Assembly (NCBI GenBank): GCA_016125555.1
Contig: WGLN01000014.1
Coordinates: 1-64,000, forward strand
Direction: 5' to 3'
Source of the DNA: Porphyrobacter sp.
GTDB lineage: Bacteria; Pseudomonadota; Alphaproteobacteria; Sphingomonadales; Sphingomonadaceae
DNA length: 64,000 bases
Shown: in pieces, positions 1 to 64,000 of the stretch
How positions within the stretch are numbered: the stretch's first letter is position 1
Layout of the letters: the number at the start of each line of letters is the position of its first letter
Notes under the pieces: generated by a model
Told to the model about the DNA's origin: nothing
What the model saw: only the letters and a program-made list of their open reading frames with translations
Databases searched by the model: none
Made by a program: the position numbers and the translations under genes

Positions 1-2842
1 ACTGCAGGAACTCGATGCCGGTCAGCGTGTCGGTGCCGTCCGGGCCGACCACCTGGAACACGCCGGTCGAGGTCTGGGTGACGGTGTACTGCGCACGCGT
101 CCCGCTGACGATCGCCGTGTCGACATTGCCGCCGCCGTCGAGCACATCATCACCGAGCCCGCCTTCGAAGAAGTCGGCGAAGGCGCCTCCCCGCAGCGTG
201 TCGTTGCCGCCGAGGCCGCGCACGAGCCCGCGGGTCTCGCCGCCGGTGTTGTCGTAGCTATCGTTGCCTTCGCCCAGCCAGACGTCGCCCTCCAGCAAGC
301 CATTGTTGTGGAGCGTGTTGCCTTCGGCCCCGTAGAAGAACACCGCGATCGATCCGCTGATCGTGCCGTTGTTGGTCACCGTGGTCGAGCCGCCGCTGCG
401 CGGGAAGCTGGCCACTCCGACCGAGCGCGCACCCTCGACCGCGCCTTCGCCCACCGCGGCGACGATGAAGCCGTCATTGGTGAGATTGCCGCCCCCGCGG
501 AAGCCCACCGCGACGGCGCCCGCGACAGGGTGGGTGGTGATCGTATCGTAGATCGAAGGATCGGAGACATTGACCCCCTCGGCATAGATCAGGCCAGTGT
601 TGAAGAAGGCCTGGTTGCCGAACAGGTCGGTGCCCTCGGCGTTCACCCCGTCGGCCGCATGCGAGCCCGAGATCGCGATGACGTCACCCGAGTTGATGAA
701 ATGGCGGCTTTGCGAATCCACCCATGCGCCAAGCACGTTGCCGGAGGCGGAATAGATGTTGATCTCGCCGCGGTTGACGATGTCGCCCTCGACATAGACC
801 GCAATCCCGACGATGCCGACATCGTGGCTCCCGACGATCGGACCGGTGGCCTCGACGGCGACCAGCCCGTTGTTGATGAAATCAACGAAGCCGGTCTGGC
901 GGCTGAGGGCGACGCCGTTCGCGAAATGGGTCTGATCGTTGATCGAGGCCAACACGCCGTCATTCACGAAGGTCGCGAGTGTCTCCCCGGCCCTGAACAG
1001 GAAGCCCTCCCCGACGGTGAAGTAGAAATCCTCCTCGCTAACGACGAATTCGTATGATCCCTGGCTGAAGGGATCGGGATCGTTGATGACGTATTCGGAC
1101 ACGTAGGTTTCGCGCGGGGTGTAGTCGAGCCCCGCCGCCGCGCCGGGGCGCAGCGCCGCAGCACCGCCGGCGACGGCGTCGAAGCCGCCGAAGCCGGGCG
1201 CGGAATTGATCGCGACCGCCGCCACGGCGGTGACCAGAACAGTGAAGCCGTCCTTCTCCCACGCGTGGTAGGTCACGCCTGCGAAATCCACATCGGCCCC
1301 GCGCGTCCAACTGCCCGCCAGGTGGACGGTGTCGGTCGCGGTGGCGTCGACCCAGAAGGTGGTGGCGTCATCGCTCAGATTGGCGATCGCGGCCTCGTCC
1401 AGCGCGAGCTGCTGGTTGCCACGCAATTTAATGGCGTCGATGCCGAGCAGGCGCTGCCCCGCGAGCATCGCGCCGAGACTGAAATTGCGCGCGCCCGCAG
1501 CCATCGCCAGCACATCGAAACCGCTGCCGCCGTTGATCGCCGCGAAGGTGTAGTCGCCCAGCTCGATCCGGTCCGCGCCGCTGCCGCCCTCGACGTAATC
1601 GCCCCCTTCGGTGACGATCGTGTCATTGCCGAACTCGCCGAACAGCCCGTCATTGCCCGCCCCGCCGACGAGCAGATCGTCGCCGAACCCGCCGAGCAGC
1701 AAGTCCCGGCCGCCGAAGCCCAGCAGCGTGTCGTTGCCGCGATTGCCGGTGACCACATCGGAAAAAGCCCCGCCCTCGAAGCGGTCGTCCTGCCAGCCCA
1801 TGTCGACGACGCCCTCGACCTGCCCCGAACCGGTGAACAGGTCGCTGCCCTCGCCCATGAAGACATCGCCGCGGATCAGCCCGTCGTTGCGGATGACATC
1901 GTCGGTTTCCTCGTTGACGATCAGGCCTTCGATCACGCCGCCTGCGGCATTGAGGATGTCGGTGATGTTGTAGACCGCGAATTCGGCGCGGATCGTACCG
2001 TAGTTGACGATCGAGGTCGCCGCGGAGAAGGAATAGATGGCGAAGGAGGTTCCGTTCACGTCCGTCGCCAGCGCCTCGATCAGCCCATGGTTGGTCACGG
2101 CCGGATCGCCCGTGTCGAGATCGGGCCCGCCGATCTCGATGGCGATCGCCAGATCGGGTGCCTCGGCGAGGATCTGGCCGGTGGCGTGGTTGTTGATGAT
2201 AGTGCCGTTGAAAGACGAGATCGTCGTCGCGTTACCACCGTTCGAGAGCGGGGTCGATTCGAGCGTGCGGGCCGCCATGATGCCCGAATTCTCCACCAGC
2301 GCGTAACGCCCGGCCTGGACGACGCGGGCCCACCCGGATTCTGAGACGGTGAAGATCTCGCCGGTGTTGACGACCCGGTCGGCACCGTTGTTGAGCGCGA
2401 CCTGGCTTGCGCTGCGCAGGTAGATCGTACCGTTGTTGTAGATGTCCGGCTGGTCGCCGACCACGAAGAACACCTGCGGCCGGTCGGTCTCGATCCAGAC
2501 GATGCCGTTGTTGGTGAGCGTGCCGCCGAGGCCCGAGCGCAGCATGGTCGGAAGGTCGGTGGCGTAGAAGATTTCGTCCGCGCCGAAGGTGAAGTTGGAG
2601 AACTCGCCGGACACGAGGATTTCCTCGGTCCGTTCGGGCGCAATCGGGGCCGGGCCGGGATCGGGGATGATGCTGCTGCCCGAGGAAGCGGCGTTCTCCT
2701 CGCGCAGCAGCGCGGCGGCGCCGACCACCCTTGAATTGATATCACGCCCTTCCAAGGCGAAGATGCGTCCGGCAAAGCCTTCCGAAGGATCGCGCAGCGT
2801 GTCGAGGACCCCGGAGAAACGGGAGCGGGAAATCGGCGTCAT
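1..2842 (-). CDS. RTX / beta-solenoid surface adhesin, type I secretion substrate (C-terminus cut by window edge)
   Basis: An open frame of 947 codons runs from an ATG at 2842 to the window edge without a stop. It has no signal peptide (starts MTPISRSRF), as expected for a substrate with a C-terminal type I secretion signal. The protein has two similar halves. Residues ~110-320 hold about eight N-x-G-x-[ILV] turns (TNNGI, VNTGEI, VNYGTI), followed at ~350-410 by calcium-binding GGxGxD nonapeptides (GGFGDDLL, GGAGNDGLF). Residues ~625-850 repeat the N-x-G turns and ~855-910 repeat the calcium motifs (GGLGDDVLDGG). The last visible residues (TDTLTGIEFL) look like a normal RTX C-terminal tail, so little is probably missing. 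It is the last gene behind tolC, ABC and HlyD genes. Inferred role: secreted surface or matrix protein folding in calcium; ligand unknown, and no enzymatic domain recognised. Confidence 0.85.
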   Translation of the reverse strand, partial: MTPISRSRFSGVLDTLRDPSEGFAGRIFALEGRDINSRVVGAAALLREENAASSGSSIIPDPGPAPIAPERTEEILVSGEFSNFTFGADEIFYATDLPTMLRSGLGGTLTNNGIVWIETDRPQVFFVVGDQPDIYNNGTIYLRSASQVALNNGADRVVNTGEIFTVSESGWARVVQAGRYALVENSGIMAARTLESTPLSNGGNATTISSFNGTIINNHATGQILAEAPDLAIAIEIGGPDLDTGDPAVTNHGLIEALATDVNGTSFAIYSFSAATSIVNYGTIRAEFAVYNITDILNAAGGVIEGLIVNEETDDVIRNDGLIRGDVFMGEGSDLFTGSGQVEGVVDMGWQDDRFEGGAFSDVVTGNRGNDTLLGFGGRDLLLGGFGDDLLVGGAGNDGLFGEFGNDTIVTEGGDYVEGGSGADRIELGDYTFAAINGGSGFDVLAMAAGARNFSLGAMLAGQRLLGIDAIKLRGNQQLALDEAAIANLSDDATTFWVDATATDTVHLAGSWTRGADVDFAGVTYHAWEKDGFTVLVTAVAAVAINSAPGFGGFDAVAGGAAALRPGAAAGLDYTPRETYVSEYVINDPDPFSQGSYEFVVSEEDFYFTVGEGFLFRAGETLATFVNDGVLASINDQTHFANGVALSRQTGFVDFINNGLVAVEATGPIVGSHDVGIVGIAVYVEGDIVNRGEINIYSASGNVLGAWVDSQSRHFINSGDVIAISGSHAADGVNAEGTDLFGNQAFFNTGLIYAEGVNVSDPSIYDTITTHPVAGAVAVGFRGGGNLTNDGFIVAAVGEGAVEGARSVGVASFPRSGGSTTVTNNGTISGSIAVFFYGAEGNTLHNNGLLEGDVWLGEGNDSYDNTGGETRGLVRGLGGNDTLRGGAFADFFEGGLGDDVLDGGGNVDTAIVSGTRAQYTVTQTSTGVFQVVGPDGTDTLTGIEFLQ

Positions 2843-2931
2843 GGAAAGTGCAGGCCCCCTCAGAAATCAGGATCTGCATACAGCAATTTCACGAAAGAAA
2901 AGAGGTTGAAAACACGTCGTGGCAGGGAGCG

Positions 2932-4086
2932 TCACTGCTCCTGCATCGCGTGCGAGACGGTCTTGAAGATCGGCTTGGTCAGGTAGTTCCAGACGCTGGT
3001 CTTGCCGGTCAGGATCTCGGCGGTCGCGGTCATGCCCGGTTGCAGGTCCACGCGCACGCTGCCCTGGTCCTCGCGCATGGTCGAGGTGTCGACCTCGAGA
3101 TTGACGCGGTAATAGGCCTGGCTCGCCCCGTTCTGCGCGGTTTCGACGATGGTGTCGGGGCTGATGAACACCACCTTCCCGCGCGCCGATCCGTAGATCG
3201 CGCTGTCATAGGCATCGAAATTGACCCGCGCGCGCTGGCCGAGCCTGACGAAGGCGATGTCGCGCGGGGAGACCCGGCTCTCGACGATCAGCTTCTGCCC
3301 GGCGGGAACGATCTGCAGCACTTCCTCGCCGGCGCGCACCACTCCGCCGATGGTGGTGATCCGCACGTTCTTGACGATCCCGTCGGTCGGCGCGGTGATG
3401 CGCGCGGCGGCGAGGCTGTCCTCCGCCCGCGCCAGCTGCTCGCGCGCGGCGGCAAGCTGTTCGCCGGTGGTGGCCGCCTCGTCCTGCAAGCCGTTCAGAT
3501 ATTGCGCGCGCAGGTTGGTGATGCGTCCCTCGGTCTCCACCACCGCGCGGCGCATCGCGATGATCTCGCTGCGCGCCACGTCGCCCGTGTCGAGCAGCGG
3601 CAGATTGAGGTCGAGCTCCTGCTGCTGGAGCCGCGCCATGTCGCGCAGGGTGCCTAGCTCGGCGTCGAGGCTGGCACGGCGCTGCGCGTAGAGCCTGCGC
3701 TGGTTCGCGGTGAGATCGGGAAAATCGGCGAGCGAGGCCGGGAAGGTGAGCGGACGCTGGTATAGCTCGGCCTCCAGCCGCGCCATGCGGCTTTCGAGCG
3801 CGGCGACCTTGACGCGGGCCTCGCGCCGCGCCGCCGCGAGCTGCACCGTGTCGAGCGCGATCAGCAGGTCGCCGGCCTTGACCCGGGCGCCCTCGCGCAC
3901 CGCGATGCGCGCGATGGTGCCATCCTGCTCGCTCTGGACGACCTGCACCCGCGCGAAGGGCACCACCCGACCCGGCGCACGCGCAACCTGGTCGAGCTCG
4001 GCCCACACCGACCACAGGATAAAGCCGAGGATCGCCGCCGCGATCGTGATGATGATCAGCCCGCCGGGCCTGAGCCAACGGGTCAC
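2932..4086 (-). CDS. HlyD/LapC-family periplasmic adaptor of a type I secretion system
   Basis: 384 residues. The GTG start is chosen because it overlaps the TGA of the upstream ABC gene (GTGA), which implies translational coupling, and because it places the only membrane helix (LIIITIAAAILGFILW) at residues ~10-27. A biotinyl-lipoyl-like strand follows (DGTIARIAVREGARVKAGD), then a long coiled-coil hairpin (~85-230) and a C-terminal beta-barrel region, the usual membrane fusion protein layout. The adaptor links the inner-membrane ABC exporter to the TolC channel. It lies between the ABC gene and the RTX protein it presumably helps export. An open frame continues upstream of the chosen start inside the ABC gene, but that part has arginine-rich shadow composition and is not counted. 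Confidence 0.93.
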   Translation of the reverse strand: MTRWLRPGGLIIITIAAAILGFILWSVWAELDQVARAPGRVVPFARVQVVQSEQDGTIARIAVREGARVKAGDLLIALDTVQLAAARREARVKVAALESRMARLEAELYQRPLTFPASLADFPDLTANQRRLYAQRRASLDAELGTLRDMARLQQQELDLNLPLLDTGDVARSEIIAMRRAVVETEGRITNLRAQYLNGLQDEAATTGEQLAAAREQLARAEDSLAAARITAPTDGIVKNVRITTIGGVVRAGEEVLQIVPAGQKLIVESRVSPRDIAFVRLGQRARVNFDAYDSAIYGSARGKVVFISPDTIVETAQNGASQAYYRVNLEVDTSTMREDQGSVRVDLQPGMTATAEILTGKTSVWNYLTKPIFKTVSHAMQEQ

Positions 4087-6194
4087 GACGCCCCTCCGCC
4101 GCCCAGCCGGGTGCTGACGAAGCTTTCGCCCGCGGCCCTTGCAGGCGCGGAGAACTCGCGAATCTTGCGCAGGAACTCCTCGGCCGGCTCGCTGCTGACG
4201 ACGGTGCCGCGGGCCATCACCACCACCCGGTCGAAGCGTTCGACCAGCGGCAGCTTGTGGGTCGCCATGACGAGGATGCCGTCCTTGCCGATCCGCGCCA
4301 TCACCGCATCGAGCACCGCCTTCTCGCTCGCCGCGTCGAGCGCCGCGGTGGGCTCGTCGAGCAGCCACACCGAAGGCGCGGCGTGGATCAGGCGGTTCAA
4401 TGCCACCAGCGCGCGCTGCCCGCCCGACAGGCCCGCGCCGCCTTCCTGCACCTCGGAATCGAGCCCGCGACTGCCCCCGGCGAACAGCGCGTCGAGCCCG
4501 GTCGCCTGCGCCACCGCGAGCAGATCATCGTCGCTCACCCCGCCCAGCCCCATGGTCAGGCTGTCGCGCAGGGTGCCGCGCACCAGCCGCGCGTTCTGCG
4601 ACAGGTAGCCGATATTGCGCCGCAGCGTCTCCTCGGCGACCTGTGCGAGGTCGAGCCCGCCGAGCGTGATCGTGCCCGTGATCGGCGTGTAGAGCCCGGC
4701 GAGCAGCTTGAGCAGGGTCGACTTGCCCGCGCCGACCCCGCCGAGCAGCGCGACCTTCTCGCCCGGGCGGAAGGCCAGCCGCTCGATCGCCACCGCCTCG
4801 CCGCCTGCACCGCGATAGGCGAAGCGCACCTCGGTGAGCGCCAGCGGCCCGGCAAGGCGGCCGGGCCGCAGCCCCCCGCGCGAGGCGGTCTTCTCGACCG
4901 GGTGCTGCATCAGCATGTCGAGCCCCTTGAGCGAGGAGCGCGCATAGCCCCATTGCACGATCAGCCCCGGCAGCTGCGCGATCAGCGGGCCGTTGATCCG
5001 CCCGACGATGATCGAGCAGGCGAGCAGCGCACCGGTGGTGATCGACCCGGTCGCGGCGAGATAGGCGCCGAGGCACAGGACCGCGGTGTAGGTGACCTGC
5101 TGCATCGTCGAGAACAGCGAGCCCGACACCGCCGCGGCGCGCTTCACCGGGTCCTCGTAGTGGTGGATCTCGCGGATCAGCCGGTTCCAGCGTGCCAGCA
5201 TGTGCCACCCGCCGAGATTGGCCTTGAGCGTCTCGGAGGCGTCGAGCATCTCGACCAGCATGCCGTTCTTGCGGGTGCCGGTGACCTGCGCGCGCTCGGC
5301 GCCCTTGCGAATGATTCGTGCGAACAGCAGCGCCATGGCGATCGCCACCGGGAAGCTCACCAGCGGCACCAGCGCCACGGCCCCGCCGATGCTCGCCACC
5401 ACGATGATGAACAGCAACGCGAAGGGCAGGTCGGTGAGCACGAACAGCGAGCTAGCCGACATCACCTGGCGGATCTGCTCCTGCCCCTGGATCTGCGCCG
5501 CCATGGTCCCGATCCCGCCGGGGCGCGCATCGAGCCGGATCGCCTGCGCGCGGGCGAAGAAGAACTCGGAGACCTCGCGGTCGATGGCCTGCGCCTCGGC
5601 CTCGATCAGCACTCCGCGCAATGACCTGAGCGCAAGGTCGAGCAACAGCGCGAACAGCACGCCGAGGGTCAGCACCACGAGCGTCTCGAAGCTGGCGAGC
5701 GGGATCACCCGGTCATAGAGCTGCATCGCGTAGAGCGAGGTCGCCAGCGTCAGGATGTTGGCGAAAATCGTCGCGAGGCCGGCGAGCAGCAGCGCGCGGC
5801 TGCGGCGGCGGATCGCGCGGGCGAAGACGGCGAAGGCGCTGGGCTCCTCCTCGCCGAGCGGGTCGGCAAAGGCGAGCCGGAACCACGCCTGCCTGTCGGC
5901 ATCGTAAGCGAGCGTGCCGCCGGTGACCAGCGCCACCGCGTCCTCACCGATCCATTGCCGCGCTGCGCGCCAGCCCTCGGCCGGGTCGTGGACCAGCAGC
6001 GGGAATTCGTCGGGGCGCGGTCGGCCCGTGATCGCCTGAGGCGGGGACCAGTCGAGCGCGGCGCGCAAGGCTTCGAGCGCGGCCGGCCCCTCGGGCAGCG
6101 CGGCCGTGTCGCAGGTGTCGGCCCAGCCCGGCGGCAGGGCATGACCCGCCGCGTCGGCACAGGCCTCGATTGCAGCAAGAAGATCCGCGCCCAT
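4083..6194 (-). CDS. LapB-type type I secretion ABC transporter (permease/ATPase)
   Basis: 703 residues. The N-terminal ~130 residues occupy the place of a C39 peptidase domain but show no C39 active-site motif, so this is a C39-like substrate-binding domain of the kind found in RTX adhesin exporters. An ABC exporter membrane domain follows, with several helices from ~150 to 420 and the segment SLYAMQLYDRVIP, typical of the LapB/LssB group. The nucleotide-binding domain has Walker A GGVGAGKST (~485), signature LSGGQ (~588) and Walker B VWLLDEPTAALD (~605). An AGGA ribosome-binding site precedes the ATG. The gene lies 15 bases after tolC and overlaps the HlyD gene by 4 bases. It energises export of the neighbouring RTX protein through the adaptor and TolC. 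Confidence 0.95.
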   Translation of the reverse strand: MGADLLAAIEACADAAGHALPPGWADTCDTAALPEGPAALEALRAALDWSPPQAITGRPRPDEFPLLVHDPAEGWRAARQWIGEDAVALVTGGTLAYDADRQAWFRLAFADPLGEEEPSAFAVFARAIRRRSRALLLAGLATIFANILTLATSLYAMQLYDRVIPLASFETLVVLTLGVLFALLLDLALRSLRGVLIEAEAQAIDREVSEFFFARAQAIRLDARPGGIGTMAAQIQGQEQIRQVMSASSLFVLTDLPFALLFIIVVASIGGAVALVPLVSFPVAIAMALLFARIIRKGAERAQVTGTRKNGMLVEMLDASETLKANLGGWHMLARWNRLIREIHHYEDPVKRAAAVSGSLFSTMQQVTYTAVLCLGAYLAATGSITTGALLACSIIVGRINGPLIAQLPGLIVQWGYARSSLKGLDMLMQHPVEKTASRGGLRPGRLAGPLALTEVRFAYRGAGGEAVAIERLAFRPGEKVALLGGVGAGKSTLLKLLAGLYTPITGTITLGGLDLAQVAEETLRRNIGYLSQNARLVRGTLRDSLTMGLGGVSDDDLLAVAQATGLDALFAGGSRGLDSEVQEGGAGLSGGQRALVALNRLIHAAPSVWLLDEPTAALDAASEKAVLDAVMARIGKDGILVMATHKLPLVERFDRVVVMARGTVVSSEPAEEFLRKIREFSAPARAAGESFVSTRLGGGGAS

Positions 6195-6209
6195 GATCCG
6201 TTCCTAGCC

Positions 6210-7559
6210 CTAGAGGCCCGCCGGACGCCAGCGGCACGACAGCGCGAGGATGCGCGTCGCGCTCGCCGCGGCGTTCACCCGCGCGTCGCTTTCGGAGATC
6301 CGCGAGGAGACGAGTTCGCGCGCGGCGTTCATGACGTCGAGCCAGCTGCGCCGCCCGGCAACGAACTGGCGCTGGTAGCTCGCCTGCAGGTCCGCCGCCG
6401 CGCCGCTGGCGAGCGCGCCGTTCTCGGCCTGCGCACGGTTGGCGCGCAGCGCAACATATTCGCCCGCCAGCCGCGCCCGCACCTCGCGCTCGGCCGCGCC
6501 CAGTTGCGCGACGCTCTGGTCGACCCGCGCCTCGGCCCGGTCGATCGCCGAAAAGCGCGACAGGCCGTTGCCGGTCTGGGCGCGCAGCACCAGGGCGGCG
6601 CGCGCGCCGGTCAGCTCGTTCTGGGAGAGCTGCAACAGCAATTGCGGCCACAGCGCGCCCCGGGCGATGCGCACCTCGGCCTCGGCGGCGTCGATCTGCT
6701 TGTCGAGCCGGGCGAGCGCGGGGGTGCAGGCGAGCATCTGGTCGAAGGCGAGCCCTTCGGGCGGGACCGCGGCGAAGATCGCCTCGCCGGGCAGCGCCGG
6801 CGGCGTGTCGACGCTTCCGACAAGCGCCTCGAGCCGCACCAGCGCGTTGGCGCCCGCTTCCTCGACCGCAGCCAGCTCGATCTCGAGCTGGGTCAGGCGC
6901 GAGCGCGCGAGAGTGAGGTCGGCGAGCGGGGAGACCTGCTGCGCCACGCGCCGCTCGATCGATGCGACCAGCGTGCGGTGCTCGGCGATCCCGGCCTTGA
7001 TCGCACTGGCGCGCTCCGCGGCGCGCACCACCCCGAACCATGCCTCGACGATGCCGGTCAGCACGCCCAGCCGCGCCTCGCGCAGCCCCTCGGCCCCGGC
7101 GTCGCGCAGCGCGCGTGCGGCGTCGATCTGGTTGGCGATGGTCCCGCCCGCCCAGATCGGCTGTTCGAGCGCGACGTTGACCGCCAGCCCGTCGATATCG
7201 GCGGCGTTCGAGCCGCGGGTCGCGGCGAGCGCCTCGGCGGAAAGGCTGGGATAGCGCCGCCACTTCGCCGCATCGAGATCGGCCTGCGACACCGCCAGCG
7301 CGGCGCGGCTGGCGATCACCTGCGGGTTTTCCGACAGGGCCCGGTCGGCGAGGGCGGCAAGGCTCGGCGGGAGACCGTCGGGCACCGCGGCCGCGGCAGG
7401 CTGCGGAGCGGAATCGTCGACCGGGCCATAGGTCGCCTCCTGCGCCTGCGCGAAGCCGCCTGCGAGCAGCGCGGCGATCCCGGGCACGAGCCACCGCGCG
7501 CCCGGCCTGCGCCGCGCGAAGCGATCCTGCGGAAGAAGGTGCGTTGCCGGAGTGCCCAT
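6210..7559 (-). CDS. TolC/LapE-family outer membrane channel of the type I secretion system
   Basis: 449 residues. The ATG at 7559 is chosen because it gives a plausible though long signal peptide (WLVPGIAALLAGGFAQAQ, cut near residue 40). The open frame continues further upstream into the divergent region with unlike composition. The mature protein has two alanine/glutamate-rich helical repeats typical of outer membrane efflux proteins, with LADRALSENPQVIASRAAL at the start of the first and an SRISESDARVNAA helix near the end. It is the first gene of the operon, so the operon promoter must lie in the 189-base divergent region shared with the epimerase gene. No clean -35/-10 pair was found there. 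Role: outer-membrane exit duct for the RTX adhesin. Confidence 0.9.
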   Translation of the reverse strand: MGTPATHLLPQDRFARRRPGARWLVPGIAALLAGGFAQAQEATYGPVDDSAPQPAAAAVPDGLPPSLAALADRALSENPQVIASRAALAVSQADLDAAKWRRYPSLSAEALAATRGSNAADIDGLAVNVALEQPIWAGGTIANQIDAARALRDAGAEGLREARLGVLTGIVEAWFGVVRAAERASAIKAGIAEHRTLVASIERRVAQQVSPLADLTLARSRLTQLEIELAAVEEAGANALVRLEALVGSVDTPPALPGEAIFAAVPPEGLAFDQMLACTPALARLDKQIDAAEAEVRIARGALWPQLLLQLSQNELTGARAALVLRAQTGNGLSRFSAIDRAEARVDQSVAQLGAAEREVRARLAGEYVALRANRAQAENGALASGAAADLQASYQRQFVAGRRSWLDVMNAARELVSSRISESDARVNAAASATRILALSCRWRPAGL

Positions 7560-7748
7560 GCCCGTTGCCGCCGGCGGCGCGCCGCAAGGGCCGCCGCTGC
7601 TGTGTCCAAGCCCCGTGCAATCGGCTGCAATTGCCGCACAGACAAGCGAAAACTTGGTTTCCCAGGTCGGCAACGCCGGCAATGTTGTTGCATCGCCGCA
7701 CCAAGCCCAGCAATAGGGCCGCTTGCAGCCCTTGGGGACAAGCCTGTC

Positions 7749-8762
7749 ATGCGCACCGTTCTCGTTACCGGATCGGCCGGGTTCATCGGCTTTCACCTGT
7801 CGCAGCTGCTCCTCGACGAGGGCTTCCGCGTCGTCGGCTATGACGGCATGACCGACTATTACGACGTGCGCATCAAGCAGCGCCGCCACCAGATGCTGCT
7901 CCAGCATCCGCATTTCAGCTGCACCGAGGGGATGCTGGAGGATTTCGGCACGCTACACGCCCTCGCCGCGGCCGAGCAGCCCGACGCGATCGTCCACCTC
8001 GCCGCGCAGGCGGGGGTGCGCTACAGCCTCGAGAACCCGCGCGCCTATGTCGATGCGAACCTCGTGGGCACCTTCAACGTCATGGAATGCGCGCGCGAAC
8101 TGGGCGTGGATCACCTGCTGATGGCCTCCACCTCGTCGGTCTATGGCGCCAACACCGACATGCCCTTCACCGAGGTGCAGAAGGTCGACACCCCGCTCAC
8201 CCTCTACGCGGCGACCAAGAAGGCGAACGAGGCGATGGCGCATTCCTATGCCCACCTCTGGAACCTGCCGACCACCTGCTTCCGCTTCTTCACGGTCTAC
8301 GGCCCGTGGGGGCGGCCCGACATGGCGCTGTTCAAGTTCACCCGCGGGATTCTCGAAGGCACCCCCATCGACATCTACAACGAGGGCGAGATGTACCGCG
8401 ATTTCACCTATGTCGCCGACCTGGTGCGCGGCATCCGCCTGCTGATCGACACGCCCCCGGTGCGGCCCGAAAGCCTCGAGGACATCGCGCCGGGCGACAG
8501 CCTCTCGCCCGTCGCGCCCTTCCGGGTGGTCAATATCGGCAATGGCGAGAAGGTGCGGCTGATGGATTTCGTCACCGCCATCGAGGAGGAATGCGGGCGC
8601 GCGGCGGTGAAGAACTTCCTGCCGATGCAGCCCGGCGACGTGCCCGCGACCTGGGCCGACACCACGCTGCTCCAGAACCTCACCGGCTATGCCCCGCAGA
8701 CCTCCTTCCGCGAAGGCGTCAAGCGCTTCGTGGCGTGGTACCGCGAATACTACCGGGTGTAA
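7749..8762 (+). CDS. NAD-dependent UDP-uronate 4-epimerase (UDP-glucuronate/galacturonate type)
   Basis: 337 residues, an extended short-chain dehydrogenase. The N-terminus has the Rossmann motif GSAGFIG (~8-14). The catalytic centre shows the serine segment STSSVYG and the YAATKKA motif (YxxxK). The FRFFTVYGPWGRPDMAL segment is characteristic of the UDP-glucuronate 4-epimerase group (LpsL/Cap1J). It would interconvert UDP-glucuronate and UDP-galacturonate in the cytoplasm for capsule or LPS synthesis. It is divergent from the secretion operon and lies 840 bases before a UDP-sugar 6-dehydrogenase, a natural partner that makes UDP-uronic acids. Exact substrate cannot be fixed from sequence alone. 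It is convergent with the exported protein gene after it, 6 bases apart. Confidence 0.92.
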   Translation: MRTVLVTGSAGFIGFHLSQLLLDEGFRVVGYDGMTDYYDVRIKQRRHQMLLQHPHFSCTEGMLEDFGTLHALAAAEQPDAIVHLAAQAGVRYSLENPRAYVDANLVGTFNVMECARELGVDHLLMASTSSVYGANTDMPFTEVQKVDTPLTLYAATKKANEAMAHSYAHLWNLPTTCFRFFTVYGPWGRPDMALFKFTRGILEGTPIDIYNEGEMYRDFTYVADLVRGIRLLIDTPPVRPESLEDIAPGDSLSPVAPFRVVNIGNGEKVRLMDFVTAIEEECGRAAVKNFLPMQPGDVPATWADTTLLQNLTGYAPQTSFREGVKRFVAWYREYYRV

Positions 8763-8768
8763 GGCGGC

Positions 8769-9446
8769 TCAGGCGCCCGGCGGGTTCTCGGCGGGCGGCG
8801 TCCCGTCGAGCGGCACCTGCTCCTCGCTGCCGTCATCGAAGGGGCCGGGCTTGGAAGGTTCGACCGGCGGCTGACGCGCTTCGGTGTCGACCGGCGGCGG
8901 GGTGAGCGAGGGATCGCGCTCGCCGGGGATCGCCCCGTCGCGCTCGCGCTCGAGCCGCTGCATGTATTCGCGCTCGATCATCTCGACCCGCTCCTGCTCG
9001 GCGGCGGCCTCGGAATCGATGGTGGCGAGCCGCTTCTGGCGGGCTTCCTCGATCAGCTGACTGAAACGCACACTGTCCGCCTCGGAGCGGTCCTTGTAGG
9101 CCGCCTCGATGAACTTCTGGGTGCAGCCGGTGAATCCGCCCAGGCCCGCCGGGCTGCAGCTCATCGCCCCGAAATCGCCGATATACTTGATCTCCTCGAC
9201 CCGCCGCGCCCAGGCGACGTTCTCGGGCGAGTCGGAATTGCGCAGGTTCTTGGGGATGCGGTAGCGATCGGCCTCGACCAGGATCTCGCAGACCACCAGT
9301 TCGCCGTCCTTGGCCTCGGGGCATTCGTCGGCGCTGTAGGCGATCACCATGTTGATCTTCTCGTTCGCGCCCTGCGCCGAAGCGGGCGCGGCGGCGGCAA
9401 ACGCCGCGGCGGCGGCGAGCGAAGCGGGGGCGAGCAGGTGCTTCAT
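8769..9446 (-). CDS. Exported protein of unknown function
   Basis: 225 residues, not recognised as a named family. It has a clear signal peptide (MKHLLAPASLAAAAAFAAAAPASAQG, cleavage after ASA near residue 24; the count is split here only for reading). The mature part holds four cysteines (ECPEAKDGELVVCE, MSCSPAG, TGCTQ), suggesting two disulfides in the periplasm. A charged helix follows (~115-175, rich in E, R and A), and then a proline-rich, acidic low-complexity tail. It stands alone between two sugar-nucleotide genes on the opposite strand, and the context gives no function. Proteins of this look are common in sphingomonads, which is family resemblance only. Confidence 0.75.
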   Translation of the reverse strand: MKHLLAPASLAAAAAFAAAAPASAQGANEKINMVIAYSADECPEAKDGELVVCEILVEADRYRIPKNLRNSDSPENVAWARRVEEIKYIGDFGAMSCSPAGLGGFTGCTQKFIEAAYKDRSEADSVRFSQLIEEARQKRLATIDSEAAAEQERVEMIEREYMQRLERERDGAIPGERDPSLTPPPVDTEARQPPVEPSKPGPFDDGSEEQVPLDGTPPAENPPGA

Positions 9447-9601
9447 CGCGAATGATCCTCGTTTACGGGGCGTCCTTCGCCCCTGCCATGCCTTCGGGCA
9501 GACCCGCTTGTCTAGAGCGCTTGCGCTGAACCGCCCGTGAAGCGGCGCCCTGCCGCGTGGTTAGCGAAAAATTGAGTCCTGTTAATCTACACGCCGCGGC
9601 C

Positions 9602-10879
<1,278 letters not shown>

Positions 10880-10880
10880 A

Positions 10881-10985
10881 TTGCGCACCCGCCTCCGCGG
10901 GTGCGTCCTCGGCGCTGTTCCTCCCCCGGATCAAGTCCGGGGTCCGGGCGCCTGCGGGCGGCCTTGCAGGTGTGCTTTGCACGTC
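10881..10985 (+). repeat. Dispersed stop-codon-associated hairpin repeat, copy 1
   Basis: Begins two bases after the dehydrogenase stop. Arms CGCACCCGC (10884-10892) and GCGGGTGCG (10897-10905) pair perfectly over a 4-base loop. They are followed by the core TCCTCGGCGCTGTTCCTCC, a second perfect hairpin CCCCGGA/TCCGGGG (10924-10942), and a GGCGCCTGCGGGCGG tract. The same arrangement recurs near 15.4 kb, 21.65 kb and, without the first hairpin, at 33.8 kb. No gene is credible here. Confidence 0.75.
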
Positions 10986-11057
10986 TGCGCCTTCGGCTTC
11001 GACTCCGGCCTTGCGATCGCTGCGCGACCGTTGCAGCACGCTCGCGCGAACTCGTGC

Positions 11058-11579
11058 CTAGATCCTCTCGCTCACCTTGATGGCGATGCGGCAGCCCAGC
11101 CGGATCGCGCCGGCGAGCAGCGGATAGGCGGGCGCGCGCTCGGCCCCGCTGGCGAGCGCGGCGTCGCGATGTTCGCGCTCGTCCTCGCGGAAGGCCTCGA
11201 TCATCCCGGCCAGTTCGGGGTCGGAGCCGGTCGCGGCGAGCCGTTCGAGCTGCTCGGAATAGTGCTTGTCGATCTCTTCCTCGACCGCCGCAGTGCAAGC
11301 CATCGCCGCCTCGGGCCCAAGCAAAGCGGTGCCCGCCCCCAGTGCATAGCCCGCCGCCGACCAGAAGGGGTGCAGCGCCGTCGGGCGCACCCCGCGCTCG
11401 ATCAGCAGCGCGTCGAACTTGGCGCGGTGTTCCTTTTCCTGCTCGGCCATGTGGCGGATTTCCGCCGAATGCGGCCCGCGGTCCCCCATCACCGCGAGCT
11501 GGCCTTCGTAGATGCGGGTCGCGCCGAATTCGCCGGCCTGGTCGACCCGGATCATGCGGTGGAGTTCGTCGCGTTCCAT
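11058..11579 (-). CDS. coq7: 3-demethoxyubiquinol hydroxylase (COQ7 family)
   Basis: 173 residues, the usual length for the bacterial COQ7 form. It catalyses the last ring hydroxylation of ubiquinone synthesis at the membrane. Di-iron ligands lie in four helices: DQAGEFGA (~13-20), EQEKEH (~46-51), the AVEEEIDKHY segment, and EDEREH near the C-terminus. The ATG at 11579 has a GGGAG site eight bases upstream; the longer open frame above it belongs to dsbB in another frame. It is the last gene of the proA-to-coq7 minus-strand series, 23 bases after dsbB. Confidence 0.95.
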   Translation of the reverse strand: MERDELHRMIRVDQAGEFGATRIYEGQLAVMGDRGPHSAEIRHMAEQEKEHRAKFDALLIERGVRPTALHPFWSAAGYALGAGTALLGPEAAMACTAAVEEEIDKHYSEQLERLAATGSDPELAGMIEAFREDEREHRDAALASGAERAPAYPLLAGAIRLGCRIAIKVSERI

Positions 11580-11602
11580 GGAGGGTGCTCCCTTCGTCTT
11601 TC

Positions 11603-12052
11603 CTACTTCCTGTACGCGCTCACTAGCACAATGGCTGCGCCGAGGGTGGAGGAAATCAGGAAATTGAACCCCGCGAGCGATATGCCAAGGAGGGTCCAGG
11701 CGGGAACGTCGCAGCGCACCTGCACGGCGGAGAAGTCCATCAGGTCGACATTGCCGGTGGGAGCGGCGCAGGCGGTGATCCCTTCCCACCAGCCATATTC
11801 GACCCCGGCATGGAAGCCGCCGATCAGGCCCGAGACGAGAATCGCCAGCCCCGCGAGACCGGTCCAGACCCTGGCCGGCGGCGCGATGAAGGCGAGCGCG
11901 CCGAGGCCGAGCGCGACGAAGTGCGGATAGCGTTGCCACCAGCACATCTCGCAGGGGTGCAGGCCGAAGCCGTATTGCGCCACGTAGACCGCGCCGAGCA
12001 GCGCGGCCGGAACCAGCACGGCCGCCAGCCGCGCCTTGCCGAAGCTGTCCAT
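11603..12052 (-). CDS. dsbB: DsbB-family disulfide bond formation protein
   Basis: 149 residues with four membrane helices (about 10-28, 43-60, 65-82 and 122-146). The quinone-side pair is C34-E-M-C37, and the periplasmic loop carries C95 and C114, the two redox pairs expected of DsbB-type quinone reductases. WWQRYPH after the CxxC is the usual quinone-binding arginine region. The protein passes electrons from periplasmic thiol oxidases to ubiquinone, which fits its position between ctpA and the ubiquinone gene coq7. The ribosome-binding site AGGGG lies in the 10-base gap after ctpA. It resembles the shorter DsbB-like group rather than enterobacterial DsbB. Confidence 0.92.
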   Translation of the reverse strand: MDSFGKARLAAVLVPAALLGAVYVAQYGFGLHPCEMCWWQRYPHFVALGLGALAFIAPPARVWTGLAGLAILVSGLIGGFHAGVEYGWWEGITACAAPTGNVDLMDFSAVQVRCDVPAWTLLGISLAGFNFLISSTLGAAIVLVSAYRK

Positions 12053-12062
12053 TCGGGCGCCC

Positions 12063-13421
12063 CTAGTTCTTGGAGGCGCGCGGCGCAGGCCTCAGCGCCA
12101 CGGTGCTCTTGGTGGTGCGGCGCAGCGTCTCGAGCGCGTAGTGCAGCTGGAAGTCCTCGATCCCCTCGTCCTTGAGCTCGGCGGCGGTCAGCTTGAAGCG
12201 CGGATCGACGTTCTTGTCGGTCTCCAGCTCCTCGTCCTTGATGCCGATTTCGTTGACGAGGTGGCCGCGCAGGTCGCTCTCGCGGGTCTGGTACTTCTCG
12301 CGCAGCGCCAGGTCGGGGTCGGAAAGCTGCGGCACCGCGATGTCGGGCTTGATACCGCCTTCCTGCACCGAACGGCCCGAGGGCGTGTAATAGCGCGCGG
12401 TGGTGAGCTTGAGCGCGGCATCGGGGCCGAGCGGCAGCAGCGACTGGACCGAACCCTTGCCGAAGCTCCGCTCGCCCATGATCAGAGCGCGGCGATGATC
12501 CTGCAGCGCGCCTGCGACGATCTCCGAGGCCGAGGCCGAGCCGGCGTTGATCAGCACGATCAGCGGCACACCTTCGGCCATGTCGCCGCGATACTTGGTC
12601 TCGGCATCGTAAAGGATCGTCTCGCCACGCGCGCGGCCGCGCTGGCTGACGATCCGCCCGTCGGTGAGGAACAGGTCGGCGAGCGCCACCGATTCGTCGA
12701 GGCTCCCGCCCGGGTTGTTGCGCAGGTCCAGGACCAGCCCGTTGATGCGCCCGGCGGCCTGCTTGCGCAGGTCCTGGTAGGCCTTGAACACGTCGGCGCC
12801 GACATCGGCGGAGAACTCGTTGACGGTGATCACGCCGACATTGCCCGAATCGAGCTCCGAGGTCACCGGCTCGAGCTCGATCACCCCGCGGGTGACATCC
12901 ACCTCGAGCGGCTCGTCGCGGCCCGGGCGGTAGATCGTCAGCTTGATCGAGGAACCCGAGGGCCCGCGCATCTGCGCCACCGCGTCATCGAGGCTGCCGC
13001 CGTAGATCAGCTTGCCATCGAGATGGGTGATGAAATCGCCGGCCTTGATGCCCGCCTTGTCGGCCGGGCTGCCCTTGAAGGGCGAAACCACCTTGACCGC
13101 GCCATCCTCGAGCACGACCGACAGGCCGAGCCCCGAATAATTGCCGTCGATCATGGTTTCGAGCCGCTGCAGGTCGCTGCCGTCGAGATAAGCCGAGTGC
13201 GGGTCGAGCGCGGCCAGCATCCCGTCGATCGCGCCGCGGATCAGCACGTCGTCGTCGACCGGCTCGACATAGCTCGCCTTGACGCGCTGGAACACGGCGA
13301 AGAGCTTGGCGAACTCGGGCGCGGCGCGGCCATCGACCTCGGCCATGGTGGCTGTGGTGGCGGGAATCAGCGCCACCGCGGTGACAAGCGCGGCGCTGCG
13401 CAGGAGTGGGGCGAATTTCAT
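12063..13421 (-). CDS. ctpA: Carboxy-terminal processing protease, S41 family
   Basis: 452 residues. N-terminal signal sequence (residues 1-27), S41 cap region (34-80), PDZ domain (~85-165) and protease core (~195-350). The catalytic serine is S297 in GSASASE and the general base K322 in SFGKGS. The LDLRNNPGG segment (231-239) is the family hallmark. It cleaves C-terminal tails of periplasmic proteins. It follows the EnvC-like M23 protein, a pairing common in alphaproteobacteria that links it to cell-envelope remodelling. The C-terminal ~60 residues (ARPAPRASKN at the end) are not conserved in any motif I recognise. Confidence 0.96.
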   Translation of the reverse strand: MKFAPLLRSAALVTAVALIPATTATMAEVDGRAAPEFAKLFAVFQRVKASYVEPVDDDVLIRGAIDGMLAALDPHSAYLDGSDLQRLETMIDGNYSGLGLSVVLEDGAVKVVSPFKGSPADKAGIKAGDFITHLDGKLIYGGSLDDAVAQMRGPSGSSIKLTIYRPGRDEPLEVDVTRGVIELEPVTSELDSGNVGVITVNEFSADVGADVFKAYQDLRKQAAGRINGLVLDLRNNPGGSLDESVALADLFLTDGRIVSQRGRARGETILYDAETKYRGDMAEGVPLIVLINAGSASASEIVAGALQDHRRALIMGERSFGKGSVQSLLPLGPDAALKLTTARYYTPSGRSVQEGGIKPDIAVPQLSDPDLALREKYQTRESDLRGHLVNEIGIKDEELETDKNVDPRFKLTAAELKDEGIEDFQLHYALETLRRTTKSTVALRPAPRASKN

Positions 13422-13532
13422 GGGATGTGCAAGGCTCCTTCGGAACGCGAATGTATAGGCTTCGCGGGCTTAACGCCAGATGAGAGCGCAACCGCGGGCG
13501 GCACGTCGCGGCGCGGGACAGGCGGGCGCGGC

Positions 13533-14765
13533 TCAGCGCAGGAACTGGAGCGGGTTGACCGCCGCTCCGTCGCGCCTGAGCTCGAAGCTGACCGGTGCCC
13601 CGCGCCCGCCCGCGACCCCGATCGGGCTGCCGCCGATGACGGCATCGCCGACCGCCGCATCGACCCGCGCGAGGCCAGTGACGAGACTGGTCCACCCGCC
13701 GGCGTGCTCGATGATGACGATTTGCCCGAAGCCGCGATAGGGCCCGGCGAAGGCGATCCGCCCGTCGGCGGGGGCAACCACCTGGGCACCCGGTGCCGGG
13801 GCGAGTGTGACCCCGGTGCTGGCGAGGCCGCTGGGGCGCTTCGCCCCGAAGCCGAGCAGCGTGCGCCCGTCGACCGGCAGCTGGAAGCCCGCGGGCGGCG
13901 GCGGGCTGGCAGCGGCAGACGGCGGGGCGACGGGCTCCGGCGGGATCGCGGCGGCGAGGTTCTCGGGGCGCAGCACCGGGCCGGGCAGCGCGGCCAGTTC
14001 GCGCCGCAGCGTCGCCACCTGGTCGAGCCGCGCCACCAGGCCGTCGAGATCGCGCGCCTCCTCGGCCAGTGCGAGCGCACGCTCCGCCTCGCGCGAGGCC
14101 GCGCCGCGCGCGGTGCGCGATGCGAGTCGCTGGCGGTTCTCCAGCGCGGCGAGTTCGCTGCGGCGGGCGCGCAAGGTGCTCTCCCCGTCGCGCAGTTCGG
14201 CAAGCGTGCGCGCCGCCTCGTCCTCGAGCGCGCGCCCGCGGGCGAGTTCGGCCCTCAGCGCCGCGGTGCGCGCACGGATTGCGGGCACCGCGCTGCCAAG
14301 CACGGCGCGCACATGGACCACGTCCTTCAGCGAGCCCGGCTGCAAGGCCGACAAGGCGAGCGGACGGCGCGCGGCGGTCTGCAATGCGGCGGCGAGGCGG
14401 GCGGTGGGCTCCTGCTTCTTCGCAAGGCGCGCGGTCAGCGCGGCGCGCTCGGAGCGCACCAGCGACAGGCGTGCATCGGCGACCGCGATGTCGGCTTCGG
14501 CCTGCTGGATGCGCGCGGCGAGCGCGGCGGCCTCGCGTGCGGTGCGGGTCGCGGCCTCGGTCGCGGCCTCGGCCTCGCGGCTGAGGCGCGCGGCGCGCTG
14601 CCGGGCAAGTTCGCTCTCGCGCGCGGCCCGGGCGAGCTGGGCCTCGGCCTGCTCGGGTTCGAGAGGCAGGACGGCGCGCGCGGCCTCGCTCTCCGGCGCC
14701 GCCACGAGCAGCGCGGCGCCGAGTGCGGCGGCAGCGAGGAGCGCGAGGATGGCCGGGCGGGTCAT
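13533..14765 (-). CDS. EnvC-like murein hydrolase activator (coiled coil plus LytM/M23 domain)
   Basis: 410 residues from the ATG at 14765, which has an AGGG site six bases upstream and lies 4 bases after rlmH. An alternative in-frame start at 14801 would overlap rlmH. The protein has a signal peptide (~1-30), a long alanine/arginine-rich coiled coil (~35-260), a proline-rich linker, and a C-terminal LytM domain. The LytM metal-binding residues are not intact: no HxxxD or HxH motif is seen in VDGRTLLGFGAKRP or VSFELRRDG. This points to a regulator of amidases, as in EnvC, rather than an active peptidase. It is placed before ctpA. Confidence 0.88.
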   Translation of the reverse strand: MTRPAILALLAAAALGAALLVAAPESEAARAVLPLEPEQAEAQLARAARESELARQRAARLSREAEAATEAATRTAREAAALAARIQQAEADIAVADARLSLVRSERAALTARLAKKQEPTARLAAALQTAARRPLALSALQPGSLKDVVHVRAVLGSAVPAIRARTAALRAELARGRALEDEAARTLAELRDGESTLRARRSELAALENRQRLASRTARGAASREAERALALAEEARDLDGLVARLDQVATLRRELAALPGPVLRPENLAAAIPPEPVAPPSAAASPPPPAGFQLPVDGRTLLGFGAKRPSGLASTGVTLAPAPGAQVVAPADGRIAFAGPYRGFGQIVIIEHAGGWTSLVTGLARVDAAVGDAVIGGSPIGVAGGRGAPVSFELRRDGAAVNPLQFLR

Positions 14766-14769
14766 GACG

Positions 14770-15195
14770 TCACCCTGCCCGATGATAGGGATGTCCGGCA
14801 AGGATCGTGGTGGCGCGGTAGAGCTGTTCGAGCAGCATCGCCCGGGCCATCATGTGCGGCCAGGTCGCCGGGCCGAAGGCGAGCAGCAGGTCGGCCGAGG
14901 CGCGCTCGGTTTCGGAATGGCCGTCCGCCGCGCCGATCAGGAAGCGGGTTTCGCGCACCCCCTCGTCGCGCCACTTGCCGAGCAGGGCGGCGAAATCCTC
15001 GGAAGTCAGTGCCTTGCCGCGCTCGTCGAGCAGCACCGTGCGGCACGGGGTGAGCGGATCGGCGGCCTTGCCCGCGCCGGTGTCGGGCCATTCGGTGAGC
15101 TTCACCGGCCAGGTGAGGCGCTTGGCATAGCGGTCCACCAGCTCGCCCTCCGGCGAACGCCCGATCTTCCCGCGCGCGATGATGTGGAGAAGGAT
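14770..15195 (-). CDS. rlmH: 23S rRNA (pseudouridine1915-N3)-methyltransferase RlmH, apparently starting at ATC
   Basis: 141 residues, a SPOUT methyltransferase acting on helix 69 of 70S ribosomes. Family motifs present: [28 protein letters not shown] and the terminal HPYHRAG. The conserved N-terminus [22 protein letters not shown] is encoded, but there is no ATG, GTG or TTG before it; the frame is closed by TGA at 15209-15211. An ATC sits exactly where homologues start, seven bases after a strong AAGGA. The only standard start, GTG at 15138, would delete the first 19 conserved residues. I therefore place the start at ATC, a rare but known initiation class. The split of long motifs here is for reading only. 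Confidence 0.85.
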
Positions 15196-15229
15196 AGGCG
15201 ATTCCTTTTTCTCTCACGGCACAAGGCTT

Positions 15230-15421
15230 CGCCTTGGCCTCCGAGGGGGCGGCCTACCGGCCGGCGGGCGGTCGCCCTTGCGACCCCTGCGGGGCCGAGA
15301 GTTTTGCCAAACGGCACGCGGAGCGGGCCGCGAGGCCACGCGGCCGAGCCGCAGGTGCTTTGCCGCGCAGCGGCAGAAACAGCACCGAGGACGTGCCCGC
15401 GGACGCGGGCACGCAAACAGG
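15230..15421 (-). repeat. Dispersed stop-codon-associated hairpin repeat, copy 2 (extended)
   Basis: This gap lies downstream of rsfS and upstream of rlmH, read on the minus strand. The first hairpin has arms CGTGCCCGC (15392-15400) and GCGGGCACG (15405-15413) on the plus strand, with 4 unpaired bases. On the minus strand it is followed by GTCCTCGGTGCTGTTTCTGC, the same core as copy 1. A further GC-rich palindromic tract with TCGCCCTTGCG (around 15270) is shared with copy 4 near 33.86 kb. The stretch 15196-15229 holds the rlmH ribosome-binding region. No gene is supported. Confidence 0.7.
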
Positions 15422-15447
15422 AAAAAGCCTCAGGCCCTGCCTGAGGC
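15422..15447 (-). terminator. Intrinsic terminator overlapping the rsfS stop codon
   Basis: On the minus strand GCCTCAGG (15447-15440), a 5-base loop, CCTGAGGC (15434-15427) and five Ts (15426-15422). The stem is perfect over 8 bp and includes the last codons and TGA of rsfS. It would separate proA-nadD-rsfS from rlmH and the genes after it. Confidence 0.8.
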
Positions 15448-15855
15448 GGCCGCGTCGCTTCCCTCGAAGGACCACATCCGCTCGAGATTGTAGAAGCTGC
15501 GCACTTCGGGGCGGAACAGGTGGACGACCACGTCGCCCGCGTCGATCAGCACCCAGTCGGCGGCGGGCAGGCCCTCGACGCGCACCGGGCCGTGGCCGGC
15601 CTGCTTGATCTTCTCGGCGAGCTTCTGCGCCATCGCAGCGACCTGACGGGTTGAGCGGCCGCTGGCGATCACCATGTGATCGGCGATCGAGCTCTTCCCG
15701 GCGAGCGGGATGGTGACGATCTCCTGCGCCTGGTCGTCGTCGAGCTGTTCGAGCACCAGCCGGTGCAGCGCATGGTCATCCATGGCGGACTGCGCGAGCG
15801 CCTGCGCCGCCGTGACGGCGCCGAGCGGAAGGGAAGCGACAAGGGCCTCGTTCAT
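15430..15855 (-). CDS. rsfS: Ribosome silencing factor RsfS
   Basis: 141 residues from ATG 15855. A TTG two codons upstream (15861) is better spaced from a GGAGAG site and may be the true start. RsfS/Iojap-type proteins bind uL14 and block subunit joining in starvation. Seen motifs: LDDDQAQEIVTIPLAGKSSIADHMVIASGRS (given as the family core, split at IADHMV), HGPVRVEG, DWVLIDAGDVVVHLF and the RSFYNLERMW end. It lies between nadD and rlmH, the usual genomic setting of rsfS. Confidence 0.95.
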   Translation of the reverse strand: MNEALVASLPLGAVTAAQALAQSAMDDHALHRLVLEQLDDDQAQEIVTIPLAGKSSIADHMVIASGRSTRQVAAMAQKLAEKIKQAGHGPVRVEGLPAADWVLIDAGDVVVHLFRPEVRSFYNLERMWSFEGSDAAASGRA

Positions 15856-15945
15856 GGGCAATCGGGTCTCTCCAGAGTGCGGGGCGATGCGGGCTGACAG
15901 GACGCAGTGGGCGGGGCGAACGGGCCGAAACGCGGATGGTGCGTC

Positions 15946-16614
15946 TCATGCCTCCTCCCATTCCCGGATGCGGCGGAATGTCAGTCGGTCGCGCAGCGGC
16001 ACATCGCGTTCCTTGCCGAGAAGGTCCTCGGCCCATCCGGCACGGGCGCGGCGGATCGCCGTGGCCGAGCGGTGATCGGGATCGAAACGCAATAACACCA
16101 GGGCCGGTGCGCTCCATTGCCCCCGTTTCCTCAAGCTGGCAGCGGGCACACGGTAGCGCCTGAGCCAGGCCATGGCGGGGCTCGTCATGGCCTTGGCATC
16201 ATAGCCGGGGCGGGCGATGACCGCAATCGGCATTGTCCGCGCGATCCTCCGCCAGCCGCGCCAGAGGTGGAACTGGGCGAGATTGTCGGCGCCCATCAGC
16301 CACACGAAGCGCCGTTTCGGATAGCGGCGGGTGAGCTTGGTCAGGGTGTCCACGGTGTAGCGGGTGTCGAGATCGAGCTCGATCGCGCTGGGCACGATGG
16401 GCGCGCGTCGGGCCATCGTCTCGGCGGAGCGCAGCCGCGCCTTGAGCCGCGCCATGCCGTCCTGCGGCTTGAGCGGATTGCCCGGCGAGACCAGCCACCA
16501 CACCTCGTCGAGCCCGAGCGCGTGCGCCGCGAACAGGCTGATGCGGCGATGCCCGCCATGCGCGGGGTTGAAGCTGCCCCCCAGCAGCCCCGTGGTGACC
16601 GGGCGTGATCGCAA
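15946..16614 (-). CDS. nadD: Nicotinate-nucleotide adenylyltransferase
   Basis: 222 residues. It makes deamido-NAD from nicotinate mononucleotide and ATP. Nucleotidyltransferase motifs GGSFNPAHGGH (12-22) and SATAIR near the C-terminus are present, with VWLMGADNLAQFHLW between. The start is TTG at 16614: a TAG lies two codons upstream in frame and no ATG or GTG precedes the GGSFNP motif. The GAGG at the end of proA, 17 bases away, is poorly spaced, so initiation may be weak or coupled to proA, which ends 18 bases upstream. It is followed by rsfS. Confidence 0.94.
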   Translation of the reverse strand: MRSRPVTTGLLGGSFNPAHGGHRRISLFAAHALGLDEVWWLVSPGNPLKPQDGMARLKARLRSAETMARRAPIVPSAIELDLDTRYTVDTLTKLTRRYPKRRFVWLMGADNLAQFHLWRGWRRIARTMPIAVIARPGYDAKAMTSPAMAWLRRYRVPAASLRKRGQWSAPALVLLRFDPDHRSATAIRRARAGWAEDLLGKERDVPLRDRLTFRRIREWEEA

Positions 16615-16632
16615 GCGCTAGGCTTTCGTGCC

Positions 16633-17922
16633 TCAGGGCCGGGTCTGGCCGGTCCCGCGCACCTGCCACTTGTAGGTGGTCAGCCCCTCGAGCGCGACCG
16701 GACCGCGCGCGTGGAGGCGTCCGGTGGCGATGCCGATTTCCGCGCCGAGCCCGAACTCGCCCCCGTCGGCGAATTGCGAGGAGGCGTTGTGCATCACGAT
16801 GGCGCTGTCGACCTCTCCGAGGAAGCGTTCGGCGGCGGCCTCGTCCGACGTCACGATGGCATCGGTGTGCCCCGAGGAATGGCGCGCGATGTGTTCGAGC
16901 GCGGCGTCTAGCCCGTCGACCATCGCCACCGAGAGCACCGCGTCGAGATATTCGGTGTCCCAGTCGTTGGCGCTCGCCGGGATGACGCGCGCATCGAGCG
17001 CGCGGATGCGTTCGTCGCCGCGCACCTCGCAGCCCTTGTCGATCAGCGCGGCGACCAGGCCGGCGGCGTCGGGGAAATCGGCGTCGATCAGCAGCGTCTC
17101 CATCGCCCCGCAGATGCCGGTGCGGCGCAGCTTGGCGTTGAGCGCGATGTCGCGCGCCATCCCTGCGTCGGCGGCGGCGTGGACATAGGTGTGGCAGATG
17201 CCGTCGAGGTGGGCGAGCACGGGGACCCGCGCATCGGCCTGCACCCGCGCGACGAGGCTCTTGCCCCCGCGCGGCACGATCATGTCGATGAGGCCGGCCG
17301 CGGCGAGCATCGCGCCCACCGCCGCGCGATCCTGCGTCGGGATCAGCTGCACCGCCTCTGCCGGCACCCCACCTTCCGCCAGCCCCTCGGCAAGCGCGGC
17401 GTGGATCGCGCGATTCGAATGGACCGCCTCGCTCCCGCCGCGCAGCAGCGCAGCGTTCCCGGCGCGCACGCACAGCGCGGCGGCATCGGCGGTGACGTTG
17501 GGCCGGCTTTCGTAGATGATCCCGATCGTGCCGATCGGCACGCGGATGCGCTGGAAGGCCAGGCCGTTGGGGCGCTCGCTGCGGTCGATCACCTGCCCGA
17601 CGGGATCGGGCAGGTCGGCGACCGCGCGCACCGCGGCGGCGATCCCGGCGAGCCGCGCCTCGTCGAGCGCCAGCCGATCGAGCATCGCCTTGGCGAGCCC
17701 GCGCGCCTCGCCGGCGGCGAGGTCTTCGGCATTGGCCTCGAGAATCGCGTCCGCCGAGGCCTCGAGCCGGTCGGCGGCCTTGTGGAGCGCGGCGGCGCGC
17801 GCTTCGCTCGACATGGCGGCAAGGCGGCGCTGCGCCGCGCGCGCGGCCCGCGCGAGGCCGTTCACCAGCGCCTCGGGATCGGGGGTTTCGGAAAGGGTCT
17901 GCACGCTTGCTGTCTGGGTCAT
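16633..17922 (-). CDS. proA: Glutamate-5-semialdehyde dehydrogenase (gamma-glutamyl phosphate reductase)
   Basis: 429 residues, full family length. It reduces gamma-glutamyl phosphate to the semialdehyde in proline synthesis. The active-site cysteine lies in RRTGICGAMETLL. VPIGTIGIIYESRPNVT and VPRGGKSLV are typical ProA segments. ATG 17922 is used; a longer frame upstream to 18444 runs through the divergent promoter region and is unlikely to be coding. It is the first gene of the minus-strand series with nadD and rsfS. No proB is visible in the window. Confidence 0.96.
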   Translation of the reverse strand: MTQTASVQTLSETPDPEALVNGLARAARAAQRRLAAMSSEARAAALHKAADRLEASADAILEANAEDLAAGEARGLAKAMLDRLALDEARLAGIAAAVRAVADLPDPVGQVIDRSERPNGLAFQRIRVPIGTIGIIYESRPNVTADAAALCVRAGNAALLRGGSEAVHSNRAIHAALAEGLAEGGVPAEAVQLIPTQDRAAVGAMLAAAGLIDMIVPRGGKSLVARVQADARVPVLAHLDGICHTYVHAAADAGMARDIALNAKLRRTGICGAMETLLIDADFPDAAGLVAALIDKGCEVRGDERIRALDARVIPASANDWDTEYLDAVLSVAMVDGLDAALEHIARHSSGHTDAIVTSDEAAAERFLGEVDSAIVMHNASSQFADGGEFGLGAEIGIATGRLHARGPVALEGLTTYKWQVRGTGQTRP

Positions 17923-18190
17923 GGGGCGTCTCTTAGCAGCCGCGCCGCCCGCTGTCAGGCCCATGCGCCGCGCAGGGCCCGGCGCCACGGCACGAATCGG
18001 GAACAGATGATGCGTTGCTACGCAATTTCCCGCAAGCGGCGCGGGCGGGTGTGGAAGATGGCTCCGACATGAACCACTCGCCGCGATTCCGCATCGCTTC
18101 ACCCCTCGCCGGACTGGCGCGGTTAGACCGTTAAGACCCGCGCTGATAGCGACCCATGTGTGGGGCATAGATAAACAAATCGGGGCCGCA

Positions 18191-19369
18191 GTGTCAGAAC
18201 AGTCTTCCGCGCACCGGTGGAGCGAGCGTGTCCGCTCGTGGTTCACCGACCGCGAATTCTTCATGCGCTCGCAAGGGCAGGTGCGCTTCATCAAGGTGAG
18301 CGCGAAGCTGCAGATGCGGCTCGCCGCGGCGGTGTTCGCGGTGGTGCTGGTGTGGCTCGCCAGCCTGGCGGTGATGGCTTGGGGCCAATACCGCGCCGAA
18401 TCCGATCTCGCCGCCTTCGCCGACAAGCGCGCCCGCGTCGCCAAGAGCGAGGAGCGGCTCGAAGCCTATGGCAGCGACCTCGACCGGGTGGTCGGCGATC
18501 TCAAGCAGCGCCAGGACTTCCTCGAGGAAATGGCGCAGATGCTCCCCGATGACGTGGTGGCCGAGGGCGCCGAGGGGACCGTCACCGACTCGAGCGCCGA
18601 AGCCGCCAAGACGGTCGAAAAGGTCGGCCAATACATCCCGCAGGCGCGCGGCCTGGCCGAAGTCGAGGCGCGCCAGCTCGCGCTGGTCGAGCGGCTCACC
18701 CGCTTCGCCGATGCCCGTGCGCGCCGCGCCGAGGCGGCGATGCGCAAGCTCAACCTCGATCCGAAGGCACTGACCCGCAAGGCGCAGGCCGGCATGGGCG
18801 GTCCCTTCGAGGCCTTCGCCGGTTCCGACAAGGGCGAACTCGACCCGCGGTTCGAGCGGCTCGGTCTCAGCCTTGCACGCATGGCCGTGCTCGAACGCGC
18901 GCTCGATGGCATCCCGCAGGTCGTGCCGGCCACGGCGCAGAGCATCACCTCGGGCTTCGGCTACCGCCGCGACCCCTTCAACGGCCGCGCGGCGATGCAC
19001 GCCGGGATCGACTTCCGCGGCCCGGTCGGCTCGCCGATCTTCGCCGCCGCAGATGGCCGCGTCACCTGGGCGGGCCGTCGCGGCGGCTATGGCAATGCGG
19101 TCGAGATCACCCATGCCAACGGCTTGATGACCCGCTATGCCCACCTCTCGCGAATCGACGTCAAGGTCGGTCAGCTGGTCAAGGCCGGCGAGACGGTCGG
19201 CGGACTCGGCAGCACCGGCCGTTCGACCGGCCCGCACCTCCATTTCGAGGTCCGCATCAACAATCGCGCGATCAATCCGCGCCCCTTCCTGGAGACAGCC
19301 CCCGATGTTCTCAAAGAAGTCCGCCGCAGCCGAGCCGGTCACAGTGCCGTCGCCGGCGCGGCCCAGTAG
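18191..19369 (+). CDS. Membrane-anchored M23 (LytM) peptidoglycan endopeptidase
   Basis: About 392 residues from a GTG at 18191; another GTG at 18158 would add 11 residues, and neither has a strong ribosome-binding site. A single membrane helix (~42-64, LAAAVFAVVLVWLASLAVMA) is followed by a periplasmic coiled coil (~75-210) and a LytM domain with intact zinc ligands: H and D in MHAGIDF, H in RYAHLS and HLHF. It should cut peptide cross-links in murein. Its 3' end overlaps the bactofilin gene by 65 bases. This bactofilin-M23 pairing is known from cell-shape systems (CcmA with Csd peptidases in Helicobacter), so a shape or localised wall-growth role is inferred. Confidence 0.9.
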   Translation: MSEQSSAHRWSERVRSWFTDREFFMRSQGQVRFIKVSAKLQMRLAAAVFAVVLVWLASLAVMAWGQYRAESDLAAFADKRARVAKSEERLEAYGSDLDRVVGDLKQRQDFLEEMAQMLPDDVVAEGAEGTVTDSSAEAAKTVEKVGQYIPQARGLAEVEARQLALVERLTRFADARARRAEAAMRKLNLDPKALTRKAQAGMGGPFEAFAGSDKGELDPRFERLGLSLARMAVLERALDGIPQVVPATAQSITSGFGYRRDPFNGRAAMHAGIDFRGPVGSPIFAAADGRVTWAGRRGGYGNAVEITHANGLMTRYAHLSRIDVKVGQLVKAGETVGGLGSTGRSTGPHLHFEVRINNRAINPRPFLETAPDVLKEVRRSRAGHSAVAGAAQ

Positions 19370-19748
19370 GAGCAGCACCATGGCTTCGGGTTCGACCTTC
19401 TCGGTGATCGGCGCCGACGTGACGATCAATGGCGACATCGCCGCCACCGCCGATCTCCATGTCGACGGGACAATCGAGGGCGACATCAAGTGCGCCAGCC
19501 TCGTCCAGGGCGAAGCGAGCAGCATCCACGGCAGCGTCATCGCCGAGAGTGCGCGGCTTTCGGGCCGGGTCACCGGATCGATCACCGCGCGCGAGCTGGT
19601 GATCCTCAAGAGCGCCGTGATCGAGGGCGATGTCCACTATGACGCGCTGACCATCGAACAGGGCGCGCAGGTCGACGGGCGCTTCGCCCCCAATGCGCGC
19701 CAGCCGGTCAAGGCCGTGCCCGCGCCGAGTGTCGAAGCCGCGGAGTAG
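19305..19748 (+). CDS. Bactofilin (polymer-forming cytoskeletal protein)
   Basis: 147 residues. ATG 19305 has a GGAG site ten bases upstream inside the M23 gene. The core (~30-125) is a right-handed beta-helix of short repeats: FSVIGADVTINGDI, DLHVDGTIEGDI, GSVIAESARLSGRV, VIEGDVHYDALTIEQGAQVDG. The tails are disordered and rich in alanine and proline. Bactofilins assemble without nucleotides into membrane-associated filaments and recruit cell-wall enzymes. The 65-base overlap with the M23 peptidase gene implies co-expression. It ends 4 bases from the convergent fadD stop. Confidence 0.95.
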   Translation: MFSKKSAAAEPVTVPSPARPSRSSTMASGSTFSVIGADVTINGDIAATADLHVDGTIEGDIKCASLVQGEASSIHGSVIAESARLSGRVTGSITARELVILKSAVIEGDVHYDALTIEQGAQVDGRFAPNARQPVKAVPAPSVEAAE

Positions 19749-19752
19749 GCGC

Positions 19753-21450
19753 CTAGAGCACCTCGGCGCGCAGCGTCTTGCGGTCGAGCTTGCCGATCAT
19801 CGTCTTGGGCAGGCTCTCGCGGATCACCACCTGGTCGACCCGTTCGTGCTTGCCGACGCGGGCGTTGAGCCAATCGTGGAGTTCCTCCCCGGTGACCGCC
19901 GCGCCGTCGCGCAGCGTCACATAGGCGCGCGGCATCTCGCCGCGATATTCCTCCGGCACGCCGATCACCAGCGCCTCCTTGACCGCGGGATGTTCGAGGA
20001 TCACGTCCTCGACCGCGCTCGGGAAGACCTTGAAGCCCCCGACCGCGATCATGTCCTTGATCCGGTCGACGATGCTGATGAAGCCGTCTTCGTCGATCGC
20101 GGCGACATCGCCGGTGCGCAGGTAGCGTTTGCCGCCGTGCTCCACGAAAGTCTCAGCTTCGGTTTCGGGCCGGTTCCAGTAGCCGCGCATCACCTGCGGG
20201 CCATGAACGGCGAGTTCGCCCGGCTCGCCTTCGGGGGCGAGCCGCGAGGGGTCCTCCTTGTCGAGCAGGATCACCTCGGTGCCCGGCACCAGCTGGCCGA
20301 TCGTGCCGCGCTTGCGGGTGCCTTCGTAGGGATTGGCCGAGACCACGCCCGAGCTTTCGGTGAGCCCGTAGCCTTCCGAGATGCGCACCCCGGTCACCTC
20401 CTCGAAGCGGATGTGCACCGGGGCGGGCATCGGCGCCCCGCCCGAGATGCACACCTTGAGGCTGGAGAGGTCGTATTTCGCCAGATCGGGGTGGTCGAGC
20501 ATCGCCTGGAACATCGTTGGCACGCCAGGAAAGCCGGTGCAGCGGTAGCGCTGGATGGTCTCGAGCACTTGCCGGGTCTCGAAGCGCGGCACCATCGCGA
20601 TCGCCGCGCCGGTCACGCAGGCGTGATTGAGCAGCGCGGTGTTGGCAAAGACGTGGAAGAATGGCAGCGCGCCCATGAAGATCTCGTCCGAGGGATGGCT
20701 GAAGGGATTGAGCGCGGCGACCTGCTGGGCGTTCACCGAAAGCTGGTCGTGGCCGAGCATCGCGCCCTTGGGCCGCCCGGTCGTGCCGCCGGTATATTGC
20801 AGCAGGGCGAGGTCCTGCGGGGTGACTTCGGGAAGCGGAAAGCGGCGGCCTTCCAGCCATTCGGTCCAGGCCCAGTCCTGGAGCATGTCGCTCCACCGGC
20901 GGATCGAGGCCCCCTCCCCGCCATAGGCCACATCGGCGATCTGGCTGCGCTTCAGGAGCTTGAGCGCCAGCCCCTTGTACCACGGCAGCTGCTCGGCGAG
21001 GCTGCCCACCACCAGCGTTTCGAGCGCGGAGGTCTCCAGCACCTTGTGCGCCGTGCGGTAAAGTTCGGGCACGTCCACCGTCACCAGCACCCGCGTGCCG
21101 GAATCGCCGACCTGCCAGGCGAGCTCCTCGACCGAATAGAGTGGCGAGAAGTTCACCACCGTCGCCCCCGCCATCATCGCCCCGTAATAGGCGGCGGCGT
21201 AGATCGGGACATTGGGCAGGAACAGGCCCACGCGGTCGCCCTTGGCGATGCCCATTTCGGCGAGGCCGAGCGCGAAGGCCTTGGCCTGCTCGAAGATGTG
21301 CTTGTAGCTGTAGGTGCGCCCGAGGAAGTGCAGGAAGGGCGCTGCGGGCGTCGCGCGCACCGTGCGTTCGAGCATCGCCGGCAGGCTCATCGGCGCGAAA
21401 CTGGTGTCGAGCGGAGTCGGGTGGTGGTAGGCTGGGTTACTGACAGACAT
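19753..21450 (-). CDS. fadD: Long-chain fatty acid-CoA ligase
   Basis: 565 residues, adenylate-forming enzyme. AMP-binding motif LLQYTGGTTGRPKGAM (~214-229), then GYGLTESSG, YLRTGDVAAIDEDGF and the C-terminal lysine segment KTMIGKLDRKTLR. It activates long-chain fatty acids to CoA esters at the inner membrane for beta-oxidation or lipid reuse. ATG 21450 is chosen over an in-frame start 12 codons upstream because the conserved N-terminal region follows it directly. A perfect 9-bp inverted repeat covers the start codon, so a repressor probably controls it. Confidence 0.95.
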   Translation of the reverse strand: MSVSNPAYHHPTPLDTSFAPMSLPAMLERTVRATPAAPFLHFLGRTYSYKHIFEQAKAFALGLAEMGIAKGDRVGLFLPNVPIYAAAYYGAMMAGATVVNFSPLYSVEELAWQVGDSGTRVLVTVDVPELYRTAHKVLETSALETLVVGSLAEQLPWYKGLALKLLKRSQIADVAYGGEGASIRRWSDMLQDWAWTEWLEGRRFPLPEVTPQDLALLQYTGGTTGRPKGAMLGHDQLSVNAQQVAALNPFSHPSDEIFMGALPFFHVFANTALLNHACVTGAAIAMVPRFETRQVLETIQRYRCTGFPGVPTMFQAMLDHPDLAKYDLSSLKVCISGGAPMPAPVHIRFEEVTGVRISEGYGLTESSGVVSANPYEGTRKRGTIGQLVPGTEVILLDKEDPSRLAPEGEPGELAVHGPQVMRGYWNRPETEAETFVEHGGKRYLRTGDVAAIDEDGFISIVDRIKDMIAVGGFKVFPSAVEDVILEHPAVKEALVIGVPEEYRGEMPRAYVTLRDGAAVTGEELHDWLNARVGKHERVDQVVIRESLPKTMIGKLDRKTLRAEVL

Positions 21451-21458
21451 GTCAGTAA
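21437..21458. promoter_or_regulatory. Perfect palindrome over the fadD start, probable repressor operator
   Basis: Plus strand TTACTGACA (21437-21445), 4-base spacer GACA, TGTCAGTAA (21450-21458). The arms match perfectly over 9 bp. The fadD ATG lies inside it (21448-21450), so a bound TetR-, GntR- or MarR-type protein would block initiation of transcription or passage. The motif is not the known FadR or PsrA consensus. No second copy was noticed in the window. Confidence 0.65.
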
Positions 21459-21639
21459 TTGTGGCCGACAACGCGGGGGCGCACAAGCGAAACTAGGGCG
21501 CCCGGGGTGCGAATAGCGCGCACCCGCCGCCCCGAATCGGGCACGGGTCCGCGTTGCTGGCGAGCGGGGGGCAAAGCGGCTTCGGTCCGCAATCATGCGG
21601 AACCGACGGAACTCGCCCTCAAGCAGCGAAGCGGTAGGG

Positions 21640-21692
21640 CAACAAAGACGCACCGAGGACGTGCCCGCGCAAGACGGGCACACAAGCAGGAA
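21640..21692 (-). repeat. Dispersed stop-codon-associated hairpin repeat, copy 3
   Basis: Directly downstream of the trcR stop when read on the minus strand. Plus-strand arms GTGCCCG (21661-21667) and CGGGCAC (21675-21681), loop of 7, flanked by the core GCACCGAGGAC (21650-21660), which equals the core of copy 2. The arms differ in length from copy 2 but pairing is kept. Confidence 0.7.
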
Positions 21693-21693
21693 A

Positions 21694-22431
21694 TCAGATG
21701 AAGCCGCTTTCGGGGTCGATCTTCTCTTCCCCGGCCTCGGCTTCGCGCTTGCGGGCGAGCCAGGCTTCGGCCTCGGCCTCCTGCGCGGCTTCGCTTGCGG
21801 CCTTGGCCTGCGCCTCGCGTTCGGCGCGCAGTTCCTCGATCAGCTTCTCGCGGTCGTCGCGCTCCGCCTTGACCGGCGCCTCGCCGTCCTCGCTCACCCC
21901 GGCGCGCTTGGCGGCCTTGGCGACCATCGCGTCGAGCTCGCGCTGCGAACACAGGCCCAGCGTCACCGGGTCCTTGGGCTGGATGTTCTGGATGTTCCAG
22001 TGCGACCGATCGCGAATCGCGCCGATGGTGTTGCGGGTGGTGCCGATCAGCTTGGAGATCTGCAGGTCCGACACCTCGGGGTGGTTGCGCAGGATCCAGG
22101 CGATGCCGTCGGGCTTGTCCTGACGCTTGGACACCGGGGTGTAGCGCGGGCCCTTGGTGCGGGTCACCTCGACCGGCGCCTTGTGCATCCTGAGCGCGTA
22201 GGACGGATCCTGCTGGCCCTTCTCGATCTCGGCCTGGGTCAGCTCGCCCGAGTGCACGGGGTCGCGCCCGGTATACTTGCTGCCGGCGAGATCGTCGGCC
22301 ATCGCCTGCACCTCGAGGATGTGCAGCCCGCAGAACTCGGCGATCTGCTCGAAGGACAGGGCGGTGTTGTCCACCAGCCAGGTCGCGGTGGCATGGGGCA
22401 TCAGCGGCTTGGGCTGATCCTTGGCGGCCAT
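21694..22431 (-). CDS. trcR: Cell-cycle transcriptional regulator TrcR (DUF1013)
   Basis: 245 residues. ATG 22431 has GGAG eight bases upstream. The first ~165 residues match the DUF1013 family: LMPHATATWLVDNTALSFEQ, IAEFCGLHILEVQAMADD, and the second helix-turn-helix-like part DLQISKLIGTTRNTIGAIRD with WNIQNIQPKDPVTLG. The family is almost confined to alphaproteobacteria and was named in Caulobacter as a regulator that interacts with RNA polymerase. The C-terminal ~75 residues form a charged alanine/glutamate-rich helix. It has its own promoter and a short hairpin leader. Confidence 0.92.
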   Translation of the reverse strand: MAAKDQPKPLMPHATATWLVDNTALSFEQIAEFCGLHILEVQAMADDLAGSKYTGRDPVHSGELTQAEIEKGQQDPSYALRMHKAPVEVTRTKGPRYTPVSKRQDKPDGIAWILRNHPEVSDLQISKLIGTTRNTIGAIRDRSHWNIQNIQPKDPVTLGLCSQRELDAMVAKAAKRAGVSEDGEAPVKAERDDREKLIEELRAEREAQAKAASEAAQEAEAEAWLARKREAEAGEEKIDPESGFI

Positions 22432-22447
22432 GGGGAAATCTCCGTTG

Positions 22448-22479
22448 AAAATGAAAGGGCCGCCCCTCGCGGAGCGGCC
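22448..22479 (-). terminator. Hairpin with T-rich tail between the glycosyltransferase gene and trcR
   Basis: Minus strand GGCCGCTCC (22479-22471), loop GCGA, GGGGCGGCC (22466-22458), then CTTTCATTTT. The stem is 9 bp with one G-U wobble. It lies after the glycosyltransferase stop but also just downstream of the probable trcR promoter, so it is either that gene's terminator or a 5' leader hairpin/attenuator of trcR. Confidence 0.65.
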
Positions 22480-22491
22480 ACCTTGGGAGCC

Positions 22492-22520
22492 TAGATAGGC
22501 GAAAGCCTGCGAAACGGCAA
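22492..22520 (-). promoter_or_regulatory. Probable sigma-70 promoter of trcR
   Basis: Minus strand TTGCCG (22520-22515), a 17-base spacer, TATCTA (22497-22492). Transcription would start near 22485, about 55 bases before the trcR start codon and immediately before the hairpin at 22458-22479. Confidence 0.5.
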
Positions 22521-22531
22521 GGAAAAGGGAG

Positions 22532-23641
22532 TCAGAACGCGGGAAGGGTCTGGAGCGAGACCGCTTCCTCTTCCTTGAGCGCCGCCAGCCCCGACAGGAA
22601 CTGCCGCGTGGCCGCTTCCCACGAATAGGACGCGCCATAGGCCGCGCAGGCCGTGCGGTCGCAATAGCGCGCCGCGTCGATCGCGCGGGTGAGGTCCTCC
22701 GACAGCGCCCCGGTTTCCGGCGTCACGACGTCGAGCGGCCCGGGCACCGGGAAGGCGGCGACCGGCGTGCCGCAGGCCAGCGCCTCGATCATCACGAGGC
22801 CGAAGGTATCGGTGCGGCTCGGGAAGACGAACACGTCGGCCCCGGCATAGCAGCCCGCCAGCGCCGTGCCCGATTTCTTGCCGAGGAACAGCGCGTCCGG
22901 GAACCTCGCCGCGAGCGCCGCCCGGGCCGGACCGTCACCGACCACCACCTTGGTGCCGGGATAGTCGCAGGCGAGGAAGGCCTCGATGTTCTTCTCCACC
23001 GCGATGCGCCCGACATAGAGCAGGATCGGGCCTTCGAGACCGGCATATTCGGGCGGCGGCGGGGCGGCGGGAGAGAAGCAGGCAAGATCGACCCCGCGGC
23101 TCCAGTGGGTCAGCCGGGTGAGACCCTGTTCGCGCAGGGCGGCGCGGATCGTCTCGGTGGCGACCATGATCGTCTCCGCCGGGCGGTGGAACCAGCGGAT
23201 ATAGGGCCAGAAGGCGCCCGCGGGCAGGCCGGTGCGGCGCGCGAGGTAATCGGGGAACTGGGTGTGATAGGCGGTGGTGAAGGGCACCTTGCGCTTGAGG
23301 CAGTAGCGCCGCGCCGCGAAGCCCAGCGGGCCCTCGGTGGCGATGTGCACCGCGTCGGGGGCGATCCGCGCGAGCCGCCGCCCGACCGCGCCCGGCGCGG
23401 TCAGCGCAAGGCGGATTTCGGGATAGGTGGGCGCGGGGACCGAGGGATATTCCTCGGGCGAGATCACTGTCACCTGGTGGCCCCAGCCGCGCAGCACCTC
23501 GCAGGTGGTCGAGAGCGTGCGCACCACCCCGTTGGTCTGCGGATGCCAGGCGTCGGTGACGATGGCGATCGATGCCGGGGCCGCCGGGGCGGGCGCGACC
23601 TCGGCGCCGGTTTCCGCAAGGATGGTGGTGTGCCGGTTCAC
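22532..23641 (-). CDS. GT4-family glycosyltransferase
   Basis: 369 residues, two-domain GT-B fold. N-terminal IAIVTDAWHPQTNGVVRTL, acceptor-side VHIATEGPLGFAARRYC and AYHTQFPDYLARR, and the C-terminal nucleotide-sugar region LLYVGRIAVEKN ... FPSRTDTFGLVMIEALACGTPV (E-x7-E motif). It resembles alpha-mannosyltransferases that glycosylate diacylglycerol or phosphoinositides. The GTG start overlaps the TGA of the metallophosphoesterase gene (GTGA), so the two are translated together. This gene pair recurs in alphaproteobacteria and suggests a glycolipid or LPS step; acceptor unknown. Confidence 0.9.
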   Translation of the reverse strand: MNRHTTILAETGAEVAPAPAAPASIAIVTDAWHPQTNGVVRTLSTTCEVLRGWGHQVTVISPEEYPSVPAPTYPEIRLALTAPGAVGRRLARIAPDAVHIATEGPLGFAARRYCLKRKVPFTTAYHTQFPDYLARRTGLPAGAFWPYIRWFHRPAETIMVATETIRAALREQGLTRLTHWSRGVDLACFSPAAPPPPEYAGLEGPILLYVGRIAVEKNIEAFLACDYPGTKVVVGDGPARAALAARFPDALFLGKKSGTALAGCYAGADVFVFPSRTDTFGLVMIEALACGTPVAAFPVPGPLDVVTPETGALSEDLTRAIDAARYCDRTACAAYGASYSWEAATRQFLSGLAALKEEEAVSLQTLPAF

Positions 23642-24552
23642 GCGGCCTCGCGGGTCGGATCGCTTTCGGGTTCGGGCGCCGCGGCTTCCGCTTCGGCCTC
23701 GGCGCGGCGCTTCATTTCCTCGGGCCAGTGGAGGATCTCCATGCGCCCGTCATGGTGTTCGACGAGGGCGTTGCAGCCTTCCACCCAGTCGCCGTCGTTC
23801 CAGTATTCCACCGGCTTGCCGTTGTGCTGGAAGGTGCGGAACTCGGCGGTGTGGATATGGCCGCACACCACCCCGTCGACCCCGCGCTCGCCGGCGGCCT
23901 TGGCGACCACCTCCTCGTACTTGCCGATGAACTCGACCGCGTTCTTGACCTTGTGCTTGGCCGCCTTGGAAAGCGACCAGTAGGGCTTGCCCATCCAGCG
24001 CCGCACCGTGTTCACCGCGATGTTGCACTTCATCATCAGGTGATAGGCATGGTCGCCGACGAAGGCGAGCCAGCGGTGCGAGAGCATCACCGCGTCGAAT
24101 TCGTCGCCGTGCAGCACCATCAGGCGGCGCCCGTCGGCGGTGTCGTGGAAGGCGGCGCGGCGGATCTCGATCCCGCCGAAATTGAGCCCGGTGAACTGGC
24201 GGAACATCTCGTCGTGGTTGCCGGGGATGTAGACCACCCGCGTGCCGCGCCGGGCGCGCTTCATGATCCGCCACACGATGTCGTTGTGCGCCGAGGGCCA
24301 GTAGAACTTCTTCTTCAATCGCCACCCGTCGATGATGTCGCCGACGAGATACATCGTCTCGCTGTCCACGCTGTCGAGGAAGTCGATCAAGAGCTCCGAA
24401 TTGCAGCCCTTGGTCCCGAGATGGACATCGCTGATCCAGATCGTGCGGTAGGAACGCCGCTCACGCCCCTCGGGCTCGGGGGTCCTGGGCGCCGACAGCG
24501 GGAAGCTGGCGACGTTGTCGGCGATAAGGTCGGACAGATCGGAACCGGTCAT
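23638..24552 (-). CDS. LpxH-like metallophosphoesterase
   Basis: 304 residues. Calcineurin-like phosphoesterase with the full set of metal motifs: SDVHLG (~41), GDIIDGW (~71), PGNHDEMFR (~111), LHGDEFD (~146) and CGHIHTAEF (~233). Members related to LpxH hydrolyse UDP-2,3-diacylglucosamine, but alphaproteobacteria normally use LpxI, and this longer type often sits with a GT4 enzyme as here, so its substrate may be another lipid pyrophosphate. ATG 24552 has a GGGA site; an in-frame start 16 codons upstream is less likely. The C-terminal ~30 residues are an acidic alanine-rich tail. Confidence 0.88.
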   Translation of the reverse strand: MTGSDLSDLIADNVASFPLSAPRTPEPEGRERRSYRTIWISDVHLGTKGCNSELLIDFLDSVDSETMYLVGDIIDGWRLKKKFYWPSAHNDIVWRIMKRARRGTRVVYIPGNHDEMFRQFTGLNFGGIEIRRAAFHDTADGRRLMVLHGDEFDAVMLSHRWLAFVGDHAYHLMMKCNIAVNTVRRWMGKPYWSLSKAAKHKVKNAVEFIGKYEEVVAKAAGERGVDGVVCGHIHTAEFRTFQHNGKPVEYWNDGDWVEGCNALVEHHDGRMEILHWPEEMKRRAEAEAEAAAPEPESDPTREAA

Positions 24553-24622
24553 GGAACATCCCTGTTGCTTGCATGCTCGCAGCCCTGCCTTGCCAGCCAA
24601 TTGTTACAAGGGACTCACAGGC

Positions 24623-24644
24623 AAATGACGGTTTCGCGTCATTT
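24623..24644. other. Perfect 8-bp inverted repeat in an intergenic gap
   Basis: AAATGACG (24623-24630), loop GTTTCG, CGTCATTT (24637-24644). It lies in the 177-base gap after the GST gene and before the metallophosphoesterase gene (both minus strand). It could be a terminator of the GST gene, though no T-run follows, or an operator for the next gene. Confidence 0.45.
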
Positions 24645-24729
24645 TCCACAGGGCGCGTCAAGGCTTTGCCGCATTTGCGCGCAGGAAGCTGACCGCAGGA
24701 TGACCGGAATGCGACCCGGTGGCGGGGCG

Positions 24730-25359
24730 TCAGCCCATCGCCACGAAGCCGGGCAGCGCCGCGACCCGCGCGATCCAGGCGCCGATGGCGGGGTAATCGC
24801 CGAGCCCGAAGCCGCCCTCCTCGGCGACGTGGGTGTAGGCGAACAGCGCGATGTCGGCGAGCGTCGGCGCATCACCGCAGAAAAAGGCGTGTCCGGCCAG
24901 ATGGCGCTCCATCAGGTCGAGCGCCGCGCAGCCCGCCATGCGTCTGGCCATGACCTGCGCGCGCTGCTGCTCCGAGAGGTTGGCCTCGCCCACGAAGCGC
25001 AGCCAGAAGCGCAATGTGGCGATGTTGGGTTCGTGGCTGTATTGCTCGAAGAACATCCAGCGCAGGCAATCGGCCTGGGCGAAGCGCTCCTGCGGCACCA
25101 GCGCGCTGCCGTGGGCGAGATACCAGCAGGCGGCATTGCTTTCGGGCAGGAAGCGCGCGTCCGCTCCCTCGCCGATCTGCAGCACCGGAATGCGCCCGTT
25201 GGCGTTGACGGTGGCGAGGAACGCGGGCGTGCGGGTCTCGCCCTGCATGATGTCGTAGCTGCGGCGCTCGAGCGCCAGGCCGAGCAGCGCGGCGGTCAGC
25301 CTGATCTTGTAGCAATTGCCGCTGCGCGGGTCCTCGTGGAGGGTCAGCGCCTCAGCCAT
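24730..25359 (-). CDS. Glutathione S-transferase family protein
   Basis: 209 residues. Thioredoxin-fold N-terminal domain with HEDPRSGNCYKIRLTAALLG (split after C) where the glutathione-site serine/cysteine region lies, NGRIPVLQIG with the cis-proline, and LPESNAACWYLA as the gamma-glutamyl-binding E-S motif. The all-helical C-terminal domain contains TLADIALFAYTHV. Its reaction cannot be told from sequence. ATG 25359 overlaps the TGA of the quinone reductase gene by eight bases (ATGGCTGA), so they form one transcription unit. Confidence 0.9.
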   Translation of the reverse strand: MAEALTLHEDPRSGNCYKIRLTAALLGLALERRSYDIMQGETRTPAFLATVNANGRIPVLQIGEGADARFLPESNAACWYLAHGSALVPQERFAQADCLRWMFFEQYSHEPNIATLRFWLRFVGEANLSEQQRAQVMARRMAGCAALDLMERHLAGHAFFCGDAPTLADIALFAYTHVAEEGGFGLGDYPAIGAWIARVAALPGFVAMG

Positions 25360-26386
25360 TGCCGAGGTCTCTGGCAACCTCCAGCACGATCTTGCCGATG
25401 TGCTCGCCGTTCTCCATCCGCGCGTGGGCGGCGGCGGCCTCGGCCAGCGGGAAGGCCCTGTCCATCACCGGCGAGAGCTCGCTGTCGGCGAACAGCGGCC
25501 AGGCATTGTCGGCGATCTCGTCGGCGAGCGCGGCCTTGAAGGCGTCGGAGCGCGGGCGCAGGGTCGATCCGGTCAGCGTCAGCCGGCGCATCATCACCAC
25601 CGCCATGTTGAGGTCGGCCTTCGCCCCGCCAAGCACCGCGATGGTGACGTGTCGCCCGTCCTCGGCAAGGCACTTCAAATTGCGCGCGACGTAATCGCCC
25701 GAGACCATGTCGAGCACCACGTCGACGCCCTTGCCTTGCGTTTGCGCCTGCACGGCCTCGACGAAATCCGCCTCGCGGTAGTTGATCGCGAGGTCCGCAC
25801 CGATGCGGCGCGCGGCGGCGCACTTGTCCTCGTCCCCGCAGGTGACGATCACCTCCATGCCGAAGGCCTTGGCGAGCATGATCGCCATCGTCCCGATCCC
25901 GCTCGTCCCGCCATGGATCAGCACCCGCTCCCCGTCGCGCGCGAGCCCGCGCTCGAACAGGTTGTGCCACACGGTGAACAGCGTTTCGGGGAGCGCGGCG
26001 GCCTCGGCCAGCAGCATCCCCTCGGGCACCGGCAGGCAGTGTTGCCAGTGCGCGGCGCAATATTCGGCATAGCCCCCGCCCGGGGTGAGCGCGGCGACCT
26101 GCTGGCCGATCATCTCGCGCGGGACCTCGCTGCCGGCGGCGACCACCTCGCCCGAAACCTCCAGCCCGAGCAGCGGCGAGGCGCCCGGCGGCGGCGGATA
26201 GGCGCCCGCGCGCTGCAGGCAATCGGGGCGGTTGACCCCCGCATAGGCGACCTTGATGAGCACGTCGTCGGGGCGCAGGCGCGGCAGGGGCACGGTGCCA
26301 GGGCGCATCACCTCCGGCCCGCCGGGCGCATCGAAGACGATCGCCGTCATGTTCTCGGGCAGGTCTGCCACGTTCCCTCCGGCCAT
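25352..26386 (-). CDS. NAD(P)H:quinone oxidoreductase (zinc-free MDR family)
   Basis: 344 residues from ATG 26386, which has a GGGGGAG site five bases away; ATG 26350 would remove 12 residues. Medium-chain reductase fold: GroES-like N-terminus (VLIKVAYAGVNRPDCLQRAG, PPPGASPLLGLEVSGEV) and Rossmann domain with HGGTSGIGTMAIMLAKA. The zinc ligands of alcohol dehydrogenases are absent, and the segments are typical of the quinone oxidoreductase/PIG3 group. It would reduce quinones or enones with NADPH. Coupling to the GST gene points to a detoxification pair. Confidence 0.92.
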   Translation of the reverse strand: MAGGNVADLPENMTAIVFDAPGGPEVMRPGTVPLPRLRPDDVLIKVAYAGVNRPDCLQRAGAYPPPPGASPLLGLEVSGEVVAAGSEVPREMIGQQVAALTPGGGYAEYCAAHWQHCLPVPEGMLLAEAAALPETLFTVWHNLFERGLARDGERVLIHGGTSGIGTMAIMLAKAFGMEVIVTCGDEDKCAAARRIGADLAINYREADFVEAVQAQTQGKGVDVVLDMVSGDYVARNLKCLAEDGRHVTIAVLGGAKADLNMAVVMMRRLTLTGSTLRPRSDAFKAALADEIADNAWPLFADSELSPVMDRAFPLAEAAAAHARMENGEHIGKIVLEVARDLGNG

Positions 26387-26497
26387 TCGTCTCCCCCGTG
26401 AAAGGCCCGCATTAACCACCCGGGCCGACCCAGTCGCCGGGCAGATACCCGCCTTGCCGATTGACAGCAAGCCGCTTCCCCCTGATGCTGCCCGGCG

Positions 26498-26701
26498 ATG
26501 GAAGAGCCCGATCTCCCGCGCCCCAGGGGCGACGCTGCCTCGCGTCTCGCCGGCGAAGATCTCGGCCCCTATTCGCAGGCCGAGCTGGACGAGCGGATCG
26601 CGCTGCTCGAGGCCGAGATCGCGCGGGTGAAGGCGCACCAGAGCAAGGCCGCCGCGCACCGCGCCGCCGCCGACGCGCTGTTCGGGAAGCCAGCCGGGTG
26701 A
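26498..26701 (+). CDS. DUF1192 family small protein
   Basis: 67 residues. It matches the short alphaproteobacterial DUF1192 pattern: an acidic N-terminus (MEEPDLPRPRGD), LAGEDLGPYSQAELDERIALLE and a helical, alanine-rich coiled-coil end (EIARVKAHQSKAAAHRAAADALFG, split here for reading). Function unknown. It stands alone upstream of clpA and divergent from the quinone reductase gene. Confidence 0.8.
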   Translation: MEEPDLPRPRGDAASRLAGEDLGPYSQAELDERIALLEAEIARVKAHQSKAAAHRAAADALFGKPAG

Positions 26702-26738
26702 GCGGCGAGGCTTTTCCTCCGCCCCCTGTGCATCGGGA

Positions 26739-26769
26739 TTCGCAATTCCGCCGCAATCTCCCATATACT
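26739..26769 (+). promoter_or_regulatory. Possible clpA promoter
   Basis: TATACT at 26764-26769 stands out as an AT-rich -10 element, with TTCGCA (19-base spacer) or TCGCAA (18-base spacer) as a poor -35. It lies 65 bases before the clpA start. Weak match. Confidence 0.35.
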
Positions 26770-26833
26770 GCGATAACGACTCCCCCCGCTCCCGTGCCGG
26801 GAGCACTTCCCTCCCCCTGACAGAGACATCCCC

Positions 26834-29188
26834 ATGCCCAGTTTCGCCCAGAACCTCGAACGGACCCTGCACAACGCGCTCGGCAACGCCTCCGAGCGCA
26901 AGCACGAATACGCGACGCTCGAGCACTTGCTTCTGGCGCTGATCGACGACGAGGATGCGGCCCAGGTGATGGCCGCCTGCGGGGTCGACCTTGCCGAACT
27001 GGGCGAGGTGGTGAAACAGTATCTCGACCAGGAATACCAGAGCCTCAAGACCGAGGACGGCGCCGATCCGCAGCCCACCGCCGGCTTCCAGCGGGTGATC
27101 CAGCGCGCGATCCTGCACGTCCAGTCCTCGGGGAAAGACACCGTCACCGGCGCCAACGTGCTGGTCGCGCTGTTCTCCGAGCGCGACAGCTACGCGGTCT
27201 ATTTCCTCCAGCAGCAGGACATGAGCCGGCTGGATGCGGTGAGCTACATCAGCCACGGCATCGGCAAGGGCGGGCGGCAGATCGAGAGCAAGACCCCGCA
27301 GGGCGCCGACAAGGCCGAGGAAGCGCAGACCGCCAAGGAAGGCGGCAGCAAGAAGGAAACCGCGCTCGACCAGTTCACCGTCAACCTCAACGCCAAGGCC
27401 GAGGCCGGGAAGATCGACCCGCTGATCGGCCGCGGGCCGGAGGTCGACCGGACGATCCAGATCCTGTGCCGCCGCTCCAAGAACAACCCGCTCTACGTGG
27501 GCGATCCCGGCGTCGGCAAGACCGCCATCGCCGAGGGCCTCGCGCGCAAGATCATCGAGGGCGACGTGCCCGAGGTGCTGAAGGAGGCGGTGATCTACTC
27601 GCTCGACATGGGCGCGCTGCTCGCCGGCACGCGCTATCGCGGCGACTTCGAGGAGCGATTGAAGCAGGTCGTCTCGGAACTCGAAGGCATGCCCCACGCG
27701 GTGCTGTTCATCGACGAGATCCACACCGTGATCGGCGCAGGCGCGACCAGCGGCGGGGCGATGGACGCCTCGAACCTGTTGAAGCCGGCGCTGTCGAGCG
27801 GCGCGATCCGCTGCATCGGCTCGACCACCTACAAGGAGTTCCGCAACCACTTCGAGAAGGACCGCGCGCTGTTGCGCCGGTTCCAGAAGATCGACGTGAA
27901 CGAGCCGACCATCGAAGACACGATCAAGATCCTCAAGGGCCTGCGTTCCGCCTTCGAGGATCACCACAAGGTCAAGTACACGCCCGACGCGATCAAGACC
28001 GCGGTCGAGCTCTCGGCGCGCTACATCAACGACCGCAAGCTGCCCGACAAGGCGATCGACGTGATCGACGAGGTGGGCGCGATGCAGATGCTCGTGCCGC
28101 CCAGCCGCCGCAAGAAGACCATCACCGCGCGCGAGATCGAGGCGGTGATCGCGACCATGGCGCGCATCCCGCCCAAGTCAGTTTCGAAGGACGACAAGAA
28201 GGCGCTCGAGAACCTCGAACGCGATCTCAAGCACGTGGTGTTCGGGCAGGACGAGGCAATCCACCGCCTGTCGACCGCGATGAAGCTGTCGCGGGCCGGC
28301 CTGCGCGATCCCGACAAGCCAATCGGCAGCTTCCTGTTCTCCGGCCCCACCGGCGTCGGCAAGACCGAGGTCGCGCGCCAGCTCGCCAGCATCATGGGGA
28401 TCGAGCTGAAGCGCTTCGACATGTCGGAATACATGGAGCGCCACTCGGTCAGCCGCCTGATCGGCGCGCCTCCGGGCTATGTCGGCTATGATCAGGGCGG
28501 GCTGCTGACCGATGCAGTCGACCAGAACCCGCACTGCGTGTTGCTGCTCGACGAGATCGAGAAGGCCCACCCGGACCTGTTCAACATCCTCTTGCAGGTG
28601 ATGGACAACGGGCGGCTCACCGATCACCACGGCAAGACGGTCGATTTCCGCAACGTGGTGCTCATCATGACCACCAATGCGGGCGCCGCCGATATGGCGC
28701 GGCAGGGCATCGGCTTCGGCGACGTGTCGAAGGAGGACGCGGGCGAGGAAGCGGTGAAGAAGATGTTTACCCCCGAGTTCCGCAACCGTCTCGATGCCAT
28801 CGTGCCCTTCGCCTATCTCGGCCGGTCGACCGTGGCGCGGGTGGTGGACAAGTTCATCCTCGAACTCGAGCTCCAGCTCGCCGAGCAGAACGTCCACATC
28901 CAGTTCGACGGCGACGCGCGCGCGTGGCTCGCGGACAAGGGCTATGACAAGCTCTACGGCGCGCGTCCGATGGGCCGCCTGATCCAGGAGAAGATCAAGC
29001 AGCCGCTCGCCGAGGAACTGCTGTTCGGCAAGCTGTCGGGCGGCGGCGAGGTCCACGTGGGCATCAAGGACGGCAAACCCGCCTTCGAGATGACCCCGGC
29101 CCCGCCCAAGGCCAAGCCCAAGCGCAAGACGGCGGCGAAAAAGAAGCCCGCCACGAAGAAGCCCGTGCCCGAGGCAGGCGAGGGCTGA
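26834..29188 (+). CDS. clpA: ATP-dependent Clp protease ATP-binding subunit ClpA
   Basis: 784 residues. Clp N-domain (1-145), first AAA+ module with GDPGVGKT (~223-230) and second with GPTGVGKT (~503-510), each followed by Walker B (LFIDEIHT, LLLDEIEKAHPD). The ClpP-docking loop reads IGF (QGIGFGD) where E. coli has IGL, so partnership with ClpP is expected. It unfolds substrates and feeds ClpP. No clpS lies directly upstream, unlike the common clpS-clpA arrangement. The last ~28 residues (PPKAKPKRKTAAKKKPATKK and onward) form a lysine/proline/alanine-rich tail not present in standard ClpA. Confidence 0.97.
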   Translation: MPSFAQNLERTLHNALGNASERKHEYATLEHLLLALIDDEDAAQVMAACGVDLAELGEVVKQYLDQEYQSLKTEDGADPQPTAGFQRVIQRAILHVQSSGKDTVTGANVLVALFSERDSYAVYFLQQQDMSRLDAVSYISHGIGKGGRQIESKTPQGADKAEEAQTAKEGGSKKETALDQFTVNLNAKAEAGKIDPLIGRGPEVDRTIQILCRRSKNNPLYVGDPGVGKTAIAEGLARKIIEGDVPEVLKEAVIYSLDMGALLAGTRYRGDFEERLKQVVSELEGMPHAVLFIDEIHTVIGAGATSGGAMDASNLLKPALSSGAIRCIGSTTYKEFRNHFEKDRALLRRFQKIDVNEPTIEDTIKILKGLRSAFEDHHKVKYTPDAIKTAVELSARYINDRKLPDKAIDVIDEVGAMQMLVPPSRRKKTITAREIEAVIATMARIPPKSVSKDDKKALENLERDLKHVVFGQDEAIHRLSTAMKLSRAGLRDPDKPIGSFLFSGPTGVGKTEVARQLASIMGIELKRFDMSEYMERHSVSRLIGAPPGYVGYDQGGLLTDAVDQNPHCVLLLDEIEKAHPDLFNILLQVMDNGRLTDHHGKTVDFRNVVLIMTTNAGAADMARQGIGFGDVSKEDAGEEAVKKMFTPEFRNRLDAIVPFAYLGRSTVARVVDKFILELELQLAEQNVHIQFDGDARAWLADKGYDKLYGARPMGRLIQEKIKQPLAEELLFGKLSGGGEVHVGIKDGKPAFEMTPAPPKAKPKRKTAAKKKPATKKPVPEAGEG

Positions 29189-29217
29189 TTTCCGGCGCGT
29201 TCCGCATCGATTCCCGG

Positions 29218-29252
29218 GCGGCGGGGGTGCTGATCGGCACCTCCGCCGCTTT
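29218..29252 (+). terminator. Probable clpA terminator
   Basis: A 13-bp stem with one mismatch: GCGGCGGGGGTGC (29218-29230), a 6-base loop, GCACCTCCGCCGC (29237-29249), then TTT. Located 30 bases after the clpA stop. Confidence 0.65.
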
Positions 29253-29404
29253 CGCATCGGCCTGACGCGGCAGGCGATGACTGCCCACCTCGCAGGGGCA
29301 AAGCGGCGTTGACCGGGACCGGTGCATTGGCGAAGAAGAGCGGGGCGGCGCCGCGACCCGACGAGGAAGGTGCCGCCCGCAATCGTGATCGAGAGGGGAT
29401 GCCA

Positions 29405-31156
29405 ATGATCCGGACGCCGTTGTTTCTCGCGAGCGGCGCTGCCGTCGCGCTGCTTCTCAATCCCGCGGCAGTTGTCGCCCAGGACGAAGCGCCGCCGCCG
29501 CCGCTGTCCAAGCGCACGATCGAGAGCGGCTTGCCGATGAGCGCCAACCAGAAGGCGACCGGGCTCGATGCGCTCGACCTCGCGCTCAAGATCGATCCGA
29601 TCGCGGCGCGGATCGACGGGACGGCGCGCTACGCGCTGACGGCGCTCGCCCCGATGACCAGAGTGGAGTTCGACCTCGACCCGCGCTACGCGATTTCGGC
29701 AGTGTCGCTCAACGATGTGCCCGTCCCCGCGACGGCGTGGCGCAACGACGACGGACAGCTCTCGATCGACCTGCCCGCCAAGGCCTCGCGGGGCGAGAAG
29801 ATCGCGGTGGAGATCCGTTACGGCGGACGGCCGCACATCGCCGAGCGCGCGCCTTGGGAGGGCGGGATCATGTGGCGCCTGACCCCCGCCGGACAGCCGT
29901 GGATCGCCACCGCCAACCAGAACGAGGGCTGCGACATCCTGTGGCCGTGCATCGACAGCTCGGCCAAGCGCGTCGCGACCACCAATATCGCCTTCACCGT
30001 CCCGGCGCCGCTGGTCGCTGCCGGAAACGGCACCTTCGTCGGGCGGAGCGACGAGAACGGCTGGACGACCTGGAGATGGCGCGCCCGCAATCTCAACATG
30101 TACGGGCTGACGCTGAACATCGGGCCCTTCGGAAAAGTCGAGAAGACCTACGAGAGCCGCTTCGGCAACAGCTTCCCGATCGATTTCTGGTATCTGCCCG
30201 GCCATCGCGAGAAGGCCGCCGCGCTGGTCGATCAGCTCGCCGACGCGATCGCCTTCTTCGAGCGCACCATCGGCCCCTTTCCCTTCGGCGACGAGAAGGC
30301 GGGGATCGTCGAGACCCCTCACCTCGGCATGGAGCACCAGACCATCAACGGCTACGGCAATGGCTTCAAGCTGGCGCCGGAAGGCTACGACTGGCTGATG
30401 CAGCACGAGTTCGCGCATGAATGGTTCGCCAACCAGCTGGCCGAGACCGAGCCCAAGCACATGTGGCTCCAGGAAGGGCTCGGCAGCTACATGCAGCCGC
30501 TCTACATGCAGCAGGCGCGCGGCGAACAGCTCTACCAGGCGCTCTTGTGGGACATGCGCAAGAAGATCGTCGCGAAAGTCCCGCTGGTGCCGGACGAATA
30601 TCTGCCCAGTTCCTACTACAACGACAAGGACGCCGGGTGGGGGAGCGACATCTACGCCAAGGGGGCATGGATCGCGCACACCCTGCGCGGCCTGATCGGC
30701 GACGAGGCCTTCTTCACCGCGCTGCGCACCACGGTCTATGGCCGCCCGGACCCGGCACCGGGGAACTTCGCGCCGGTCTATCGCACCACCGACGATTTTC
30801 GCCGCGAGGCGGAAAAGGCCAGCGGGCGCGATCTCGGGTGGTTCTTCGATGCCTATCTCCACCAGGGCCCCCTGCCCAAGCTGGAGGTGACGCGCGACGG
30901 GCAGCGGCTGGACCTTGCGTGGACCACTGCCGGGGGGACGCCGTTCCCGATGCCGGTCGAGGTGCGGGTGGGATCGCGCGTGGTCCGCGTCGACATGGCC
31001 GGCGGCAAGGGCAGCGTCGCGCTGGATGAGGACGGCGGCGACTACACCGTCGACCCTGCCAACAAGATCCTGCGGGACGATCCGGCGATCGCCGCCTGGC
31101 AGGCGCAGGAAAAGGCCGCCAAGGAGGCCGAGGCGAAGCCTGCCAAGGGCAAGTGA
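29405..31156 (+). CDS. Exported M1-family zinc aminopeptidase
   Basis: 583 residues from ATG 29405, with GAGAGGGG suitably upstream. The signal peptide covers residues 1-~25 (cut after VVAQ). The M1 beta-saddle domain is followed by the catalytic domain with H334-EFA-H338 and E357 in WLQEGLG as zinc ligands. The exopeptidase motif usually written GAMEN reads GMEHQ here (in PHLGMEHQTINGYG), as in a subset of M1 proteins. A DLGWFFDAYLHQGPLP segment and a short beta domain close the protein. Its C-terminus is a lysine/alanine/glutamate-rich tail. Expected role: periplasmic or exported peptide trimming. It is a single gene after clpA. Confidence 0.92.
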   Translation: MIRTPLFLASGAAVALLLNPAAVVAQDEAPPPPLSKRTIESGLPMSANQKATGLDALDLALKIDPIAARIDGTARYALTALAPMTRVEFDLDPRYAISAVSLNDVPVPATAWRNDDGQLSIDLPAKASRGEKIAVEIRYGGRPHIAERAPWEGGIMWRLTPAGQPWIATANQNEGCDILWPCIDSSAKRVATTNIAFTVPAPLVAAGNGTFVGRSDENGWTTWRWRARNLNMYGLTLNIGPFGKVEKTYESRFGNSFPIDFWYLPGHREKAAALVDQLADAIAFFERTIGPFPFGDEKAGIVETPHLGMEHQTINGYGNGFKLAPEGYDWLMQHEFAHEWFANQLAETEPKHMWLQEGLGSYMQPLYMQQARGEQLYQALLWDMRKKIVAKVPLVPDEYLPSSYYNDKDAGWGSDIYAKGAWIAHTLRGLIGDEAFFTALRTTVYGRPDPAPGNFAPVYRTTDDFRREAEKASGRDLGWFFDAYLHQGPLPKLEVTRDGQRLDLAWTTAGGTPFPMPVEVRVGSRVVRVDMAGGKGSVALDEDGGDYTVDPANKILRDDPAIAAWQAQEKAAKEAEAKPAKGK

Positions 31157-31192
31157 CGGAACCGGGCCGCAGCCTGCGCGGTTGAAGCTGAT

Positions 31193-32197
31193 GTGACCGC
31201 GCCCAGCTCCTGGATCCGCCCCGAACCGCACGGCATTCATGTCGTGCCCGCCGACGCATGGGTCGATCCCGCGCGCCCGGTCCCGCGCGCGCTGGTCACC
31301 CACGGCCATGCCGACCACGCCCGCGGAGGGCACGGGGAAACCATCGCCACCCCGGCGACGCTCGCGATCATGGAATTGCGCTATCAGACGCGCGAGGGCG
31401 CGGTGCCGGTGGAATATGGCGAGACGGTCAGCATCGGCGGAGGGGTCACCGCCACCTTCCTGCCCGCCGGACACGTGCTCGGCTCGGCGCAGATCCTGCT
31501 CGAACACGCCGGCGAGCGGGTGGTCGTCACCGGGGATTACAAGCGCGCGCCCGATCCGACCTGCGAAGCCTTCGCGGTCACCCCTTGCGACATCTTCATC
31601 ACCGAGGCGACCTTCGGCCTGCCGGTCTTCACCCACCCGCCGATCGCCGAGGAAATCAGCAAGCTGTTGAAATCGCTTGCCAATCATCCCGAAGGCTGTG
31701 TCCTCGTCGGGGCCTATGCGCTGGGCAAGGCGCAGCGCGTGATCGCCGAACTCAGGGCGTCAGGGCATCATGACGCCATCTATATCCACGGCGCGATGGA
31801 GGCCATGTGCCGCCTCTACGAGGACCACGGCGTCCCGCTCGGCGAATTGCGGCTGGTGAGCGAGGCGAGCAAGGAGGACATGCGCGGGCACATCGTCGTC
31901 GCGCCGCCTTCCGCGCTCGCCGACCGCTGGAGCCGCCGCCTGCCCGACCCGCTCACCGCGATGGCTTCGGGGTGGATGCGGGTCCGCCAGCGCGCCCGCC
32001 AGCGCGGGGTCGAACTGCCGCTGGTTATCTCGGACCATGCCGACTGGAACGAACTCACCCGCACGATTGGCGAGGTGAACCCGCAGGAGACCTGGATCAC
32101 TCACGGGCGCGAGGAGGCGCTGCTGCGCTGGTGCCAGCTGAACCAGCGCCGCGCCCGCGCGCTCGCCCTCGTCGGCTACGAGGACGAGGACGACTGA
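31193..32197 (+). CDS. Ligase-associated DNA exonuclease (MBL-fold, SNM1/CPSF-like)
   Basis: 334 residues. GTG start at 31193; an ATG two bases earlier is out of frame. Metallo-beta-lactamase motif THGHADHARGG (HxHxDH) near residue 37, TGDYKRAPDP, and the C-terminal beta-CASP elements including ISDHADWNELTR and the WITHGREE histidine. The family is the exonuclease encoded next to bacterial ATP-dependent ligases of the LigB type in a repair cassette. Its stop overlaps the ligase start (TGATG). The other two cassette members, the Lhr-like helicase and the PdeM phosphoesterase, are not nearby. Confidence 0.93.
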   Translation: MTAPSSWIRPEPHGIHVVPADAWVDPARPVPRALVTHGHADHARGGHGETIATPATLAIMELRYQTREGAVPVEYGETVSIGGGVTATFLPAGHVLGSAQILLEHAGERVVVTGDYKRAPDPTCEAFAVTPCDIFITEATFGLPVFTHPPIAEEISKLLKSLANHPEGCVLVGAYALGKAQRVIAELRASGHHDAIYIHGAMEAMCRLYEDHGVPLGELRLVSEASKEDMRGHIVVAPPSALADRWSRRLPDPLTAMASGWMRVRQRARQRGVELPLVISDHADWNELTRTIGEVNPQETWITHGREEALLRWCQLNQRRARALALVGYEDEDD

Positions 32198-33795
32198 TGG
32201 AGGAGTTCGCCGCCCTCCTCGATGCGCTGGTCTACACCACCAGCCGCAACCGCAAGCTGGCGCTGATCGCCGACTACCTGCGCCGCGCGCCCGATCCCGA
32301 CCGCGGCTGGGCGCTGGCCGGGCTGACCGGAGGGCTGGACTTCCCGGCCGTGAAGTCCTCGACCGTCCGCAACCTCATGATGGAGCGCATCGACCCGGTG
32401 CTGTGGACCCTGAGCCGCGATTTCGTCGGCGACACGGCAGAAACCGCGAGCCTGTTGTGGCCCGAGGCCGAGGATGCGCCGCCGCAGGCGGACCTCTCGC
32501 TCGCCGAGGTGATCGAGCGCCTAGCCGCCCTCACCCGCGCCACCGCGCCCAAGGAACTGCCCGGGCTGTTCGACCGGCTCGATCCCAAGGGCCGCTACGC
32601 GCTGATCAAGCTGGCGACCGGCGGGATGCGCGTCGGCGTCTCGGCGCGGCTCGCCAAGACTGCCTTCGCGCAGGCCTTCGGCGTCAATGTCGAGGAGGTC
32701 GAGGAATATTGGCACGCCCTTGCCCCGCCCTACACCGAACTGTTCGACTGGGCGGCCAAGGGCGGCGCGCCGCCCGATCTCGCCAACGTGCCGCGCTTCC
32801 GCCCGTTCATGCTTGCCCATCCGCTCGAGGAGGGCACAGTCGACCTCGCCGAATATGCCGCCGAGTGGAAATGGGACGGCATCCGCGTGCAACTGGTCCG
32901 CGCCGGCGGCGAGACGCGAATCTACTCACGCTCGGGCGACGATATTTCCGCGACCTTCCCTGAACTGCTCGACGCCCTGCCGATGGACGCCGTGCTCGAC
33001 GGGGAGCTGCTGGTGCGTGGCTCTGCGCAGGGCGGGGAAGCCGGCGGCGCGGCGAGTTTCAACGCGCTCCAGCAGCGGCTCGGGCGCAAGACGGTCTCGA
33101 AAGCGATGCTGCGCGACTACCCGGCCTTCGTGCGGCTCTACGACGTGCTGCTGCTCGAAGGCGAGGATTGGCGCGAGGCCCCGTGGAAGTCGCGCCGCGC
33201 GACTTTGGAGGCGCTGATGGCGCGGCTCCCGGCTGACCGCTTCGACCTTTCCGCGCTGGTCGAGGCGGAGGACTTCGCCCATCTCGCCCGCATCCGCGAA
33301 GGCGCCCGCGACGAGGCGATCGAGGGGCTGATGCTCAAGCACCGCGAGAGCGCCTATCTCGCCGGGCGCAAGGTCGGGCTGTGGTACAAGTGGAAGCGCG
33401 ATCCGCTGCTGGTCGATTGCGTGGTGATGTATGCCCAGCGCGGCAGCGGCAAGCGGTCGAGCTTCTATTCCGACTACACCTTCGGCTGCTGGGACGGCGA
33501 TCCCGATGCGGGCGCGGAGCTGCTCCCGGTGGGCAAGGCCTATTCGGGCTTCACCGATGCCGAACTCAAGAAACTCGACCGCTTCGTGCGGCAGAACACG
33601 GTGAACAAGTTCGGCCCGGTGCGCGAGGTCAAGCGCGAGCTGGTGTTCGAGGTCGCATTCGATTCCGTCCATGCCAGCAAGCGCCACAAGAGCGGCCTTG
33701 CCATGCGCTTTCCCCGCATCCACCGCATCCGCTGGGACAAGCCCGCGCACGAGGCCGACCGGGTGGAGAACCTTCGTGCGCTAATCAAAGATTAG
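32197..33795 (+). CDS. ATP-dependent DNA ligase (LigB/LigC-like, cassette type)
   Basis: 532 residues. N-terminal DNA-binding domain (~1-190; GLFDRLDPKGRYALIKLATGG, split at L), nucleotidyltransferase domain with motif I E-W-K225-W-D-G-I-R, the adenylated lysine, motif III RIYSRSGDD and FPELLDALP, DAVLDGEL, motif IV EGLMLK, motif V WYKWKRD, and an OB-fold C-terminal domain. It seals nicks with ATP and is additional to the NAD-dependent LigA expected in any bacterium. Overlap with the exonuclease gene shows co-translation. A hairpin-repeat relative starts two bases after the stop. Confidence 0.95.
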   Translation: MEEFAALLDALVYTTSRNRKLALIADYLRRAPDPDRGWALAGLTGGLDFPAVKSSTVRNLMMERIDPVLWTLSRDFVGDTAETASLLWPEAEDAPPQADLSLAEVIERLAALTRATAPKELPGLFDRLDPKGRYALIKLATGGMRVGVSARLAKTAFAQAFGVNVEEVEEYWHALAPPYTELFDWAAKGGAPPDLANVPRFRPFMLAHPLEEGTVDLAEYAAEWKWDGIRVQLVRAGGETRIYSRSGDDISATFPELLDALPMDAVLDGELLVRGSAQGGEAGGAASFNALQQRLGRKTVSKAMLRDYPAFVRLYDVLLLEGEDWREAPWKSRRATLEALMARLPADRFDLSALVEAEDFAHLARIREGARDEAIEGLMLKHRESAYLAGRKVGLWYKWKRDPLLVDCVVMYAQRGSGKRSSFYSDYTFGCWDGDPDAGAELLPVGKAYSGFTDAELKKLDRFVRQNTVNKFGPVREVKRELVFEVAFDSVHASKRHKSGLAMRFPRIHRIRWDKPAHEADRVENLRALIKD

Positions 33796-33797
33796 CT

Positions 33798-33895
33798 GAT
33801 CCTCGGCGGGTTCTTCCGCAGGACTACGTCCGGCTCCAGGCGCCTGCGGGCGGGCAGTCGCCCTTGCGGCCCTGCGGGCCGGAACGAGCGTTGAT
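33798..33895 (+). repeat. Dispersed stop-codon-associated repeat, copy 4 (lacking first hairpin)
   Basis: Starts just behind the ligase stop with CCTCGGCGGGTTCTTCC, corresponding to the core of copy 1 (CCTCGGCGCTGTTCCTCC). It continues with GTCCGG, the shared tract GGCGCCTGCGGGCGG, TCGCCCTTGCG as in copy 2, and a CCCTGCGGGCCGG palindromic end. It covers nearly the whole gap to the next gene. Confidence 0.6.
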
Positions 33896-33925
33896 AAAGG
33901 ACTGAGGCGGGCGTAAGCCTGCGCG

Positions 33926-34441
33926 ATGCAAACCGCCTCGCTCCTGCTCACCACCTATGACAACCTGCTCGGCTCGCTCGACGGCTGGCTGGCCAAGGCC
34001 GCCGAACATGCCGATGGCGACGCGCTGCTGACGCGGCGGCTGGTGGAGGACATGTTCCCCCTCGCCCGTCAGATCCGCTTCGCCTGCAACCTGCCGGGCG
34101 AAGCGATGGCCGCGGTGGCGGGGGCCGGGTTCTCCTCGAGCGACATCGACGACGAGACGCTCTCCGCCGCGCGCGAGCGGGTAGGCGCCACGCGTGCGCT
34201 GGTCGCCGGTTGGCGCAAGACACCCTTCGGCGCCGACGATGCTCCGGTCGAATTCTCGCTCGCGAACGGCATGACCTTCGACCTCGACACCCAGAGCTAT
34301 GTGCGCGACTGGGCCCTGCCGCAGTTCTATTTCCACCTGATGAGCGCCTATGCGATCCTGCGCAGTGCGGGTGTGCCGCTCGGCAAGGCGGACTATGTCG
34401 GCTTCATGTTCCAGTATCTGCGCCGGCCGCCTGCCGACTGA
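33926..34441 (+). CDS. DUF1993 family protein
   Basis: 171 residues, helical. Matches the DUF1993 pattern (TYDNLLGSLDGWLAKAAEHA, LVEDMFPLARQIRFACNLPG, FDLDTQSYVRDWALPQFYFH and MSAYAILRSAGVPLGKADYVG, each shown only in part). The family is a four-helix DinB-like fold of unknown role. No metal-binding histidine triad is obvious. It is followed 12 bases later by the DUF1275 gene, probably as an operon. Confidence 0.85.
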   Translation: MQTASLLLTTYDNLLGSLDGWLAKAAEHADGDALLTRRLVEDMFPLARQIRFACNLPGEAMAAVAGAGFSSSDIDDETLSAARERVGATRALVAGWRKTPFGADDAPVEFSLANGMTFDLDTQSYVRDWALPQFYFHLMSAYAILRSAGVPLGKADYVGFMFQYLRRPPAD

Positions 34442-34453
34442 CGCGCGGCCCGG

Positions 34454-35101
34454 ATGCACCGCTACGACCCTTCGCGCCAGCGTCTCGCGCTCGGGCTTGC
34501 CGGGCTCGCGGGGCTGGTGGACGCGACCGGCTTCGTGGTGGCGAAGGGCTATTTCACCTCCTTCATGTCGGGCAACACCACGCGGATGGGGACCGAGCTG
34601 GTCGAACGGCCCGCGCTCGCGGCATTGCCCTTCGCGCTGATCGCCTGCTTCCTCGGCGGGGTGGTCGCGGGCGCGCTGGTGCGGCGGCGCAGCGAGGGAC
34701 GGCACAAGCGGGTGCTGCTGGCGCTAGTCGCGCTGCTGCTGGCGAGCGGCGCCGCGGCGCTGGCGACGGGGGTGACGCTCGCCTTCCTGCTGGTCTCGGC
34801 CGCGGCTATGGGAATGGCGAACAATGTCTTCGCGCGCGACGGCGAGGTGACGGTGGGCGTCACCTACATGACTGGCGCGCTGGTGCGCTTCGGCCAAGGG
34901 CTCGCCGCAAGGCTCGACGGGCAGGACCTGCCGAGCGCGCGCGGCTATGGCCTGCTGTGGAGTGCGCTGGCGCTCGGCGCCGTGGCGGGCGGGGCGCTGT
35001 GCCTGCGCTCGCCGCTGCTGGCGGCGGGATGCGGGGTCGCCGGCGCGGCGGCGCTGTGGGGACTCGCCCTGCGGGTCGAGCGTCAGTCGGACGCGAGTTG
35101 A
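34454..35101 (+). CDS. DUF1275 (YoaK-like) membrane protein
   Basis: 215 residues with six predicted membrane helices. The family signature is LAGLVDATGFVVAKGYFTSF (residues ~18-37) followed by MSGNTTR, and VGVTYMTGALVRFGQGLA in the second half. Transport role suspected for the family but substrate unknown. Its last 19 bases overlap the convergent DUF167 gene on the other strand. Confidence 0.88.
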   Translation: MHRYDPSRQRLALGLAGLAGLVDATGFVVAKGYFTSFMSGNTTRMGTELVERPALAALPFALIACFLGGVVAGALVRRRSEGRHKRVLLALVALLLASGAAALATGVTLAFLLVSAAAMGMANNVFARDGEVTVGVTYMTGALVRFGQGLAARLDGQDLPSARGYGLLWSALALGAVAGGALCLRSPLLAAGCGVAGAAALWGLALRVERQSDAS

Positions 35102-35367
35102 AAGACCTTCTGCCGCGAAGTCGCGCCGCGCAACAGAGCGAGGCGGGACCGCGGGATGCCGAGCGCCCGTGCCAGCAGCACCGTCACCGCTTCGTTGGCG
35201 GCGCCCCTGTCCGCAGGGGCGCGCACCCTCACCAGCACCGCGTCGGCGGCAAGGGTGATCGCTTCCTCGCGTGCGCCGGGCGTCGCCTTCACCGTCAGCC
35301 GCCCCTGCGGATCGACCCGCGCCCGCAGATCATCCGCGGCCGGGAGCGCCGGGCCGGGCCGCGCCAT
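35083..35367 (-). CDS. DUF167/YggU family protein
   Basis: 94 residues. Family core: GRLTVKATPGAREEAI, VLVRVRAPADRGAANEAV, LARALGIPRSRLALLRGATSRQK (partly shown). A small alpha/beta protein of unknown function. ATG 35367 overlaps the TGA of the carbonic anhydrase-like gene by one base (TGATG). It is the last of five tightly packed minus-strand genes beginning with hemB, and its 3' end overlaps the convergent DUF1275 gene by 19 bases. Confidence 0.9.
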   Translation of the reverse strand: MARPGPALPAADDLRARVDPQGRLTVKATPGAREEAITLAADAVLVRVRAPADRGAANEAVTVLLARALGIPRSRLALLRGATSRQKVFQLASD

Positions 35368-35933
35368 CAGGCGAGCGCGGCGGCGACCGCCTCGGCGTGA
35401 TGCCTGGCGTTCTCGGCGTAATGCGCGGTGCCCATGCGCATCCCCATGATCGCCGCATCGTCGAGATCGCGCATCTTCCTTGCCGGACGGCCGCCCCACA
35501 GCTCGCGCGCCTCCATCACCTTGCCCTCGGTCAGCATCGCGCCCGCCGCCAGCATCGCGTCCGAGCCGATCACCGCCTTGTTCATCGCGATCGCGCCAAG
35601 GCCGACGAAGCCGCGATCGTGGATCGTGCAGCCATGGACACAAGCCAAGTGCCCGATCAGCACGTCGTCGCCGATGATCAGCGGCGAGCCCTCGGGATCG
35701 CCCGGGCGCGGCGGGTCGCAGTGCAGCACGCTCCCGTCCTGAACATTGCTGCGGGCGCCGATGACGATCCGTGACACATCGGCGCGCAGCACGCAATTGT
35801 ACCAGATCGAGCTGCCCTCCCCGATGGTGACATCGCCGATGATGGTGCAGCCGGGCGCGACGAAGGCGCTATCGTGGATCTGCGGGGTCTTCCCGTGGAT
35901 CGGGACGATGTTGACGCCCGGTCGGTGGGTCAT
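35367..35933 (-). CDS. Gamma carbonic anhydrase family protein (left-handed beta-helix)
   Basis: 188 residues. Hexapeptide-repeat trimeric fold: FVAPGCTIIGDVTIGEGSSI, WYNCVLRADVSRIVIGARSN, GSVLHCD, IIGDDVLIGHLACVHGC, with the three zinc-site histidines in VLHCD, LIGHLAC and VHGC. A C-terminal helix closes the fold. Members include CaiE/YrdA-like proteins without shown carbonic anhydrase activity, so the reaction is open. ATG 35933 has a GGGAG site and overlaps the TGA of the upstream GNAT gene (ATGA). Confidence 0.93.
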   Translation of the reverse strand: MTHRPGVNIVPIHGKTPQIHDSAFVAPGCTIIGDVTIGEGSSIWYNCVLRADVSRIVIGARSNVQDGSVLHCDPPRPGDPEGSPLIIGDDVLIGHLACVHGCTIHDRGFVGLGAIAMNKAVIGSDAMLAAGAMLTEGKVMEARELWGGRPARKMRDLDDAAIMGMRMGTAHYAENARHHAEAVAAALA

Positions 35934-36478
35934 TTCTGGCTCTCCCATTGTGGCCTTGTGATCGCGTATTGGATGATCGGTTCCGACGCGGCCGGATCGC
36001 GGAAATCGCAATCGGCGCGGCGCGTCATCCCGAGCTTTTCCATCAGCCGCCAGCTTCCCACATTGGCCGCTGAGGTCAAGGCGACGAGGTGCGGGGCATC
36101 GTGCACGGCAAAGGCCCACGCGATCACCGCAAGCATCGCCTCGAAGGCATAGCCCCGCCGCCAGCGGTCCTCGCGCACCAGCCAGCCGATCTCGTGATCG
36201 CAGGGGTTCGGCGCCTGCGGATGGTCGACGCGCTTCATCCCGCAGTGCCCGACCAGCGCGCCGCCGTCGCGCTCCTCCATCATCATGAAGCCGAACCCCT
36301 CGCGCTCCCACAGCGCGCGGGTGCGGGCATGTTTCTCGGCAATTACCGCGCGCGGCTGCACCCCGCCGAGATGCGCCATCACCGCCGGCGTGTTGAGCAG
36401 CGCCAGCTGCGCCTCGAGGTCGCCCTCGCGCAGGCGCCGCAGCACCAGCCGCCCGGTGGTGAGGACGACCCCGCTCAC
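35930..36478 (-). CDS. GNAT N-acetyltransferase (second of a tandem pair)
   Basis: 182 residues from a GTG overlapping the previous stop (GTGA). RimJ/RimL-like GNAT: LTTGRLVLRRLREGDLEAQL at the start, EIGWLVREDRWRRGYAFEAM as the acetyl-CoA loop (R-x-x-G-Y/A), and NVGSWRLMEKLGMTRRADCD near the end. Substrate unknown. It is about as similar in layout to the preceding GNAT gene as expected of an old duplication. Confidence 0.9.
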   Translation of the reverse strand: MSGVVLTTGRLVLRRLREGDLEAQLALLNTPAVMAHLGGVQPRAVIAEKHARTRALWEREGFGFMMMEERDGGALVGHCGMKRVDHPQAPNPCDHEIGWLVREDRWRRGYAFEAMLAVIAWAFAVHDAPHLVALTSAANVGSWRLMEKLGMTRRADCDFRDPAASEPIIQYAITRPQWESQK

Positions 36479-37044
36479 GCCGCGGGGAGCCGCCAGCGCG
36501 CGGAGGCGATCGACCACACGGTCGTGGGATTGTCCTCGGGCGGATAGTCGGGGTCGTGATAGTCGAGTTCGGACCGCCGGGTGAAGCCCAGACGCTGCAT
36601 CATCCGGGTCGAGGCGCGGTTGGAATCGCTCGTCTGCGACCACACCTCCGGCAGGTCGAGCGTCCCGAAGGCATGATCGAGCACCGCACGGGCCGCTTCG
36701 CTGGCATAGCCGCGCCCCCAATGCGCCTCGGCGAAGGTCCAGCCGATCTCGCGCTGTCCGTGCAGCAGCGGCGGCGCGGCAGGGGCGCGGACATGGAACA
36801 GGCCGACCCGCCCGACGCGCGTCGGTGCATCGCGCAGCCACACCGTCCAGCGTTGGTGTCCGCCGCTGCCGAAGGCTTCGATATCCTGCGCCAGCCCTTC
36901 CGCGACCGTCTCGGGCGAGCGCAGCGTCCCGCCGAGATGGCGAAGCACCGCCAGCGTGTTCATCGCTTCGAGCAGCCAGGGCAGGTCCTCCGCCGCCGGC
37001 GGGCGCAGCACCAGCCTCGCGGTCGAAAGCGTGGTGTCAGCCAT
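36475..37044 (-). CDS. GNAT N-acetyltransferase (first of a tandem pair)
   Basis: 189 residues. STARLVLRPPAAEDLPWLL, acetyl-CoA loop EAHWGRGYASEAARAVLDHA, and SNRASTRMMQRLGFTRRSEL mark the RimJ/RimL-type GNAT fold. ATG 37044 overlaps the hemB stop by eight bases (ATGGCTGA), and the gene overlaps the next GNAT gene by 4. Substrate unknown. Confidence 0.9.
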   Translation of the reverse strand: MADTTLSTARLVLRPPAAEDLPWLLEAMNTLAVLRHLGGTLRSPETVAEGLAQDIEAFGSGGHQRWTVWLRDAPTRVGRVGLFHVRAPAAPPLLHGQREIGWTFAEAHWGRGYASEAARAVLDHAFGTLDLPEVWSQTSDSNRASTRMMQRLGFTRRSELDYHDPDYPPEDNPTTVWSIASARWRLPAA

Positions 37045-38032
37045 TGAGCAGGCGCGCGACGTGGGCGGCGTGGTAGGTCAGCACCCCGCTCGCCCCGGCG
37101 CGCTTGAAGGCGATCAGCTTTTCCAGCACCAGCGCGTCGCGGTCCCCGATCCCGGCGGCCTGCGCGGCCTCGATCATCGCGTATTCGCCGCTCACCTGAT
37201 AGGCGAAGACCGGCACGTCGAAGCGCTGCTTCACGCGGTAGACGATGTCGAGATAGGCAAGGCCGGGCTTGACCATCACCGAGTCCGCACCTTCGGCGAT
37301 ATCGAGCGCCACCTCGCGCAGCGCCTCGTCGGCATTGGCGGGGTCCATCTGGTAGGCCTTCTTGTCGCCCTTGAGCAGCCCGCCCGAACCCACCGCATCG
37401 CGAAACGGGCCGTAGAAGGCGCTCGCATACTTGGCGGCGTAGCTCATGATCTGGACATTGGGATGCGCGTTCATCTCCAGCGCCCGGCGGATCGCGTGGA
37501 TGCGCCCGTCCATCATGTCCGACGGCGCGATGATGTCCGCCCCGGCGTTGGCCTGGTTGACCGCCTGGTCGACCAGCACCGCCACGGTCTCGTCGTTCAC
37601 CACATAGCCGGTCTCGTCGACCAGCCCGTCCTGCCCGTGCGAGGTGTAGGGATCGAGCGCCACGTCGGTGAGCACGCCGATGTCGTTGCCGCAGGCGTCC
37701 TTGATGGCGCGGATCGCGCGGCACATCAGGTTGTCGGGATTGTGCGCCTCGGCCCCGTCGTCGCTGCGCAATTCGCGCGGGGTGTTGGGGAACAGCGCGA
37801 CCACCGGGATTCCGAGGTCCACCGCCTCCTTCGCGCGTGCCACGATCCCGTCGACCGACCAGCGCGACACCCCCGGCAAGGTCGTGATCGGTTCCTCGAC
37901 GCCTTCGCCGGAGGTCACGAACAGCGGCCAGATCAGGTCGGCGGGAGTCAGCACCGTCTCGCGGTGCAGGGCGCGGCTCCAGCCGTGGGCGCGGGTGCGG
38001 CGCAGGCGGGTGTTGGGATAGTGTCCGGTCAT
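37037..38032 (-). CDS. hemB: Delta-aminolevulinic acid dehydratase (porphobilinogen synthase)
   Basis: 331 residues. It condenses two 5-aminolevulinates to porphobilinogen. Both active-site lysines are seen: SYAAKYASAFYGPFRDA and VMVKPGLAYLD. The metal segment reads DVALDPYTSHGQDG, the aspartate (magnesium) type known from Bradyrhizobium rather than the cysteine (zinc) type. It opens the hemB-GNAT-GNAT-gamma carbonic anhydrase-DUF167 chain. Two more haem genes, hemJ and hemE, lie 24 kb away at the origin. Confidence 0.97.
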   Translation of the reverse strand: MTGHYPNTRLRRTRAHGWSRALHRETVLTPADLIWPLFVTSGEGVEEPITTLPGVSRWSVDGIVARAKEAVDLGIPVVALFPNTPRELRSDDGAEAHNPDNLMCRAIRAIKDACGNDIGVLTDVALDPYTSHGQDGLVDETGYVVNDETVAVLVDQAVNQANAGADIIAPSDMMDGRIHAIRRALEMNAHPNVQIMSYAAKYASAFYGPFRDAVGSGGLLKGDKKAYQMDPANADEALREVALDIAEGADSVMVKPGLAYLDIVYRVKQRFDVPVFAYQVSGEYAMIEAAQAAGIGDRDALVLEKLIAFKRAGASGVLTYHAAHVARLLNG

Positions 38033-38087
38033 GCGCGCAGATGTGGCGCAATCCCCGCTGGACGACAAGCGCTCGTTACAGGCGGGC

Positions 38088-39845
38088 CTAGAGCGCGCGG
38101 GCCTTCTGCGGGCGCTTGGCAAGGTCGATCTTCTCGATCTCGCGCACCGGCTCCTCGACTTCGGTGGGAAGCGGGGCGAGATCCTCGAGCGCGGCGCCGG
38201 ACTCGACCTCCTTGAGCTTGATCAGCTGGCGGCGGAAATCGATCAGCTCGGTGCCCGAAAGCTCGGCGCGGGTGACGAAGCTGACGCTTGCCGGATTGAT
38301 GACCCGCCCGCCGCGATACATCTCGTAGTGAAGGTGCGGGCCGGTCGAGAGGCCGGTCGAACCGACATAGCCGATCACCTGCCCGCGGCGCACCTGCTGG
38401 CCGCGGCTCACCGCCATGCGGCTCATGTGGCAATAGCGGGTCGAAAGCCCGCCGCCGTGCTCCAGCCGCACCGCGTTGCCGCAGCCCCCGGCGCGGCCCG
38501 CGCTCGACACCCGCCCGTCACTGACCGCGACGATCGGCGTGCCGTAGCGCGCGCGGAAATCCATGCCGGCGTGCATCCGCTTGTAGCCGAGGATCGGGTG
38601 GCGGCGCATCCCGAAGCCCGAGGTGATCGCCCCCGGCACCGGCGCGATCAGGCCGTTGCGCTGCTCGCCCACGCCCGAGGCCTCGTAGAAGCGCCCGTCC
38701 TTGCCCCAGCGCATCAGCTGGGTCTTGGGCTTCCCGCCGCGGTCGACCCCGGCATAGAGCAACTGCCCGGCCTGGCGTTCGCCGGTGGCGGCGCGGCGAT
38801 AGGCGAGGATGATGTCGAATTCGTCCGAGGAGCGCACCTCGCGGTCCATGTCGATCTGCGCGTCTAGCGCCTTGATGTATTCCTGCACCGCGCTTGCCGG
38901 CACCCCGGCCTGGCGCATCGAGCGGTAGAGGCTGCTGCCGACCGTGCCGCGCACGCGCAGCGGGGTCTCGTCGACGCGGATCGGCTTGCGCTTGAGCGCC
39001 AGCGGCCCGCTCGGGACCACGGGAGTGCCGTCGGGGTTGGTCTCGCCCACGCCCGGGCGGGCGAGTTCAAGCTCGAGGTCGAAGCGTGCGCGGAAGGCGA
39101 GGCTGTCGAGCGGACGCTGCTCGCCGGGCGCGGGACGGCGGCCGAGGGTCACGTCGATCTGCGTGCCCGGCGAGATGTCGCCGAGCGGGACCGCCTGACC
39201 GACCAGCGCGGCGGCGCGGTCTATGTCGGTGGAGGCCACCCCGGCGCGGCGCAACATCGACGCGAAGCTGTCCCCGGGGGCAAGCGTGACGAGCATCTGG
39301 ACCTGCGGCCGCTCGGGGGCGCTCTTCAATGGGATCACCCGGTCGGTGGGGCCCATGCGGCGCCCCGAATCCGCGCCGAGCGCGAGCGGCAGGATCATCT
39401 GGCTGCGCAGCTCGCTGGTCACTTCGGCGTCTTTCGGCATCGCGGGGCGCGCCTCGAGCGGGGTGAGGTCAGGCCAGAAGGCGAGCGCCAGCGCGCCCAG
39501 TCCGACCATCGTGCCCAGCCCGCGGAACCAGCGGCGGCTGCCGATCTCCTCGGCAAGGTCGGGAGCGAGGTCGAGCCCGGCGAACCAGCGCGAGGCCGAG
39601 AGCTTCCACTCGTCGTAGCGTTCCGACAACCCGTTGACCCGCGCCACCACCTTGCGCTTCGCCTCCTGTGCGGGTGAGGGCGGCGCGAATTTCCGCGCGT
39701 TGCGCAGGTAGGGCGCCAGTTCGCGGGCGGTCTCGGGGTCGATCGGCACGGTGGCGAGCGGCACCGGCACGCGGGCGGGCAGGCCTGCCTCGGGGCCGCC
39801 CTCTGCCTCGGGCAGGTCGCCCTGGTCTAGCGCTTGGTTCAACAT
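38088..39845 (-). CDS. M23 (LytM) peptidase with cytoplasmic N-terminus and OapA/LysM-like region
   Basis: 585 residues from ATG 39845 (GGGG site); an in-frame TTG at 39914 is less likely. The N-terminal ~120 residues have no signal. One membrane helix lies at ~135-155 (LGTMVGLGALALAFWPDL). The periplasmic part has an MLVTLAPGDSFASMLRRAGV segment typical of the OapA/LysM-like region of M23 proteins, and a C-terminal LytM domain with intact zinc ligands (MHAGMDF, YCHMS, HLHYE). It would cut murein cross-links in septation or growth. It is the second active-looking M23 enzyme in the window. A CtrA-like half-site pair lies upstream. Confidence 0.9.
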   Translation of the reverse strand: MLNQALDQGDLPEAEGGPEAGLPARVPVPLATVPIDPETARELAPYLRNARKFAPPSPAQEAKRKVVARVNGLSERYDEWKLSASRWFAGLDLAPDLAEEIGSRRWFRGLGTMVGLGALALAFWPDLTPLEARPAMPKDAEVTSELRSQMILPLALGADSGRRMGPTDRVIPLKSAPERPQVQMLVTLAPGDSFASMLRRAGVASTDIDRAAALVGQAVPLGDISPGTQIDVTLGRRPAPGEQRPLDSLAFRARFDLELELARPGVGETNPDGTPVVPSGPLALKRKPIRVDETPLRVRGTVGSSLYRSMRQAGVPASAVQEYIKALDAQIDMDREVRSSDEFDIILAYRRAATGERQAGQLLYAGVDRGGKPKTQLMRWGKDGRFYEASGVGEQRNGLIAPVPGAITSGFGMRRHPILGYKRMHAGMDFRARYGTPIVAVSDGRVSSAGRAGGCGNAVRLEHGGGLSTRYCHMSRMAVSRGQQVRRGQVIGYVGSTGLSTGPHLHYEMYRGGRVINPASVSFVTRAELSGTELIDFRRQLIKLKEVESGAALEDLAPLPTEVEEPVREIEKIDLAKRPQKARAL

Positions 39846-39916
39846 CACTGCCCCGATTGCCGCACTCACGGGTGAGACGGCTTCACGCCATGTCGCATTT
39901 CTCTGCCCGAACAAAG

Positions 39917-39931
39917 TAAAGTCCGCATTAA
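39917..39931. promoter_or_regulatory. CtrA-like binding site candidate
   Basis: TAAA, 7 bases, TTAA followed by CC: one mismatch from the CtrA full site TTAA-N7-TTAA. It lies 72 bases upstream of the M23 gene start and in the divergent gap with the helicase gene. Motif-only evidence. Confidence 0.3.
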
Positions 39932-40040
39932 CCAGCGACCAGACGCATCACCGGCGCGACAGAACGTTTCCCCGGGCGGGGCGAAGGCTCACCCGGCGGC
40001 CTTGCCGGGTGGTGCCAAGCCTGACACAAGGCCAGGTGTT

Positions 40041-42806
40041 GTGACCTTTCCCCCCGGTTCCCGACCCGCTGCGCTGCCCGCCGATCAGGCGGGGGACGAG
40101 CGGGTGCGCGCGGTGCTCGGCCCCACCAACACCGGCAAGACCCACCTCGCGATCGAGCGGATGTGTGGCCATTCCTCCGGCATGATGGGCTTCCCGCTGC
40201 GGCTGCTGGCGCGCGAGGTCTATGACCGGGTGCGGGCGATCAAGGGCGACAAGGCGGTGGCGCTGATCACCGGCGAGGAGCGGATCGAACCGCCCGACGC
40301 GCGCTATTTCCTGTGCACCGCCGAGGCCATGCAGCGCGTCAGCGGCCAGCACGCCTTCGTCGCATTGGACGAGGCGCAATTGGGCGCGGACCCGGAGCGC
40401 GGGCACATCTTCACCGACCGGCTGCTCCATGCGCGCGGCCGCGAGGAGACGATGATCCTCGGCTCGGCGACGCTCGAACCGATGGTCAAGGCGCTGATTC
40501 CCAGAGCGGAAGTGACCAGCCGTCCGCGTTTCTCGACGCTCTCTCACGCCGGGGTCTGCAAGCTCTCGCGCCTGCCCAAGCGCAGCGCCGTGGTCGCCTT
40601 CTCGGTCGAGCAGGTCTATGCCATGGCCGAGGCGCTCCGCAGGTTCCGAGGGGGCGCGGCGGTGGTGATGGGGGCATTGTCGCCCGAGACCCGCAACAAG
40701 CAGGTCGCGATGTTCCAGTCGGGCGAGGTCGACTACATCGTCGCCACCGACGCGATCGGGATGGGGCTGAACCTCGATCTCGATCACGTCGCCTTCGCCG
40801 CGCTGTCGAAATATGACGGGCGGCGCAAGCGGCGGCTCACCCCGTCGGAAATGGCGCAGATCGCCGGGCGCGCGGGGCGGCACCAGCGCGACGGGACCTT
40901 CGGCACGCTGTCGGGCACGGGGAAGGGCGATAGCGGCGAGCCGCTCGCCTTCACCGACGAGGAAGTCTACGCCATCGAGGAGCACAAGTTCGCGCCCCTC
41001 ACCCACCTGTTCTGGCGCGAGGCCGATCCGCGCTTCGACAGTCTCGCCGCGCTGATCGCCGATCTCGAGGCGCGGCCCGACAGCCCGGTGCTGCGCCCCG
41101 CCCCCGAGGCGATCGACCTTGCCGTGCTGAAGCGACTGGCTTCGGATCCCATCGCCGATTCGGTGCGCGGAGCGGGTGCGGTGCGGCGCTTCTGGGAGGC
41201 CTGCTCGCTCCCCGACTTCCGCAATCTCGGGGTCGAACCCCACGCGCGCTTCGTCGCGCGGCTGTGGGAGGACCTGCGCGGCGGCTATCTCGGCGCGGAT
41301 TTCGTCGCCGCGCGCATCGCCGAGCTTGACCGGATGCAGGGCGACATCGACACGCTGCAAGGGCGGATCGCGGCGATTCGCAGCTGGGCCTATATCTGCC
41401 AGCGTCCCGACTGGGTGCTGGCGCGTGACGAAATGGCCGCGCGGGCGCGCGCGGTCGAGGCGAAGCTCTCGGATGCGCTGCACGCGCGGCTCACCGAGCG
41501 TTTCGTGAACCGAAGGACGACACTCTTGATGAAATCGCTGGGGCAGGATGCAAGCGCGCTGCCCGTCACCCTCGAACCCGATGGCCACCTGACCGTGGAG
41601 GGCGAGAGCATCGGCCGCCTCGAGGGCTTCCGCTTCCATGTCGACCCGAATGCAGGGGTCGCCGACCGGCGGATGCTGCTGGCGGCGGGCGAGAAGGCGC
41701 TGCCGGCGCTGCTCACCGAACGGGCCGAGTGGCTGCTGACGCAGGGGCTGGAGGAGCTCGCCATTTCCGGCGGCGCGATCCGCTGGCAGGGGCGTGCCTT
41801 GGCCGACATCGCCTTTCCGGGCCAGCCGGGCGCCGGGCACTTCGGCGAACCGCGCCTCACCCTTACCCGCGATCTCGCGCTGCTGCCCGATACGGCCAAG
41901 GCAAAGCTGGAGGAAGGGCTTGCCGGTTGGCTCGACAAGCAGCTCGAACCGCTCGCACCGTTGAAGAAGCTCGCCGAGGCCGCGCGCGACCCCGAGGCCG
42001 GGTCGCAGGCGCGCGCGCTGGTCATCACCCTGATCGAGGCGCGCGGAGTGATCGGGCGGGAGGAGGCCGGGCTCGAACACCTGCCCAAGGAAATGCGCCC
42101 CTATCTGAGGAAGCTCGGCATCACCTTCGGCGCGCTCGACATCTTCGCCGCGCCGCTGCTGAAGCCCGCCCCGCGGCGCCTGCTCCATGCGCTCGGGCTC
42201 GATCCGCGCCCGGTGCAGGAAGCGATGCTGCCGGTGCTCGCCGAGGGCAGCTGGGCCAAGGGGCGGCTGCCCGCTGGTTACCGCTATGCGGGCACCCAGG
42301 CGATCCGCGTCGATCTCGCCGAGAAGATCCTGCGCGCGGCCTTCGATGCGCGGGCGGCGGCGGTCGCGGCGCACCCGAAGGAACGTGGACCGGCCTTCCG
42401 GATCGACATGGCGCTGCCGGTGTCGATCGGGCTCGAGGCGGACAATGCCCGGCGTCTGCTCGGCAGTGCGGGCTTCCGCTGCGACCGCGCCCGACCGCTG
42501 CCCGAAGGCGCCCACGGCGCGCCCGCGCCCGACCGCTGGCACTGGCGCCCGCGCCGTCCGGGCGAGAAGGAGGCGCGCGTCCAGCAGCGTCGCGGCAAGC
42601 CGCGCAGCGCCGGCGAGGACCGTCAGGACAAGCGTGCCGAGGGCGAGCGGCGCAACGGCAAGCCGCAGGGCGACAAGGGCCATCGCGACAAGGCCAACCG
42701 CGGCAAGCGTCCCGAGCGCGCCCCGCGTCCCGCGCCCCGGCCCGACACCGGACCGGCGCGCGCCGGGGGGGCCTTCGACAAGCTGGCGGACCTGCTCAAG
42801 GGATGA
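40041..42806 (+). CDS. SUV3-like RNA helicase (mitochondrial degradosome type)
   Basis: 921 residues. GTG 40041 is chosen with AAGG about nine bases upstream; a TTG at 40002 is a weaker choice. Motif I GPTNTGKT (27-34), motif II LDEAQ, motif III GSATLEP, VATDAIGMGLNLDLD and motif VI QIAGRAGR match the SUV3 group. Mitochondrial SUV3 unwinds RNA in the degradosome. Alphaproteobacteria, the mitochondrial relatives, carry this as a chromosomal gene. The last ~110 residues are a highly basic R/K/G/P-rich disordered tail, likely for RNA binding. The S4 gene overlaps its stop by four bases, supporting a shared RNA role. Confidence 0.92.
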   Translation: MTFPPGSRPAALPADQAGDERVRAVLGPTNTGKTHLAIERMCGHSSGMMGFPLRLLAREVYDRVRAIKGDKAVALITGEERIEPPDARYFLCTAEAMQRVSGQHAFVALDEAQLGADPERGHIFTDRLLHARGREETMILGSATLEPMVKALIPRAEVTSRPRFSTLSHAGVCKLSRLPKRSAVVAFSVEQVYAMAEALRRFRGGAAVVMGALSPETRNKQVAMFQSGEVDYIVATDAIGMGLNLDLDHVAFAALSKYDGRRKRRLTPSEMAQIAGRAGRHQRDGTFGTLSGTGKGDSGEPLAFTDEEVYAIEEHKFAPLTHLFWREADPRFDSLAALIADLEARPDSPVLRPAPEAIDLAVLKRLASDPIADSVRGAGAVRRFWEACSLPDFRNLGVEPHARFVARLWEDLRGGYLGADFVAARIAELDRMQGDIDTLQGRIAAIRSWAYICQRPDWVLARDEMAARARAVEAKLSDALHARLTERFVNRRTTLLMKSLGQDASALPVTLEPDGHLTVEGESIGRLEGFRFHVDPNAGVADRRMLLAAGEKALPALLTERAEWLLTQGLEELAISGGAIRWQGRALADIAFPGQPGAGHFGEPRLTLTRDLALLPDTAKAKLEEGLAGWLDKQLEPLAPLKKLAEAARDPEAGSQARALVITLIEARGVIGREEAGLEHLPKEMRPYLRKLGITFGALDIFAAPLLKPAPRRLLHALGLDPRPVQEAMLPVLAEGSWAKGRLPAGYRYAGTQAIRVDLAEKILRAAFDARAAAVAAHPKERGPAFRIDMALPVSIGLEADNARRLLGSAGFRCDRARPLPEGAHGAPAPDRWHWRPRRPGEKEARVQQRRGKPRSAGEDRQDKRAEGERRNGKPQGDKGHRDKANRGKRPERAPRPAPRPDTGPARAGGAFDKLADLLKG

Positions 42807-43177
42807 GCGCCGCGGGCGAGGCGACGGCTCCCGGGTCGCTGCGCATCGACCGCTTGCTCGTGTATCTGCGCTTCGCCCGCACCCGCTCGGCCGCGCAGGC
42901 GCTGATCGATGCCCACGCGCTGCGGCGCAACCGCCGCCACGTGCTGCGCGGCGCGGAGCAGGTGCGCATCGGCGACGTGCTGACGCTGGCGCTGGGCGGC
43001 AGCGTGCGGGTGATCGAGGTGCTCGCCCTGCCCGAACGGCGCCTCTCCCCGGCGGCCGCGCTCTCGCATTATCGTGAGGTTGACGCCGGCACTCTTGACC
43101 CTACAGGGCAAAACACCATAGCAGCGTCGCCTTGCACGGCGGGTCCTCCGCCCGACGCTTCCGAAGACACCTGGTGA
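42803..43177 (+). CDS. S4-domain RNA-binding protein (Hsp15-like)
   Basis: 124 residues, ATGA overlap with the helicase stop. S4 domain at ~13-75: [63 protein letters not shown]. Related to Hsp15, which rescues nascent-chain-blocked 50S subunits in E. coli. The C-terminal 30 residues are unordered and rich in P, S and T. Followed closely by fdxA. Confidence 0.9.
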
Positions 43178-43187
43178 AAGAGCCGCA

Positions 43188-43526
43188 ATGACCTACGTCG
43201 TCACCGAAGACTGCATCAAGTGCAAGTACACCGATTGCGTGGAAGTGTGCCCGGTCGACTGCTTCTACGAAGGCGAGAACATGCTGGTGATCAACCCCAG
43301 CGAATGCATCGATTGCGGCGTGTGCGAACCCGAATGCCCGGCCGAGGCGATCCTGCCCGACACCGAGGACGGGCTGGAGAAGTGGCTGGAGCTCAACACC
43401 AAGTTCTCGGCCCAGTGGCCCAACATCACCAGCCAGAAGTCCCCGCCCGAGGATGCCGATGCGCACAAGGGCGAGAAGGACAAGTTCGAGAAATATTTCA
43501 GCGCCGAACCGGGCGAGGGCGACTGA
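43188..43526 (+). CDS. fdxA: 7Fe-8S ferredoxin FdxA
   Basis: 112 residues. Cysteines at 9, 12, 17, 21, 25, 40, 43, 46 and 50. The spacing corresponds to Azotobacter FdI, with C9/C17/C50 for the [3Fe-4S] cluster and C21/C40/C43/C46 for the [4Fe-4S] cluster. The C-terminal ~50 residues ([19 protein letters not shown] and a charged end) are the usual FdxA extension. Low-potential electron carrier in the cytoplasm; partner unknown. Lies 10 bases after the S4 gene. Confidence 0.96.
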
Positions 43527-43585
43527 TCGCCCGTGAGCCGGGGCGGGGCGACGGAACATCCGCGCGCCGCTCCGGTTGATGGGGT

Positions 43586-44380
43586 ATGCGCCCGCTGATC
43601 GCATCCCTACGCTCCGGCTGGACGCGCGCGAATGACGGCAATGCCGGGATCATCGCCGCCGGGGTCGCCTATTACGGCTTCCTCGCGCTGGTCCCGCTGC
43701 TCGCCGCGGCGCTGCTCACCTATGGGCTGGTGGTCGAGCCCGAGACCATCGCCGCGCAGGGCCAGCGCCTCGCCCAGACGCTTCCGGCCGGCGCGGGCAC
43801 GCTCGTCGCCGACCAGCTCGAAAGCGTCGCCGCAAGCCGCGGCGGCGCGACCGGGCTGGGGCTGGTCGCGGCGATCGCGCTGTCGCTGTTCGGCGCGCGG
43901 GTGGCGGCAGGCGCGCTGATCACCGCGCTCAACATGGCCTTCGATGCGAGCCGCGCGCGCGGTTTCCTGAAAGCCAACCTGCTGGCACTGGGGATCACGC
44001 TGGCGGTGGTGATCGCGCTCGGCCTGCTCGCCGGGGTGACCGCGCTGATGGCGAGCGTGTTCTCGGGCGTCGCCGGGTCGCTGGCGAGTTTCGCGGTGAT
44101 CGGCATGGCGGGGCTCGGCGGCGCGGTGCTCGCCTATCGCACCGTTCCCAATGTGCGCTGGGTGGACCGCGCGGCGGCGATGCGCGGCGCGGTGCTGTTC
44201 GCACTGGGCTGGATGGCGGCGAGTGCCGGTTTCGGGATTTATGCAAGCAATTTCGGACATTACAACGCGACCTACGGCTCGCTCGGCGCGGTGGTGGCGT
44301 TTCTCACCTGGCTGTGGCTGAGCGCGTGGCTGCTGCTGCTCGGCGCACATGTTGCCGCGGCGAGCATCGGGAGGCGCTAG
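43586..44380 (+). CDS. YihY/BrkB family inner membrane protein
   Basis: 264 residues, six membrane helices. Family segments: ANDGNAGIIAAGVAYYGFLA (~15-34), LSLFGARVAAGALITALNMAF, YRTVPNVRWVDRAAAMRGAV and NFGHYNATYGSLGAVVAFLTWLW (shown in part). Once wrongly called RNase BN; present role unknown, possibly transport. Follows fdxA by 60 bases and ends before the carD promoter. Confidence 0.93.
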   Translation: MRPLIASLRSGWTRANDGNAGIIAAGVAYYGFLALVPLLAAALLTYGLVVEPETIAAQGQRLAQTLPAGAGTLVADQLESVAASRGGATGLGLVAAIALSLFGARVAAGALITALNMAFDASRARGFLKANLLALGITLAVVIALGLLAGVTALMASVFSGVAGSLASFAVIGMAGLGGAVLAYRTVPNVRWVDRAAAMRGAVLFALGWMAASAGFGIYASNFGHYNATYGSLGAVVAFLTWLWLSAWLLLLGAHVAAASIGRR

Positions 44381-44418
44381 CGAAAAGCGGGACTCGCAAT
44401 TTTCTTGCGGCTGTGCTA

Positions 44419-44424
44419 TATAAT
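44419..44424 (+). promoter_or_regulatory. Probable -10 element of carD
   Basis: TATAAT within GCTATATAATAGG, a rare AT-rich island in this GC-rich window. A -35 is unclear (TCGCAA 19 bases upstream at 44394-44399 is the best). Transcription from here would give a leader of ~180 bases. Confidence 0.5.
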
Positions 44425-44507
44425 AGGTAACCGCGCCGCCCCGGGACCCCAGCCCGTCCGGCGCAGGCGTTGAAACCAGGAAGGCCCGACACCAGCAACC
44501 CCCCTCA

Positions 44508-44570
44508 GGACAGTCCGCTCCCGGCGCTTGCCCTGACGAAGGGCGGGTCGCGCCGCCGGGATCATTGTCC
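44508..44570 (+). ncRNA. Structured leader element upstream of carD
   Basis: Three nested helices: GGACA (44508-44512) with TGTCC (44566-44570); CCCGGCG (44520-44526) with CGCCGGG (44554-44560); GCCC (44530-44533) with GGGC (44541-44544). The hairpin ends 40 bases before the carD ATG. It could be a regulatory 5' UTR or a separate small RNA. No known riboswitch consensus was recognised. Confidence 0.4.
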
Positions 44571-44609
44571 CTCTCCCGTTGCCGGACGGCCCCACAGAAA
44601 GGACCTTGC

Positions 44610-45143
44610 ATGGCAAGCACCGCGAACGCATTCACCGTCGGCGACTATGTTGTCTATCCCAAGCACGGCGTGGGCCGCGTGATCGAACTCCAGAAGGAGG
44701 AGATCGCCGGGATGCAGCTCGAACTCTACGTGCTGCGCTTCGAGAAGGAGCGCATGACGCTCCGCGTGCCGGTCAACAAGGTCGAATCCATCGGGATGCG
44801 CAAGCTGTCTTCCGACAAGACGTTGAAGCAGGCGATGGAAACCTTGAAGGGCAAGCCCAAGGTCAAGCGCACCATGTGGTCGCGCCGCGCGCAGGAATAC
44901 GAAGCGAAGATCAACTCGGGCGACCTCGTGTCGATCGCCGAGGTGACCCGCGACCTGTTCCGCCCCGAGGACCAGCCCGAACAGTCCTATTCGGAACGCC
45001 AGATCTTCGAAGCGGCCTCGAGCCGTCTCGCCCGCGAACTCGCGGCGATGGAGGAAACCGACGAGCCGACCGCGCTCGGCAAGATCCTCGACGTGCTGCG
45101 CGAACACGCGCCCCAGTATTACGAGAGCACCGAGGAAGCCTGA
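44610..45143 (+). CDS. CarD family transcriptional regulator (CdnL-like)
   Basis: 177 residues. ATG 44610 with AAAGGA seven bases upstream. The N-terminal RNA polymerase-interacting Tudor-like domain reads FTVGDYVVYPKHGVGRVIEL with TLRVPVNKVESIGMRKLS; the helical DNA-binding C-terminus includes KRTMWSRRAQEYEAKINSGD and LARELAAMEETDEP. CarD/CdnL stabilises open promoter complexes, notably at rRNA promoters, and is needed for growth control in alphaproteobacteria. It has a long structured leader and a strong terminator, so it is a single-gene unit. Confidence 0.96.
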   Translation: MASTANAFTVGDYVVYPKHGVGRVIELQKEEIAGMQLELYVLRFEKERMTLRVPVNKVESIGMRKLSSDKTLKQAMETLKGKPKVKRTMWSRRAQEYEAKINSGDLVSIAEVTRDLFRPEDQPEQSYSERQIFEAASSRLARELAAMEETDEPTALGKILDVLREHAPQYYESTEEA

Positions 45144-45170
45144 CGCTTCCCGGCCCACTCAGGCAAATCG

Positions 45171-45199
45171 AAGGGCCGTCCTGCGGGGCGGCCCTTTTT
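45171..45199 (+). terminator. Intrinsic terminator of carD
   Basis: AAGGGCCG (45171-45178), 10-base loop, CGGCCCTT (45189-45196) running into TTTTT. Perfect 8-bp stem, 27 bases after the stop. Confidence 0.88.
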
Positions 45200-45221
45200 G
45201 CATGCGCAGGCCGCACCGCGC

Positions 45222-45250
45222 TTGCACCTCCCGATGTGGTGTATTATATC
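45222..45250 (+). promoter_or_regulatory. Sigma-70-like promoter of the GIN-domain lipoprotein gene
   Basis: TTGCAC (45222-45227), 17-base spacer, TATATC (45245-45250). Start of transcription expected near 45257, 32 bases before the ATG, which has a GGAGAGG site. Confidence 0.6.
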
Positions 45251-45288
45251 GGCAATACGCTTACAGGCATGGCAGGAGAGGATACCGC

Positions 45289-46056
45289 ATGATCAACCAG
45301 TTCTTCAGGCGCATGGCCCCGGTCGCCGCGCTTGCGCTCGGCACCGCGCTCGGCGGCTGCGGCGGAGCGGACATCTCGATCAACGGCGAAAAGGGCGTTC
45401 CCCTCGCCGAACTCGACAAGACCGGCCCCGCCCCGCGCGAGCTGGTGCTGTCCTCGGGCGACACCGTGATCCTCACCGAAGGCGACAGCTTCGATCTGTC
45501 GGTCGAGGGCGAGAACACCGATGCGCTGCGCTTCGTGCGCGACGACAAGCTGATCGGCATCACCCGCGAAAAGGGCTCGAACGGCAAGGGCGCGGCCACC
45601 ATCCGCATCACCATGCCCCCGCCCGAGGAAGTGGTGATCGCCGGTAGCGGCGTGGTCAAGGCCCAGTCGCTCGCCAGCGCCGCGACGATCAACATCGGCG
45701 GTTCGGGCACGGTCGCGTTCGAGCGCCTCGCCGCGGACAAGCTCGACATCAACATCGGCGGCAACGGCAACGTCAAGGGCGCGGGCACCGCCAAGGCGCT
45801 CAACCTGGTGATCGGCGGATCGGGCAATATCGATCTCTCCGCGCTCAAGACCGACACCGCGGACGTCTCGATCGGCGGATCGGGCGACGTGACCTTCGCC
45901 TCGGACGGGACGGTCGAAGCCAACATCGCCGGATCGGGCGATGTCACGGTGAACGGCAGTGCCAAGTGCACCGTGAACGCGTTCGGATCGGGCAAGCTGA
46001 CCTGCAATCCCGGAGCGGGCGCCGCGCCCGTCGCGGCGCTGCCTTCCGAAGGCTAG
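45289..46056 (+). CDS. GIN-domain (DUF2807) lipoprotein
   Basis: 255 residues. Lipoprotein signal with lipobox LGGC (cysteine 24). The body is a beta-solenoid of short turns each holding a G-[SN]-G: VIAGSGVVKAQSL, NIGGSGTVAF, NIGGNGNVKG, VIGGSGNIDL, SIGGSGDVTF, NIAGSGDVTV, AFGSGKL. This fits the DUF2807 head-GIN family, often annotated as putative adhesins. Likely outer-membrane or periplasmic; ligand unknown. Own promoter at 45222-45250. Its TAG shares the CTAG tetranucleotide with the convergent tsaC-like gene. Confidence 0.9.
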   Translation: MINQFFRRMAPVAALALGTALGGCGGADISINGEKGVPLAELDKTGPAPRELVLSSGDTVILTEGDSFDLSVEGENTDALRFVRDDKLIGITREKGSNGKGAATIRITMPPPEEVVIAGSGVVKAQSLASAATINIGGSGTVAFERLAADKLDINIGGNGNVKGAGTAKALNLVIGGSGNIDLSALKTDTADVSIGGSGDVTFASDGTVEANIAGSGDVTVNGSAKCTVNAFGSGKLTCNPGAGAAPVAALPSEG

Positions 46057-46979
46057 TCCGCCGGGGCCGCCGCGCGCCGCAAGCGGTCGTTGATTGCCCG
46101 GCCGACGCCCTTCTCGGGCACCGGCGCGACAGCGATGCGCGGGCGATCGGCGCGGGCGGCTTCGTGAAGGCAGGCATAGAGCCGCGCCGCCGCTTCGTTG
46201 ACGTCACCGCTTGCCGATAGCGTGACGTCGCCCTCGACCGGGCCAAAACCGATCAGGAATTCGTCGGGTTCCGCCTCGGTTGCCCCCAGTCGCACCGGCT
46301 TGCCCGGCGCATAGTGGCTGGCGAGCTGGCCGGGGGCTTCGATGCTCCCGCCCCCGCCCTGCACTCCCACCGCCAGCGGGCCGGGGCGCAGTTCCTCGAT
46401 GCTGCCGTCGGCGCGCACCGCAACGATGGTCGATTCCACGCCCGCAGTGGTTGGCCCGCCGTCGAGCACCAGGTCGATCCGCCCGTCGAGCGAGGCGAGG
46501 ACGTGGGCGGCGGTCGTCGGACTGATGAAGCCCGAACGGTTGGCGGACGGCGCGGCCAGCGGGAATTCGATTGCCTCGAGCAAGGCCCGCATCGCCGGGT
46601 GTGCCGGAGCGCGCAGAGCGACGGTTGGAAGCTGTGCAGTCACGGCTTCGGCCAACCCTGCATCCCCCCGGCGCGGCAACACCAGTGTCAGCGGCCCCGG
46701 CCAGTGCGCCTCGGCCAAAGCCAACGCGGCGGGCGAGAATTCGGCATATTCCGCCGCCTGCGCCGCGTCGCGGACATGGACGATCAGCGGATTGAAATCC
46801 GGACGCCCCTTTGCGGCATAGATCGTCGCCACGGCTTCCGCCGAATCCGCCCGCGCGGCGAGGCCGTAGACCGTCTCGGTCGGCACCGCGACCAGCCCGC
46901 CCGATTCGAGGATGCGCGCCGCGCGCGCGATCCCCTCGGCATCCGCCAGCACCATGTCCGTAACGTTCTTGCCGCTCAT
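46053..46979 (-). CDS. tsaC: L-threonylcarbamoyladenylate synthase (Sua5/TsaC)
   Basis: 308 residues: YrdC catalytic domain (~8-195; VPTETVYGLAARADS, AAKGRPDFNPLIVHV, PGPLTLVLPRR, LAAPSANRSGFISPTTAAHV) plus the C-terminal Sua5 domain (~210-308; APGQLASHYAPGKPV), so it is the longer Sua5 type. It makes threonylcarbamoyl-AMP for t6A37 of tRNAs reading ANN codons. ATG 46979 has GAGGGG upstream. It is divergent from the acyl-CoA dehydrogenase gene. Confidence 0.95.
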   Translation of the reverse strand: MSGKNVTDMVLADAEGIARAARILESGGLVAVPTETVYGLAARADSAEAVATIYAAKGRPDFNPLIVHVRDAAQAAEYAEFSPAALALAEAHWPGPLTLVLPRRGDAGLAEAVTAQLPTVALRAPAHPAMRALLEAIEFPLAAPSANRSGFISPTTAAHVLASLDGRIDLVLDGGPTTAGVESTIVAVRADGSIEELRPGPLAVGVQGGGGSIEAPGQLASHYAPGKPVRLGATEAEPDEFLIGFGPVEGDVTLSASGDVNEAAARLYACLHEAARADRPRIAVAPVPEKGVGRAINDRLRRAAAPAD

Positions 46980-47065
46980 GCCCCTCGCGCTATAGACTGG
47001 CGCGCGCCCTGCCAAGTGCGGGGCGCACCGCCCCCTTTCTTCCCGTCAGCGCCACAGGATTTGCC

Positions 47066-48808
47066 GTGACCCCCTTCACCCCGCCGACCGCCGACCAGCT
47101 GCTCGCCATCCGCGTCAATGCCGGGATTGCGGAACTGGCGCAGAGCGAACGCTTCGCCCACGCGGAAGCCGATCTGGTCGAGGCGATCGTCGAGGGCGTG
47201 GGGCAATTCGCGGCCGGGGAATTCGCGCCGCTGAACCGCAAGGGCGATCTGGAGGGCGCGAAGCTCGAGAACGGCCGGGTGCGCCTTCCGCAAGGCTTCG
47301 AGGCCGCCTATCAGGCCTATGTCGAGCAGGGCTGGAACGCCATCGCCTCCCCGGCGGAGTTCGGCGGTCAGGGCCTGCCCTTCACCCTCGCCTGCAATGT
47401 GCTGGAGAACCTCGGCGCGGCCAACATGGCCTTCACCCTCCTGCCGATGCTGAGCGTCGGAGCGATCGAGGCGCTCGAGCATCACGGCTCGAAAGACCAG
47501 CAGGCGATGTATCTGCCCAACCTCGTCAGCGGGAAGTGGTCGGGGACGATGAACCTCACCGAACCCGCCGCCGGGAGCGATGTCGGCGCGCTGCGCACCA
47601 CCGCCGAGCCGATCACCGAAGGGCCGCACGCGGGCAAGTACCGCATCGCCGGGCAGAAGATCTACATCACCTGGGGCGAACACGATCTCGCGGAGAACAT
47701 CATCCACCTCGTGCTCGCCCGCCTGCCCGGCGCGCCGGAAGGGTCGCGGGGCATCTCGCTGTTCGTGGTGCCCAAGTATCATGTGAATGCCGACGGCAGC
47801 CTCGGCCCGCACAACGACCTGCGCTGCGTCAGCCTCGAACACAAGCTGGGGATCAACGCCTCGCCGACCTGCGTGATGAGCTACGGCGACAATGGCGAAT
47901 GCATCGGCGAGCTGGTCGGGCACGAGAACAAGGGTCTCGCCGCGATGTTCACGATGATGAACAATGCGCGCATCAATGTCGGCAACCAGGGCGTGCAAAT
48001 CGGCGAGCGCGCCACTCAGCAGGCGCTCGCCTATGCCCGCGAGCGAATCCAGTCGGCCCGCGCCGGCTCCCCTGACAAGACCCCGGTGGCGATCGTCGAA
48101 CATCCCGACGTGCGGCGCATGATCCTGCGCATGAAGGCGCTCACCGAAGGCGCGCGCGCGCTGCTCTATTACTGCGCGGGGCAGGTCGACCGCGGCAATT
48201 GCGGCGACGCGGCAGCCAAGGCGCGCGGCGAGATCGTGGTGCCGCTGATCAAGGCGTGGGGAACGGATATCGGCGTCGAAGTCGCGGGGCTCGGCATCCA
48301 GATCCACGGCGGCATGGGCTTCGTCGAGGAGACCGGCGCCGCCCAGCACTGGCGCGATTCGCGCATCGCCCCGATCTATGAGGGCACCAACGGGATTCAG
48401 GCCGCTGACCTGGTTACCCGCAAGCTCGGGCTCGACGGTGGCGAGGCGATCGTGACGCTGTTCGAGACCATCGCCCGCGAAAGCGCCTCCGAACCCGCGC
48501 TCGCCGCGCTGGCGCAGGATTGCGCGGGCATCGCGCGCTGGATGCAGGCCGAAGCGAGCCTCGACGACCGGCTCGCGGGCAGCGTCCCCTTCTGCACCAT
48601 GGCCGCGGTCTGCGTCGCCGGGTGGCAGCTGACAAAGCAGGCCGCGGCGGTGGCGGCGGGTGCCGCGCCCGAACTCGCCACCACCAAGCCGGTGACGGTG
48701 CGCTTCTTCCTCGACCGCATCGTGCCCGAGGCCGCCGGGCTCAAGGCGGGGGCGATGGCGGGCGCCGACCTGCTCTACACCCTGCCTGCCGAGGCGCTGG
48801 TCGGCTGA
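47066..48808 (+). CDS. Acyl-CoA dehydrogenase (FadE-like, ~580-residue class)
   Basis: 580 residues. GTG start with AGGA nine bases upstream. FAD-binding and substrate segments NLTEPAAGSDVGALRT, KIYITWGEHDLAENIIH and the catalytic-region IQIHGGMGFVEETGAAQHWR followed by IAPIYEGTNGIQAADLV. A C-terminal extra helical domain (~465-580) marks the long class. It would oxidise acyl-CoA in beta-oxidation, together with fadD elsewhere in the window. Ends one base before the DUF815 gene. Confidence 0.94.
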   Translation: MTPFTPPTADQLLAIRVNAGIAELAQSERFAHAEADLVEAIVEGVGQFAAGEFAPLNRKGDLEGAKLENGRVRLPQGFEAAYQAYVEQGWNAIASPAEFGGQGLPFTLACNVLENLGAANMAFTLLPMLSVGAIEALEHHGSKDQQAMYLPNLVSGKWSGTMNLTEPAAGSDVGALRTTAEPITEGPHAGKYRIAGQKIYITWGEHDLAENIIHLVLARLPGAPEGSRGISLFVVPKYHVNADGSLGPHNDLRCVSLEHKLGINASPTCVMSYGDNGECIGELVGHENKGLAAMFTMMNNARINVGNQGVQIGERATQQALAYARERIQSARAGSPDKTPVAIVEHPDVRRMILRMKALTEGARALLYYCAGQVDRGNCGDAAAKARGEIVVPLIKAWGTDIGVEVAGLGIQIHGGMGFVEETGAAQHWRDSRIAPIYEGTNGIQAADLVTRKLGLDGGEAIVTLFETIARESASEPALAALAQDCAGIARWMQAEASLDDRLAGSVPFCTMAAVCVAGWQLTKQAAAVAAGAAPELATTKPVTVRFFLDRIVPEAAGLKAGAMAGADLLYTLPAEALVG

Positions 48809-48809
48809 G

Positions 48810-49628
48810 ATGGACGAGCGCGGCGAACTCGCACGCATCGCCGCCGCGCTCGAGCGGCTCGCGCCCCTGCCCCCGCCGCCGACCGATTGGCACGCGCACC
48901 CCGCCTATCTGTGGGAGGGCGAGCGCACCCGCGCGGTGCCGGTGATCGACGCGCTGCCGCTCGAGGCCCTGCACGGGATCGACGCCCAGAAAGTCGCGCT
49001 GCGCGACTTGTGCGCGCGCTTGGCGAAGGGCGCCGCCGCGCATGACGCGCTGCTATGGGGCGCGCGCGGCATGGGCAAGTCGGCGCTGGTCCGCGCCGCG
49101 GTCGCCGATGTGCAGCGCGAAGACTCGCAGTCGCTGGCACTGGTCCAGCTCGCCCCCGGCACCCTTCCCAGCTTCCCCGCGCTGATCGCCGAATTGGCGG
49201 AGCAGACCCGCGCCTTCCTCCTGTTCATCGACGATCTCGGCTTCGGCGAGGGCGCGCGGGCGGAAATGCTCGCCTTGCGGAGCCTGCTCGACGGCGGCAT
49301 CGCCCCGCGCCCCCCGCATGTCCGCATCTGCGTGACCGCCAATCGCCGCGCCATCGTCGAGCGCGAGGACACCGGCGCCGCGCTCCACGAACGCGACGAG
49401 CGCGACGACGCGCTGGCGCTCGCCGACCGTTTCGGGCTGACGCTGGGCTTCCACCCGGCGGACAAGGACACCTATCTCGCGATTCTCGCGGGCTACCTCG
49501 CCCCGCTCGGCCTTCCCTTCGATGCCGAGGAGGCGATGGCTTTCGCGATCCAGCGCGGCAACCGCTCGGGCCGCACCGCGCTGCAATTCGCCACCGAACT
49601 CGCGGGGCGCGCCGGCCTCGCGCTCTAG
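48810..49628 (+). CDS. DUF815 family AAA-type ATPase
   Basis: 272 residues. Walker A GARGMGKS (84-91), Walker B FLLFIDDLGF (~130-139), sensor-like ICVTANRRAIVER (~165). The N-terminal GIDAQKVALRDLCARLAKG helix and the overall length fit DUF815. Function unknown, possibly a loader or remodeller. Translationally close to the acyl-CoA dehydrogenase gene (gap of one base). Its stop codon overlaps the convergent sugar dehydrogenase stop in CTAG. Confidence 0.9.
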   Translation: MDERGELARIAAALERLAPLPPPPTDWHAHPAYLWEGERTRAVPVIDALPLEALHGIDAQKVALRDLCARLAKGAAAHDALLWGARGMGKSALVRAAVADVQREDSQSLALVQLAPGTLPSFPALIAELAEQTRAFLLFIDDLGFGEGARAEMLALRSLLDGGIAPRPPHVRICVTANRRAIVEREDTGAALHERDERDDALALADRFGLTLGFHPADKDTYLAILAGYLAPLGLPFDAEEAMAFAIQRGNRSGRTALQFATELAGRAGLAL

Positions 49629-51106
49629 TTGATCTTCTGTCCGGCCTGCTCGCGCAGGTAATCCTCCTCGAAGGTCGCGCGCGGATCGCGCAGCTCGCGC
49701 TGCGGGGGCAGGCGTTCGGTGACGATCTCCTCGATCTTCGGCGAAGGCGCCGCCTGCGGGTCGCGCAGGCGCCAGATGATCCCGCCGGTGTCGTCCGAGA
49801 CCAGCAGCGATCCGTCTTGCGCCCATTCGACCCAGGTGGGCCGGCCGCGCGTGGTGCCCTTGCCGGTGAGGAAACCGGTCAACACCGGCACGGGCTTGCC
49901 GACCGGGTTGCCGAGCTTGTCGAAATCGACGTAGACCACGTCATAGCCCGAGGCCGGCTTGCGGTTCCACGAACCGTGCCGCGCGATGAAGGCACCGCTC
50001 GCGAAGTCCGGCCCCATCCGAGCGCCCCCGCCGCTGAACACCATCCCGAGCGCCGCAACGTGCGGGCCGAGCGCATATTCGGGGTTGCGGGTGTATTCCT
50101 GGAGGAAGCGCGGCATCGGCGCCTCGACCCGGCGGTCGAAGTTGTTCTTGTAGTAGATCCACGGCCAGCCGTATTGCGCCCCGACCGGCACATTGGTGAG
50201 ATAGTCGGGCACCAGGTCCGAGCCGAGCATGTCGCGCTCGTTCACTGTGGTCCACAATTCGCCCGTCCACGGGCTGAAATCGAGACCGTTGGGGTTGCGC
50301 AGCCCGGCTGCGTATTGGCGCTGGCGATTGGTCTCGAGGTCGTATTCCCAGATCATCGCGCGGCCCTGTTCGGCCTCCATCCCGTTCTCGCCGATATTGC
50401 TGGACGAACCGACCGCGACAAACAGGCTCTTGCCATCGGGCGAGAGCGCGATGTTGCGCATCCAGTGATTGCCCCCGGCAGGCAGGTCCATCAGCTTGCG
50501 CGGGGCGCCGGTGACCTTGTCGCTGCCGAGTTCGTAGGGGAAGGCGAGCAGGGCATCGTGATCGGCGACATAGAGCGTGCCGTCCTTCCACGCCATGCCC
50601 GAGGGCGAATCGAGACCCTCGGAAAGGATCACCTTGCGCACCTCGGCGGTGCCGTTGCCGTCTGCATCGCGCAGCAGCACGATCTGGTTGGGCGAGGGAC
50701 CGGCCGATCCGGCCTTCTCGAACAGGTAGTCTTCCACCCAGCCGCGGATCGTCGCCATGATGCCGCCGCCGCTGTCCTGCTTGGCCGGGGCGCGGGTGAG
50801 CGCCACCAGGATGTCGCCGTTGGGCAGCGCCTGGAGGATGCGCGGATGATCCAGCCCCTCGGCGAAGCGGTTCACCTCCAGCCCCTTGGCGGGGGTCGGC
50901 GCGGCGCCTTCGGGCCAGCCCACCGGCTCGGCGATCTTGACCGTCGGGATGCTTTCCGCGGCGGGGTCCTGGAGCACCGGATCGGTGCCGGCGACCGCAT
51001 CGACCGAGAGATCGGCGGTGTCCCCGCGCGACAGCCAGAACAGGATCCCCCCGACGAGAATGACGATGACGAGGAGAGCGATTGCGATCTTGCGGAAGCG
51101 TGCCAT
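49625..51106 (-). CDS. PQQ-dependent sugar dehydrogenase-like (L-sorbosone dehydrogenase family), membrane anchored
   Basis: 493 residues. An N-terminal helix (RKIAIALLVIVILVGGILFW, residues 4-23) anchors or exports it. Six-bladed propeller segments: LEVNRFAEGLDHPRILQALP, GNHWMRNIALSPDGKSLFVAVGS (split), AAGLRNPNGLDFSPWTGELW, ASGAFIARHGSWNRKP and GSLLVSDDTGGIIWRL. The family oxidises sugars with PQQ in the periplasm, though many members are untested. No ribosome-binding site is visible before the ATG (pyrimidine-rich). No PQQ synthesis genes are nearby. Confidence 0.88.
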   Translation of the reverse strand: MARFRKIAIALLVIVILVGGILFWLSRGDTADLSVDAVAGTDPVLQDPAAESIPTVKIAEPVGWPEGAAPTPAKGLEVNRFAEGLDHPRILQALPNGDILVALTRAPAKQDSGGGIMATIRGWVEDYLFEKAGSAGPSPNQIVLLRDADGNGTAEVRKVILSEGLDSPSGMAWKDGTLYVADHDALLAFPYELGSDKVTGAPRKLMDLPAGGNHWMRNIALSPDGKSLFVAVGSSSNIGENGMEAEQGRAMIWEYDLETNRQRQYAAGLRNPNGLDFSPWTGELWTTVNERDMLGSDLVPDYLTNVPVGAQYGWPWIYYKNNFDRRVEAPMPRFLQEYTRNPEYALGPHVAALGMVFSGGGARMGPDFASGAFIARHGSWNRKPASGYDVVYVDFDKLGNPVGKPVPVLTGFLTGKGTTRGRPTWVEWAQDGSLLVSDDTGGIIWRLRDPQAAPSPKIEEIVTERLPPQRELRDPRATFEEDYLREQAGQKIN

Positions 51107-51183
51107 GTGGGGGAGATAGAGCCGCCCCGCGGCGGCGGCAACCGTCAAGCTGCACCGCCCAGCCAAGGAAAGCGTCAGGCCCG

Positions 51184-51684
51184 ATGTACGATTTCAAGCC
51201 CGATCCCGCCACCGATCCCCACGAGCTCCACCGCCAGCTGGTCGAAGCGGCCGATGCCCTCACCGCGGGCGAGCCCGATGGTGTCGCCAACATGGCCAAT
51301 GTCGCCGCGCTGCTGTGGGAGTTCCTGCCCGATCTCAACTGGGCGGGCTTCTACCGCGTCGCGCCGCGCAAGGACGGGAACGGCAACGAGCTGGTGCTCG
51401 GGCCCTTCGTCGGCCGCCCGGCCTGCATCCGCATTCCCTTCGGCGCGGGCGTGTGCGGCGCTGCGGCGCAAAGTCGCGCGGCGCAACTTGTCGCCGATGT
51501 TCATGCCTTCCCCGGCCATATCGCCTGCGACGCGGCGAGCCGTTCGGAACTGGTCGTGCCGGTGCTGCGCGAGGGCGAGGTGATCGCGGTGATCGACCTC
51601 GACAGCCCCTCGCCTGCCCGTTTCACCGAGGCCGATGCCGAGGGGATCGCGGCGCTCGCGGCGCTGCTCGCCGCGCGGATCTGA
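51184..51684 (+). CDS. msrC: Free methionine-R-sulfoxide reductase (GAF domain)
   Basis: 166 residues, one GAF domain. The three redox cysteines C81 (ACIRIPFG), C91 (AGVCGAA) and C115 (GHIACDAASRSE) have the same spacing as C84, C94 and C118 of the characterised enzyme. LNWAGFYRV and LVVPVLREGEVIAVIDLDSP are family segments. It reduces free methionine-R-sulfoxide with thioredoxin in the cytoplasm. Divergent from the sugar dehydrogenase gene. Confidence 0.95.
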   Translation: MYDFKPDPATDPHELHRQLVEAADALTAGEPDGVANMANVAALLWEFLPDLNWAGFYRVAPRKDGNGNELVLGPFVGRPACIRIPFGAGVCGAAAQSRAAQLVADVHAFPGHIACDAASRSELVVPVLREGEVIAVIDLDSPSPARFTEADAEGIAALAALLAARI

Positions 51685-51743
51685 CCGGCCACCTTCCCGA
51701 ATCGGGACAGCGGGCGCAGCACCGCTTGGGCGCGCGGGCGAGT

Positions 51744-51769
51744 CGATGGTAAGCCTTTGTGAACCATCG
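51744..51769. promoter_or_regulatory. Inverted repeat upstream of the tyrosine-rich exported protein gene
   Basis: CGATGGT (51744-51750), 12-base spacer, ACCATCG (51763-51769). Within it GTAA-N7-TGAACCAT resembles a degenerate CtrA site. It lies 31 bases before the ATG, so it may be an operator near the promoter. Confidence 0.35.
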
Positions 51770-51799
51770 GCCGCTCCGGCCGTCCCGAGGGGGAACGAC

Positions 51800-52489
51800 A
51801 TGTCCAAGCTTCCGGCCCTTCCGCTTGCCGCTCTCGCTGTCGCGCTCGCGCTGCCCTGCGCGGCACAGGCGCAGGATACGGGCGACCTGCCCCCGCTCGC
51901 CCCGATGAGCGAGAGCGAGGTCCGGGCGCTGCCGCAGGAATATCGCACCGCCCCGGCGCTCGAGACCGAGACCGTCACCAACGAGAACGGGGTGGAGACG
52001 ATCACCCGAACCCGCCGCATCCCCGCGCCGGGCGCCGCTCCGGCGCAGCCCTATCCCGCGGCGGGGGCCTATGACCCCACTCCGGTGGTGTTCGAACGCG
52101 ACCAGTGGATCGACGAATGCAAGCGCCGCACCGCGCGCCGCCACCGGCATGGCGACAGGGACGACGCGGACCGCTACGACTGCGCGGCCGCGCTCGACGC
52201 CTTTCTCGATCAATACGGCATGCCGGCGCCCCGGATCGCCAGCCGCGAAATTCCCTATGCCGCCTATCCCGCCTATGGGTACGGCTACCCGGCCTATCCC
52301 TACGGCTACAGCTACGCCCCGCCGCAGCAGGTGGTGATGGTGCCGGTGCGCACCGAGGTGCAGCAGCAGGTGGTGGTGCGCGAGACCGCACGCGAGGAGA
52401 CCTACACCGTCCCCGGGACGCGCACGCCTGCCGAGCGGGTGATCCCCGCCCCGCGTCCCTCGGCCAAGATGATCAAGTCCGACCGCTAG
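51800..52489 (+). CDS. Exported protein with tyrosine/proline-rich stretch, function unknown
   Basis: 229 residues. GAGGGGG ribosome-binding site. Signal peptide MSKLPALPLAALAVALALPC ... AQAQ (cut near 25). The mature protein has a charged region with DECKRRTARRHRHGDRDDAD and two cysteines (DECKRR, DCAAAL), then a low-complexity run of Y, P, A and G (~157-180; PAYGYGYPAYPYGYSYAP), a Q/V-rich strand and an RTPAERVIP end. No family recognised. Probably periplasmic or surface. It is convergent with parB. Confidence 0.8.
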   Translation: MSKLPALPLAALAVALALPCAAQAQDTGDLPPLAPMSESEVRALPQEYRTAPALETETVTNENGVETITRTRRIPAPGAAPAQPYPAAGAYDPTPVVFERDQWIDECKRRTARRHRHGDRDDADRYDCAAALDAFLDQYGMPAPRIASREIPYAAYPAYGYGYPAYPYGYSYAPPQQVVMVPVRTEVQQQVVVRETAREETYTVPGTRTPAERVIPAPRPSAKMIKSDR

Positions 52490-52517
52490 AACATGCGGCT
52501 TCGCCCGCGGGCGGAGG

Positions 52518-52562
52518 CACGGAGTCCTGGAAGGCCGCCTGGCGACGTTCCGGGGCTCCGTG
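52518..52562. terminator. Long hairpin between convergent genes (possible bidirectional terminator)
   Basis: Outer arms CACGGAG (52518-52524) and CTCCGTG (52556-52562), inner arms CCTGGAA (52526-52532) and TTCCGGG (52548-52554 region, one mismatch). It lies between the exported protein gene and parB, which converge. No T-run follows on either strand. Confidence 0.45.
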
Positions 52563-52578
52563 TTCGGTCAGCGGCCGG

Positions 52579-53547
52579 TCAGAACTCGCCGCCGGTGAGG
52601 CGCTGGCACACCAGATCGAGCTGGTCGAGCGTGGTGTAGCGGATCGTGATCGTGCCCTTGCGCGGATCGGCCTCGGGCTTGATCTTGACGCCGAGGCCGA
52701 GGAACTCCTCGAGATGCTGCTGCACCGCGAGAATATCGGCGTTTTCCGCCGGGGCTTCGCCGCGGGGCGCATCGGGACGCGGCTTGTCGGCCTTGCCCAT
52801 CCGGCGGGTGAGCAGTTCCATCTCGCGCACCGACAGCCCCTCGGCCACCGCGATCTCGGCGAGGCGCTGGGCATCGGGCCGTCCGATCAGCGCGCGGACA
52901 TGGCCGGTGCTGAGCTGGCCCTGCTCGACCATGTCGAGCACCTTGTCGGGCAAGGTCATCAGCCGCATCATGTTGGCGACATGGCTGCGCGATTTCTCGA
53001 CCATCTTGGCGATGTCGACCTGGATCATCCCCTCCTCTTCCGAGAGGCGGTGATAGGCGCGCGCTTCCTCGACCGGGTTCAGGTCCTCGCGCTGGAGGTT
53101 CTCGATCAGCGCGAGCGCCATCACCTCGCGGTCGGACAGCTGGCGGACCAGCGCGGGGATCTCGTGGAGGCGCGCCCGCTGCGCCGCGCGCCAGCGCCGC
53201 TCGCCCGCGACCAGCTGATAGCCGCTGCCCTCGGGATGCGGGCGGACGATGATCGGCTGGATCACCCCGCGGCTGGCGATCGAGGCGGCGAGTTCGTCGA
53301 GCGCGGCATCGTCGAAATGCTTGCGCGGATTGCCGGGCAGCGGACGGATATTGGCGAGCGCCACCGACCGCAGCGACGGACCGCCCGCAGCAGGCGCTTC
53401 GACCGGCTCCTCGCGGCGCACCAGTGGCTCCTCGCGCCGGGTTTCGCCGAGCAGCGCGCCCAACCCCTTGCCGAGACGCCGCGGCTTGTCTCCCGATGCG
53501 CGGGAAACGGGCGAAATATCAGTTGTTTGGGTGGTCTCTTCGGTCAT
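52579..53547 (-). CDS. parB: Chromosome partitioning protein ParB
   Basis: 322 residues. Lysine/arginine-rich start (RRLGKGLGALLGE, ParA-contact region), CTP-binding N-domain with GVIQPIIVRP (94-103), GERRWRAAQRA (115-125) and ENLQREDLNPVEEA (149-162), helix-turn-helix QVDIAKMVEKSRSHVANMMR (~176-195) and a C-terminal dimer domain (~275-322). It loads at parS and slides as a CTP clamp. ATG 53547 overlaps the parA stop (ATGA). Six intact parS sites lie 0.9-5.6 kb upstream on the map. Confidence 0.98.
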   Translation of the reverse strand: MTEETTQTTDISPVSRASGDKPRRLGKGLGALLGETRREEPLVRREEPVEAPAAGGPSLRSVALANIRPLPGNPRKHFDDAALDELAASIASRGVIQPIIVRPHPEGSGYQLVAGERRWRAAQRARLHEIPALVRQLSDREVMALALIENLQREDLNPVEEARAYHRLSEEEGMIQVDIAKMVEKSRSHVANMMRLMTLPDKVLDMVEQGQLSTGHVRALIGRPDAQRLAEIAVAEGLSVREMELLTRRMGKADKPRPDAPRGEAPAENADILAVQQHLEEFLGLGVKIKPEADPRKGTITIRYTTLDQLDLVCQRLTGGEF

Positions 53548-54320
53548 GCCGCCTGCCTTTGTTCGGGAAAGCGCCCGATCAGCTCGCGCGCCAGCGACAT
53601 ATAGGCGCGGCTGCCGGTGCAATGCTGGTCATAGACCAGCGCGGGAAGCCCGTGGCTGGGCGCTTCGGAAAGCCGCACGTTGCGCGGGATCACGGTCTCG
53701 AACACCAGCTTGCCGAGGCAGTCGCGCACGTCGTCGGAGACCTGGTCGGTCAGGCGGTTGCGGCGGTCGAACATGGTCAGCGCGACGCCGATGATGCCGA
53801 GCCGCGGATTGAAGCGCTGCTGCACCTGGTCGACGGTCTGGAGCAGCTGCGAGAGCCCCTCGAGCGCGAAGAACTCGCATTGCAGCGGCACCAGCAGCGT
53901 GTCGGCGGCGCACAGTGCGTTCAACGTCAGCAGGCCGAGCGAGGGCGGGCAGTCGATGAAGGCGATGTCGTGCCCCTTGTGCTGCGCGAGGGCGTTGCGC
54001 AGCCGGGCGGTGCGCTCCTCGACCGAGACCAGCTCCACTTCCGCACCCGACAGGTCGACCGTCGCCGGCACAATGTCGAGCCGCGGAATACTGGTCGGGA
54101 CGATCGCATCCTCCAGCGCCACCTCGTCGACCAGCAGATCATAGCTCGATACCTCGCGCGCGGCCGAATGGACGCCGAGCCCGGTCGAGGCATTGCCCTG
54201 CGGATCGAGGTCGATCAGCAGCGTGCGCCACCCCGTCGCCGCCATCGCCGTGGCGATGTTGATCGCGGTGGTGGTCTTGCCCACTCCGCCCTTCTGGTTG
54301 GCAATCGCGATGGTCAGCAT
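53544..54320 (-). CDS. parA: Chromosome partitioning ATPase ParA
   Basis: 258 residues. Deviant Walker A KGGVGKTT (10-17), LLIDLDPQGNAS, IDCPPSLGLLTLNAL and VPLQCEFFALEGLSQLL are ParA/Soj hallmarks. The protein binds DNA without sequence preference when ATP-bound and drives origin segregation with ParB. It follows rsmG by 57 bases, the classical mnmE-mnmG-rsmG-parA-parB order, here complete. Confidence 0.98.
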   Translation of the reverse strand: MLTIAIANQKGGVGKTTTAINIATAMAATGWRTLLIDLDPQGNASTGLGVHSAAREVSSYDLLVDEVALEDAIVPTSIPRLDIVPATVDLSGAEVELVSVEERTARLRNALAQHKGHDIAFIDCPPSLGLLTLNALCAADTLLVPLQCEFFALEGLSQLLQTVDQVQQRFNPRLGIIGVALTMFDRRNRLTDQVSDDVRDCLGKLVFETVIPRNVRLSEAPSHGLPALVYDQHCTGSRAYMSLARELIGRFPEQRQAA

Positions 54321-54377
54321 GGGTGCTTTCGTCCTTCCGCAGCCGGATTCCGGCGGAATCCGCAAGCTTCTCGCGCA

Positions 54378-55004
54378 TCAGGCCTTCACAATGATTCCCG
54401 CGAGGGGATCGGTCAAGGAATGTTTCACGTGAAACATTGCCCGAATCGAAGGCTTCAAGTCCTGCAATTCCTGCGCCGCGGAGCGTCCCTTGGGCAACAC
54501 GTAGACGGTCTGCCTTGTGGAGAAGGGTGCGGACAAGGTGAGGAGTTTCGCCAGCGGGGCGAACGCCCGTGCCGAAATGGCGCGTGCCGGAAAGGGCGTG
54601 ACGCGCTCGAGCCGCTGGCCCTCGACCCGGCATTTGGGCAGACCAAGCTCGGCGATGCAGCGTTCTAGAAACCCGACCCGGCGCGCGCGGGATTCGACCA
54701 GCACCACCGGCATTTTCGGGCACAGCGCCGCGATCACCAGCCCCGGAAAGCCCGGTCCGCTGCCGAGATCGAGCCATGGCCCACCCGCATTCGGCCCCAA
54801 TGTTTCACGTGAAACATTTTCGAGGAGCTGCGCGGAATCGGCGATGTGGCGCTGCCAGATGTGCGGCTCGGTCGGTTTGGCGATGAGGTTCTGGTGCCGG
54901 TTCTCCTCGAGCACCAGCGCGGCGAAGGCTTCGAGCCGCGCCATGCCCTCGGCATCGGTCTGCCCGGCGACATAGGCGCGCGCCTCCTCTTCGGTGACGA
55001 TCAC
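54378..55004 (-). CDS. rsmG: 16S rRNA (guanine527-N7)-methyltransferase RsmG
   Basis: 208 residues. GTG start overlapping the mnmG stop (GTGA). SAM-binding motif [41 protein letters not shown] and YVLPKG match RsmG. It methylates G527 of 16S rRNA. Two parS sites lie inside the gene: one reads as NVSRET before the SAM motif, the other as MFHVKH near the C-terminus. Confidence 0.95.
54421..54436. promoter_or_regulatory. parS: parS site 1 (in rsmG)
   Basis: TGTTTCACGTGAAACA, perfect 16-bp palindrome equal to the bacterial parS consensus. Encodes MFHVKH in rsmG near its C-terminus. Confidence 0.95.
54801..54816. promoter_or_regulatory. parS: parS site 2 (in rsmG)
   Basis: TGTTTCACGTGAAACA, perfect. 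Read in another frame as NVSRET, just before the SAM-binding motif of rsmG. Confidence 0.95.
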
Positions 55005-56863
55005 GCCGCGCGCTGCCCGTCGGCGAGCCGCCGCGCATGGACGAGCAGCGCCGAGAGCGCCGCCGGAGTCACGCCCGGCACGCGCCCGGCCGCCGCCAGC
55101 GTGCCCGGCGCGGCGCTGGTGAGGCGTTCGACCATCTCGTTCGAGAGGCCCGGCACCTGGGCGTAGGGGAAGTCTGCGGGCAGCGGCAGCGCCTCGCTCG
55201 CGCGCAGATCGCGCAGCTCGGCGTCCTGTCGCGCCAGATAGGGCGCGTAAGCCGCGTCCTCGGCCATCTCCTCGGCGAGCCCCGGGTCGCACGCGGTCAG
55301 TTCGCCCAGCCAGGGCGCGAGCGCTTCGGGCGTGACCCCGTCGAAGCGCAGCCATTCGGCCAGCGGCTTCTCGCCATGATCGCGCCGTACCGGCAGGCCG
55401 AGATCGGCGAGGTCACGCGAATGGACGCGCTCGGAATGTTTCACGTGAAACATTGCGCGCAATTCCTCGCGCCGCTCCCACCATGCCCGGCGCTCCTCGC
55501 CGACGCACCCGGCTTCGATCCCGAGACCCGTCAGGCGCGTCGCGGCATTGTTGGCGCGCAAGCGCAGGCGGTATTCGGCGCGGGCGGTCAGCATCCGATA
55601 GGGCTCGGTCACGCCCTGCAAGGTCAGATCGTCGACCATCACCGCGATATAGGCATTGGCGCGGTCGAGCCGGGGCGCGGCCTTCCCGAGCGCGGCGGCG
55701 GCAGCCTCCAGCCCGGCGACGAGGCCCTGCGCAGCCGCCTCCTCGTAGCCGGTGGTGCCGTTGATCTGGCCAGCGCAATAGAGGCCGGGGATCGCCCTCA
55801 CCTGCAAATCGGGCGTCAGCGCGCGCGGATCGATATGGTCATATTCGACCGCATAGCCCGGCTGCACGATTTCCACCCGCGCGCAGCCCGGCATGGTGCG
55901 CACGACGGTCTCCTGCACATCCACCGGCAGCGAGGTGCTGATGCCGTTGGGATAGACCATGTGGGTGTCGAGCCCCTCCGGCTCGAGAAACACCTGATGC
56001 CCCTCGCGGTCGCCGAAGCGGTGGATCTTGTCCTCGATCGAGGGGCAATAGCGCGGCCCCGCCGCCGCAATCGCGCCCGAGAAGAGCGGCGAGCGGTCGA
56101 GGTTGGCGCGGATCACGTCGTGGCCCGCCTGCGTGGTGCGGGTGATCGCACAGAACACCTGCGGGTTCATGCGCGCCAGGGTGAGCGGCGACATGGTCCA
56201 ACCCTCCCCGTCCGAGGGCTGTTCCTCAAGCACGGCCCAGTCGATGGTCCGCCCGTCGAGGCGCGGCGGCGTGCCGGTCTTGAGGCGGGCCATGGGCAGG
56301 TCCGCGCCGCGCAATTGCTGGGCGAGCCGCTTGGCCGCATTCTCGCCGATGCGCCCGCCCTCGACGCGTTCCTCGCCGCGGAACAGCACCCCGCCAAGGA
56401 AGGTCCCGGTGCACAGGATCACGCGCCCGGCTTCGAGAATGGTGCCGTCGGCCAGTTCCAGCCCGGCGACCGCCCCGCCCTTCAGCACAAGCGCAGCCGC
56501 CTCGCCCTCGACAAGCGCGAGGTTCGGCTGCGCGCGCACCATCGCCTGCACCGCCGCCTTGAACCGCACCCGGTCGGCCTGGACGCGCGGGCCCCACACG
56601 GCGCTGCCCTTGGAGCGGTTGAGCATCCGGTAATGGATCGCCCCCGCATCCGCGGCGCGGCCGATCACTCCGTCGAGCGCATCGACCTCGCGCACGAGGT
56701 GGCCCTTGCCGAGCCCGCCGATCGCCGGATTGCAGCTCATCGCGCCGATCGCGGCGAGATCGAAACTCACCAGCCCGGTGCGCGCACCCATCCGCGCCGC
56801 CGCGCAGGCGGCTTCGACCCCGGCGTGACCGCCGCCGATGACGAGGACATCGAACTGGTGCAT
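55001..56863 (-). CDS. mnmG: tRNA uridine-5-carboxymethylaminomethyl modification enzyme MnmG (GidA)
   Basis: 620 residues. FAD-binding [19 protein letters not shown] (8-26), [22 protein letters not shown] (split) and [21 protein letters not shown] in the second half, and the C-terminal helical domain that contacts MnmE (~540-620). With MnmE it makes the cmnm5 group at U34. A parS site inside the gene reads [10 protein letters not shown] in a surface-type region (~485-495). ATG 56863 precedes the FAD motif by 7 residues. Confidence 0.97.
55437..55452. promoter_or_regulatory. parS: parS site 3 (in mnmG)
   Basis: TGTTTCACGTGAAACA, perfect, translated as MFHVKH within MnmG. Confidence 0.95.
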
Positions 56864-56935
56864 GGGCGCGCAGATAGGCCGCGCGCGGGGAATCGTCAAA
56901 GCGGATTTGCGCGACGGGGCTCCCGCTTCGTCAGC

Positions 56936-56979
56936 AATGTTTCACGTGGAAGCGAAGCTGTGGCGCAGCCACAAACATT
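56936..56979. promoter_or_regulatory. Split parS site with 24-bp insertion
   Basis: AATGTTTCACGTG (56936-56948) is followed by 24 foreign-looking bases (56949-56972) and then AAACATT (56973-56979). Removing the insertion restores a perfect parS with its usual AAT/ATT flanks. The insert itself forms part of a small TGTGGC/GCCACA hairpin. As it stands only one half-site arm with the central CACGTG is contiguous. Confidence 0.6.
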
Positions 56980-56988
56980 GGGAGCGAA

Positions 56989-57004
56989 TGTTTCACGTGA
57001 AACA
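56989..57004. promoter_or_regulatory. parS: parS site 4 (intergenic, inside a 34-base palindrome)
   Basis: TGTTTCACGTGAAACA, perfect, centred in a larger palindrome from GGGAGC (56980) to GCTCCC (57013) with a single mismatched pair. It lies 9 bases after the mnmE stop, so the RNA hairpin could also end mnmE transcription. Confidence 0.95.
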
Positions 57005-57021
57005 TTTGCTCCCGCGCAAGC

Positions 57022-58308
57022 TCACTTCCCGATGCAGAAGCGCCCGAACAGGGTGTCGAGCATGTCCTCGGTGGTGGCGCGTCCGATCAGACGATCGAAG
57101 GCGAGGCGGGCGCGGCGCAGTTCCTCGGCCACGAGCAGCGGGTCCGACAGCGCCTTCGCTCCCTCGAGCGCCTCGGTGGCTTCGGAAAGGCGCGCGTGCT
57201 GGCGAGCATTGAGCGCGGCTTCGCCCGGTCGGGGGAGCGCGTCGCGGGCCACATCGAGCAGCGCGGCCTTGAGCGCTCCCACTCCTTTGCCCGTCGCCGC
57301 CGAGAGGGTGAAGTGCGCCGTCGTCTTGGGCGCAAAGTCCGCACGGTCGGCCTGTGCGGCGATTTCCCACGCGTCCTGCGGCCCCGCACCTTCCGGTCCG
57401 AGCCACAGCACGAGGTCAGCGCGAGAAAGTTCTCCCTTCGCCCGGTCGATGCCGATCGCTTCGACCGCGTCGCCACTCTCGCCTTCGCGCAGCCCGGCGG
57501 TATCGACGAAGGTGAAGGGCACGCCGCCAATCGCCACCGCGCGTTCGATCACGTCGCGGGTGGTCCCGGCAATCGGCGAGGTGATCGCCGCCTCGCTTTC
57601 GACCAGCGCGTTGAAGAGCGTCGACTTGCCCGCATTGGGCGGTCCGGCGAGCACCACGCGGAAGCCCTCCCCCAGCCGCTCGGAGCGCGGGCGGGCGAGC
57701 CATTCGCGCAATTCTCCGGCCAGTGCGGCGATGTTCCACGTGAAACATTCGGGCAGATCGGCCGCGTCCTCCTCGTCGGAGAAGTCGAGCACGCCCTCGA
57801 CCTCGGCCGAGAGCGCCAGCACCTTCTCGCGCCAGGCCTCGACCTGCCGCGACAGCGCCCCGCCCGCATTGGCGAGCGCGGCGGCGCGTTGCAATTCGGT
57901 CTCGGCGGCGAGGAGATCGCCCAGCCCCTCGGCCTCGGCGAGGTCGATCCGGCCATTGGCGAAGGCGCGGCGGGTGAACTCCCCCGGCTCGGCGCGGCGC
58001 AAGCCCGGCAGCGCGGCCAGCGCCCGCTCCACCGCCGCGATCACCGCGCGGCCGCCGTGGCAGTGGAACTCGGCGAGGTCCTCGCCCGTCGCGCTGTTCG
58101 GCCCGGGAAACCACAGCACCAGCGCCGCGTCGAGCAATGCCCCTTGCGCATCGCGCAGCTTCGCGAGCGAGGCGCGGCGCGGTTCCGGCATGCGTCCGGC
58201 GAGCGCCTGCAAGGCTGCCCCCGCCCCCGGGCCGGACACGCGGATCAGCCCGACGCCCGCCGGCGGCGCGCCGCTCGAGAGCGCGAAGATGGTCGGCAGC
58301 GCGCTCAC
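57022..58308 (-). CDS. mnmE: tRNA modification GTPase MnmE (TrmE)
   Basis: 428 residues. The N-terminal folate-binding domain begins TIFALSSGAPPAGVGLIRVS; G1 motif GPPNAGKST (222-230), G2 GTTRDVIE, G3 DTAGLRE, and the catalytic C-terminus FCIGK (424-428). It is a GTPase partner of MnmG in U34 tRNA modification. GTG start at 58308, 4 bases after the small protein gene. A parS variant within the gene reads CFTWN at 189-192. At 428 residues it is slightly shorter than E. coli MnmE. Confidence 0.97.
   Translation of the reverse strand: MSALPTIFALSSGAPPAGVGLIRVSGPGAGAALQALAGRMPEPRRASLAKLRDAQGALLDAALVLWFPGPNSATGEDLAEFHCHGGRAVIAAVERALAALPGLRRAEPGEFTRRAFANGRIDLAEAEGLGDLLAAETELQRAAALANAGGALSRQVEAWREKVLALSAEVEGVLDFSDEEDAADLPECFTWNIAALAGELREWLARPRSERLGEGFRVVLAGPPNAGKSTLFNALVESEAAITSPIAGTTRDVIERAVAIGGVPFTFVDTAGLREGESGDAVEAIGIDRAKGELSRADLVLWLGPEGAGPQDAWEIAAQADRADFAPKTTAHFTLSAATGKGVGALKAALLDVARDALPRPGEAALNARQHARLSEATEALEGAKALSDPLLVAEELRRARLAFDRLIGRATTEDMLDTLFGRFCIGK
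57732..57747. promoter_or_regulatory. parS: parS site 5 (in mnmE)
   Basis: TGTTCCACGTGAAACA, one base off the perfect palindrome (C at position 5), still within the degenerate consensus TGTTNCACGTGAAACA. Read as CFTWN in MnmE. Confidence 0.88.
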
Positions 58309-58312
58309 GAGG

Positions 58313-58573
58313 TCAGTCGGAGGACTTCGGCCCCTCGCCGCGCGACGCCGCCTTCATCCCGCCTTCGACGAAGCTCTGGAACAGCTTCAGGCCCACCTGC
58401 CCCATCGGCGCGAGGGCCGCGGCATATTCCTGAAGCTGGTCGGGGCTGGAGACGCCCTTCATCGCCTTGGCGATGTTGTCGACATAGACGCTGTTGGCCG
58501 CGCTCACATCGGGCAGGCCGAGGAAGCTGCGTGCCTCTTCGGGGGTGCAATCGACTTCGATGGTGATCTTCAT
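58313..58573 (-). CDS. Small conserved protein (DUF6489-like)
   Basis: 86 residues. GGAGGAG ribosome-binding site before the ATG. Sequence KITIEVDCTPEEARSFLGLP, then VSAANSVYVDNIAKAM and an amphipathic helix with GQVGLKLFQSFVEGGMK. Resembles small alphaproteobacterial proteins found next to mnmE; I believe the DUF6489 family but could not check. Function unknown. It is the first gene of the run to parB and divergent from the dienelactone hydrolase gene. Confidence 0.8.
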   Translation of the reverse strand: MKITIEVDCTPEEARSFLGLPDVSAANSVYVDNIAKAMKGVSSPDQLQEYAAALAPMGQVGLKLFQSFVEGGMKAASRGEGPKSSD

Positions 58574-58666
58574 TTGCGGCTCCTCCTGCCTCACCCCATT
58601 TGCGCTTGGCAGGGGGACAAGGCAAGAGATAGGACCGCCAGACACCCCGCAGCCAGGAGAGATGCC

Positions 58667-59365
58667 ATGAGCCTCAACGAAACCATCCCCACCCTTGAAG
58701 GCGATTCCCACTTCGGCGCCTATGTCGCCAAGCCGGAAGGCACCCCGCGCGGCGCAATCATCGTCATCCAGGAGATCTTCGGGGTGAATCCCGGCATCCG
58801 CCGCAAGTGCGACAAGCTCGCCGCCGAGGGCTACCTCGCGGTGGCGCCCGACCTGTTCTGGCGGCTGAAGCCCGGCGTCGAACTCGACCCCGACGTGGAG
58901 AGCGAGTTCAACACCGCGCTCGACCTGATGGGCAAGTTCGATCAGGACGCGGGCATCCGCGACATCGAGGCGACCATTCACCACATCCGGCGCACCTTGG
59001 GCGTCGCCAAGGTCGGCTGCGTCGGTTACTGCCTCGGCGGGCGGCTCGCTTACATGACCGCGGCGCGCACCGATATCGACGCGAGCGTGGGCTATTACGG
59101 GGTCGGCATCGACGGGTTGCTGGCTGAGAAGCACGCGATCTCGAAGCCCCTGATGCTCCACATCCCCACCGCCGATCATTTTGTTTCACGTGAAACACAG
59201 GCCGCGATGCATGAGGGGCTCGACGATCACCCGCGGGTGACGCTGCACGATTACGAGGGGCTCGACCACGGCTTCGCCACTGAGATGGGCGAGCGCCGCA
59301 AGGAGGAGGCCGCCAACCTCGCCGACAGCCGCACCATGGCTTTCTTCGCGGAAGCCTTCGGATGA
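58667..59365 (+). CDS. Dienelactone hydrolase family protein
   Basis: 232 residues, alpha/beta hydrolase. The nucleophile elbow GYCLGG carries the DLH cysteine; GLDHGFA holds the catalytic histidine; QEIFGVNPGIRRKCDKLA (start) matches the family's glutamate region. AGGAGAG ribosome-binding site. A parS site inside the gene reads FVSRETQAA, just after the HIPTADH segment where the acid residue is expected. Physiological substrate unknown. Overlaps the NTF2-like gene by four bases. Confidence 0.92.
   Translation: MSLNETIPTLEGDSHFGAYVAKPEGTPRGAIIVIQEIFGVNPGIRRKCDKLAAEGYLAVAPDLFWRLKPGVELDPDVESEFNTALDLMGKFDQDAGIRDIEATIHHIRRTLGVAKVGCVGYCLGGRLAYMTAARTDIDASVGYYGVGIDGLLAEKHAISKPLMLHIPTADHFVSRETQAAMHEGLDDHPRVTLHDYEGLDHGFATEMGERRKEEAANLADSRTMAFFAEAFG
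59182..59197. promoter_or_regulatory. parS: parS site 6 (in the dienelactone hydrolase gene)
   Basis: TGTTTCACGTGAAACA, perfect, read as VSRET. The most origin-proximal site seen, about 4 kb from the candidate oriC. Confidence 0.95.
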
Positions 59366-59757
59366 GCCGGGAAAACCTCGCCCGCTGGCACGCCTATATG
59401 GAGGGCGGCGGCGATCCTGCCGCCCTCGCCGATCTGCTGGCGGAGGACGCGGTGTTCCACTCGCCGGTGGTCCACACCCCGCAGGTCGGCAAGCCGGTGG
59501 TGATGGCCTATCTCCTCGCCGCCAGCCAGACGCTCGGGAACGACAGCTTCCACTATGTCCGCGAGCTGGTCGACGGCGAGGAGATGATGCTCGAATTCGT
59601 CACCGTGATGGACGGGATCACCGTCAACGGGGTCGACATCATCCGCTGGAACGATGCCGGAAAGATCATTGATTTCAAGGTGATGATCCGACCCTTGAAG
59701 GCGATCAACAAGGTCTGGGAGATGATGGCGGCCGAGCTCGAACGGGCCAGGGCCTGA
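59362..59757 (+). CDS. NTF2/SnoaL-like protein
   Basis: 131 residues. ATG overlaps the previous stop (ATGA). A cone-shaped NTF2-type alpha+beta fold: LARWHAYMEGGGDPAALADL, DAVFHSPVVHTPQVGKP, VTVMDGITVNGVDIIRWND and IDFKVMIRPLKAINKV. Proteins of this type are isomerases, hydrolases or ligand binders; nothing decides here. Convergent with the BLUF gene, 6 bases apart. Confidence 0.85.
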   Translation: MSRENLARWHAYMEGGGDPAALADLLAEDAVFHSPVVHTPQVGKPVVMAYLLAASQTLGNDSFHYVRELVDGEEMMLEFVTVMDGITVNGVDIIRWNDAGKIIDFKVMIRPLKAINKVWEMMAAELERARA

Positions 59758-59763
59758 CGCGCC

Positions 59764-60156
59764 CTAGTTCAGCACAGCGAAGTTGACGATCATCTTGCGC
59801 AGCTCGGGATCGAGGCCTTGCGGAAGCTCGGCCTCGAGCATTTCGCGGCGGGTGTCGATGCTCTCGGCGATCATCACGCGCTTCATGGCCCAGTCGGGAC
59901 AGGCGCGCTCGTGGATGCCGCGGCGGTCGAGCACCGAGACGCCGCTGTGGCGCGGATCGGCGAAGATCGTTTCCATCAGCGCATTGACCTCGCCCTCCTC
60001 GCCCTCGAGCAGCTGGAGGAAATTGCGGCCGTTGAACAGCAGCAGGCCGGTGATGCCGCGCGCCGGGTTGTTGCGTTCGCTGGCGGCGAGAATCGCATCG
60101 ACCTCTTCGCGCGGCAGGGTCGGCGCGGTGCTGATGTAGAGATATTGGCTAAGCAC
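59764..60156 (-). CDS. BLUF-domain blue-light photoreceptor (short, PixD-like)
   Basis: 130 residues, essentially one BLUF domain with a short helical C-terminus and no effector domain. The flavin-site residues are intact: Y7 (LYIS), N30 (NNPARGITG) and Q48 (NFLQLLEG), matching Y8, N32 and Q50 of PixD. GITGLLLFNGRNFLQLLEGE is the core stretch. It should bind FAD and red-shift in blue light, and must signal through a partner protein. It lies 61 bases after rho on the same strand, so it may be co-transcribed with rho or have its own start. Confidence 0.93.
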   Translation of the reverse strand: MLSQYLYISTAPTLPREEVDAILAASERNNPARGITGLLLFNGRNFLQLLEGEEGEVNALMETIFADPRHSGVSVLDRRGIHERACPDWAMKRVMIAESIDTRREMLEAELPQGLDPELRKMIVNFAVLN

Positions 60157-60217
60157 TTTTCCCGAACCGTCCGTCTGTCGTCGTCCCTGGCGTCTGCGCC
60201 CCCCGGCGCGCGCAGCC

Positions 60218-61483
<1,266 letters not shown>

Positions 61484-61531
61484 GTCGTGTCGTTTTTTCC
61501 GAAAAGAGCAGGAGTGGCCGGATGGTCAGTG

Positions 61532-61551
61532 CCTCTTCACGGATGAAGAGG
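61532..61551 (-). other. Perfect hairpin in the rho leader (proximal)
   Basis: CCTCTTCA and TGAAGAGG pair perfectly over a 4-base loop, 49 bases upstream of the rho start codon. It may take part in autoregulation. Confidence 0.55.
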
Positions 61552-61595
61552 TGCCCCTGGGAGATGCGGGGCTGGGCTTGGAGAAAGCAGACCTG

Positions 61596-61614
61596 CCGGG
61601 GCGTTGTTCCCCGG
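61596..61614 (-). other. Hairpin in the rho leader (distal)
   Basis: CCGGGG and CCCCGG arms with a 7-base loop, about 20 bases after the expected transcription start. Confidence 0.5.
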
Positions 61615-61633
61615 ACACCGGATGGATGGATGC

Positions 61634-61662
61634 GAGATAGAACCGCCGCGCGGCGCGGTCAA
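61634..61662 (-). promoter_or_regulatory. Sigma-70-like promoter of rho
   Basis: Minus strand TTGACC (61662-61657), 17-base spacer, TATCTC (61639-61634). Start expected near 61627, giving a leader of ~145 bases. Confidence 0.65.
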
Positions 61663-61694
61663 TCGCGGAAAATCGCGCGGGTCTCCGGCCCGGC

Positions 61695-62138
61695 TCAGAA
61701 GGGCTTGAGATAGACCAGCGTGACGATCAGCACCAGCAGCAGGCCCGGCACTTCGCCGAGCACCCTGAGGCGCGTCTCGGTCAGCGGACGCTCGCCGCGG
61801 GCCATCTTCTTCGACTGCGCCACCAGCCAGCCGTGATAGCCGCTGAGCAGCAGCACAAGCGCGAGCTTGGCGTGCAGCCAGCCCGCCGAGAAGAAGCCCA
61901 TCGCATAGGCCATGGTCAGGCCCAGCACCCACACCACGATCAGACTGGGGGTGAGGATGATTTTCCTGAGCTTCGCGCTGCGCTCGGCCCACCTGGCCTC
62001 GCCTGGCGAACCCGGCGCATGGTCGAGCATGTAGATCATCTGGCGCGGCAGCATGAACAGCCCCGCCAGCCAGAACACCATGAAGGTGACGTGCCCGATC
62101 TTGAGGAACAGGTAGATCTGGAGAAGCGTGGACTGCAT
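61695..62138 (-). CDS. hemJ: Protoporphyrinogen IX oxidase HemJ
   Basis: 147 residues, four membrane helices. The conserved histidine in IGHVTFMVFWLAGLFMLPR, the HAKLALVLLLSGYHG helix and the KMARGERPLTETRLRVLGEVP stretch (split) with its lysine match HemJ. It oxidises protoporphyrinogen IX in the inner membrane without oxygen as direct substrate. Seven bases after hemE, consistent with co-transcription. Confidence 0.93.
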   Translation of the reverse strand: MQSTLLQIYLFLKIGHVTFMVFWLAGLFMLPRQMIYMLDHAPGSPGEARWAERSAKLRKIILTPSLIVVWVLGLTMAYAMGFFSAGWLHAKLALVLLLSGYHGWLVAQSKKMARGERPLTETRLRVLGEVPGLLLVLIVTLVYLKPF

Positions 62139-62144
62139 CTGTGC

Positions 62145-63161
62145 TTACCCTCTGAGCGCGGCGAGCAGTTCCTCGACATGGGAAATCGGCGTGTGCTGTC
62201 CGATTCCGTGGCCGAGATTGAAAACATGGGGACGGTCCGCGAAAGCCGCAAGGATCGTGCGCACCCTTTCGGGAAGCGCCGGCCCCCCCGCCTCGACCAG
62301 CAGCGGATCGAGATTGCCCTGCACCGGCATGCCTTCCGGCAGGCTCCGGTGCGCCCAGGCGGGATCGAGCGTCTCGTCGAGCCCGACCGCATCGACCCCG
62401 GTTTCGCGCGCATAGGCGGGCAGCTTCGCGCCCGCGCCCTTGGGAAAGCCGATCACCGGCACATCCGGGTGCGACTGCTTGAGCTCAGCGGTGATCGCCG
62501 CATTGGGGGCGATGACCCACCTCTCGAACTGATCGGGCGCAAGGCTCCCCGCCCAGCTGTCGAACAGCTGCACGGCTTCCGCGCCCGCGTCGATCTGGCC
62601 GCGAAGGTAGGTCACCGAAACCTCCACGATGCGGTCGATGATCGCCTGCATCCGGCCTGCATCGCGATAGGCGAGCAGCCGCGCCGGGCCCTGATCCTTC
62701 GACCCTTCCCCCGCGATCATGTAGGTCGCGACCGTCCAGGGGCTCCCCGCAAAGCCGAGCATGGTCACCTCGGGGCCGATCTGCTGGCGGGTGAGGCGCA
62801 CGGTCTCGTAGACCGGCTCGAACCGCTCGAAGGCCGGGGTGAAGCTGTCGAGTTCCACCTCGAGCAACGTCGGCGAGAGGTGCGGGCCCTCGCCCGCCTG
62901 GAAGGTCAGCCCCTGCCCCATCGCGTGCGGCACGATCAGGATGTCGGAGAACAGGATCGCCCCGTCGAAGCCGAAGCGCCGGATCGGCTGCACGGTGATC
63001 TCGGCCGCGGCCTCGCTGTCGTAGACGAGTTCGAGGAACCCGCCCTTTTCCGCACGAAGTTCCCGATATTCAGGAAGATAGCGACCCGCCTGACGCATCA
63101 GCCAGACAGGCGCGACGGGTTGGCGGACACCTTTGAGCGTATCGAGAAGCGGACCGGGCAT
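62145..63161 (-). CDS. hemE: Uroporphyrinogen decarboxylase HemE
   Basis: 338 residues. Signature PVWLMRQAGRYLPEYRELR at the N-terminus with the active-site arginine pair, FSDILIVPHAMG with the catalytic aspartate, GFAGSPWTVATYMI and FNLGHGI near the end. It decarboxylates uroporphyrinogen III to coproporphyrinogen III. ATG 63161 has AAGGA six bases upstream; the upstream open frame runs into the non-coding origin gap. hemE next to the chromosome origin is typical of Caulobacter-type genomes. Confidence 0.97.
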   Translation of the reverse strand: MPGPLLDTLKGVRQPVAPVWLMRQAGRYLPEYRELRAEKGGFLELVYDSEAAAEITVQPIRRFGFDGAILFSDILIVPHAMGQGLTFQAGEGPHLSPTLLEVELDSFTPAFERFEPVYETVRLTRQQIGPEVTMLGFAGSPWTVATYMIAGEGSKDQGPARLLAYRDAGRMQAIIDRIVEVSVTYLRGQIDAGAEAVQLFDSWAGSLAPDQFERWVIAPNAAITAELKQSHPDVPVIGFPKGAGAKLPAYARETGVDAVGLDETLDPAWAHRSLPEGMPVQGNLDPLLVEAGGPALPERVRTILAAFADRPHVFNLGHGIGQHTPISHVEELLAALRG

Positions 63162-63486
63162 GGCGTTCCTTAAACAAATCAATTCAAATTTTAAAAGGAT
63201 TGATGGAGTCTGTTGGCCCTGTGGAAAGCGGGAATTACCGGTTCCTGCCCGATTACCCCCAGCCCTGCCAGTCCCAAACACCCCCCGCCGAATCCGCATG
63301 GCTTGGACGTCAAGCGGGGTTTATCCCCACTCTTCCCAGCCTGTCGACAAAACCTCTCCCGTGTCGACAAATACCCCGGTGAAAAGCCGGACAGCGGGCA
63401 GGAAAATCGCTCCGCAGCTTGTCCGGCAATTGCTCCCGTGGTTTATGCGCCCTTCTGTCCACAGCCCCGGCGGATCCGCGCGAGCC
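63162..63486. other. oriC: Candidate chromosomal replication origin (oriC), hemE-ppsR gap
   Basis: The only gap above 300 bases in the window. At the hemE end is an AT-rich stretch (63168-63202, including CAATTCAAATTTTAAAAGG) suitable for unwinding. DnaA-box-like sites: TTATCCCCA (63321-63329, one mismatch), CTGTCCACA (63455-63463, two mismatches), and CTTTCCACA on the minus strand (63220-63228, two mismatches). TGTCGACAAA occurs twice exactly 20 bp apart (63342 and 63362). The locus matches the origin position between hemE and the ppsR homologue in Caulobacter. No gene is seen. Confidence 0.6.
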
Positions 63487-64000
63487 ATGAACCGACTCAA
63501 CCTCCACCTCGTATCGGATTCGACCGGCGAGACGCTGGAGATGATCGCCAAGGCGGCGCTGGCGCAGTTCGACGATCCCGATGTCAGCCGCCATTTCTGG
63601 CCGATGGTGCGCTCGCTGCAGCACCTCGACCGGATCGTCCCCGATCTCGCCGCGCATCCGGGCCTCGTGCTCTACACGCTGGTGAACCCGGAAACCCGCA
63701 AGCGGCTGGAGGAGCATTGCCGTCATCTCGGCCTCCCCGCGGTGCCGGTGCTCGACCAGGTGACCGCCGCACTGGAGGCGCAGCTCGGCCAGGAGGCGCA
63801 TGGCCGCCCGGGCCGGCAGCACATGATGGACGAGGATTACTTCAAGCGCGTCGACGCGATCCAGTACACCATCGCCCATGACGACGGGATCGGCTGGGAG
63901 GAATGGGAGGAAGCCGACATCGTGCTGGTCGGCGTGTCGCGCTCGTCCAAGACGCCGACGAGCATCTATCTCGCCAATCGCGGCTACAAGGTCGCGAACA
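63487..64000 (+). CDS. ppsR: PpsR-type pyruvate, phosphate dikinase regulatory protein (DUF299), 3' end beyond window
   Basis: First 171 residues. LNLHLVSDSTGETLEMIAKA (2-21) and ADIVLVGVSRSSKTPTSIYL (~145-164, with the P-loop-like GVSRSSKT) are signatures of the bifunctional serine/threonine kinase and phosphorylase of PEP synthase or PPDK. Begins directly after the candidate oriC and reads away from it. The homologue flanks the origin in Caulobacter and Rickettsia. Confidence 0.95.
   Translation, partial: MNRLNLHLVSDSTGETLEMIAKAALAQFDDPDVSRHFWPMVRSLQHLDRIVPDLAAHPGLVLYTLVNPETRKRLEEHCRHLGLPAVPVLDQVTAALEAQLGQEAHGRPGRQHMMDEDYFKRVDAIQYTIAHDDGIGWEEWEEADIVLVGVSRSSKTPTSIYLANRGYKVAN

Follow-up and report, generated by a model that had tools for sequence, protein, structure and literature searches.

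Gene Content of the hemE–ppsR Locus

The window, i.e. the whole 64,000-nucleotide stretch analysed here, corresponds to bases 1-64000 of C6, a contig of 171,888 bp in a 20-contig assembly of 3.07 Mb. Near its right end, the divergent genes hemE and ppsR are separated by an intergenic gap of 325 bp, and a parABS-type segregation locus lies to the left:

52579..53622, minus strand: parB (TIGR00180, 188 bits, over the cut-off)
53544..54365, minus strand: parA-like ORF (the best 25 of 27 model matches, ParA- and MinD-type included, are all below the cut-off)
54421, 54801, 55437, 56989, 57732 (1 mismatch) and 59182 (span 54421..59197), no strand assigned: parS cluster, found by a motif scan
62145..63161, minus strand: hemE, left boundary gene (TIGR01464, 374 bits, over the cut-off)
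63162..63486, no strand assigned: hemE–ppsR intergenic region, predicted oriC (position, box cluster, AT-rich 35-mer)
63487..64000, plus strand: ppsR (COG1806/DUF299), right boundary gene (NF003742, 334 bits, over the cut-off)

The gene order rho-hemJ-hemE-gap-ppsR, proposed by the first-pass annotation, was checked with NCBIfam models and agrees with them, with a HemJ model score (94 bits) below the curated cut-off of 138 bits. ppsR extends past the window end (281 aa within the contig); its score against the narrower model NF049928 is below the cut-off of that model. The boundaries given earlier for the gap are exact. Among the records compared, which may leave out very near ones, Erythrobacter donghaensis has the closest named hemE (94% identity), which identifies the bacterium as an Erythrobacter or Porphyrobacter.

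parABS had been placed about 4-10 kb from the gap, and this position was borne out: parAB and the six parS sites occupy 52579-59197, 4-11 kb away, the parS cluster itself being 4-9 kb away. According to PMC8116508, parAB is a good anchor for the origin in Sphingomonadales. Five of the six sites are perfect and one has a single mismatch; none of 100 shuffles contained a parS site. All six fall within or next to coding frames, and some are translated as MFHVKH or NVSRET peptides. The frames around the cluster are presumably gidB, gidA and trmE, which they resemble. Other contigs of the genome carry five more perfect parS sites (C3:247621, C4:97116, C16:105053, C17:356513, C19:4101) and twelve with 1-2 mismatches, giving a genome total of 23 with the six described above.

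Comparison of the Gap among Relatives

hemE with up to 10 kb of flanking sequence was taken from 80 named records and the present locus was added, giving 81 loci. In 74 of these, hemE and ppsR are divergent around a gap shorter than 500 bp. The seven loci without a ppsR match (L077, L080, L082, L083, L084, L086 and L088) were dropped and four distant loci (L079, L081, L085 and L087) were omitted from the counts, so that 69 gaps and the present one, 70 in total, were compared. They were divided by hemE identity into 16 near gaps (≥81%, the present one included) and 54 distant gaps (≤73%). Record titles were not used for this division; some of the 54 are titled Erythrobacter, Proteobacteria or Bacillus. 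One of them (L073), titled Bacillus sp. 2B10, has a sphingomonad-like hemE–ppsR gap and 65% hemE identity, and the assembly looks mislabelled or contaminated.

The length of the gap is 291-436 bp across the 70 (median 326), with some start codons extrapolated from alignments. Overall conservation of the gap in 12 relatives (0.70) equals the median (0.70) of 325-bp segments in the surrounding 20 kb (rank 149 of 304). Enrichment of DnaA-type boxes was evaluated against dinucleotide shuffles. Boxes with ≤1 mismatch from TTATCCACA number 20 vs 0.8 expected in the near gaps and 107 vs 2.5 in the distant ones; for ≤2 mismatches the numbers are 77 vs 11.9 and 263 vs 38, all four comparisons overstating significance, since related sequences are not independent samples. 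The core TCCACA is present in all 16 near and all 54 distant gaps.

DnaA Boxes and Other Elements of the Gap

The following elements were recognised within the gap; the DnaA boxes are candidates identified by similarity to TTATCCACA:

63170..63204, no strand assigned: AT-rich stretch (83% A+T), putative duplex-unwinding element
63206..63210, no strand assigned: GANTC (CcrM) site, GAGTC
63220..63228, minus strand: DnaA box CTTTCCACA adjoining the AT-rich stretch, within the block TTGGCCCTGTGGA (column comparison)
63253..63261, plus strand: weakest candidate box, TTACCCCCA (2 mismatches)
63290..63294, no strand assigned: GANTC (CcrM) site, GAATC
63321..63329, plus strand: DnaA box TTATCCCCA, including the Caulobacter W-box TCCCCA (63324-63329)
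63342..63350, minus strand: degenerate DnaA box TTGTCGACA, first repeat copy (column comparison)
63362..63370, minus strand: degenerate DnaA box TTGTCGACA, second repeat copy (column comparison)
63455..63463, plus strand: DnaA box CTGTCCACA at the ppsR end, fitting the Caulobacter consensus [TC][TCG][AG]TCCACA

The first-pass annotation had described imperfect DnaA boxes in both orientations. Both strands indeed carry such boxes, six 9-mers in total that differ from TTATCCACA at no more than two positions; TTATCCCCA is the sole one with a single mismatch, and a perfect TTATCCACA is absent from the gap. Across 140 kb of the contig such boxes average 0.25 per 325 bp, and six are reached nowhere but in the gap. 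The mismatch thresholds were picked after the sequence had been seen, so the comparative evidence is the stronger.

The box at 63220 is within two mismatches of TTATCCACA in 16/16 near and 35/53 distant gaps, with one further distant gap containing an indel. The box at the ppsR end is kept at the same threshold in 14/16 near and 52/54 distant gaps and reads exactly TTATCCACA in 11 of the 54; the consensus that it fits is taken from PMC2877005. The box at 63321, whose W-box (TCCCCA core) is defined in PMC4285127, is kept in 14/16 near but only 18/54 distant gaps, and the weakest candidate is identical in 6/16 near gaps. The distant sphingomonad gaps differ from the near ones in that 17 of 54 hold a perfect TTATCCACA, compared with 1 of 16. 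It had been left open earlier whether the boxes are of the weak type or the real core differs. The boxes are weak and most of them are kept among near relatives, which lends no support to the second option; the predicted origin is thus built from weak DnaA boxes, most of them retained in place in this part of the family.

A pair of repeats in the gap had been called unusual. The pair meant was taken to be TGTCGACAAA, which occurs twice, at 63342-63351 and 63362-63371. The pair itself is confirmed, and its unusual appearance is best read as that of degenerate DnaA boxes. In the column of the first copy, 10/16 near gaps are within two mismatches of TTATCCACA and seven have TTGTCGACA itself, while in distant gaps the same column carries TTATCCACA in 5/54 and a box with ≤1 mismatch in 12/54; the repeats are read as weakened boxes on account of these perfect and near-perfect forms. 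The column of the second copy is within two mismatches in 13/16 near gaps, though it has TTGTCGACA in just 4/16, and in 6/40 distant gaps (14 more have an indel). The alternative that some other, palindrome-reading regulator acts at the origin through the TGTCGACAAA pair would account for TGTCGACA being a perfect palindrome, for the genome count of TTGTCGACA (33 vs 6 for the reversed control) and for its abundance at ≤1 mismatch (37 vs 0.9 expected in the near gaps, 49 vs 3.0 in the distant ones). The column contents just given for both copies speak against this alternative, which is considered unlikely. Two weakened DnaA boxes appear to be the simplest description of the pair. At two of its genomic positions, TTGTCGACA occurs on both strands with the copies overlapping.

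The AT-rich stretch reported at one end of the gap was recovered as well. The 35-mer starting at 63170 is the most A+T-rich of 140 kb of the contig; A+T content is 31% over these 140 kb, compared with 42% for the gap. The most AT-rich 35-mer starts ≤60 bp from hemE in 16/16 near and 48/54 distant gaps.

The GANTC site at 63206 has a GANTC counterpart in 14/16 near and 16/54 distant gaps, and that at 63290 in 16/16 and 33/54. Among the near gaps, the latter is GAATC in 13 and GACTC in three; a constant site with a varying free base is the pattern expected if selection acts on the methylation site. GANTC totals exceed those of shuffles (39 vs 19.5 in the near gaps, 261 vs 72 in the distant ones). 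The genome contains dnaA, gcrA and ccrM genes; the RAMA domain of the ccrM product is over its cut-off, and the CcrM model scores 602 bits, below the strict cut-off of 830.

Several motifs gave null results. CtrA sites do not exceed chance in either set of gaps (near: 4 found, 1.4 expected; distant: 5 found, 2.8 expected). None of the 70 gaps matches the IHF consensus used, from which the Caulobacter IHF site differs in sequence. The longest run of DnaA-trios ([A/T]A[A/G] triplets next to a DnaA box) is 2 in the gap vs a shuffled mean of 1.7. Two secondary DNA matches of 28-33 bp map to the portion of the query that encodes ppsR, outside the gap, and were set aside.

GC Skew and the Distance to dnaA

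A GC-skew minimum at the gap had been named beforehand as a test of the origin, and its outcome favours the gap in two relatives without amounting to proof. For the contig itself, 140 of its 172 kb give a cumulative skew too noisy to favour any position: it reaches -219 at +8 kb and -231 at +64 kb. A relative of the same genus (G165; ppsR 89% identical) has a two-contig assembly whose first contig is 3.13-Mb. A contiguous 400-kb stretch of G165 shows a V-shaped cumulative GC skew with the minimum 15 kb from ppsR (+15 kb, in 5-kb steps), in agreement with the prediction.

The chromosomes of G165 and of two single-contig relatives (G117 and G012) were also sampled sparsely, as twenty 20-kb pieces around each. 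G117 agrees with the prediction: left/right GC skew is -0.011/+0.010 (t 3.8) and the best bisector lies -29 to +36 kb from ppsR. G012 has a comparable left/right skew (-0.009/+0.011, t 3.6), with the best GC bisector at +71 to +140 kb. In the sparse samples of G165, splitting at the gap gives t 2.1, and the sign changes between the -62 and +83 kb samples; the best GC bisector is at -767 to -782 kb, followed by -250 to -297 kb. It lies so far off because the right arm is negative again beyond about +0.6 Mb. This reversal, on contig C1, comes long before the opposite point of the chromosome, a pattern that a large inversion or a terminus away from the centre would produce. Sparse sampling of G165 and G012 puts the best GC bisectors 71-782 kb off the gap. 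Bisectors of fourfold-site skew are 0.1-1.1 Mb off and those of TA skew 0.66-1.08 Mb off in the sparse samples. Gene strand bias shows no clear difference at the gap in the three relatives (t 0.5, 1.7 and -0.4). Overall, skew in two relatives points to a position tens of kb or less from the gap, and that of the third is consistent with it, which supports the assignment.

An origin adjacent to dnaA is a common arrangement in bacteria. In its favour, the contig that carries dnaA also has a parS site, about 32 kb from that gene, and the dnaA locus of G165 has two boxes with one mismatch. However, dnaA and ppsR are 361-481 kb apart in G165, G117 and G012, which puts dnaA away from the skew minimum in the 400-kb stretch of G165; in the genome studied, G117 and G012, the 3.5 kb around dnaA contain no box with ≤1 mismatch. 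PMC8116508 likewise describes dnaA as not conserved near the origin in Sphingomonadales. A dnaA-linked origin was judged unlikely on distance and skew, and its probability is practically negligible.

Comparison with Known Origins

The experimentally identified origin of Caulobacter lies between hemE and a COG1806 gene (PMC1914354), so the earlier statement that the gap is where Caulobacter-type origins lie holds for both flanking genes. PMC4741004 reports, for Sphingopyxis and for most Sphingomonadaceae listed in DoriC, a predicted origin beside hemE whose region contains DnaA boxes and a putative unwinding element; all three features of Sphingopyxis granuli TFA and the further family members described there are shared by the present gap. 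Since a hemE-side origin has already been published for Sphingomonadaceae, an element of this known kind is an expected find. No study titled as dealing with an Erythrobacter origin was found among the best-ranked open-access literature matches.

These precedents bear on the possibility that the gap is a mere divergent promoter region of hemE and ppsR, its conserved blocks being promoter or operator elements, with the origin elsewhere near parABS. The two genes do start outward from the gap, conservation may be found in divergent regulatory regions too, certain conserved blocks (e.g. TCCCGTGGTTTATGC) fit no DnaA box, and skew resolves an origin to tens of kb at best. However, neither the presence of several DnaA-type boxes on both strands, here enriched across 70 gaps, nor that of the regional A+T maximum is required of a promoter region, and the origin identified experimentally in Caulobacter is the same gap. 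The promoter-only explanation is regarded as highly improbable compared with an origin at the gap.

Caulobacter crescentus Cori shares with the gap the hemE/COG1806 boundaries (length 404 bp in Cori vs 325 bp here), an AT-rich region and weak DnaA boxes including the W-box core TCCCCA (PMC4285127), as well as GANTC sites within the origin (PMC3973325). One box of the gap fits the Caulobacter consensus, and parABS is nearby in both. Unlike Cori, which has five CtrA sites, the gap has none (TTAA-N7-TTAA, one mismatch allowed), and neither the G-box TGATCCACA nor an IHF consensus was found in it; dnaA is far away in the three relatives mapped, another difference from Cori. The gap may be expected to work like Cori; with no CtrA site found in it, the likeness does not identify it as a CtrA-type Cori.

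The origin of Rickettsia prowazekii has the same hemE-COG1806 boundary genes (PMC1914354), with 83% A+T vs 42% here; the likeness is one of boundary genes. E. coli oriC is alike in outline, having DnaA boxes beside an AT-rich unwinding element (partly after PMC4285127), but the gap differs from it in having no consensus boxes and other neighbours, and membership of that type is not claimed.

Predicted Origin and Its Possible Mode of Action

Synteny, parABS, the box cluster, the AT-rich end and conservation across species all support the prediction of oriC at this locus, and the candidate origin put forward by the first-pass annotation agrees with the skew of the relatives G165 and G117 as well. 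The gap at 63162-63486 is very probably the chromosomal origin, of the Caulobacter kind.

In the mode of action suggested by this arrangement, DnaA would bind a TCCACA-type box at each end of the gap (63220-63228, 63455-63463) as well as the weaker boxes between them, i.e. TTATCCCCA and the two copies of TTGTCGACA. The resulting DnaA oligomer would open the AT-rich stretch at 63170-63204 beside hemE, both the opening and the direction of assembly being putative. Helicase would be loaded onto the opened stretch and two forks would depart. Fork passage would leave the two GANTC sites hemimethylated, which may mark a used origin until CcrM remethylates them and ends the mark. The parS cluster 4-9 kb off would let ParAB pull the new origin away.

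Consensus DnaA Boxes at ccrM and ftsZ

The perfect box TTATCCACA occurs just twice in the genome, compared with 15 occurrences of the reversed control. One copy (C17:352726-352734; L206:6726-6734) is directly upstream of ccrM, a 387-aa frame starting at C17:352744 (L206:6744-7904), and the other (C17:253270-253278; L205:7270-7278) is 102 bp upstream of ftsZ. DnaA control of ftsZ in Caulobacter is described in PMC3708114, and PMC2877005 reports DnaA sites predicted at ccrM mainly in those alphaproteobacteria whose ccrM lacks CtrA sites.

Family loci were the best 30 of 190 (ppsR), 119 (ccrM) and 118 (ftsZ) matching genomes, the present one included, from draws of 199 genomes for ppsR and 119 each for ccrM and ftsZ. 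Within 380 bp around the aligned start, a perfect box is present in 27/30 ccrM and 21/30 ftsZ loci, and a box with ≤1 mismatch in 29/30 and 28/30, respectively, those of ftsZ all having one orientation; shuffles, which keep base composition only, gave 0 of 600 for each gene. The best 30 oriC gaps of the larger ppsR draw contain no perfect box. Given the perfect boxes in 1/16 near and 17/54 distant gaps, this contrast is limited to this part of the family and does not apply to all sphingomonads. Perfect boxes number 2 to 12 per genome among the matches listed for a 41-genome draw of the genus; of the first-listed boxes that yielded loci, 30 in number, 10 have ccrM or ftsZ in their locus, which shows that perfect boxes also occur away from these genes.

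In the 29 ccrM loci with a box, the upstream region follows the frame TTGAC...GANTC...GANTC-ACCC-TGTGGATAA. A GANTC site starts 9-10 bases before the box in 27/29 and another 18-21 bases before it in 27/29. The ccrM promoter region (L207-L236) appears as a near-invariant composite with two GANTC sites about 11 bp apart; no report of a composite ccrM promoter in sphingomonads was found among the literature matches listed.

A tentative but quite possible reading is that Erythrobacter and near relatives divide the jobs of DnaA between weak boxes at the origin and consensus boxes at the ccrM and ftsZ promoters. With the box and both GANTC sites in one ccrM promoter, DnaA and methylation would act on a single switch. 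The level of DnaA would set that of CcrM, and CcrM would reset the GANTC sites both at oriC and in the ccrM promoter; a DnaA–CcrM loop of this kind may gate replication and division where the origin lacks CtrA sites.

An origin confined to a gap of 325 bp in this Erythrobacter lineage would provide a compact target for DnaA binding, within which the odd repeats can be explained as weakened DnaA boxes. The consensus boxes at ccrM and ftsZ, as opposed to the weak ones at oriC, suggest a testable coupling of initiation, methylation and division that may operate without CtrA sites at the origin.
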